From NCBI GenBank assembly GCA_003003615.1, contig PVWD01000034.1, forward strand, positions 1 through 35,026: a DNA stretch of 35,026 nucleotides, written 5' to 3'. Below are positions 1 through 35,026 of this stretch, one piece after another. The position numbers and the translations under genes were made by a program. Each line of letters begins with the position of its first letter. The stretch's first letter is position 1. This DNA comes from a filamentous cyanobacterium CCP2. Its GTDB lineage: Bacteria > Cyanobacteriota > Cyanobacteriia > Elainellales > Elainellaceae. A model generated the notes under the pieces. The model made no database searches. It saw nothing but the letters and a program-made list of their open reading frames with translations, and was not told the origin of the DNA.

Positions 1-9
1 CCATTGCCC

Positions 10-744
10 CTACCCTTCCTCTGGTTCAATCCCTGCCGCCCTCAGTTGCGCTGCTAGCCGCTCCGCTCGTTGCCGTTCTGCTTCTGCCCGCTGGCGTTCC
101 CTTGCTACAAGCTCTGATCCCCATAGCAGCAACTCTCCTTCAGTATCCCACCACCGCAGCCAGTCCCCCGTCCGATTTTCGCGGCTGCCCTGCCAGGTGC
201 CAAGGAATAGATTCATTTCAGGAATCCAGTAGCGATCGGCTGCATTCGGCTCTTGAAGCTGATAGCGTCCGGAGTCATCTAAACGGTAAACTTCCAGAAT
301 TCCGGTGTTTGGCTCAAAAATGACGTAGTTGGGAACCTGCAAAATTTGTTCATAGAAAAACCACTTTCCCGGCGGATAGGTTGGCTTATTGGAATATTCC
401 TTGCCTTCGTCGTCGGAGACAAACTCCATAACAATGCAGGGCACCTCCCCTTGCAGGTTGGGCGTATAGCTGCGGCTGACTTCTTCCCTGGAAACGCGGA
501 TCTCAGCAACATACCCCCAATCAGGAGCCTTCACCACAATTTGCTGATTCAGCGTGGTGCAAATGCCGTAATTGGTCAAAGTCAGGGCATGGGCAGGCAA
601 GCGGTTTGCGAGTTCTAAGCTTTCGGTCAATGCAGCCGCCAGGGCAGGCTGATTAATGTTGTCCACAGGTTCATCATCCAGCACAAAATCATCGGGCAAC
701 TTTTCCCACTTCACTTGATAGATGGTGCTTGGGGCGATCGACAT
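10..744 (-). CDS. Uma2 family endonuclease-like protein (DUF820)
   Basis: This 244-residue protein has the usual layout of cyanobacterial Uma2 proteins. A PD-(D/E)XK-like core lies in the middle: an acidic/basic EIRVSREEV strand, then the GEVPCIVMEFVS segment, then PPGKWFFYEQILQVPNYVIFE. The C-terminus is a basic/acidic coiled coil rich in AERQRAERLAAQLR, also typical of the family. These proteins are present in many copies in cyanobacteria, and the cellular role of most is unknown; a nuclease fold is established for the family, the substrate is not. The start is supported by a GGAGG/AGGAG ribosome site a few bases before the ATG. It stands alone, divergent from glgX. Confidence 0.85.
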   Translation of the reverse strand: MSIAPSTIYQVKWEKLPDDFVLDDEPVDNINQPALAAALTESLELANRLPAHALTLTNYGICTTLNQQIVVKAPDWGYVAEIRVSREEVSRSYTPNLQGEVPCIVMEFVSDDEGKEYSNKPTYPPGKWFFYEQILQVPNYVIFEPNTGILEVYRLDDSGRYQLQEPNAADRYWIPEMNLFLGTWQGSRENRTGDWLRWWDTEGELLLWGSELVARERQRAEAERQRAERLAAQLRAAGIEPEEG

Positions 745-907
745 GCTCCTGCCTCCCTTGCCTAAATCCCAATCCGGTGTAGCCTTATTGTAATATTGGT
801 TGGCAACAACCGAACAAATGAACTACTGGCGACATTTTTCCCAATGCCAGTTAGGATGAGGGGAAAACGATCGTCGTTACAAAACCATACGAAAGAACCG
901 TAAGTAT

Positions 908-3034
908 ATGTACCTATCTCTCTGGTCAGGTAAACCCTACCCCCTGGGAGCGACCTGGGATGGGAAGGGTACAAACTTTGCCTTATTTTCTGAACATGCA
1001 ACCGGTGTTGAGCTGTGCTTGTTTGATAATCACGGTCGAGAGACGCGGCTGACCTTAACGGAAGTTAGCAACTTTGTCTGGCATGGTTATGTGCCGTCTG
1101 TTGGGCCGGGTCAGCGATATGGCTTCCGGGTGCATGGCCCCTATGAACCTCAAAATGGGCATCGCTTTAACCCGAACAAATTAGTCATCGATCCCTATGC
1201 CAAGGCGATCGAAGGGCATGTTGACTTTAGCGAAAAGATTTTTGGCTATTCCTGGAATGATCCGGCTAAAGATCTGTCCTTTTCCGACGAAGACGATGCC
1301 CAATACATTCCTAAAGCCGTTGTCATCGACGACTACTTTGACTGGGAAGATGATGAGCTTCTGCAAACGCCACGCCACGAAACCATCATCTACGAAACCC
1401 ACGTTAAGGGCTTCACCCGACTCCATCCCGACATTCCGCCAGAACTGCGGGGAACCTACGCCGGTTTAGGGCATCCTGCCTCAATTTTTCACCTCCAGTC
1501 CCTCGGCATTACCGCAGTTGAACTGATGCCGGTTCACCACTTTTTTGCCAATCCAGGGCATCTGGTCAGTAAGGGGCTGAAAAACTATTGGGGCTACGAT
1601 TCCCTCAATTATTTTGCCCCCTATTCCGGCTACAGTGCCAGCGGAACGCAGGGGCAGCAGGTGATTGAGTTTAAGCAAATGGTGAAGGCTCTGCATCAAG
1701 CCGGGATCGAGGTGATCCTGGATGTGGTGTACAACCATACGGGCGAAGGCAACCACCTGGGGCCAACCCTCTCCCTGCGCGGGATCGATAATGCTTCTTA
1801 CTATCGCCTGGTGGAAGGAGATTCTCGCTATTACATGGACTTTACCGGCTGCGGCAATTCGCTCAACGTGCGCCATCCGCAAGTCCTGAAGCTGATCATG
1901 GACAGTCTGCGCTACTGGGTATTGGAAATGCATGTAGACGGCTTCCGGTTTGACCTGGCTTCTGCCCTGGCGCGAGAACTATACGCAGTCGATCGCCTCT
2001 CTGCCTTTTTCGATATTATTCACCAAGACCCGGTGCTGGCAGACGTGAAGCTGATTGCCGAACCCTGGGATGTAGGCGAAGGCGGCTACCAAGTGGGCGA
2101 GTTTCCCTTGCTGTGGTCGGAATGGAATGGGAAATATCGCGACACAGTGCGGGACTTCTGGCGTGGTGAAGACAGCCGTCTGGCAGAATTTGCCTATCGA
2201 TTTACGGGCAGTTCTGACCTATACCAGAGCAATGGTCGCAACCCCAGTGCCAGCATTAACTTCATCACGGCGCACGATGGCTTTACCCTGCGGGATCTGG
2301 TCAGCTATAACGACAAGCACAACGATGCCAACGGGGAAGATAACCGGGATGGCGAAAACCATAACCGATCGTGGAATTGTGGAGTTGAGGGCGATACGGA
2401 TGATCCCGAAGTGCTGACCCTCCGCCGCCAGCAGCAGCGCAACTTTTTGGTGACGTTAATGCTGTCTCAGGGTGCCCCCATGCTCTTGAGCGGTGACGAA
2501 ATGGGGCGATCGCAGCAGGGCAATAACAATGCCTACTGTCAGGACAATGAAATTTCCTGGCTGGATTGGGATCTCAAAGAAGAGAACGAATCGCTTCTGG
2601 ACTTTGCCCGCCAACTGATTTCTTTTCGCCGTCGCCATCCGGTCTTCCGCCGCCGCAAATGGTTCCAGGGTAGAGCGATCCACGGCACTACGGTAAATGA
2701 TATCGGCTGGTTTAACCCCGATGGGGGCAAAATGACCGAGGAACAGTGGAACGATGGATTTGCCAAAGCGATCGCCATTTTCCTCAACGGGCAAGAAATT
2801 TCGGAACCGGGAGAGCGGGGAGAGCGAATCATGGACGAAAGCTTCCTGCTGTTCTTTAACGCCCACTACGAAATGATTGAGTTCACCATTCCAACCGGAC
2901 TCCAGCACTGGCAATGGCAGGTGATCATCGACACGACCCAACCGCGATTTGTGGAAAACGGCATGTGGTTCACGAGCGATAAGCCGATCGAGGTGGCAGA
3001 GCGATCGGTTACAGTCCTGAAACGGGTGGGCTAG
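908..3034 (+). CDS. glgX: Glycogen debranching enzyme GlgX / isoamylase type (GH13)
   Basis: The 708-residue protein hydrolyses alpha-1,6 branch points of glycogen or limit dextrin in the cytoplasm. An N-terminal CBM48-like beta-sandwich (about residues 8-130, starting at YPLGATWDGKGTNFALFSEH) precedes the GH13 barrel. The conserved GH13 regions are visible: DVVYNH (272-277), GFRFDLA with the nucleophile D349, IAEPWD with the acid/base E385, and FITAHDG (452-458). The length is normal for the family. It lies directly upstream of treZ and treY on the same strand. Debranching releases linear maltodextrins, the substrate of TreY, so the context fits trehalose synthesis from glycogen. The 402-bp gap to treZ carries repeats, so co-transcription is not certain. 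Confidence 0.95.
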   Translation: MYLSLWSGKPYPLGATWDGKGTNFALFSEHATGVELCLFDNHGRETRLTLTEVSNFVWHGYVPSVGPGQRYGFRVHGPYEPQNGHRFNPNKLVIDPYAKAIEGHVDFSEKIFGYSWNDPAKDLSFSDEDDAQYIPKAVVIDDYFDWEDDELLQTPRHETIIYETHVKGFTRLHPDIPPELRGTYAGLGHPASIFHLQSLGITAVELMPVHHFFANPGHLVSKGLKNYWGYDSLNYFAPYSGYSASGTQGQQVIEFKQMVKALHQAGIEVILDVVYNHTGEGNHLGPTLSLRGIDNASYYRLVEGDSRYYMDFTGCGNSLNVRHPQVLKLIMDSLRYWVLEMHVDGFRFDLASALARELYAVDRLSAFFDIIHQDPVLADVKLIAEPWDVGEGGYQVGEFPLLWSEWNGKYRDTVRDFWRGEDSRLAEFAYRFTGSSDLYQSNGRNPSASINFITAHDGFTLRDLVSYNDKHNDANGEDNRDGENHNRSWNCGVEGDTDDPEVLTLRRQQQRNFLVTLMLSQGAPMLLSGDEMGRSQQGNNNAYCQDNEISWLDWDLKEENESLLDFARQLISFRRRHPVFRRRKWFQGRAIHGTTVNDIGWFNPDGGKMTEEQWNDGFAKAIAIFLNGQEISEPGERGERIMDESFLLFFNAHYEMIEFTIPTGLQHWQWQVIIDTTQPRFVENGMWFTSDKPIEVAERSVTVLKRVG

Positions 3035-3102
3035 AGTCTCTCTCAGGAGAGGTGTAGAAAGGGAGGAGGACAGTGTAAAAGATGCTAAGGAATGTAAAAA
3101 AA

Positions 3103-3211
3103 CCTATGGGCAAACCCTATGGGCAAGCCCCTATGGGTGGGATGTGTTCACCGGAAGGACGGCAAAATGCTTGTTCAACCGGAAGGACAGGCAAGATGCC
3201 CATCCCACAAG
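3103..3211. repeat. Cluster of short imperfect repeats with a long inverted repeat
   Basis: Three imperfect copies of a CCTATGGGCAA unit (from 3103, 3115 and 3128) are followed by two copies of an ACCGGAAGGACnGGCAA unit (about 3150 and 3178). GTGGGATG (3137-3144) and CATCCCAC (3201-3208) could pair to enclose the second set. The last part, ACAGGCAAGATGCCCATCCC, resembles a second element at 8900-8926, so it is probably a dispersed intergenic repeat. No coding function is seen. Confidence 0.55.
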
Positions 3212-3281
3212 CGATTGCAGCCCTTATCTGAGAGCTGATTTATAAAGTAAATCTTGAGTGCTGAAACGAATGATATGGCTT

Positions 3282-3361
3282 GATCCCCCCTAGCCCCCCT
3301 TTACAAAGGGGGAACTCAGCTCCCAGCCTTAAATCCCCTTTTGAAGGGATTTAGGGGGATC
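3282..3361. repeat. MITE-like 80-bp GATCCCCC/GGGGGATC inverted-repeat element
   Basis: The element begins GATCCCCCCTAGCCCCCC and ends ATTTAGGGGGATC, so its termini are inverted repeats. Internal CCCCCTTTACAAAGGGGG and AAATCCCCTTTTGAAGGGATTT form two further hairpins. Small C/G-run elements of this kind are common between cyanobacterial genes. It has no transposase and would be non-autonomous if mobile. It sits between glgX and treZ and could act as a transcription attenuator. Confidence 0.6.
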
Positions 3362-3436
3362 GAAACCTTTGTTTACAAATCAGCCCTGATTCTTAAACGC
3401 TAAACCTTATACACTTCACTCCTGTTCTTAAAAATC

Positions 3437-5284
3437 ATGCAGTTAGGTTCTTGGTATCTCGGTAACGGTCAAGCTAGCTTTACTCTCTGGGCCCCTTTGC
3501 TGAAACAAGCGGCTCTTCATATTGTGGCTCCAGAGGAGAAGCTGATCCCAATGAAGCAAGACGATCGCGGCTATTGGCACGTCACGACAGCAGCCACACC
3601 GGGAACGCGCTACTATTTCCAGCACAACGGAGCAGACGATCGCCCCGACCCCGCTTCCTATTCCCAACCTGATGGAGTCCACGAGGCTTCTGAATTGGTG
3701 GAGCAAGACACCTTCCAGTGGACAGACGAATCGTGGCAAGGCGTTCCCCTGGAAGAAATGGTGATCTATGAGCTTCATGTGGGCACCTTCACGCCAAAAG
3801 GCACCTTTGAAGCCATGATCGATCGCCTGCCCGACCTGAAAGAGTTAGGGGTAAATACGATCGAGATTATGCCTGTGGCGCAGTTTCCAGGCGATCGCAA
3901 CTGGGGCTATGATGGCGTGTTTCCCTTTGCCGTACAGAATTCCTATGGCGGCGTTGAGGGTCTAAAGAAACTAGTCGATGCCTGCCACAAAGAAGGCTTT
4001 GCGGTGGTGCTGGATGTGGTGTATAACCACCTGGGGCCAGAAGGCAATTACCTCTGGTGTCTGGGAACCTACTTCACCGACAAGTACAAAACGCCTTGGG
4101 GCAGTGCGATCAATTATGATGATGCCTACAGCGACGGGGTACGGGAATATTTTGTTCAGAACGTCCTCTACTGGTTCCGCTATTTCCATATCGATGCTCT
4201 GCGGCTGGATGCGGTTCACGCTATCTACGACTTTGGAGCCAAGCATATCCTCCAGGAAATTGCCGATGCAACGGCTCAACTTTCCCAGCAAATTGGGCGC
4301 AAGTTTTATCTCATTGCCGAAAGTGACTTAAACGATCCTCGCATCATTCGATCGCCCGAAAAAGGCGGCTACGGCATGGATGCCCAATGGAGCGACGACT
4401 TTCACCACATTCTGCACACACTCCTCACCGGGGAAGCCCACGGCTACTACGAAGACTACGGCAAGTTTCATCAGTTCGCCCGAATTTATGAAAAGGGCTA
4501 CATCTACGCCTGGGATTACTCTAAATTCCGCAAACGTTACCACGGAGCCGATCCGAGCGATTGTCCGCCGAAACAGTTTGTTGTTTGCTCCCAGAACCAC
4601 GATCAGGTGGGCAACCGGATGTTGGGCGATCGGTTTTCAACGCTGATTTCCTTTGAGGCACAGAAACTAGCCGCCGTTACCATTCTCCTTTCCCCCTACG
4701 TCCCCATGCTGTTTATGGGCGAAGAATATGGTGAACCGAACCCCTTCCTCTACTTTGTCAGCCATAGTGATCCGGGTCTGGTAGAATCAGTTCGCAAGGG
4801 CAGAAAAGAAGAGTTTGCTGCCTTTCATGCGGAAGGGGAAGCTCCTGATCCCCAGTCGGAAGCCACGTTCCAGCAGTCTAAGCTGCAATGGGACAAGCGG
4901 CACGAAGGCAAACATCAAACCCTCTGGCAGTTTTATCAAACTCTTCTGAAACTGCGCCAGGAGGTTCCAGCACTCACCCGTGCAGGGGCCGATCGCACCT
5001 CCTATGAAGTCTCTGGTCTGGACGAGGAGAAAGTACTGCGATTGCGGCGATGGCAAGGCAACAAGCAGGTTTTGTGTCTGATGAACTTCAATCAGCAGCC
5101 TGTCCAGCTTACGATGACGTTGCCGCCTGGAACCTGGAAAAAGTCACTTGATTCGGCGGATACTCGTTGGGGTGGTTCAGGGTCTACTCTACCCGATGTG
5201 ATTCCCACCGATCGCTCCTCAACGGTGCCACAGCAAAGCCTTTCCTTTTCTCCTCAAAGTGCTGTGGTATACATCAGCGAATAA
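3437..5284 (+). CDS. treZ: Malto-oligosyltrehalose trehalohydrolase TreZ (GH13)
   Basis: The 615-residue enzyme cleaves the alpha-1,4 bond next to the trehalosyl end made by TreY, releasing trehalose. An N-terminal beta-domain (MQLGSWYLGNGQASFTLWAP) precedes the barrel. Visible motifs are YELHVGTFTPKGTF (111-124), the family marker DVVYNHLGPEGNY (193-205), DALRLDAVHA with nucleophile D258, LIAESDLND with acid/base E295, and the downstream CSQNHDQVGNR (region IV). The order glgX-treZ-treY on one strand forms the starch-to-trehalose route. Length is typical. The promoter must lie after the repeat element that ends near 3361. Confidence 0.95.
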   Translation: MQLGSWYLGNGQASFTLWAPLLKQAALHIVAPEEKLIPMKQDDRGYWHVTTAATPGTRYYFQHNGADDRPDPASYSQPDGVHEASELVEQDTFQWTDESWQGVPLEEMVIYELHVGTFTPKGTFEAMIDRLPDLKELGVNTIEIMPVAQFPGDRNWGYDGVFPFAVQNSYGGVEGLKKLVDACHKEGFAVVLDVVYNHLGPEGNYLWCLGTYFTDKYKTPWGSAINYDDAYSDGVREYFVQNVLYWFRYFHIDALRLDAVHAIYDFGAKHILQEIADATAQLSQQIGRKFYLIAESDLNDPRIIRSPEKGGYGMDAQWSDDFHHILHTLLTGEAHGYYEDYGKFHQFARIYEKGYIYAWDYSKFRKRYHGADPSDCPPKQFVVCSQNHDQVGNRMLGDRFSTLISFEAQKLAAVTILLSPYVPMLFMGEEYGEPNPFLYFVSHSDPGLVESVRKGRKEEFAAFHAEGEAPDPQSEATFQQSKLQWDKRHEGKHQTLWQFYQTLLKLRQEVPALTRAGADRTSYEVSGLDEEKVLRLRRWQGNKQVLCLMNFNQQPVQLTMTLPPGTWKKSLDSADTRWGGSGSTLPDVIPTDRSSTVPQQSLSFSPQSAVVYISE

Positions 5285-5640
5285 AACCCTGCATCGTTAA
5301 GGGGTGTTTTTACCATACGGTGCTTCTACATGTACTGACCACGATTCTCTGTCGGCTAACGCTCTGTGTTGATTCCCTTGTTGATTTCCTTTGGATGACT
5401 CCTGTTTATTGACGTGTTTATTGAAGGCTTCTGTGTTTCCTTTTGAATCCCTCTAGCCTCCCTTAGCCCGCGAAAGCCGGGACAGATTCACGGTCGTTGA
5501 GCCTGATAGTGAGGACTGAATGCCAAGGACTAAAAACCCAACTGATCCTCTCTTCAACGCAGCTCATCAGCCTACATTGCTCAACTTCCCTCCATCCCGG
5601 CCCAAACCCAAAACTTAGAATTCAACCCCCTGCTCCTACC
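5285..5640. other. Intergenic gap between treZ and treY
   Basis: This stretch of 356 bases holds no gene that I can support. An open frame runs into treY from 5497, but its translation is low-complexity and unlike any TreY N-terminus. It probably contains the treY promoter and leader; no clear operator or terminator was seen. Confidence 0.4.
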
Positions 5641-8505
5641 ATGATGCAAATTCCTATCGCAACCTACCGTATTCAGTTCAATACTGGCTTTGGTTTTAAG
5701 GCAGCAAAGGCGATCGTCCCTTATCTGGCTGAACTCGGCATTTCAGATCTGTATGCATCTCCCATCTTCACGGCTCGTAAGGGCAGCAGTCATGGCTATG
5801 ATGTGGTCAATCCGCAGCAAATCAACCCAGAATTGGGGGGACAAGAGGGCTTTGAAGACATTGTGGCAACCCTGCAAAAGCATGAGATGGGCTGGGTGCA
5901 GGACATTGTGCCAAACCATATGGCCTTCAGCAGTCAGAACCATGTTTTAGTGGATGTTCTAGAAAATGGAGCCGATTCGCAATACTGCGATTTTTTTGAC
6001 ATTAACTGGAACCATCCCTACAACGGCATCCGGGGCAGAGTGTTGGCTCCTTTCCTGGGGAAATTTTGCGGAGACTGCCTGGAAAGCGGCGAATTGCAGC
6101 TTGGCTACACTCAGGAAGGCATTTCCATCAATTACTATGACCAGAGTTTTCCGCTTCGCATTGAATCCTATAGCCATATCTTGATGCATGATCTGGCTCG
6201 CCTCCGGGAAAAGCTGGGACGCAACCATCCCCTTTTCATTAAGCTACTGGGCATGTTGTACATGCTGAAGTACATTCCCTCTGGCTCGGAAGGGCGAGAA
6301 CGCTATGACCAAATTAGCTTCATCAAGCGAATGCTGTGGGAACTCTGGAACGATAGTCCTGAAATTAAAGAGTTCATCGAAGAAAATATTCGGACGTTTA
6401 ACGGGGAAGCCGGGAAGCCAGAAAGCTTTAATCAACTGGATAGCCTGCTCAACGAGCAATTTTTCCGCCTTGCCTACTGGAAAGTGGGAAATGAAGAGCT
6501 AAACTACCGCCGATTCTTTACGGTGAATGACCTGATTTCCCTGCGAGTGGAAGACCAGACGGTGTTTGACACAACCCACGCTTTCCTGCTGCAACTTGTC
6601 CAAGATGGCAAGTTCACAGGGTTGCGGGTGGATCACATTGACGGATTATATGATCCCGCTGAATACATTAATCGCTTGCGGGAAGATTCTCCTGAAGTGT
6701 ATTTGGTGGTTGAAAAAATCCTGGAAGCCGATGAAGAACTGCCCCTCAACTGGCAGATTCAGGGCACAACAGGTTACGACTTCATGAGCAAGGTCAACTG
6801 CTTGTTTTGCCAGCAGGCTAGTGAAGCTGAATTTGATCAAATCTACCATCGGTTCACCGGCCGCCATATGGATCTGGAGTCCTTAATTGATCAGAACAAG
6901 CGGCTAATCATTGGCAAACACTTGGCCGGAGACATTGACAACCTGGCGCATTTGCTCAAGCAGATCGCCGATCGCCACCGCTATGCCAGTGACTTTACCA
7001 TGTATGGCTTAAAGCGGGCACTGGTGGAAATTTTGGCTTTGTTCCCGGTGTACCGCACTTACATTAATCGGCAAGGCTCCCACAATGCTGATCAAGAATG
7101 TATGCAGTGGGTGATTAACCGGGCCCAGGAAAATCTGCCGGACTTCATGAATGAACTGATCTTCATTGAGAAGTTCTTGATGCTGAATTTTGATGACAAC
7201 CTGAGCCAGGAAGATAAAAACCTGTGGTTGCACTTCATCATGCGGTTGCAGCAGTTTACGGGGCCACTGATGGCGAAGGGCGTAGAAGATACGGTTTTCT
7301 ATGTGTATAACCGCCTGATTTCCTTAAATGAAGTGGGAGGCAGCCCAGCAATCTTCGGAATTTCCGTTGAAGATTTCCATGCGTTCAATCAAACCCGTTT
7401 AGCCTACTGGCCCCATTCCATGAATGCATCCTCCACCCACGACACCAAGCGCGGGGAAGATGTCAGAGCCAGAATTAATGTTTTGTCTGAAATTCCAGAA
7501 GAGTGGGAGAAATGCGTGACCCAATGGCAAGAGATGAACGCCTCCCATAAAACGATCGTCGATGATTTGGCAGCCCCTAGCCGTAATGATGAATACTTCT
7601 TCTACCAAACATTGGTTGGGGCTTTTCCTTTTAACGACGAGGACTATCCTAATCTGGTGAACCGGGTGAAGGAGTATGTGATTAAAGCGATTCGGGAAGC
7701 CAAAGTACATACCGCCTGGATTCGGCCGAACGCAGAATATGAAGAGGCTTTCCTAAAATTTGTCGATCGCACGTTGGAAGTTTCCAAGAAAAATGCGTTT
7801 TTGGAATCGTTCCGCCCCTTCCAGCGCAAAATTCAGCATTACGGAGTTTGCAACTCCCTTTCTCAAACCTTGCTGAAAATTACAGCTCCGGGTGTCCCTG
7901 ACTTTTATCAGGGAACAGAACTTTGGGATCTTAGCCTCGTTGATCCCGATAACCGTCGCCCGGTAGACTTTGACCAACGGCTGAACTACCTGAAGGAAAT
8001 TAAGTCTAAGACCAAATCCAAATCTAAGTCTAGATCGGGTCTTTTAAGCTACATCGAGGATTTGCTAAAAACTCCAGAGGATGCCCGGATCAAGCTGTTT
8101 TTGATCTACCGTGCCCTCCAAACTCGGCGAGAATATCTTGAGCTATTCCAGCGGGGCAGTTACGAAAAGCTGACGGTGCAGGGAAGCCTGAAAAGCCATG
8201 TGATCGCCTTCTCGCGGGAGCTGGGAGATATGCGGGCGATCGTGATTGTGCCGCGTTTGCTGACGACGTTGGTGAAAGAAGGTGAGTATCCTCTGGGTGA
8301 ACAAGTTTGGCATGAAACCCGGATTTTGCAATCTCCTGGTTCATCGGCAGTGCTGCAAGATGTGCTTACGGGGCAAGAAATTCAAGGCGAAGAAACCCTG
8401 TGGCTGAAGGAAATTTTGACTCATTTCCCTGTGGCTTTACTGGTTGGGAAGGTCGAAGAAGCCTTTGACATGAATGAGACGGAGGAGGTTGAGGAGGAAG
8501 AGTAG
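5641..8505 (+). CDS. treY: Malto-oligosyltrehalose synthase TreY (GH13)
   Basis: TreY isomerises the reducing-end alpha-1,4 glucose of a maltodextrin into an alpha,alpha-1,1 trehalosyl end, which TreZ then cuts. From the ATG at 5641 the protein is 954 residues and opens with the family sequence IATYRIQFNTGFGF. Motifs: SSHGYDVVNP (49-58), DIVPNH (88-93), GLRVDHIDGL with nucleophile D331, LVVEKIL with E358, and ASSTHDTKRGEDVRAR, a TreY hallmark, in the second half. Oddities are a Lys/Ser stretch KSKTKSKSKSRS at about 788-799 and an acidic tail of mostly glutamates. A second ATG follows directly at 5644. No trehalase gene is visible in this window. Confidence 0.94.
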   Translation: MMQIPIATYRIQFNTGFGFKAAKAIVPYLAELGISDLYASPIFTARKGSSHGYDVVNPQQINPELGGQEGFEDIVATLQKHEMGWVQDIVPNHMAFSSQNHVLVDVLENGADSQYCDFFDINWNHPYNGIRGRVLAPFLGKFCGDCLESGELQLGYTQEGISINYYDQSFPLRIESYSHILMHDLARLREKLGRNHPLFIKLLGMLYMLKYIPSGSEGRERYDQISFIKRMLWELWNDSPEIKEFIEENIRTFNGEAGKPESFNQLDSLLNEQFFRLAYWKVGNEELNYRRFFTVNDLISLRVEDQTVFDTTHAFLLQLVQDGKFTGLRVDHIDGLYDPAEYINRLREDSPEVYLVVEKILEADEELPLNWQIQGTTGYDFMSKVNCLFCQQASEAEFDQIYHRFTGRHMDLESLIDQNKRLIIGKHLAGDIDNLAHLLKQIADRHRYASDFTMYGLKRALVEILALFPVYRTYINRQGSHNADQECMQWVINRAQENLPDFMNELIFIEKFLMLNFDDNLSQEDKNLWLHFIMRLQQFTGPLMAKGVEDTVFYVYNRLISLNEVGGSPAIFGISVEDFHAFNQTRLAYWPHSMNASSTHDTKRGEDVRARINVLSEIPEEWEKCVTQWQEMNASHKTIVDDLAAPSRNDEYFFYQTLVGAFPFNDEDYPNLVNRVKEYVIKAIREAKVHTAWIRPNAEYEEAFLKFVDRTLEVSKKNAFLESFRPFQRKIQHYGVCNSLSQTLLKITAPGVPDFYQGTELWDLSLVDPDNRRPVDFDQRLNYLKEIKSKTKSKSKSRSGLLSYIEDLLKTPEDARIKLFLIYRALQTRREYLELFQRGSYEKLTVQGSLKSHVIAFSRELGDMRAIVIVPRLLTTLVKEGEYPLGEQVWHETRILQSPGSSAVLQDVLTGQEIQGEETLWLKEILTHFPVALLVGKVEEAFDMNETEEVEEEE

Positions 8506-8673
8506 AGTCCAATAATTCACACTGATACGGGTGGGGCTTTGAGCAACCGCAAAAGTGCTTAAACCAGTAGGGTGATCTTGGGGTTTAAGCCAGCCTTCAA
8601 ATGGGTGAAACAAAGGATGCCATGTCCAATTCGTCCGACCACAATAAAGTTAAAGTGGTGGGGGGAATTGGAT

Positions 8674-8853
8674 ATGTTTGTTAAACTGAGCCACGCGATC
8701 GTCATTACGCTGCTGCTTTATTTCATGACAGGAAAAAATCAAGCTGACACCATCCAAGCCGCAGACACACCTCCTGATCAGGAAACCGTTGCCGAGCTTC
8801 AATTCAAAGCGTTTTCCAATTCGTTTATCAGAACCATCAACCTGGAACGATAA
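8674..8853 (+). CDS. Small hypothetical protein (59 aa) with a hydrophobic N-terminal segment
   Basis: A GGGGGGAATTGGAT stretch that could serve as a ribosome site precedes the ATG. The protein starts MFVKLSHAIVITLLLYFMTG, which could be a signal peptide or single membrane anchor, followed by a short polar tail. I do not recognise it. The open frame extends upstream to 8572, but that part looks non-coding. It sits alone between treY and a convergent TPR gene, and may be a chance ORF. Confidence 0.3.
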   Translation: MFVKLSHAIVITLLLYFMTGKNQADTIQAADTPPDQETVAELQFKAFSNSFIRTINLER

Positions 8854-8899
8854 GGACTTTGAACTCAATAATCCGTGTAATCGTTCTGCTGGGTTGACT

Positions 8900-8926
8900 G
8901 GGCAGACAAGATGCCCACCCGACAAG
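8900..8926. repeat. Short dispersed repeat, second copy
   Basis: The sequence GGGCAGACAAGATGCCCACC and its following bases resemble the copy at about 3187-3211. GGGCA and TGCCC can pair, making a small hairpin at the 3' end of the minus-strand TPR gene and of the small plus-strand ORF. It may act as a bidirectional transcription end; no T-run is obvious. Confidence 0.4.
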
Positions 8927-8938
8927 AATTACAGTCTT

Positions 8939-10282
8939 TTACTGCGCCTGCAACTCCTCAATTTGCGTATTAAAGTAGCTGACTTTATAGTTGAGCCGTT
9001 GAGCGATCGTCAGGGCATTGCGGAACGCTGAAACAGCCTCTCCATTGTTGCCCATAACCCGATGGATTTGCCCCACTTGGTCGTAGGTGTTCATGATGCC
9101 AAAGTCATCGTAGGACTGTTGCCGAACATCCAGAAGAAGTTGATAAACCACCAGCGCATCGTCTAGCCGCTCCAGTGTTACGTACAGATTTGCTAACCGT
9201 TGTAGCGCATCACCCGCATAGGCATACTGCTGAGTCGATCGGGCAATGGCAAACGCCTCTTGATAATTGGTGGCAGCTAGATCGGGTCGGTCGATCGCCA
9301 AATATTGATCCCCGATTATCTGCTTTAATGATGAGATTTGCTCAAACTCTTGGCGGCTCTGGTAAATGTCGATTAAACGTTGCTGCACAACGATCGCCTG
9401 TTCAGGCTGACGATTGTCCTGGTAAATTCGTGAAAGCTGCTGGAGTGCCTGAATTTCTATTGCCCGATCGCTTTGGGCCTGGGCTAAGACAAGAAGTTGC
9501 TCATAGGCACTGGAGGCATTGGGATAATCAAACCACGCTAAGTGCATTTCGCCTAAGGCTTGCAAAATCTGCCGTTCGCGGTTAGCATTTTGCTCCTGGC
9601 GGACTTGTACCAGCAAGGTTTCATACAAAGCGGCTGCCTGATCCCGCGCCCGCATAGACTGATACGCTTGAGCAATTCGCAACAGTAAATCATAGTCAAC
9701 CGGCGATCGAGCCTCTACTTCTTGTTGAATTTCCTGCAACCGTTGCGTAATCACCCGTACTTCCGTCACCTGGTTCTCTCGCCAAGCAATTTCCCCGACA
9801 CGGCTCAGCGATCCCACTTCCGCCTCAACGCCCAAAAACCGCCGCAAACGCAGTTCCCGGTTCCAAAGCTCAAACGCCCCCGCGATGTCTCCTGCTTGAA
9901 GGGCCGCCTGAGCCTGCTGATTTAATTCATTGAGCGAGGCATCCAAAATATTGCGTTCCTGCGGACTCAGGGGACGTTCAATCACCAGTGTTGGCAGGAG
10001 TGGATCTGGCTCTGTCAGTTCTAAGGGATTTTGAGGAGCACCGTCTACCGTTTGGGCGGGTTCAGGGAAAGTGGCTGGAACATCAGGCAGTTCAGGAGAT
10101 CCGTCAGGAGATTCGGGAGAAAGTTCGGGAGACAGCTCAGGAGAACTTTCCTCAAGCTCATTGAGAGCCTCTGGAGGAGATTCAGGAGCAGATTGGGCGA
10201 TCGACGGAGAAACTGCCAGCAGTGAAAATCCCAAGGAGAGCAGCAGCATCGTGATGTTGCCCCATTGTTTAAAACCGTACAT
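8939..10282 (-). CDS. Exported tetratricopeptide (TPR) repeat protein
   Basis: The protein is 447 residues when started at 10282, where AAAGGGGG gives a good ribosome site about 9 bases upstream; an open frame extends to 10432 but lacks support. Residues 1-30 look like a signal peptide (NITMLLLSLGFSLLAVSPSIAQ), so export to the periplasm or membrane is likely. Residues about 31-70 are a Pro/Glu/Ser-rich linker with tandem SPELSPELSPESP units. The remainder is a series of helical TPR-like repeats (for example ALGEMHLAWFDYPNASSAYE, ALQRLANLYVTLERLDDALV). TPR arrays are protein-binding scaffolds; the partner is unknown. Confidence 0.8.
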   Translation of the reverse strand: MYGFKQWGNITMLLLSLGFSLLAVSPSIAQSAPESPPEALNELEESSPELSPELSPESPDGSPELPDVPATFPEPAQTVDGAPQNPLELTEPDPLLPTLVIERPLSPQERNILDASLNELNQQAQAALQAGDIAGAFELWNRELRLRRFLGVEAEVGSLSRVGEIAWRENQVTEVRVITQRLQEIQQEVEARSPVDYDLLLRIAQAYQSMRARDQAAALYETLLVQVRQEQNANRERQILQALGEMHLAWFDYPNASSAYEQLLVLAQAQSDRAIEIQALQQLSRIYQDNRQPEQAIVVQQRLIDIYQSRQEFEQISSLKQIIGDQYLAIDRPDLAATNYQEAFAIARSTQQYAYAGDALQRLANLYVTLERLDDALVVYQLLLDVRQQSYDDFGIMNTYDQVGQIHRVMGNNGEAVSAFRNALTIAQRLNYKVSYFNTQIEELQAQ

Positions 10283-10632
10283 ACGCCTGACCCCCTTTCC
10301 ATCCCTACTCATAAACTTAAGTTTTTTGGCAAACAACTTCAGCACAGTGCCTTTGGTCAATTCTCTTTTGGGTGAAATAACCTTTGGCAAATGATCCAAA
10401 ACCAGTGATTTAGAACCAACGCAGAGATACACCTTTTACAGTTTAATCACTCAACTTAGACGAATCCAATTCAGTTAGCCCATATTCATCTTTCTCACTC
10501 TTTTACTTAGACGAACTGCCTGCGATCGCAACTGAGTTTATCCAGTCGGCTCCCCTACTGGTATGACATAATGAATTGAACTTTGATGAACGATGAGCAA
10601 GTTGGACGATTACCAACGAGGGTGAGCAGAGC

Positions 10633-11928
10633 GTGAAAGTCTTAGTTGTCGGTAGTGGGGGTCGCGAACACGCCCTTACATGGAAATTGCTACAGTCGGC
10701 GCGGGTTCAGGAAGTATTTTGCATCCCAGGGAATGGTGGGACAGCAGGGCTGGAACGTTGTCGCAATTTGGCATTATCAGTAAGCGATTTTGAAGGGATC
10801 AGCCGCTTTGCCCTGGTGAATAATATTGCGCTGATTGTGGTTGGCCCAGAGGCTCCTTTGGCGGCTGGCATCACAGACTATTTGCAGCAGCAAGGACTGA
10901 CCGTATTTGGCCCCACCCAGTCCGGTGCTCAGATTGAAGCGAGCAAATCGTGGGCAAAAGACCTCATGGAAGAGGCAAAGATTCCTACGGCCAAAGCCAA
11001 AGTTTTTACAGAGCCGGATATGGCAATTACCTTTGTCAAAGCGCAGGGAGTGCCGATCGTCATTAAGGCAGACGGATTAGCTTCTGGTAAGGGGGTGACG
11101 GTGGCCATGACGCTTGAAGAGGCGATTGAGGCGATCGAAGCGGCTCTGGGGGGGCAGTTTGGCGAGGCGAGCAAGCAGATTGTGATTGAGGAATATTTAA
11201 CCGGGCAGGAAGCTTCTGTTTTAGCTGTAACCGATGGGATCACGATTCGTCCTTTGGTTCCGGCCCAAGACCATAAGCGCATTGGTGAAGGCGATACGGG
11301 CCTCAATACCGGCGGAATGGGAGCCTATGCCCCCGCTCCGGTTGTCACGCCAGAGTGCATGGAGCGCATTCAGCAGGAAATTTTGGAACCGACGATCGCC
11401 GCTCTCCGCCAGCGCAACATTGACTACCGAGGAGTCCTTTATGCAGGGTTGATGATTACCCCGGAGGGCGACCCCAAAGTAATTGAATTTAACTGTCGCT
11501 TTGGTGATCCGGAAACTCAAGTGGTTTTGCCGCTGTTGGAAACTCCCCTCGACAGTATTCTCATGGCCTGTGTGCAACAACGACTCGACCAACTGCCGCC
11601 GATCGACTGGAAGCCAGGAGCCGCAGCTGCTTGCGTGGTGGTGGCATCGGGTGGCTATCCAGAAGCTTACAAAAAGGGGTTGCCCCTGAAGGGTATTGAG
11701 CGGGCGGAGACAAAGGGGGCCGTTGTGTTCCATGCAGGGACAAAGCTGAAGCAAAATCATCTGGTGACAGACGGGGGGCGCGTTTTGGGCGTGACGGCCG
11801 TGGGTGAAAGCTTTCAGGCGGCGATCGATCAGGCGTATGCGGCAGTGGAATGCATTGAATTTGAAGGAATGTATTACCGGCGCGATATTGGACATCGCGT
11901 GATTCACGGGCAGAGCATAATAGAATAG
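10633..11928 (+). CDS. purD: Phosphoribosylamine-glycine ligase PurD
   Basis: PurD joins glycine to 5-phosphoribosylamine using ATP, the second step of purine synthesis. The 431-residue protein begins at a GTG codon and opens MKVLVVGSGGREHAL, the family N-terminus. The IPGNGGTAG loop is at 31-39, the ATP-grasp segment KADGLASGKG at 145-154, and the metal/ATP-binding EFNCRFGDPETQ motif lies in the second half. Length is normal. A GAGGGTGAG stretch lies just upstream as a ribosome site. It is followed after 32 bases by nblS on the same strand, so the two are probably co-transcribed. Confidence 0.96.
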   Translation: MKVLVVGSGGREHALTWKLLQSARVQEVFCIPGNGGTAGLERCRNLALSVSDFEGISRFALVNNIALIVVGPEAPLAAGITDYLQQQGLTVFGPTQSGAQIEASKSWAKDLMEEAKIPTAKAKVFTEPDMAITFVKAQGVPIVIKADGLASGKGVTVAMTLEEAIEAIEAALGGQFGEASKQIVIEEYLTGQEASVLAVTDGITIRPLVPAQDHKRIGEGDTGLNTGGMGAYAPAPVVTPECMERIQQEILEPTIAALRQRNIDYRGVLYAGLMITPEGDPKVIEFNCRFGDPETQVVLPLLETPLDSILMACVQQRLDQLPPIDWKPGAAAACVVVASGGYPEAYKKGLPLKGIERAETKGAVVFHAGTKLKQNHLVTDGGRVLGVTAVGESFQAAIDQAYAAVECIEFEGMYYRRDIGHRVIHGQSIIE

Positions 11929-11960
11929 TAGGACTATTTACTTATTGGTGTTGATTTGTT

Positions 11961-13973
11961 TTGTTAAACTTGCTCAACCAGATTAGGGAAATCATCGCTC
12001 GATGGTGGTCAGAATTTACGCTTCAGACCCGCCTGATGGCTGTGGCCACGCTGGTCGTTTCGTTGCTGATGAGTGGTTTAACCTTCTGGGCAGTCAATTC
12101 TATTCAACAAGATGCCCGCCTCAACGATACTCGCTTTGGTCGAGATTTGGGCCTGTTGCTGGCTGCCAACGTCGCCCCTCTGATTGGTGAGGACAATCGC
12201 ACTGAACTAGCTCGGTTTTCCCACAGCTTTTACAGCAGCACCTCTAGCGTTCGCTACATGCTCTATGCCGATGAAGATGGCAACATTTTCTTTGGCATCC
12301 CGTTTTCTGAATCGGAAGTGCAGAATTCTTTGACGATTCGACGGCGAATGCAGCTTCCCGATAACTATGCCGAAAACCTGGAAGAACCCATGGTGCGGCA
12401 ACACATTACGCCGGATGGTGAGGTAACGGATGTTTTCATTCCGCTTAATTACGATGGCCGGTATTTGGGCGTTCTGGCTCTGGGCATCAACCCTAACCCT
12501 ACGGTGGTGACTTCATCTCATCTAACGCGGGATGTGACGATCGCTGTTTTCATTTCCATTTGGGTCATGGTGATTTTGGGGGCAGTGTTTAACGCGCTGA
12601 TTATCACCCGACCGATTAAAGAGCTTTTGTCTGGGGTGAAAAACATTGCGGCGGGGAATTTTAAGCAGCGCATTGATTTACCCGTGCGAGGGGAACTGGG
12701 CGAGTTAATTCTCAACTTCAATGAAATGGCGGAGCGGCTGAAAAGCTATGAGGAACAAAACATTGAGGAATTGACGGCTGAAAAGGCCAAGCTGGAAACG
12801 CTGATGTCTACGATCGCCGATGGGGCCGTGTTGCTCGACAGCAGCCTGCGGGTAATTTTGGCCAACCCCACTGCCCAGCGAATTTTTGCCTGGGATGGAA
12901 ATGGGACGATCGTGGGTGAAAATGTGCTGCATCATTTGCCCAGTGCTGTCAATATTGAACTCACACGACCGCTTTATCAGCTTGCCTCTGGTGATCCACC
13001 GTCTGAACTGCGGGAAGGGGCAGAGTTTCGGATTGCTCTGCCTGAGCCAACCAACCGCACGGTTAGACTGCTGCTCAACACGGTGTTAGACCAACATCGG
13101 GAAAATGTTCGGGGCATTGCGATGACAGTTCAAGATATTACTCGCGAGGTGGAACTGAATGAGGCAAAGAGCCAATTCATCAGCAATGTTTCCCATGAAT
13201 TGCGAACGCCCTTATTCAATATCAAATCGTTCATTGAAACTTTGCATGAGTATGGCGATAATCTCAGCGAAACCGAACGGCGGGAATTCCTGGAAACGGC
13301 AAACCGGGAAACCGATCGCCTAACGCGGTTAGTGAATGATGTATTGGATTTGTCGCGCTTGGAGTCAAACAAGCGATACCACTTTGAACCTGTCGAAATT
13401 ACGCAGCCGATCGAACAAACGATTCGTACTCACCAACTGAATGCTAGAGATAAAGGAATTGAGCTTGTCCAGGAGATTGAACTGGATTTGCCTCCAGTTT
13501 TGGGTAATTATGATCTGCTGCTGCAAGTCTTTTCTAACTTGATGGGGAACGGGCTGAAGTTTACTTCGGCGGGTGGTAGGGTGGCAATTCGGGCATATTT
13601 ACTGGAGCCGGAGCATCCTCATTTTGTGGCAACGCATGTTCGCGTTGAAGTGTCGGATACGGGGATTGGGATCGATCCAGAAGATCAAGCGGCGATTTTC
13701 GATCGGTTTTTCCGCGTGGAGAATCGAGTGCATACGTTGGAAGGGACGGGGCTGGGGCTGTCGATCGTGCGGAATATTATCGAGAAGCACTACAGCGAGG
13801 TGCATTTGGTGAGCGAAGTTGGGGTGGGGACAACTTTCTGGTTTGATCTAGCTATTTTCCAGGAAAATGCTCCTGTGATTGAAAACTTGCCCGTTGTTGA
13901 CACGAATGAATCAGAGCTACCGCTAGATCATCTGGTTTTGCCACGATCGGGGATTGATGTGGAAAACGGATGA
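11961..13973 (+). CDS. nblS: NblS/Hik33-type membrane sensor histidine kinase
   Basis: The 670-residue kinase begins at TTG. It has a membrane segment at about 27-46, a periplasmic sensor loop (about 47-187), a second membrane segment (about 191-213), HAMP (214-266), PAS (about 275-390), HisKA with the phospho-accepting H412 in FISNVSHELRTP, and a HATPase domain with the N-box SNLMGNGLKFTSAGG, G1 SDTGIGID and G2 GTGLGLS. The order and the sensor-loop sequence match NblS/Hik33/DspA, the conserved cyanobacterial kinase that controls high-light and nutrient-stress genes through RpaB and NblR-type partners (family knowledge). Its stop lies only 8 bases from the distal end of a convergently transcribed CRISPR array. 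Confidence 0.9.
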   Translation: MLNLLNQIREIIARWWSEFTLQTRLMAVATLVVSLLMSGLTFWAVNSIQQDARLNDTRFGRDLGLLLAANVAPLIGEDNRTELARFSHSFYSSTSSVRYMLYADEDGNIFFGIPFSESEVQNSLTIRRRMQLPDNYAENLEEPMVRQHITPDGEVTDVFIPLNYDGRYLGVLALGINPNPTVVTSSHLTRDVTIAVFISIWVMVILGAVFNALIITRPIKELLSGVKNIAAGNFKQRIDLPVRGELGELILNFNEMAERLKSYEEQNIEELTAEKAKLETLMSTIADGAVLLDSSLRVILANPTAQRIFAWDGNGTIVGENVLHHLPSAVNIELTRPLYQLASGDPPSELREGAEFRIALPEPTNRTVRLLLNTVLDQHRENVRGIAMTVQDITREVELNEAKSQFISNVSHELRTPLFNIKSFIETLHEYGDNLSETERREFLETANRETDRLTRLVNDVLDLSRLESNKRYHFEPVEITQPIEQTIRTHQLNARDKGIELVQEIELDLPPVLGNYDLLLQVFSNLMGNGLKFTSAGGRVAIRAYLLEPEHPHFVATHVRVEVSDTGIGIDPEDQAAIFDRFFRVENRVHTLEGTGLGLSIVRNIIEKHYSEVHLVSEVGVGTTFWFDLAIFQENAPVIENLPVVDTNESELPLDHLVLPRSGIDVENG

Positions 13974-13981
13974 GCGACTGT

Positions 13982-16462
13982 GTTTCAGTCCCGTTGCCGG
14001 GATTAGTTGAGTGGAAAGCCAGAGCCGAATTCACCAATTAACAATTGAATAAAAGGGTTTCAGTCCCGTTGCCGGGATTAGTTGAGTGGAAAGACTCCAA
14101 GAGACGAAAGATTAACGACTTCATGATATGTTTCAGTCCCGTTGCCGGGATTAGTTGAGTGGAAAGCAGAAACTTCCTGTGCAAACGCCGGACTAATTAA
14201 CCAGGGTTTCAGTCCCGTTGCCGGGATTAGTTGAGTGGAAAGAATCATGCACTTCGTTGAGCAGATTGGCGATCGAATCGTTTCAGTCCCGTTGCCGGGA
14301 TTAGTTGAGTGGAAAGAATCTGCCTGCGGAATTTCACCTTGAATTTTCTGCATGTTTCAGTCCCGTTGCCGGGATTAGTTGAGTGGAAAGCCCCCCGATT
14401 TGCAGTCAGCCTCAGCCAAGTTTGAAGTTTCAGTCCCGTTGCCGGGATTAGTTGAGTGGAAAGCTTCCGAACATAGGGCGGTTCGGTCACTTTCAGGCTG
14501 AGTTTCAGTCCCGTTGCCGGGATTAGTTGAGTGGAAAGCACAGGGGTCAATGCGCTCGGATTCCGGAAGGGCACTGTTTCAGTCCCGTTGCCGGGATTAG
14601 TTGAGTGGAAAGTTTGATCTGGGACAGATAGAGATTTTGCCTGAAGTGTTTCAGTCCCGTTGCCGGGATTAGTTGAGTGGAAAGATCCTCGTCAAAGGTG
14701 AGTGTGGCAGGCAGAGAAACAGTTTCAGTCCCGTTGCCGGGATTAGTTGAGTGGAAAGGTGGTGGCGGGCCCGGCAAGTTGCCGATCGCCCTTACGGTTT
14801 CAGTCCCGTTGCCGGGATTAGTTGAGTGGAAAGCATCGGCTTTAGGTGGGCGGCAAACGAGATCACGTTTCAGTTTCAGTCCCGTTGCCGGGATTAGTTG
14901 AGTGGAAAGCCTCTACCCACTCCCCAGAAGGAGTCTTTATGGAAGAGTTTCAGTCCCGTTGCCGGGATTAGTTGAGTGGAAAGTTTAGCCCGCGATCGCC
15001 TTTACCAAAACTTGTTCCTCGTTTCAGTCCCGTTGCCGGGATTAGTTGAGTGGAAAGCTTTCCCAGTGGCGAAACCAAAAAAAGGGAAGTGCGTTTCAGT
15101 CCCGTTGCCGGGATTAGTTGAGTGGAAAGCACATGAAGATGCTGCGGTGGTCAGGCAACTTGCAAGTTTCAGTCCCGTTGCCGGGATTAGTTGAGTGGAA
15201 AGTTGTTTGCCTCTGCTTTACCCACAGGACTCACCGACACCCGTTTCAGTCCCGTTGCCGGGATTAGTTGAGTGGAAAGACATCCAAGCCTGTCCAGCCG
15301 CCAAGTCCACCCGCTAACGTTTCAGTCCCGTTGCCGGGATTAGTTGAGTGGAAAGACTACATCGTCAAAAACTCAGTGAAGGCACATCAATCAGCGTTTC
15401 AGTCCCGTTGCCGGGATTAGTTGAGTGGAAAGCTTGACATAGGTTTGACCACCGATCGACTTACTAGCCAAGTTTCAGTCCCGTTGCCGGGATTAGTTGA
15501 GTGGAAAGGAAGCCCCCGATCTCTGCAACTTTGATGATGGCAAAGTTTCAGTCCCGTTGCCGGGATTAGTTGAGTGGAAAGCAGCCGCTTTAGAGCCGCA
15601 GAAGCGGTATCTGTTTTGGTTTCAGTCCCGTTGCCGGGATTAGTTGAGTGGAAAGGTTAAGAGAGGCTTATTCAGAACGGCTTCAAATTGGGTTTCAGTC
15701 CCGTTGCCGGGATTAGTTGAGTGGAAAGCTACTTTCGGACTAGTCGGAAAACTCAACGGAATCAGGTTTCAGTCCCGTTGCCGGGATTAGTTGAGTGGAA
15801 AGCGCTGACTGGAGTACGCTTGGCATCTGCCTTGTGATGTTTCAGTCCCGTTGCCGGGATTAGTTGAGTGGAAAGTTCAAGACGAGTGGGGGCGATCGGG
15901 GGACGGGTGAGTTTCAGTCCCGTTGCCGGGATTAGTTGAGTGGAAAGAAGCTGAAGGGCGCAATTTTGGCAGCCGGTGAAAATGTTTCAGTCCCGTTGCC
16001 GGGATTAGTTGAGTGGAAAGGAGGAGGGCGCGACTGGGTGACGCGGTTCTGGTAAGTTTCAGTCCCGTTGCCGGGATTAGTTGAGTGGAAAGTTGCCAAC
16101 AGTCCTGTACTGCAATTTGGCACAGAGCAAGGTTTCAGTCCCGTTGCCGGGATTAGTTGAGTGGAAAGATACGGCGGAGTTAGCAACAGGGCTGCAATGC
16201 ACTGGTTTCAGTCCCGTTGCCGGGATTAGTTGAGTGGAAAGAGAGCGCGATCGGTCGCCTTGCCACTTTGTATAACGCGTTTCAGTCCCGTTGCCGGGAT
16301 TAGTTGAGTGGAAAGGCAGCAGCCCCCCAGCGAACGCTTCTCTTAGCACGAGGTTTCAGTCCCGTTGCCGGGATTAGTTGAGTGGAAAGCATCGTGACAA
16401 TCGAAATTAATGAGAACATGGAAAAGTTTCAGTCCCGTTGCCGGGATTAGTTGAGTGGAAAG
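13982..16462 (-). CRISPR. Type I-D CRISPR array 1: 34 repeats, 33 spacers
   Basis: A 37-base repeat recurs 34 times at about 74-base intervals, with spacers of about 35-41 bases. On the plus strand the unit runs GTTTCAGTCCCGTTGCCGGG to TTGAGTGGAAAG. Type I-D repeats conventionally end in GGGACTGAAAC, so crRNA is expected from the minus strand, with handle ACTGAAAC and stem TCCCG-GCAA-CGGGA. The leader is therefore on the right (16463 onward) and the newest spacer is next to 16426. I found no variant repeat, not even at the old end near 13982, which suggests little decay. Six spacers contain CGATCG. Confidence 0.99.
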
Positions 16463-16655
16463 GCCGCCCTCTAGATCTGCCTTACTGAGCCAGTTTCAAA
16501 ACTAATTTTCGCAAAGGTCAGTTCGCACCCCCAACCCAAGCGTAAAATTTTGTGGCAAAACAGCATAGTATTCAGTAAAACTATTGATTTTTCAAGGTTC
16601 TAAGCATTTCGCGAACCTCCCAGGAAATTTACCCTTGCTTTGGTTCGCTAAAATC
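16463..16655 (-). promoter_or_regulatory. Leader of CRISPR array 1
   Basis: This region lies between the WYL gene end and the first repeat of array 1, read on the minus strand. Two blocks are shared with the leader of array 2: one at 16576-16624 (CCTGGGAGGTTCGCGAAATG then CTTAGAACCTTGAAAA and ATAGTTTTA) and one at 16506-16519 (GACCTTTGCGAAAA), the latter 43 bases from the first repeat. Shared position and sequence mark it as the functional leader for transcription and spacer integration. Confidence 0.85.
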
Positions 16656-16703
16656 CAGCATACCCCGATCGCTTGAAGATGTCACCCAAATAATGAACAT
16701 TTT

Positions 16704-17561
16704 TTATCGATCGTACCGTTCATAAAGAGCCTGAACCTCTTGTTTCATTCGATCGCGCATTGCGTTAGGTGAAATAATTTCACAATCCTGCCCATATCGC
16801 AAAACTTCCCGCATAAACCAAAATGAGTGGGCAACACGCCGTACCACTCGTCGGACTTGAGGTAGTTCTGCTAACCATTCATTCACCTCATCTTTAGCTG
16901 TTTTACTGCGATAGGCAAAAGCCAATCCTCGGAACAGGTGCATTTCAACCAAAATTGCTGTTAGTTCTGCATACCACTCACCATTCACTGGAGCAATCAC
17001 AGCATCAGTAATGCGATCGATCCGCAAACACCAATTATGAGTTAAATCTGGCAAATCCTGGTTTCCCTCCGTCTCCTCACACCAACAATCTAAATATTGG
17101 CGATCCTCATACGTCACAATTTCCGCATGGCGAATCGTAAATTGCCAAATCCGTTCAGCCGCGTCCTGGTAAGACAACTGAAACGGTTGCTGACGACGAA
17201 TATAACGTTCCACTTCCAACCGCCAAGGAAAAGCCGGTCTTTCAACAAATTGCTCAAGCTCAGTTCTTAGCGGAATTGTCAGTTCACTGCGCTCTAAGAG
17301 CAAATGAGCGATCATCACCGCTGCTTCAATCCGTCCTGCATCAATCAACGCAGTTCGGGCCTGATTTAAAGCATTAATTCGTTCCTTTGTCCAATCATGA
17401 TTCGGTGCAATCACCAGTTGCCGACGGGCGATCGCCTCCACCAACCTGGAAATATTGGGACGATCGCCCCAAGTCATACCAAATTCTAGAGCTAGTGCTT
17501 CTAGCTTTGATTTGTCTAACTCGGAAACTGATAGTGTAACTGACTGACCTCGACGACCCAT
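16704..17561 (-). CDS. WYL-domain transcriptional regulator of the CRISPR locus
   Basis: I start this 285-residue protein at the ATG at 17561 (MGRRGQSVTLSVSELD); a longer frame to 17636 would overlap the cas3' start region. Residues 1-50 look like a ribbon-helix-helix DNA-binding unit (a strand followed by helices KSKLEALALEFG and NISRLVEAIARRQL). Residues about 120-190 resemble a WYL domain (RQQPFQLSYQDA, then HAEIVTYEDRQYLDCWCEE). WYL proteins bind nucleic-acid ligands and often control CRISPR loci; in cyanobacteria at least one acts as a repressor. It is divergent from cas3' by 84 bases and lies upstream of array 1 on the same strand, so it may control both. Confidence 0.8.
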   Translation of the reverse strand: MGRRGQSVTLSVSELDKSKLEALALEFGMTWGDRPNISRLVEAIARRQLVIAPNHDWTKERINALNQARTALIDAGRIEAAVMIAHLLLERSELTIPLRTELEQFVERPAFPWRLEVERYIRRQQPFQLSYQDAAERIWQFTIRHAEIVTYEDRQYLDCWCEETEGNQDLPDLTHNWCLRIDRITDAVIAPVNGEWYAELTAILVEMHLFRGLAFAYRSKTAKDEVNEWLAELPQVRRVVRRVAHSFWFMREVLRYGQDCEIISPNAMRDRMKQEVQALYERYDR

Positions 17562-17645
17562 TTGTACGTACACTTTGAACTTGACTATTCCTAGTATGGA
17601 TGACAGTATGGATGTATTGCAAGCAGTTACGTGCACATTACTGCG
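17562..17645. promoter_or_regulatory. Divergent wyl/cas3' promoter region with a 10-bp direct repeat
   Basis: The only gap between the two halves of the CRISPR locus. AGTATGGATG occurs twice, at 17593-17602 and 17605-17614, a 12-base period. TTGACT at 17581-17586 could be a plus-strand -35 box with a weak CAGTAT at 17604-17609. Ribbon-helix-helix proteins commonly bind tandem sites of about this spacing, so the repeat is a candidate operator for the WYL regulator (inference). Confidence 0.5.
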
Positions 17646-19820
17646 ATGACGGATTATTCAATTACGCTCAAGCCTGTATATTCCTTTCCTGCTGACGATG
17701 TGCCGAAAGGGGTAAAGATGCCCGAAGGATGGACGCTTTCCTGGCATCAAGCAGAAACTCTTAAGGCACTACGTGATCCAAGTGTAGATGTGGTATTCAA
17801 CACGTCAATGACGGGAGATGGAAAGAGTTTGGCAGCTTATTTGGAAGTGCTACAAGGAGAGTATTCAGCGATCGGATTGTATCCAACTAATGAACTAGCA
17901 CGAGATCAAGAAAATCAAACCAATGATTACGTTACTCAATTTAAACCTGCTAACAATCCGCGTGTGGTTCGTTTAAGTGGTGCAGAGTTAGAAATCTATG
18001 CAGAAAATGAAGGGTTAAGAAAAAGTTCTGCGATCGCCACTCGCACCAGCCAGTCAGAAGTATTACTCACTAATCCAGATATTTTTCATTATCTCCATCG
18101 AGGAGCCTATTTAACTCCAGACGATAGTCCTGACAAACTATGGGGGCGAATCGACAAAGATTTTGATCTGTTTATTTTTGATGAATTTCATGTCTTTGCT
18201 GCGCCTCAAATCGCTAGTGTAATTAACACAATGCTGCTAATTCATTGTACTAATCGACGCAAAAAATTCTTGTTTTTGTCTGCAACTCCAGATGAACAAC
18301 TCATTCAACGTCTAAGGCAAGCTAGTTTCCGTTGTAAAGTCATTAATCCAATTGAAAAAGATAAATATCAATTTCCAGAAACGTTGAAGCAGCAGCAAGA
18401 ACTGAAGTCGATGAATTGGCGACAAGTTGCCCGTTCAATTCAACTTAACTTTATTTCTTTAGATTCGGGAGCAAAAGCATCAGAAACCTGGCTCAAGGAA
18501 AATGCAGCTTTAATCGCATCCCATTTTCAACAACATCCTGGAAGTAAAGGTGCGATCATTCTCAACTCGATCGCTGCTGTCAAACGGCTCACGCCCTTCT
18601 TTCAGGAACTTCTAAAACCATTAGGCTTAACCGTTGGTGAGAATACCGGACTTTCAGGACGAGCAACCCGTGAACAATCCCTTTCAGCCGATCTAGTACT
18701 CGGAACTAGCACGATCGATGTTGGCGTTGATTTCAAAATCAATTTCCTCATCTTTGAATCATCCGATGCTGGAAATTTTATCCAGCGGTTAGGGCGATTA
18801 GGGCGACATGATGGCTACAAGCGTGATGGTATTGAAATTCCGTTTGATCAATTTATCGCCTACGCACTTGTCCCTAACTTCTTTGCAGAACGATTGTTTG
18901 AAGCAGAAGCGCATCCTCTAGAGCCTAATGAAACTTATGATCGCCCCTTCCTAAATAACACGATTTGGGACAATTACCGAACGATTAATGATTTTCGGGG
19001 TTACTATTCTCGCTGGGGTGCAGTGCAGTCTTTTCGTTTGTTTTATGACTTAGGGCATCGCACTGTTCCTCACTATGCTGAGAGCCGAGAACGGTTTAGG
19101 GAAAGTTGTGAAAAAGTTTTCAATACGACTCTTAAATCGGTTGCAGGCCGAGTCAGTGGTTGGGCAAAAGAATGGCAGCAGATCTCAGGAAAGAAGGGAA
19201 ACCCGATCGCAGATGATGCTTGCAGTTTTCGAGGTTCCAGTCCGTTGCAGTGTGGTCTATATGATTTAACAGAACCCAATGAAGCCGATCGCTTCAAGAC
19301 GTATGACCTATCTGGAATCTTAAGCAATTTAGGGATCGAATTTTGGACGGAAGCGGCTTTTATGCGATCGCTGCAAGAAACTGCCACTCGCACCCAACAA
19401 CCCATTCCGAAAGGGCGTTTTGCTCACTGTCTCGCGTTTATGAAGTTAGTCAGTTACCGCGAGGAGCGATCGAACTGGAAGTTTGCTTATTCTGGCAATT
19501 TGGGAGACAAGGCAAATGTTTACACAGTACAAGTCCTGACAGGAATCGAAATTTACCAACCGGAGAATCGTTGGGCAGCCGAAATTAACAAGCGGCTGAG
19601 AAAGGAGGGGCTAGTCTGCTATATCATGCGTTATCCAGTACATGAAGTTCGATTAAAACTACGCTTACCTATGCACTTTCAAATTTATCCCATCAGCGAC
19701 AATTACAGCTTTCATGATGCTACTGCCCCCTATGCGATCGCCTTCGGGCAAAGTGCCCTATTACTAGACACCCTTGCCTACCAATTGAAAACCAAAGGAG
19801 GCGATCCTTTAATCTTCTAA
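17646..19820 (+). CDS. cas3: Type I-D CRISPR helicase Cas3' (no HD domain)
   Basis: From the ATG at 17646 the protein has 724 residues (a GTG five codons upstream is possible). It is a superfamily 2 helicase. Walker A is the unusual MTGDGKS (55-61), the DExH box is DEFH (179-182), motif III is LSATP (211-215), and motif VI is in QRLGRLGRHDGYKR. No HD nuclease segment is present. In type I-D the HD nuclease resides in Cas10d, so this is the family-typical split arrangement. It would be recruited to target-bound Cascade to unwind DNA. It is the first gene of the cas operon; its stop is one base from the degenerate repeat at 19822. Confidence 0.93.
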   Translation: MTDYSITLKPVYSFPADDVPKGVKMPEGWTLSWHQAETLKALRDPSVDVVFNTSMTGDGKSLAAYLEVLQGEYSAIGLYPTNELARDQENQTNDYVTQFKPANNPRVVRLSGAELEIYAENEGLRKSSAIATRTSQSEVLLTNPDIFHYLHRGAYLTPDDSPDKLWGRIDKDFDLFIFDEFHVFAAPQIASVINTMLLIHCTNRRKKFLFLSATPDEQLIQRLRQASFRCKVINPIEKDKYQFPETLKQQQELKSMNWRQVARSIQLNFISLDSGAKASETWLKENAALIASHFQQHPGSKGAIILNSIAAVKRLTPFFQELLKPLGLTVGENTGLSGRATREQSLSADLVLGTSTIDVGVDFKINFLIFESSDAGNFIQRLGRLGRHDGYKRDGIEIPFDQFIAYALVPNFFAERLFEAEAHPLEPNETYDRPFLNNTIWDNYRTINDFRGYYSRWGAVQSFRLFYDLGHRTVPHYAESRERFRESCEKVFNTTLKSVAGRVSGWAKEWQQISGKKGNPIADDACSFRGSSPLQCGLYDLTEPNEADRFKTYDLSGILSNLGIEFWTEAAFMRSLQETATRTQQPIPKGRFAHCLAFMKLVSYREERSNWKFAYSGNLGDKANVYTVQVLTGIEIYQPENRWAAEINKRLRKEGLVCYIMRYPVHEVRLKLRLPMHFQIYPISDNYSFHDATAPYAIAFGQSALLLDTLAYQLKTKGGDPLIF

Positions 19821-19821
19821 T

Positions 19822-19936
19822 GTTTCAGTCCCGTTGCCGGGATTCATTGAGTGACGGAGAGAAAACAAATAGCTTGCGCCATTAAGTTCAGACTTATTTG
19901 TTTCAGTCCCGTTGTCGGGATTCGCACTTAATACCT
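19822..19936 (-). ncRNA. Degenerate mini-CRISPR: candidate crRNA-like guide RNA (CreA/CreR-like)
   Basis: Read on the minus strand, a pseudo-repeat at 19936-19900 is followed by a 41-base pseudo-spacer (19899-19859) and a second pseudo-repeat (19858-19822). Both pseudo-repeats keep the hairpin (TCCCG-ACAA-CGGGA and TCCCG-GCAA-CGGGA) and the ACTGAAAC handle, so Cas6 processing looks possible. The 5' half of the first is unrelated to the consensus; the second keeps the CACTCAA of array 1, so it derives from that repeat type. The pseudo-spacer starts AAATAAGTCTGAACTTAA and matches 20011-20028 at 17 of 18 positions. Transcription is not shown; TTGAGG at 20039-20034 is one weak candidate -35. It runs antisense toward cas3'. 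Confidence 0.7.
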
Positions 19937-19998
19937 TGTAATCGCACCAAGCCTCCGTCGCCACTTCAAGTCTATCAGTCTTAGGTCAAGTCCTGATC

Positions 19999-20028
19999 TA
20001 TTTAACGGTTAAATAAGTCTTAACTTAA
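19999..20028 (+). promoter_or_regulatory. Candidate target of the crRNA-like RNA: palindrome plus GTT PAM plus seed match
   Basis: TATTTAACGGTTAAATA at 19999-20015 is a perfect palindrome with 8-base arms and one central base. Its right arm contains GTT at 20008-20010, the expected type I-D PAM (GTN), directly followed by AAATAAGTCTTAACTTAA (20011-20028), which matches the pseudo-spacer with only position 11 different. Pairing stops after position 18, as expected for repression without cleavage. The palindrome could also be the site of a separate DNA-binding protein. Confidence 0.65.
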
Positions 20029-20046
20029 AAAATCCTCAAAATCCTC

Positions 20047-20075
20047 TTGCGATCGGCTATCGATTAGGTTAGCTT
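20047..20075 (+). promoter_or_regulatory. Weak candidate promoter downstream of the guide target
   Basis: TTGCGA (20047-20052) and TAGCTT (20070-20075) are separated by 17 bases and resemble a weak sigma-70-type promoter. A full-length bound protospacer from 20011 would end at about this -35 box. It would drive the small ORF at 20150 and perhaps the mntA-hepT-cas10d genes. Only loose consensus matches support it. Confidence 0.3.
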
Positions 20076-20149
20076 TTGATCACCAGAGCAAAAAGTAGTT
20101 CATTTGAACTTATTGCTTTGTAGAAAACCCAAATTATATGGAAAACTCC

Positions 20150-20347
20150 ATGAAAAGCTTGAAGAAGACCAAAATCGACTTGCTGCTCGAAGTTCTTGCA
20201 GACGGCGAGTGGCACTGGGCAGACGAGCTTGCTGTTAAAGTCGGTTGGCGATTTGCAGATCCAGTTCAGCGAGCCAGATTGAAGGGACATCTGATTGAAA
20301 CTGATCGAGTTGGACTACAGCATCGATATCGTCTACGTAAACTCTAA
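20150..20347 (+). CDS. Small winged-helix-like protein (65 aa)
   Basis: The likely start is the ATG at 20150, preceded at suitable distance by GGAAAA; an in-frame ATG at 20138 would add four residues. The sequence (KIDLLLEVLADGEWHWADEL, then AVKVGW, RARLKGHLIE, RYRLRKL) reads as helix, turn, helix and a basic strand, resembling a minimal winged helix. I do not recognise a named family. It follows the guide target site and precedes the toxin-antitoxin pair, so it could be their regulator or a third component. An out-of-frame basic ORF from 20295 is a shadow. Confidence 0.5.
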   Translation: MKSLKKTKIDLLLEVLADGEWHWADELAVKVGWRFADPVQRARLKGHLIETDRVGLQHRYRLRKL

Positions 20348-20574
20348 TCGAATTTGCTGCTGCTACATGGGATTCTCTACTGATTTAGTGGAGAATCCTA
20401 CACCAGAGAGGGAAGTTTATAAACAGCTTTCGGCGTTAAGTGCAAACATAGGCAGCCTCCGCCCCCTAGAGTTATAGGCTGGTGAGAGTCACCAAGTAAG
20501 TACCAAAACAAAGAAACGTTAATTCTTTAAAGGTTTCCCTCTCTATGAATTCAACTTAATCAAGAAGTCCAGCC
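20348..20574 (+). other. Gap before mntA with two hairpins
   Basis: GGATTCTCTAC (20370-20380) pairs with GTGGAGAATCC (20388-20398) around a 7-base loop, with one G-U pair; no T-run follows, so it is not a standard terminator. Further on, GGTGA-GAG-TCACC forms a smaller hairpin near 20482-20494. The region could be a 5' leader controlling the toxin-antitoxin genes, or a small RNA. I cannot match it to a known riboswitch. Confidence 0.4.
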
Positions 20575-21246
20575 ATGAATGAGTACAGCTTAGTAGAGCG
20601 AATCACTTTAAATCCTGAAATTCTAAATGGACAGCCTGTAATTCGGGGTGTTCAGGTGTTGGTTGAGCAAATTTTGGGAATGCTAGCAGCGGGTGAAACA
20701 TTCCAAAGCATCATGGAGAAACATCCGGGGTTAGTGCAGGAAGATATTCAGGCTTGTTTGGTTTATGCTCGTCAACTGGTTCAGCGTGAACGGGTAGCGC
20801 GATGGCAACCGCGATCGCTCGAAGACCTGCAATCTGCCCTCCCTCAGATCTTGGAGCAGGCTCCTTACATTAAACTGCTGGTGCTGTTTGGGTCTAGAGC
20901 TAGAGGCGATCACAACGAAAAAAGCGATTGGGATTTCGCATTTTTATGTGATGAGGAACTGCGTAAACAGTATGAGAAAGGCGGCTGGGACGCTTATCGC
21001 ATCTGGGGCATTTTGCAAGATGCTTACGATCTTGGAGATGAACAAATTGATGTAGTTGAGATGAAAGATTGTTCAGATATTTTGGCACACTCTGTTGCTC
21101 GTGATGGAAGAGTTGTATATGAGCAAGATACAGGGGAGTTTGATCGCTTTCAACAGCGGGCATTGATGAATCAAGCGCAACTCAAAGCGATTCGTCAGCA
21201 GCAACGAGAAAAGCTTCAAGCCACGTTGAAGGAACTTAAGCGATGA
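20575..21246 (+). CDS. mntA: MNT-type antitoxin with N-terminal DUF433 domain
   Basis: The 223-residue protein has two parts. Residues 5-75 (RITLNPEILNGQPVIRGVQV, then VYARQLVQRERV) are a DUF433 domain, a small helix-turn-helix-like module typical of antitoxins. Residues about 95-180 are a minimal nucleotidyltransferase with GS(X)10DXD: G106-S107, D118 and D120, and a third acid at D159 (EQIDVVEM). In HEPN/MNT systems the MNT protein inactivates the HEPN RNase by attaching AMP to its tyrosine. The gene shares ATGA with the next gene, the normal MNT-HEPN coupling. It lies inside a cas operon, where such a pair is not part of the standard I-D set. The symbol follows the family. Confidence 0.87.
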   Translation: MNEYSLVERITLNPEILNGQPVIRGVQVLVEQILGMLAAGETFQSIMEKHPGLVQEDIQACLVYARQLVQRERVARWQPRSLEDLQSALPQILEQAPYIKLLVLFGSRARGDHNEKSDWDFAFLCDEELRKQYEKGGWDAYRIWGILQDAYDLGDEQIDVVEMKDCSDILAHSVARDGRVVYEQDTGEFDRFQQRALMNQAQLKAIRQQQREKLQATLKELKR

Positions 21247-21719
21247 AAGACTTTCAACCCATTGAAGTTGGCAACAAATTAACGAATATGGGAAAAAGGT
21301 TGCGACGGCTCAACCGCTATCAAACTCTTACCTTGAACGAGTATTTACAAGACGAAGATTTACAAAGCATTATTGAGCGTTTACTTGAACAAGTCATTCA
21401 ATCTGCTCTTGATATTAACCGAGCTTTCCTCAAGCGGGTCGCTGGAATTTCGTTGGAAAGTGAAAAAGTGCCAACGAATGCTGAAACATTCACTTTAGTT
21501 GCTCAATATGGGTTGATTTCTTTGGAACTAGGACAGCAAATGAAAAAGTCAGGCGGGTTCCGTAACGTTCTCGCTCATTTATATGACGAAATTATTCCCG
21601 AGAAGGTTTATGAGGCTTTGCAGAACGCTTTAACTGATTATCCTGAATATCTTGCAGAAGTTGAAAACTATTTGAATCTCTTGGAGCAGGCGGATGCCGA
21701 AGAAAATTCAGAATCATGA
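21243..21719 (+). CDS. hepT: HepT-like HEPN toxin (RNase)
   Basis: The 158-residue helical protein carries the HepT active-site motif RX4HXY as R107-N-V-L-A-H112-L-Y114. In characterised HepT proteins R and H form a composite RNase site, and the Y is the residue AMPylated by MntA. All three are intact, so the toxin is predicted active. The start overlaps the mntA stop by four bases, and the last 26 bases overlap the start of cas10d in another frame, which implies coupled translation with the CRISPR large subunit. That tight fit argues against a very recent random insertion. Confidence 0.87.
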   Translation: MKDFQPIEVGNKLTNMGKRLRRLNRYQTLTLNEYLQDEDLQSIIERLLEQVIQSALDINRAFLKRVAGISLESEKVPTNAETFTLVAQYGLISLELGQQMKKSGGFRNVLAHLYDEIIPEKVYEALQNALTDYPEYLAEVENYLNLLEQADAEENSES

Positions 21720-24700
21720 CTCAGCGCAGCTACCGCTTTTTGAAATAGAAGAAACGCCAGTAGCGATTGATTTAGATCAATTAGATGATTTGCTAGAGGA
21801 TGAATTTGGATTTGATGGGGAGCCAGCCGATCGCACTATTGAATCCACTCAACGCGAATTACTTACGCTCAAGCTCCTACGTGAAGCGATTCGATCTCAA
21901 AACCCCGATGATGTTGTCATGCGAGATTTCGCTGAATATGTATTGCCTAATTTATTGAAAGTGGCGATCGGTGTAACCGCAAAAGGAGGTAAGTTCTTTG
22001 ATGATCTGGATCAACAACGAGAAGCGCAAGGTAAGGCGAGAGTTCGACGTGACAATGCAGCCGATCAATCTCTCAATACCCATTTGCTTAATGGTTTATT
22101 TCCAGCCAATTTAATTGAACAACGGCTTGAAAAGTTAGACACGACGATTAAACGTGTGGTCAGAGAATGTGAGCGACGGCTAGTGATTGCCGGATTTATT
22201 CTGCATGACATTGAGAAGTTTCCTGACTCTCCTGATAACTGCCGCAAACTTCCTTTAGAACAACAACGGCAGCTTTTTGAGCAGAAGATCCAGCAATTAG
22301 GGATTGATCGTTTCATCAATCCCGATGCTCTGGAAGTATATAAGGAATACCTTGATGATTTGATGTGCATTGCGTTCAATGCCCAACGTCGCTGGGATAC
22401 CAATTGGAACTTTTCAGAGTATGGGTTAAATCCAGCATTAAAAGATCGATCGCTTCGTCAGTTGGCTGATTTGACTTGTTTAGCAGACTCCCTTGCTTCT
22501 ATTGTCAAACATCCCCAAGACGCAGAACATTACAGGTTAACGGAACTGCTTCATAATCTGAGTGATGGACAACTTAAGTTTACCTATCACAGCATTTCTG
22601 AGAATCGGGGTGTACTTACCAACGTTGTTAATAATGCCGTGATGGAAGCTTATGTAAGTCTCAATATTGAGAATTGTACTTACTATGAACCACTTCTCTA
22701 CTTACCTACTGGTGTTATTTATTTAGCACATAAAGATGCGCCACCCATTGATTCACAAGTCTTACCCGATCGCGTTGTCACCAAAATCAAGCAGCTTTGC
22801 TTTGAACAATTGCGCCTACGACAAACGGGATTTGGGCGTGATGGCAAAGGCATGAAGTACGCCGATTATTACACCTTGTTTTGCGACGATCGCGGCTTAA
22901 TGCAGATTGCACTAGATGCAACTTTACGAATTTTGACTCCTAACAAAAGTTCAGTTGCACCCAGTCGCAGTGCAAAGTTAGTGGAATTTCAGCAGCAGGG
23001 AGTTTTATCAGCAGACGATGATTTCCGGCTTAAAGACGATATTCGGGTGGATCAATTTGCCGAATTTGGAGATGTGATTAGCCGTAAAATTTGGGGCGAT
23101 CGGGTTGAACGAATTGAGCAGTTTAGGAAAGAGCAATTGCAGGCACGAAAGAAAAATAAATCACTTCTTGGACTTCCACCTGTCGAACTAGCTGCGAAAG
23201 ATCTTGTGCATAAAGTAGCTGAGTTTCTAGGATTAGCCCAATACTCTCCTCAAATTCGAGAGATTCAGCACATTAACGAAACCCTCAAGGAAATGAAGCT
23301 CAAAGGCAATACGGGAGGTGTTCCCTACGAGTGGTATTTTCTAGCCACCAAGTTTATTGAAGGATCGGGAATTGAGAATATTCGAGAGACTGGTGAAAAG
23401 ATTATCGCGTACTTAGCTGAACTGATTGAACCGATCGCGGCTCAGTATTCATTACCAGACGGATGGGATGACTTGCGTGAATGGGTCAAACGGGTTGTAA
23501 TGCTTCCCGGCAATGCTCAAAAGCAGAACGCCACCGAACAGGCTGATATCTTCTTAAAAGAATTAACCAGTTACAATGCTGCGAAAAAAATTGGACGGGG
23601 AAAGCTAGCGATCTGTTCAATTTCTCACTCTGCTTACTCTGTCAAAGAGCAAATGGAATCAGAGGTTTTATTCACACCGCAAGTTTACACCAACAAACAA
23701 ATGTTGGGAGGTTCAAATGCCAAGCGTAATATTTCTAGTATTGCTGCGTTAGAGATGATGCTGCGCCAAATTTTGATGAACCAAACACAGGCAGTTGGCA
23801 AACGATTTGAAGATGGTAAGTATCGCTATCTTTATTTCTATCCCACCTATTACTTCACGCCAGAAACAAACAAATTTTTGCAAAAAGCTTACAGCGGCAT
23901 TGCTCAAACTCGCTTTGATACAAATATTCGCAACCACTTTATTCCTAAAGATTTGGAAGCAAATTTTGAACGATCCCGTTACCAAACGGTAGATGCTTTT
24001 TTAATTGATGAAGATCTCGATCGCAAGAAAGCATTACCCGAAAATGATCCTCAATACAAACGCGACAGAACTTTTAAACTCTCCTATCCTGACGATCAGC
24101 CCCTAACTTTCTACTTCATGGCATTGCCACCTGGAAAAGACCCGACCGATACTGAATCGTGGGTGATGCCTACTTGGTTAGCATTTGCCTTCCCCATGAT
24201 TCTGGATGTTAAAACAGTTGTTTCAGAATCTCCCATTCCTCCCTTCAACGATGGTGCTGAATTTGAGGAAAGTGTATTTCTGGATAGCGCGCCGCAGGCA
24301 TTTCGAGTATTAACAGGACACGATCGGTTGCGATTAGATTACATTCTGGAAGGTTGGAAGGCTCCTGATGGCAGTCAACACCCTGCACCATTGAATGTTC
24401 TTACGGCTGCCTATGCCATCCACCTAGATGTTAATGCTAAGCAAGGTAAAGGTGGCTATGATGCCAATTGGGGCAAACTAACAGAGTTGGCGAAAGACTT
24501 TGAAACTAGCCCGCTTTATGTATTCAGCTATCTTAATCGTTGGGTACGCAATCAAGCTAGTGAAACCGCCCGAATTGAGAAAATTCGGCTTTATGCGTAT
24601 CGTTTCTATCCATGCTTTGATCCCTATGTTGAATTTGATGTCGTGTCGGAGAGATTAACCGTGAAAGATGAAGGAAAATCGTCCATCAATCATCCCCAGA

Positions 24701-25143
24701 AACTAACAGATTTGTATCGCAAATTCTACAGAGCAAACAAACGTTATAATCCCAAAGCTAATGCTGTTTTGAAACCGATCGATGTTGCGGCTGATGTCAT
24801 TCTCAAAGCAGAATCCACCGTATTTCAAGGCGGCACACTCGTTGTCGCGGTCGCTTCTGAGGTGTTCAAACTGATGGATCGGGTTCGTGCTGCACGGGCT
24901 GAAGGCTTTGCGATGATTCCAGATCGGGAAGAGGAACGGCAAGCCATTTTGGATTTTGCCAGATACTTTGTAGTTGAAGTATTTGAGAAATCATTTTCTG
25001 GCGATCGGGCTCGTCTTGCAGGTCGGCAACTCAATTTGTTACGCGATACCTGCGAATTTCTCTATCGCCTTGAACAGGACAAAGAAAACCGGGAACGAAA
25101 AGAAAAAGGCGAACCAGGAAACGATGAGAACGGTGATGACTGA
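21694..25143 (+). CDS. cas10d: Type I-D large subunit / HD nuclease Cas10d (Csc3)
   Basis: The 1149-residue protein is the signature of subtype I-D: a Cas10-related large subunit of Cascade fused to an N-terminal HD nuclease. HD-type residues are visible at H130 (LNTHLLNGL) and H171-D172 (ILHDIEKF). The middle is expected to hold the degenerate palm domain. The C-terminal about 160 residues are helical and correspond to the Cas11-like part. GGAGCAGG upstream of the ATG at 21694 lies inside hepT and serves as the ribosome site. HD cleavage with Cas3' unwinding destroys target DNA. Codon use is AT-richer than in the flanking trehalose and purD genes. Confidence 0.93.
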   Translation: MPKKIQNHDSAQLPLFEIEETPVAIDLDQLDDLLEDEFGFDGEPADRTIESTQRELLTLKLLREAIRSQNPDDVVMRDFAEYVLPNLLKVAIGVTAKGGKFFDDLDQQREAQGKARVRRDNAADQSLNTHLLNGLFPANLIEQRLEKLDTTIKRVVRECERRLVIAGFILHDIEKFPDSPDNCRKLPLEQQRQLFEQKIQQLGIDRFINPDALEVYKEYLDDLMCIAFNAQRRWDTNWNFSEYGLNPALKDRSLRQLADLTCLADSLASIVKHPQDAEHYRLTELLHNLSDGQLKFTYHSISENRGVLTNVVNNAVMEAYVSLNIENCTYYEPLLYLPTGVIYLAHKDAPPIDSQVLPDRVVTKIKQLCFEQLRLRQTGFGRDGKGMKYADYYTLFCDDRGLMQIALDATLRILTPNKSSVAPSRSAKLVEFQQQGVLSADDDFRLKDDIRVDQFAEFGDVISRKIWGDRVERIEQFRKEQLQARKKNKSLLGLPPVELAAKDLVHKVAEFLGLAQYSPQIREIQHINETLKEMKLKGNTGGVPYEWYFLATKFIEGSGIENIRETGEKIIAYLAELIEPIAAQYSLPDGWDDLREWVKRVVMLPGNAQKQNATEQADIFLKELTSYNAAKKIGRGKLAICSISHSAYSVKEQMESEVLFTPQVYTNKQMLGGSNAKRNISSIAALEMMLRQILMNQTQAVGKRFEDGKYRYLYFYPTYYFTPETNKFLQKAYSGIAQTRFDTNIRNHFIPKDLEANFERSRYQTVDAFLIDEDLDRKKALPENDPQYKRDRTFKLSYPDDQPLTFYFMALPPGKDPTDTESWVMPTWLAFAFPMILDVKTVVSESPIPPFNDGAEFEESVFLDSAPQAFRVLTGHDRLRLDYILEGWKAPDGSQHPAPLNVLTAAYAIHLDVNAKQGKGGYDANWGKLTELAKDFETSPLYVFSYLNRWVRNQASETARIEKIRLYAYRFYPCFDPYVEFDVVSERLTVKDEGKSSINHPQKLTDLYRKFYRANKRYNPKANAVLKPIDVAADVILKAESTVFQGGTLVVAVASEVFKLMDRVRAARAEGFAMIPDREEERQAILDFARYFVVEVFEKSFSGDRARLAGRQLNLLRDTCEFLYRLEQDKENRERKEKGEPGNDENGDD
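24661..25143 (+). CDS. cas11d: Candidate internal translation start for small subunit Cas11d
   Basis: Within cas10d and in the same frame, GGAGAG at 24648-24653 lies 7 bases before a GTG codon at 24661 (Cas10d V990). Initiation there would give a 160-residue C-terminal protein. It is established for type I-D that Cas11d is made from an internal start in cas10d. The ribosome site is strong for this operon and its spacing ideal, so I predict this as the start; nearby alternative starts cannot be excluded. Confidence 0.55.
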   Translation: MKDEGKSSINHPQKLTDLYRKFYRANKRYNPKANAVLKPIDVAADVILKAESTVFQGGTLVVAVASEVFKLMDRVRAARAEGFAMIPDREEERQAILDFARYFVVEVFEKSFSGDRARLAGRQLNLLRDTCEFLYRLEQDKENRERKEKGEPGNDENGDD

Positions 25144-25204
25144 ATTTAGTCAATTCGTTTCTAGATGAACTAATCAAAATATTACTCACTTCAGGAGACT
25201 TATC

Positions 25205-26197
25205 ATGGCATTTCTTAAGACTGTCGATTCCAAGTTTTTTCACGACGCGATTCCCTACAAACCGATGGGCAAGTATGCTCATTTCCTAACCATTCGTGTG
25301 ACAGAATCCTACCCGTTGTTTCAGACTGATGGTGAACTGAATAAGGCACGAGTTCGGGCGGGAATTGAAGACCCTACTCCCTTCAGCCGTCTGGCAATGT
25401 TCAAACGCAAGCAATCTACTCCGGAACGATTGGTAGGGCGAGAATTGCTTCGCTCCTACGGTTTAATCACTGCTGAGGAGTGTGAGTATAACGTTAAATT
25501 TGCAATGAACAATCCTGATTGCATTATTTATGGATTTGCGATCGGTGATTCTGGTTCTGAAAAATCCAAAGTCGTTGTGGACACTGCTTTCTCGATTACG
25601 GCTTTTGATGAATCTCACGAAACCTTCACCCTGAATGCACCTTTTGAAAATGGCACGATGAGCAAGCAAGGGGAAGTGACAAGTCGGATCAATCAACAAG
25701 ATCATATCCGTCCGCAAGTATTTTTTCCCAGCATCGTAACGCTCAAAGATCCCACAGAGGCAAGCTTTTTGTATGTGTTTAATAACATTTTGCGAACGCG
25801 GCATTATGGTGCCCAGACCACTCGTACAGGAAGAGTTCGGAACGAGCTAATTGGTGTCGTATTTGCCGATGGAGAGATTACTAGCAATCTACGGTGGACT
25901 CAAGCCATTTATGACGGAATGAAAGCGCAAAATACCCTTCGTTTGACCGATCCACTGAACGAAGATGATGTGATGATGGCGGCCAAATCTGCGATCGAAA
26001 AACTCATGGCTGAAGAATTCATTGTTTACACGAGCTTGATTGGTGATACGTTCAAACCTTTATTGGATGAGGTTAAAACGATTACAGGACATGAAGCAAC
26101 AATGAAAACGATGCTGCAAAAGGCAATGGATGAGTCAAACGCCTATTTTGCTGCTTATGTTGAGAAGCCTAAAAAATCAACTGCAAAAGCAGGATAG
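25205..26197 (+). CDS. csc2: Type I-D Cascade backbone protein Csc2 (Cas7d)
   Basis: The 330-residue protein begins MAFLKTVDSKFF and has the Csc2 layout; several copies polymerise along the crRNA spacer to form the Cascade backbone. A TCAGGAGAC ribosome site lies 6-10 bases upstream of the ATG. It follows cas10d by 61 bases and precedes csc1 by 6 bases, the standard I-D order. No truncation is seen. The C-terminus ends in a basic KPKKSTAKAG tail. Confidence 0.92.
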   Translation: MAFLKTVDSKFFHDAIPYKPMGKYAHFLTIRVTESYPLFQTDGELNKARVRAGIEDPTPFSRLAMFKRKQSTPERLVGRELLRSYGLITAEECEYNVKFAMNNPDCIIYGFAIGDSGSEKSKVVVDTAFSITAFDESHETFTLNAPFENGTMSKQGEVTSRINQQDHIRPQVFFPSIVTLKDPTEASFLYVFNNILRTRHYGAQTTRTGRVRNELIGVVFADGEITSNLRWTQAIYDGMKAQNTLRLTDPLNEDDVMMAAKSAIEKLMAEEFIVYTSLIGDTFKPLLDEVKTITGHEATMKTMLQKAMDESNAYFAAYVEKPKKSTAKAG

Positions 26198-26203
26198 TAG
26201 CCA

Positions 26204-26914
26204 ATGACAATGATTTATCACTGCACTCTGGAACTACATGATAGCCTTTACTTTGCAACTCGTGAAATTGGACGGCTGTACGAAACAGAGCCAGTTTTGC
26301 ACAATTACGCGCTTTCCTATGTGTTGGGATTAGTTGACAATCCTCGTTTCAAAACGGTTGTTGCAGAAGAATATTCCTACCGCTATTTTTGTGCCGAACA
26401 AGTGCCTAAGTACAAGGAGCATTTAACGCCGCTCAATCAGCAAGGTATTTATGTGACTCCGGGTAAAGCGTTGAACTATGCTGCAATCTTGAACACATGG
26501 AAGTATGCAGATAATCGCTATCACGTTGAGATGAAGCAAACGGAAAAAAATATTCCTAGCTTTGGCAGAACCAAAGAAATTGCACCAGAAAGCCTCTTTG
26601 AGTTTCTCGTAATGTCTGAGCAGCCTTTAACCTTGCCTCGATGGGTGCGTATTGGCAAATGGGCAAGCAAAGCAAAATTGGAAGTGCAAGAACTATCAAA
26701 ACCTAAACACAACCAGGCAAAGGAGTTTACTTGTTCTCATCCGCTCAATCCCTTAGATGTGATGTTTACCAATCAAGTGTTGAGCTATGACACGATCAAC
26801 ATGCCTCCAGTCAGCCTAATTCGCAATGTGCGAATGATTGGTGAATATTACACCTTTGATGAATTGCCAGAGGTAAAACTTCCGGTGCAGATGCAGTATC
26901 GCTTTGCGGGTTAA
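26204..26914 (+). CDS. csc1: Type I-D Cascade protein Csc1 (Cas5d)
   Basis: The 236-residue protein is the Cas5-like subunit that caps the 5' crRNA handle and contacts the PAM side of the target. Its position directly between csc2 and cas6 and its length fit the family. The region RTKEIAPESLFEFLVMSEQP and the late LPRWVRIGKWASKAK segment resemble Csc1 proteins. A second ATG is at 26210. The gaps to both neighbours are 5-6 bases, so translation is likely coupled. Confidence 0.88.
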   Translation: MTMIYHCTLELHDSLYFATREIGRLYETEPVLHNYALSYVLGLVDNPRFKTVVAEEYSYRYFCAEQVPKYKEHLTPLNQQGIYVTPGKALNYAAILNTWKYADNRYHVEMKQTEKNIPSFGRTKEIAPESLFEFLVMSEQPLTLPRWVRIGKWASKAKLEVQELSKPKHNQAKEFTCSHPLNPLDVMFTNQVLSYDTINMPPVSLIRNVRMIGEYYTFDELPEVKLPVQMQYRFAG

Positions 26915-26919
26915 ACACC

Positions 26920-27732
26920 ATGCCCTACAGCCTCGTCCTCAACCTTCTCCCCCGATCGCCCATTCCCCAGGCTCATCTCAGCGGTCGTCATTTGCACGCT
27001 CTGTTTCTTGACCTGGTGCGCTCGGTTGATCCGGACTTAGCCAAAACACTGCACCAACAGCAGTCAGAAAAAGCATTTACCTTGAGTCCATTGCAAGTGG
27101 GCAACCGCAAAAAGAACCTACTGCAATGGCAGCACGATCGCTCTGTTCCTGCTGGTACTCCTTGCTGGTGGCGCATTTCATTATTAGATGATGCCTTATT
27201 TGGCAAACTCATGCACCTGTGGCTGAATCTTAGCCCGTCGCAAGCGTGGCATTTAGGAGCAGCAGATTTGCAGGTGGTGAATGTTTTAGGAACGCCTCAA
27301 GCCCATCAATCCTGGGCAAATTTTGCAACCTATGCTCAACTCTATGAGCAAGCCTCAGAGGAGGAACGACAAATCCACTTCCAGTTCTGTACACCCACCA
27401 CCTTTCGGCAAACAAAGTATGATTGTGCGTTACCAACGAAGGAATTTGTATTTCAAGGCTTGTTGCGAAAGTGGAATCATTACAGTGGAATGAGCTTTCC
27501 TGAAATCGTTCTAGATCAAATCTATCCTAGCTTTTTTGATATTCGCACGGAGATTGCGATCGACAGTCGCAGTAAGTTCATTGGTTGTGTGGGAAAGGTG
27601 ACGTTTCAGATTCTAGGAGAAGTCGAGGCAGAAATCATTCAACAAATCAATGCGCTGGCAGATTTTGCGATTTTTGCTGGAGTTGGGCGCAAAACTCCAA
27701 TGGGTATGGGCATGGTGCGGCGTAATCAGTGA
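26920..27732 (+). CDS. cas6: CRISPR repeat endoribonuclease Cas6
   Basis: The 270-residue protein cuts the repeat hairpin to give crRNAs with the ACTGAAAC handle. Two RAMP-like halves are expected; the diagnostic glycine-rich loop GVGRKTPMGMGMV is at 254-266, very near the C-terminus. The last codons and the TGA stop lie in a short tandem repeat (first unit 27723-27736) that continues downstream, so the natural C-terminus may have been slightly changed by insertion of the repeat. It would also be the enzyme expected to process the pseudo-repeats at 19.8 kb. Confidence 0.92.
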   Translation: MPYSLVLNLLPRSPIPQAHLSGRHLHALFLDLVRSVDPDLAKTLHQQQSEKAFTLSPLQVGNRKKNLLQWQHDRSVPAGTPCWWRISLLDDALFGKLMHLWLNLSPSQAWHLGAADLQVVNVLGTPQAHQSWANFATYAQLYEQASEEERQIHFQFCTPTTFRQTKYDCALPTKEFVFQGLLRKWNHYSGMSFPEIVLDQIYPSFFDIRTEIAIDSRSKFIGCVGKVTFQILGEVEAEIIQQINALADFAIFAGVGRKTPMGMGMVRRNQ

Positions 27733-27761
27733 GCAGTAATCAGTGAGCAGTAATCAGTGAG
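27723..27761. repeat. Tandem 14-bp repeat at the cas6 end
   Basis: TAATCAGTGAGCAG occurs twice in full (27723-27736, 27737-27750) and once partly (27751-27761). The first unit supplies the cas6 stop codon. Its reverse complement resembles the repeat at 28160-28204 (both fit CTGYTYACTGATWACTG), so the pair forms imperfect inverted repeats around the four-helix-bundle gene. Confidence 0.8.
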
Positions 27762-27770
27762 GGGGTGGGG

Positions 27771-28142
27771 ATGAGGGGTTTGGTGGAACGGAGTGTGGCG
27801 TATGACAAAGCGTATCGGTTTGCGATTCGGGTTGTGAAAGCCTATCAATATTTAGTTCAGGAAAAACAGGAGTTTACTTTATCGAAACAAATGATGAGAT
27901 CGGGAACGTCAATTGGTGCGAATGTTGCAGAAGCGAATGGGGCAATCTCTAAGGCAGACTTTGCTGCAAAGGTTTCTATTGCTTACAAAGAAAGTCTGGA
28001 AGTGAAATACTGGATCTCGCTTCTCAAAGATACGGACTATTTCGATACCAAAATGGCCAATAGTCTGCATTACGACGCTGACGAAATCAGCAAAATTCTC
28101 TTCGCTATTCTCAAATCCTCAAAACTTTCTCCAAAAAACTGA
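27771..28142 (+). CDS. Four-helix-bundle protein (23S rRNA intervening-sequence family)
   Basis: The 123-residue protein (ATG 27771; a GTG at 27765 is in frame) matches the four-helix-bundle/S23 family through QMMRSGTSIGANVAEANGA and the following KADFAAKVSIAYKESLEVKYW helix. Family members occur inside 23S rRNA intervening sequences, as bAvd in diversity-generating retroelements, and as scattered orphans; most have no known activity. It is not a standard I-D gene. Flanking inverted repeats and its position between cas6 and cas4 suggest a mobile or passenger cassette. AGGGGG precedes the start as a ribosome site. Confidence 0.85.
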   Translation: MRGLVERSVAYDKAYRFAIRVVKAYQYLVQEKQEFTLSKQMMRSGTSIGANVAEANGAISKADFAAKVSIAYKESLEVKYWISLLKDTDYFDTKMANSLHYDADEISKILFAILKSSKLSPKN

Positions 28143-28159
28143 TAGCTGTTCTCCAAAAC

Positions 28160-28204
28160 CTGTTTACTGATAACTGATGACTGATAACTGTTTACTGATA
28201 ACTG
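28160..28204. repeat. Short repeat block at the cas4 start
   Basis: Imperfect units of CTGATAACTG / CTGTTTACTGATAACTG run through this block. The ATG used by cas4 (28177) lies inside it. The block is an inverted counterpart of the repeats at 27723-27761, enclosing the four-helix-bundle gene. Confidence 0.75.
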
Positions 28205-28779
28205 AAACCTACTTACCTCTGGCTTACCTGAATGCCTGGGAATATTGTCCGCGCCGGTTTTACCTGGAATATGTGTTGGGCGAATTTCAGACGAATGAAC
28301 ACATTATTTTAGGGAATCATCTGCATCGCAATATCAATGAAGAAAATGTGATTCAAGAGGGAGATACACGAATTCACCAACAGCAGTGGGTGTGGAGCGA
28401 TCGGCTTCTTGTTTCTGGAATCATTGATGCGGTGGAAGAACGGAAAGGAAACCTAATTCCCGTAGAGTATAAGAAGGGAAAAATGGCCAAACATCTGAAC
28501 GATCATTTTCAGCTTTGTGCAGCTGCTTTATGCTTAGAAGAGCGAATGGGAAAATCTATTGCGTATGGAGAGATTTTTTACCATGCTAATCGCCGCAGAC
28601 AGCAGGTAAATTTCACACCACAGTTACGCCAAATGACGGAAGATGCGATTCTTGCAGCTCGTGCTGCATCAACGGGAGGAATGCCGCCGCCCATTGAACA
28701 GTCGAAGAAATGTCAGGCGTGTAGCTTGCAGAGTATTTGTCTGCCTGTTGAAGTGAAGCAATTAATGAAAGAACCTTAA
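28177..28779 (+). CDS. cas4: CRISPR adaptation nuclease Cas4
   Basis: Cas4 trims prespacers and checks the PAM before Cas1-Cas2 integration. The 200-residue protein has the Fe-S cysteines C24 (WEYCPRRF), C179, C182 and C188 (KKCQACSLQSIC) and RecB-type residues D84 (GIIDAVEE), E97 and K99 (VEYKKG). The first nine residues (MTDNCLLIT) are encoded by the repeat block, while family-like sequence starts at ETYLPLAYLNAWEYC. The native start thus appears to have been replaced. It is the only ATG available; no good ribosome site precedes it. Confidence 0.92.
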   Translation: MTDNCLLITETYLPLAYLNAWEYCPRRFYLEYVLGEFQTNEHIILGNHLHRNINEENVIQEGDTRIHQQQWVWSDRLLVSGIIDAVEERKGNLIPVEYKKGKMAKHLNDHFQLCAAALCLEERMGKSIAYGEIFYHANRRRQQVNFTPQLRQMTEDAILAARAASTGGMPPPIEQSKKCQACSLQSICLPVEVKQLMKEP

Positions 28780-28792
28780 TCTAAAACTTGTT

Positions 28793-29770
28793 ATGTCAAT
28801 TCTCTACATTACCCAACCCGATGCAGTTTTGGGCAAAACTCATGAGGCGTTTACGGTGTCGTTGCGGCAAGATGATGGACACTGGAAAAAGCAAACGGTT
28901 CCGGCACAAACGATCGAGCAGGTGGTTTTGATGGGCAATCCGCAGGTGACAGGCGATGCTTTGGTTTACGCGCTGGAATTAGGAATGCCGGTTCACTATC
29001 TTTCGGGGGTGGGAAGGTATTTGGGGTGTGCATTGCCGGGTTACTCGCGGAATGGTCAACTGCGGTTGGCGCAATATGCTGCTTATCAGGATGCGGATCA
29101 CCGTCTACATTTAGTCAAAGCGATCGTGGTGGGCAAGATTCAAAATCAGCATACGGTGTTATATAAGCATGGACAGCGAGAGACTTCACTGAAACTGAGG
29201 AAGAAGCAGGTGGATACTCAGTCTGCGATCGAGCAGGTGCGGGGAACGGAAGGACTGGCCGCCCGTGAATATTTTGCTTGCTGGCAGGCGATGCTTGGTT
29301 CTCAGTGGACGTTTACGGGGCGTAATCGTCGTCCTCCAACTGACCCGGTGAATTCGTTGCTCAGCTTTGCCTACGGGTTATTGCGGGTGCAAGTGACATC
29401 GGCTGCCCATTTAGCTGGGCTTGATCCTTATATTGGGTATTTGCATGAGGTGAGCCGCGGCCAACCGGCACTGGTGCTGGATTTAATGGAGGAGTTTCGC
29501 CCACTGGTGGCGGATAATGTGGTGTTGGCGGCTGTTAATAATCGGGAAATTCAGCCGAAGGATTTTACAGAAAGTTTGGGGGCATACCGCCTGTCTGAAT
29601 CAGGTCGCAAGGCGTTTTTGCAGGCGTTTGAACGCAAAATGAACGATCGGTTTCAGCATCCGGTATTTGGGTATCAGTGTACCTATCGACGGGCGATCGA
29701 ACTGCAAGCTCGACTGTTGGCACGCCATTTGCAAGAGGCGATTCCCTACAAACCGCTTATCCTGCGCTAA
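28793..29770 (+). CDS. cas1: CRISPR integrase Cas1
   Basis: The 325-residue metal-dependent integrase inserts new spacers at the leader-repeat junction. Catalytic residues are visible: E153 in GTEGLAAREYF, H218 in YLHEVSRGQPALVLD, and the acidic patch D230-E234 in LDLMEEFRP. It follows cas4 by 13 bases. Base composition appears more GC-rich than in cas10d-csc1, closer to the flanking chromosome, which may mean the adaptation and effector modules have different histories. Confidence 0.95.
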   Translation: MSILYITQPDAVLGKTHEAFTVSLRQDDGHWKKQTVPAQTIEQVVLMGNPQVTGDALVYALELGMPVHYLSGVGRYLGCALPGYSRNGQLRLAQYAAYQDADHRLHLVKAIVVGKIQNQHTVLYKHGQRETSLKLRKKQVDTQSAIEQVRGTEGLAAREYFACWQAMLGSQWTFTGRNRRPPTDPVNSLLSFAYGLLRVQVTSAAHLAGLDPYIGYLHEVSRGQPALVLDLMEEFRPLVADNVVLAAVNNREIQPKDFTESLGAYRLSESGRKAFLQAFERKMNDRFQHPVFGYQCTYRRAIELQARLLARHLQEAIPYKPLILR

Positions 29771-29802
29771 CCTTTTTCTCTGCTTCCCATTTTTTCATTC
29801 CG

Positions 29803-30096
29803 ATGACAACTCTTTTCTACCTGATTATTTATGATTTACCCGACCATAAAGCTGCGAACAAACGCCGAACCCGCCTTCACAAGATGCTTTCAGGCTATGG
29901 CAAATGGACGCAATACAGTGTGTTTGAGTGTTTTCTGACGGCTGTTCAATTTGCAAAACTCCAAGCTCAGCTTGAAAAGTTAATTAAACCCAGTGAGGAT
30001 TCGATTCGGATTTATGTTTTGGATGCTGGGGCGATCAAACGGACGGTGACGTATGGTTCGGAAAAACCTCGCCAAATTGAGGCAATCATCTTATGA
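29803..30096 (+). CDS. cas2: CRISPR adaptation protein Cas2
   Basis: The start at 29803 (MTTLFYLIIYDLPDHK) gives 97 residues, the normal Cas2 size, with the conserved D11 after the first beta strand and the C-terminal IYVLDAGAIKRTVTYG segment. An upstream open frame overlapping cas1 is a shadow. Cas2 dimers bridge two Cas1 dimers in the integrase. It is the last cas gene; the leader of array 2 starts directly after its stop. Confidence 0.95.
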   Translation: MTTLFYLIIYDLPDHKAANKRRTRLHKMLSGYGKWTQYSVFECFLTAVQFAKLQAQLEKLIKPSEDSIRIYVLDAGAIKRTVTYGSEKPRQIEAIIL

Positions 30097-30315
30097 TGGT
30101 GGAAGGAAAATTTTCGCGAACTGAAGCGGGGGCAAAATCCCTGGGAGGTTTGCGAAAGGGCTTAGAACCTTGAAAATAAAATAGTTTTAAGGGTTTTATG
30201 TTGGCTTAGCCTGAAGAAACTGTCGATCGTTTTGCTCGGTGAAGCTGTCTCTTTGAAGACCTTTGCGAAAAGCGGTGTCAGGTTCCAGTCAGGGTAAGCA
30301 ATACAGGGTGCGGGA
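30097..30315 (+). promoter_or_regulatory. Leader of CRISPR array 2
   Basis: The stretch between cas2 and the first repeat shares two blocks with leader 1: 30140-30189 (CCTGGGAGGTTTGCGAAAGG onward to ATAGTTTTA, about 45 of 50 bases alike by hand count) and 30258-30271 (GACCTTTGCGAAAA), 44 bases from the repeat. A third TTTTCGCGAA motif is at 30111-30120. It should hold the array promoter and integration signals. Confidence 0.85.
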
Positions 30316-31458
30316 CTTTCAATCAAAAAAATCCCGGCAACGGGACTGAAACACGGCTGTTGGAAAATCCAGCAGATGCCTCTGCTTGATCTTTCAATCA
30401 AAAAAATCCCGGCAACGGGACTGAAACATCTCTGTTCCAGCAGGACTGAGAATTGAGCGAGTCGACTTTCAATCAAAAAAATCCCGGCAACGGGACTGAA
30501 ACTCTCAATCAATCAATCTCTTTTGATGTAGAATAATTCCAACTTTCAATCAAAAAAATCCCGGCAACGGGACTGAAACTGTAAAAAATGGAAACTTTAT
30601 TTGATTTGTTCAATGGTCTTTCAATCAAAAAAATCCCGGCAACGGGACTGAAACGCGTCGAGAGCCACTAGCAAAATTCCCGAACGACTTCTTTCAATCA
30701 AAAAAATCCCGGCAACGGGACTGAAACCCGAACTGGGCAGCCGGATTGTTTATCAATTCGTCCACTTTCAATCAAAAAAATCCCGGCAACGGGACTGAAA
30801 CCAAAAAGATGCCGCACTCGATCGCGTTGTAGTCCAACTTTCAATCAAAAAAATCCCGGCAACGGGACTGAAACCAAGCCAGCGAACCCGCTCAAGGCTT
30901 ACATGAAGCGGCTTTCAATCAAAAAAATCCCGGCAACGGGACTGAAACCCAACCGCTCAACCTGCGGCGTGAAACCCTACATTAGACTTTCAATCAAAAA
31001 AATCCCGGCAACGGGACTGAAACATAAAGCTGCTAATTGCGGTCAGGTCAGCATTGGAACTTTCAATCAAAAAAATCCCGGCAACGGGACTGAAACTCTC
31101 AGACTGGAAAACGATCGATCCTGTTTCTGTGCTTTCAATCAAAAAAATCCCGGCAACGGGACTGAAACCAGCCGATTGCCCGTCTAAAACTCTCAGTCTT
31201 CCCACTTTCAATCAAAAAAATCCCGGCAACGGGACTGAAACGAGTTGCAGGACAGGTTCACCCATCGCTACTCTCGCTTTCAATCAAAAAATCCCGGCAA
31301 CGGGACTGAAACACCACCCCACAAATTCGGCAGCAAATTCAGCGGTTCTTTCAATCAAAAAAATCCCGGCAACGGGACTGAAACCACACCGGCAAGCAGC
31401 ATACCTTTTCTGACATCCATACTTTCAATCAAAAAAATCCCGGCAACGGGACTGAAAC
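30316..31458 (+). CRISPR. Type I-D CRISPR array 2: 16 repeats, 15 spacers
   Basis: The 37-base repeat runs CTTTCAATCAAAAAAATC then CCGGCAACGGGACTGAAAC. Its last 23 bases equal those of array 1, while the 5' part differs (AATCAAAAA versus CACTCAACT). Spacers are about 35-39 bases. The copy at 31277 lacks one A in the A-run; the others look identical. Orientation is plus, with the leader on the left, so the newest spacer follows 30352. Two spacers contain CGATCG. Confidence 0.99.
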
Positions 31459-31502
31459 ACAGATAAAAACATTCCTTCAGCATAAACATCCCAAAGAAAA
31501 AA

Positions 31503-31522
31503 CCCCAGCAAATTGACTGGGG
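31503..31522. terminator. Hairpin at the distal end of CRISPR array 2
   Basis: CCCCAG (31503-31508) pairs perfectly with CTGGGG (31517-31522) around CAAATTGA. An A-run precedes it on the plus strand, which would be a T-run for transcription from the right; on the plus strand only a loose TTTATCT follows. It may end the array transcript or a minus-strand transcript. Confidence 0.45.
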
Positions 31523-32030
31523 CAACGTTTATCTCTCAACTTTAGAAATCCATCAAACCACTAAACCGATATGGCTGGAAATTCGATCGCCTTCGATCGC
31601 CTCAGCATTAATATTTTTCATCTTTTAGCTTGTTAGTATTGTTTCGCAAAAACTTCCTGTGTCTGTTCGCCGATCGTTTTAGCATTTTGTCTACTTGAAT
31701 GGTAAATCAGATTCAATCTAGAAGATATAACTCTACGCAAACCCGTTAAGACCATTCCGTAATGCCTAACCTATCCGTTTCGGGTTTCCCTCACCTGAGA
31801 TTGTCCTAACCTTTCCATCCGTCGCCATAAATAGATATCGTTTGAGGCTTTGAGTTTTTAATTTCAGTTGCGTTATCGCAGATGAACGATCGTTTCGTAT
31901 AGTCTTACTCTATCGGCTTTGGAGCCAGTTGCTCATCCTGCCAATGGTTCGCCCAAATGGGTGATTCCCCTCTAAAGAGATAAAAAGCGGTGACAGGAGA
32001 GTTTCGGGGCGATCGGGCAAGCGTGGACGA
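31523..32030. other. Gap between CRISPR array 2 and rarD
   Basis: These 508 AT-rich bases lack any ORF or RNA gene that I can support. TTCGATCGCC is repeated in tandem near 31588 and TTTCGCAAAA near 31643 resembles the leader motif, perhaps by chance. No degenerate repeat was found beyond 31458. Confidence 0.4.
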
Positions 32031-32942
32031 TTAAGCCTGCCGATATTTCATCCATGATGCATAAGAATACGTAGCTAAGGCAACCCAAATCAAGCCAAAC
32101 GTAACAGCATGAATTTGGGTAAAGGGTTCACGGTAAAGAAATACGCCCAGCATGAGTTGCAAACTGGGAGCAATGTATTGAAAAAACCCCAGCGTTGAAA
32201 GCGGGAGTCGCTTTGCCGCATTATTAAACCACAGCAACGGAAAAGAGGTTGTCACCCCTGCCCCCACAAACAGCAGCGTTACCCAGCCATTCGTTCCCAA
32301 ATGTCCGATTCCCGTTGTGGCCCAATGCCCCACAAAAATCAGAGCGACTGGCATCACTAACAGCGTTTCCACTGCCAGACCCACCATCGGAGCCACCGAT
32401 GTCGTTTTGCGCAATAGCCCATAAAACGCAAAAGTAAAGGCCAAACCTAGCGCAATCCAGGGAACTTCGCCAAAGTACCAAACAAAATTGGCAACTCCCA
32501 AACCCGCCAGCCCAACAGCGATCGTTTGCCCCCAATTCAGCCGCTCTTTGAGGAACACATATCCCAACACAACATTCACCAAGGGATTGATGAAATATCC
32601 CAGGCTAGTTTCCACCACGCGATCGGTATTCACACCGTAAATATAAAGCCCCCAGTTCAACGACAGCAGTAATGCCGTTGCGAGTAAAATTCCAATCCGA
32701 CGGGGAGTTTGAAAAAGCTGCTTAAACTCAGAGCCACGCTGTTGAAGAATTAACAGCCCCATTAAAAACACCATCGACCAAATGATGCGATGGCTCAATA
32801 CTTCCACAGCAGGAACCTGTCCAAACAGTTTCCAATAAATTGGTAAAAGCCCCCATGCTCCATAGGCAAGGACGGCATACAAAGCTCCGGTGGAATTGGT
32901 AGTAGAGGGTGAGGAGTGAATTGAAGAAGGTTTGCTGCTCAA
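32031..32942 (-). CDS. rarD: EamA-family transporter RarD
   Basis: The 303-residue integral membrane protein has about ten hydrophobic segments in two EamA halves. The N-terminal GALYAVLAYGAWGLLPIYWK and EVLSHRIIWSMVF are typical of RarD; further matches are YIYGVNTDRVVETSLGYFIN and GFFQYIAPSLQLMLGVF. RarD proteins belong to the drug/metabolite transporter superfamily; the substrate is uncertain. A polar Ser/Thr-rich N-terminal tail of about 17 residues may be partly non-native if translation starts later. It is divergent from the HtrA gene. Confidence 0.9.
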   Translation of the reverse strand: MSSKPSSIHSSPSTTNSTGALYAVLAYGAWGLLPIYWKLFGQVPAVEVLSHRIIWSMVFLMGLLILQQRGSEFKQLFQTPRRIGILLATALLLSLNWGLYIYGVNTDRVVETSLGYFINPLVNVVLGYVFLKERLNWGQTIAVGLAGLGVANFVWYFGEVPWIALGLAFTFAFYGLLRKTTSVAPMVGLAVETLLVMPVALIFVGHWATTGIGHLGTNGWVTLLFVGAGVTTSFPLLWFNNAAKRLPLSTLGFFQYIAPSLQLMLGVFLYREPFTQIHAVTFGLIWVALATYSYASWMKYRQA

Positions 32943-33156
32943 GAAACTGACTTTGAGATGAATTTGCCCTCCCTATCCTAGCGACCCGCTGTTAGAATTC
33001 GCTGAGGATGAGCAAAAATATGGAAAAGAGGAACAGTCGCAGAGAGGAAAATCTTCAGGACTCCCCAAACTCATCTAGCGAACTGCTCCTCCGCAGCATT
33101 CATTCACCTGTAATACAAGACTACCAACCAGGTTTGTCAAATATGTTTTCTAGAGA

Positions 33157-33172
33157 TGACATTTAGGTGACA
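33157..33172 (+). promoter_or_regulatory. TGACA direct repeat upstream of the protease gene
   Basis: TGACA occurs at 33157-33161 and 33168-33172, an 11-base period typical of sites for OmpR-type response regulators. It lies about 195 bases before the HtrA start in the 423-base divergent gap with rarD. It is a motif-level observation only. Confidence 0.3.
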
Positions 33173-33234
33173 ATCTAAACTTTAGAACTGGAGCGGAAAC
33201 CAGCGGCTCAGGATTGTCCAAAATTCATATCCAT

Positions 33235-33250
33235 GTGACGATCGTGTCAC
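33235..33250. promoter_or_regulatory. GTGAC-GATCGT-GTCAC inverted repeat upstream of the protease gene
   Basis: Perfect 5-base arms flank GATCGT. A related GTGAC-TTC-GTTAC lies at about 33296-33308, nearer the start codon. Together with the TGACA repeats these make a cluster of GTGAC half-sites between rarD and the protease gene, plausibly regulatory. Confidence 0.35.
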
Positions 33251-33365
33251 CCCATTGCCATATTCAATAGATACCTTAGAGAGTAAATTCCCTATGTGAC
33301 TTCGTTACCATAGATTCAAGCGAGTCATATTTAGATAACAGTATCGTCAACCCTGTGAAACTCCT

Positions 33366-34586
33366 ATGACTTCAACACCTCCACTTAAGCAAGTTCTAGC
33401 CTATGCCTCACTCCTGCTGCTAGGTGCAGGGGGTGCTGTAGCTGCCGATCGCCTGCTGACTCAATCCCCCTCGTTAGCACAGCAAGTTCCCACTGAACAA
33501 CCCCGTAGCCAGACTCCTCCAGAGGTAAACCGTCCGCCCTCCAGCCAAGTTGCAGCAATGCCTGCAAATTATAACTTCATTGCAGATGCCGTTCAACGGG
33601 TTGGCCCTGCGGTCGTTCGCATTGATTCAGAGCGGACAGTCAATTCGGCTGGTTCACGGTTCTTCAACAGCCCCTTTGGTCGCCAGTTTGGTGGAGGAAT
33701 GCCCGACGGGCCCTCTTCGCGGGTGCAAGAAGGAACAGGGTCAGGTTTCATTGTTGATGCAGATGGAATTATTTTCACAAATACCCATGTGGTGGCGGGG
33801 GCTGACCAAGTTACGGTTGTCTTGAAGGATGGTCGTCGCTTTGAAGGAGAAGTTTTAGGGCAAGACCCCATTACTGATGTTGCTGTTATCAAGATTGAAG
33901 CCACTGATCTGCCCACCGTGCCGATCGGAGATTCTGAACAGCTACAGCCTGGGGAATGGGCGATCGCCATTGGGAATCCCTTGGGGTTAGACAATACTGT
34001 GACTGCTGGAATTATTAGTGCCACAGGTCGATCGAGTGCTGAGATTGGCGTTTCCGATCGGCGAGTCGGATTCATCCAAACTGATGCCGCGATTAATCCG
34101 GGTAATTCGGGTGGGCCGTTGCTCAATGAGCGAGGTGAAGTGATCGGCATGAACACTGCCATCATCAATGGAGCGCAGGGTCTGGGCTTTGCCGTTCCGA
34201 TTAATACCGCCCGCAACATTGCCGACCAACTCATCACCACTGGACGCGCAGAACATGCTTACTTGGGAATCCGCATGATTACGTTGACTCCCGAAGTGAG
34301 AGAACAATTCAACAGTGATGCCAACAGCCCCTTTTCAGTGAATGAAGATCAAGGCATTTTGATTGTAGAAGTAGCTTCTGATTCTCCTGCGGCAGAAGCT
34401 GGGCTACAACCGGGCGATGTGATTACTCAATTAGGCGATCGAACGGTTGAAGATGCACGCGGGGTGCAAGAAGTGGTGGAAGCCAGCCAAATTGGGGAAG
34501 CCCTTCCCGTAGAAGTTCGTCGGGATGGAGAAAGCTTGACGCTATCGGTGACTCCCGGTGTCATGCCATCAAACTTGCAGAGTTAA
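33366..34586 (+). CDS. HtrA/Deg-family serine protease with PDZ domain
   Basis: The 406-residue protease has a membrane-spanning or signal segment at about 8-27 ([18 protein letters not shown]), a Pro/Gln-rich linker, a trypsin-like domain with the intact triad H141 (FTNTHVVAG), D171 ([12 protein letters not shown]) and S248 (NPGNSGGPL), and one PDZ domain (about 295-395, with the [15 protein letters not shown]-like [18 protein letters not shown]). It acts in the envelope or thylakoid lumen on damaged proteins. Cyanobacteria carry HtrA, HhoA and HhoB paralogues, and I cannot say which this is. Confidence 0.93.
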
Positions 34587-34599
34587 TTTGGCATTGCTG

Positions 34600-34625
34600 A
34601 TTAACCTACAGCATTAACCTACAGC
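34600..34625. repeat. Perfect 13-bp tandem duplication between convergent genes
   Basis: ATTAACCTACAGC is present twice in a row. The second copy supplies the stop codon and final leucine of the minus-strand kinase-like gene. It fills most of the short gap after the protease gene; no clear terminator is present. Confidence 0.7.
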
Positions 34626-35026
34626 AAAGACACAATCATTTGATTTGCCTGGTATTCATAGCTGCCACCAAATTGATTGAAGTGGTTAATGATGTGATAC
34701 AGGTTGTAGAGAATTTTGCGTCGTCCATAGCCTTCCTCTAAAGGGAAGGCTTCATTGTAGGCACTGTAAAAGTTTGCTGGAAAGCTGCCAAAAAGCTGGC
34801 TCATGGCAATATCCACTTCTCGATCGCCAAAATAGGTTGCTGGGTCAACAATCACAGGTTCCCCAGACTGGGTGACAGCCGCATTGCCCGTCCACAGATC
34901 CCCGTGTACCAGGGAGGGTTGGGGGTTATGTCCCTTCAAAATCTCTGGCACGGCAGCCAAGAGTCGGTCTTGCTGCGGCAACTGTCCACCTCGTTGACGA
35001 GCCAACTGAACTTGATAGCCCAACCG
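34619..35026 (-). CDS. Fructosamine kinase family protein, C-terminal part (cut by the window end)
   Basis: The frame continues beyond 35026, so the N-terminal lobe is outside the window. The visible part carries the kinase-fold catalytic segment SLVHGDLWTGNA and the metal-binding PVIVDPATYFGDREVDIAMS, both typical of fructosamine/ketosamine-3-kinases, followed by the C-terminal YNLYHIINHFNQFGGSY helix region. These enzymes phosphorylate sugar adducts on proteins so that they fall off (deglycation). It is convergent with the protease gene. Confidence 0.88.
   Translation of the reverse strand, partial: RLGYQVQLARQRGGQLPQQDRLLAAVPEILKGHNPQPSLVHGDLWTGNAAVTQSGEPVIVDPATYFGDREVDIAMSQLFGSFPANFYSAYNEAFPLEEGYGRRKILYNLYHIINHFNQFGGSYEYQANQMIVSLL

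Follow-up and report, generated by a model that had tools for sequence, protein, structure and literature searches.

Type I-D has been proposed to connect the DNA-targeting type I with the RNA-targeting type III systems. Experimental cases of CreR are known from the I-B, I-E and V-A subtypes, and we know of no RNA-level arm described for such guides. A survey by Shmakov et al. (NAR, 2023) reportedly covers conserved mini-arrays with standalone repeats that are partly complementary to cas promoters or cargo; the mini-array discussed here has the same features, and a leader such as its partner R2 is not known to feature in that survey. CreR has been described for type I and V-A (reviewed in PMC12737573), and in CreTA and CrePA the antitoxin RNA CreA represses a toxin (PMC9458426, PMC12737573).

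The locus considered here lies in a window (the whole stretch of DNA that was analysed, 35,026 nt of contig PVWD01000034.1, assembly GCA_003003615.1) from the filamentous cyanobacterium CCP2. As with CreR, a mini-array with degenerate repeats is found in a cas locus and shows a partial, PAM-flanked match to the presumed promoter of the effector genes, for which repression without cutting is predicted; a crRNA-like gene, a PAM-flanked match in the presumed cas-proximal promoter region and a match of seed-only length are all found. Unlike CreR, the system belongs to type I-D and has two DNA targets, facing or in tandem, and what remains of the guide fits, with a 6-nt periodicity, a structured leader RNA in that operon (R2). 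As far as sequence can tell, the core finding is a type I-D case of CreR-like autoregulation, and the new part would be a second, RNA-level target, to which the remainder of the same guide points. We regard it as quite probable that one guide loads the I-D effector and that cas genes are thereby autoregulated through both promoter DNA (targets T1 and T2) and the leader RNA R2, with both arms probably negative.

The mini-array, its DNA targets and the neighbouring genes

The window holds a type I-D locus with cas3', an MNT/HepT cargo, cas10d, csc2, csc1, cas6 and two arrays. Within this locus and outside the arrays, a two-repeat mini-array occupies positions 19822-19925 of the minus strand. Its downstream repeat, psiR2 (19822-19858, minus strand), begins 1 nt past the stop codon of the upstream gene, which encodes the type I-D helicase Cas3' (17631-19820, plus strand); it contains AATCCCGGCAACGGGACTGAAAC intact and gives a weak Rfam match to CRISPR-DR52. 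The upstream repeat, psiR1 (19900-19925, minus strand; AATCCCGACAACGGGACTGAAAC), consists of a stem-loop and the ACTGAAAC handle and has one change relative to the core of the array repeat. Both repeats are degenerate and retain a Cas6 stem-loop, which folds in each of them, and an 8-nt handle. Between them lies the guide, a pseudo-spacer of 41 nt (19859-19899, minus strand; AAATAAGTCTGAACTTAATGGCGCAAGCTATTTG...), whose positions 1-16 match T1 and positions 4-32 match R2. The two arrays of the locus (13982-16462 and 30342-31458) are in opposite orientation, and their repeats are alike in the 3' half and different in the 5' half. A gene for a WYL/WCX-type regulator (16704-17636, minus strand) is divergent from cas3'; a regulator of this type is reported to control the I-D system in Synechocystis (PMC10212523).

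The first target, T1 (20008-20028, plus strand), comprises a GTT PAM at 20008-20010 and an 18-nt partial protospacer at 20011-20028. The guide sequence AAATAAGTCTGAACTTAA agrees with the protospacer AAATAAGTCTTAACTTAA at 17 of 18 positions, the mismatch being at position 11. No match of this quality was reached in 20,000 Markov-1 resamplings of the gap (19926-20137), and in the same resamplings a GTN-flanked site with at least 15/18 matches occurred with a frequency of 5e-5. A second target, T2 (19986-20006, minus strand; AAATAGATCAGGACTTGA), lies on the creR side, with its protospacer at 19986-20003 and its GTT PAM at 20006-20004; it opposes T1 head-to-head, an arrangement also found in at least 13 relatives. 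The PAMs of T1 and T2 are one base apart (AAC-G-GTT, within 19986-20010), and tandem targets occur in other relatives. An earlier note, made from the letters of this DNA, had already described two degenerate repeats around a 41-base pseudo-spacer, an 18-base match with one mismatch at position 11 behind GTT, and the improbability of such a match by chance. The match and its improbability hold as described; the elements of the mini-array are all present, with psiR1 identifiable over its 3' ~26 nt only. Two further statements do not survive, namely that the likeness to the guide ends after 18 bases, as T2 and a PAM-less partner at 20422-20450 also match the guide, and that the target lies directly before a toxin-antitoxin pair, as ORF1 and R2 intervene.

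A candidate promoter of the plus-strand operon (20047-20075, plus strand; TTGCGA-N17-TAGCTT) directly follows the 36-nt footprint of T1, and several relatives have TTGACA at the same site. A clear TTGACA-N17-TAnnnT promoter is present in many relatives, its -35 box lying at protospacer position 24-38; across many loci, -35-like boxes lie at protospacer position 1 or 24-38, with modest statistics. In seven loci (L063, L076, L078, L081, L083, L093 and L105) the seed of the guide coincides with the -35 hexamer that the cas-side promoter is presumed to have. A strict sigma-70 scan of the window region found no promoter, and a softer promoter score averaged 9.09 against 8.35 for shuffles (sd 0.79), with the window itself not above shuffles. 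This enrichment is moderate, and the promoter part therefore counts as supporting only.

The first gene past T1 is the unannotated ORF1 (20150-20347, plus strand; an in-frame ATG at 20138 is possible), which encodes a 65-aa protein with a predicted winged-helix fold (AlphaFold pLDDT 87; best folds ArsR-like, with weak E-values). It is conserved as the first gene after T1 within the window's guide family, and unrelated small ORFs take this place in other families. There follow the cargo genes, i.e., a DUF433 plus MntA-type nucleotidyltransferase gene, which is the first gene of the R2-led operon (20575-21246, plus strand), and a gene for a HepT-type HEPN RNase (21243-21719, plus strand), which overlaps the start of cas10d. 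The latter (also csc3; 21694-25143, plus strand) encodes the PAM-recognising large subunit, is the usual downstream gene in relatives and is the presumed object of regulation; csc2 (cas7d), csc1 (cas5d) and cas6 complete the effector operon (25205-27732, plus strand).

This gene order bears on whether the guide serves as an antidote. The locus resembles CreTA and CrePA in its psiR-psiS-psiR guide, its partial match to a presumed promoter, the presumed use of the effector as a repressor and the presence of a toxin-antitoxin pair nearby; it differs in that the common controlled gene would be cas10d, that the toxin-antitoxin genes are variable cargo and that ORF1 is regulator-like. A CreTA/CrePA-like addiction module, in which the guide restrains a toxin (ORF1 or MNT/HepT) that is freed upon loss of the effector, would fit with ORF1 being the first gene past T1, with the tendency of each guide family towards its own type of ORF1 and with MNT/HepT following in the window. 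However, the predicted fold of ORF1 in the window is that of a regulator, the cargo varies freely, and in two loci (L081 and L104), which lack ORF1 as well as cargo, cas10d comes immediately after T1; we consider such a module unlikely. Since cas10d directly follows T1 in these two loci, it is the common denominator, and the variability of the cargo, together with this arrangement, favours CreR-like autoregulation of cas genes over a CreA-like toxin antidote.

Guides and targets across cyanobacterial type I-D loci

A class-wide search for cas3' in 390 genomes gave matches in 82 and yielded 80 discovery loci; the guide set was sampled at one genome per species. With the window included, a recognisable guide lies right after the cas3' stop codon in 58 loci. 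The guide sequences are unrelated among families (for example AAATAnGTCTG.., TTCCGnnGCT.., ATGACnTA.., ACAGAnTCAT.., TTGCGnCATCT.. and ACTATnGCCTT..). When the target was chosen as the best guide match within the next 500 nt with the PAM ignored, this match nevertheless lay behind GTN in 53/58 discovery loci (GTT in 29, GTC in 23 and GTA in 1), compared with 5% for shuffled guides, and the real match scores were far above controls. A GTN-flanked target is found in 57/58 discovery loci, 22 of which have two targets, head-to-head or in tandem. A validation set of 80 named loci, which contributed 45 unique new gaps, of which 29 contain a guide, was treated by the same procedure; GTN was found at the best match in 24/29, and mismatches again peaked at positions 6 and 12. 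In the combined sets, 87 distinct cyanobacterial type I-D loci, representing 19 guide families, have a guide at the same place, and a GTN-flanked partial match lies just upstream in 80/87 of them and in 18/19 families.

The position of the mismatches is informative as well. The type I-D PAM is GTN, and bases are flipped out at every sixth position (PMC10212523). At T1, with 17 positions equally weighted in the discovery loci, the mismatch frequency reaches.68 at both position 6 and position 12 and does not exceed.22 at the others of positions 1-16, and the matches stop at about position 16. In 15 of the 18 guide families that have a target, mismatches are most numerous in the 6n phase. The mismatches at 6 and 12 thus look like the footprint of base pairs flipped out at every sixth position by an effector with a Cas7 backbone.

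These regularities also bear on two other accounts. In the first, a DNA-binding protein, such as the WYL regulator or the winged-helix ORF1, has its operators in the paired motifs, and the likeness to the guide is secondary. Within the window's guide family, T1 and T2 do form a dyad (TTTAACgGTTAAA), and the guide and T1 both contain TAAGTnnnnACTTA; however, in other families both sequences are wholly different and still match in register behind GTN with positions 6 and 12 free, and a protein site leaves the register after the repeat, the PAM and the 6-nt phase unexplained, which makes this account very improbable. The second, a decayed CRISPR array remnant with a spacer that matches itself by chance, could appeal to the degenerate repeats, but it hardly deserves belief given that the position, the mini-array form and the matched target recur in the 80 loci mentioned above and that the window match has a frequency of about 0 among shuffles.

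Guides and targets change together. A guide matches its own target at 9.4/10 positions and the targets of other loci at 4.0/10. The earlier note had reasoned that independent drift of pseudo-spacer and target among homologous loci would speak against a CreA/CreR-type guide for type I-D; such drift was not seen, since guide and target remain matched in 80/87 loci spread over the 19 families and change together, and the proposal of such a guide, with predicted repression, is supported. Its emphasis on the toxin-antitoxin pair fared less well, in that MNT/HepT does follow in the window but belongs to the variable cargo, which L081 and L104 lack.

It should be noted that roughly one in four to one in three I-D loci have no guide. 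Plasmid pSYSA of Synechocystis PCC 6803, considered as a model strain, has no cassette, and its cas3' and cas10d nearly abut. When the guide families are placed on a cas3' tree built from 56 loci, they do not group together, 10 groups requiring 20 changes; this suggests joint replacement of guide and target, in most cases along with ORF1 and R2. L062 and L063 are sister rows on this tree and have different cassettes. Such scatter, with unrelated cassettes in close sisters, resembles what may be expected under diversifying exchange. Two loci call for separate comment: the guide of L046 is seemingly one base short at its 5' end relative to its relatives, which would shift its register against its target and may reflect decay or an assembly error, and L223 lies on a contig labelled as a Gammaproteobacteria MAG with a cyanobacterial-type I-D cas3', probably through a binning error.

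A leader RNA complementary to the guide

When guide positions 7-32 were scored equally against the minus strand of the gap, a second, PAM-less partner (R2) was found in 33/58 discovery loci, with 18-24/26 matches, the second-best sites mostly reaching 13-16. In the window, R2 is a structured leader RNA (20405-20544, plus strand) that ends 30 nt before the MNT start codon; its guide-complementary part (20422-20450, plus strand) pairs with guide position 4 at 20450 and position 32 at 20422 and has no GTN PAM. The strand complementary to the guide corresponds to plus-strand RNA. In the 33 discovery loci, mismatch frequencies are.64,.64,.64,.85 and.88 at positions 6, 12, 18, 24 and 30, whereas most of the remaining positions between 4 and 30 have 0-.24, with values near zero at 10, 11, 14-17, 19, 23 and 25-29. 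Positions 8 (.52; largely U-G wobble in one family) and 21 (.55) are often mismatched as well, and guide positions 1-3 are left unpaired (.48-.79). In the validation set, R2 was found in 17/29 loci, with mismatches of.82,.82,.71,.82 and.88 at the same five positions. Overall, R2 is present in 50/87 loci, and 37/87 guides lack it. It is confined to two guide clusters, and its periodicity, which holds in both, therefore rests on few independent origins. Guides swapped within a family fit R2 worse than its own guide does (permutation p <= 2e-4). The ratio of G-U wobbles to transitions is equal at paired and free positions of R2, a comparison that does not separate RNA from DNA recognition.

As an element, R2 is ~140 nt long and bounded by a closing stem, P1 (AGAGAGGGAAGTTTATAAA / TTTAAAGGTTTCCCTCTCT in the window), whose sequence varies among relatives while its pairing is kept (GAAGAGGGAGGC/GCCTCCCTCTTC and AGAGAGAGAAGC/GCTTCTCTCTCT); in L053, the helix is quite different. 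The stem was derived by pairwise comparison, and RNAalifold on a MAFFT alignment did not recover it because of register shifts. The window R2 folds with z = -2.8, and a search of 20405-20544 against Rfam gave no match at E <= 1. By covariance model, R2 occurs once per genome in 23/390 genomes, all 23 of which are guide-bearing I-D genomes. In nearly all loci, 15-80 nt separate its end from the first start codon of the operon, whether this belongs to cargo or to cas10d. A compact and complete cassette (guide, T1, ORF1 and R2) lies directly before cas10d in the culturable Picosynechococcus sp. PCC 7117 (L229, 7240-7822); in the coordinates of NZ_CP016482, its guide is near 253239-253274, its T1 at 253349-253369 and its R2 at 253687-253821.

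With long complementarity but neither a PAM nor positions 1-3, R2 does not qualify as a normal dsDNA target. Single-stranded RNA is bound by I-D Cascade with an apparent affinity of 11 nM, whatever the flanking sequence (PMC9123187), and this guide-dependent, PAM-independent binding is the property that R2 would need; the binding was measured in vitro with an artificial target. The Cas7d of the Sulfolobus I-D system cuts ssDNA at 6-nt intervals, and I-D interference in vivo has been shown against dsDNA only (PMC10212523). If R2 is an RNA target of the CreR-loaded effector, this would explain the missing PAM, the phase, the leader position and the conservation of the 3' part of the guide.

What such binding would do is a further matter. 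R2 might act as a sponge: T1 would work as proposed above, and the derepressed leader would capture the CreR-loaded effector, giving positive feedback and a switch. In favour of this, the guide-complementary R2 is part of a transcript presumably under T1 control, and in the TTCCG family it begins about 45 nt past T1, near the presumed 5' end of the transcript, as would suit a sponge. However, Sulfolobus Cas7d is a single-strand nuclease (PMC10212523), so that the leader is no less likely to be cut or blocked, and we regard the sponge as possible but less likely.

Proposed regulation and phage-borne copies

In the negative regulation that we favour, the minus-strand mini-array would be transcribed, cut by Cas6 and loaded as a crRNA-like guide into the I-D effector (Cas10d-Cas7d-Cas5d). 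Through positions 1-16, which pair with the GTN-flanked T1 and T2 between creR and the cas10d operon, the complex would bind both sites, with T1 on or beside the presumed -35 region of the cas-side promoter and T2 toward the creR side. The short match would stop a productive R-loop, with no cut by Cas3', and RNA polymerase would be blocked. The same loaded complex may recognise R2 independently of a PAM through positions 4-32, whose pairing follows the 6-nt periodicity, and would most likely block or cut the cas10d mRNA as a second negative loop. Self-cleavage would be avoided at T1 because the match is short and at the DNA of R2 because there is no PAM and no pairing at positions 1-3. Both brakes would be released if crRNA rose or if an anti-CRISPR took the effector away, and phages carrying a copy of the guide would keep them on.

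Such copies do exist. A search with a handle-plus-guide pattern found the mini-array, with stem, handle, both parts of the full guide and the second repeat, in three IMG/VR viral contigs of 56-85 kb (L230, 7752-7771, plus strand; L236, 7924-7943, minus strand; L235, 2080-2099, plus strand); in each, the guide is complete and belongs to the GAATA subfamily. L230 and L236 are the same phage (99.99% over 9.8 kb), so the three contigs represent two phages. A TTGACA-N17-TAAGAT promoter precedes the mini-array in L230/L236, and the phage regions examined encode tail/baseplate proteins, an integrase and a recombination directionality factor and have no cas genes. At non-flipped positions, the phage guide matches host T1 at 14/15 and host R2 at 19-20/22. 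The simplest reading is that the phages keep the brake of the host on, with predicted repression of host cas10d. For other subtypes, the survey by Shmakov et al. is said to propose that phage mini-arrays shut down effector genes. Phage hits to the TTCCG, AYGAC and ACAGA guide families either had no repeat stem or fell within coding sequence and are consistent with chance, as is L272, and no match to the phage mini-array was found in the INPHARED phage genomes.

On balance, we lean towards a fuller picture in which one crRNA-like guide lets the effector act on promoter DNA (PAM and positions 1-16) and on the mRNA leader R2 (positions 4-32), hosts exchange the cassette as a whole and a phage copy keeps the effector off. 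That phages carry copies and that cassettes are exchanged rapidly suggests that the regulator itself is contested in an arms race. CreR-like autoregulation would also be placed in most of the I-D systems sampled from the window's cas3' clade of cyanobacteria. If this is true, R2 would be, to our knowledge, the first RNA that a type I effector targets naturally. As a concrete and conserved candidate, with a mismatch pattern that fits effector binding, it makes the question of RNA recognition by type I-D testable in a culturable strain.
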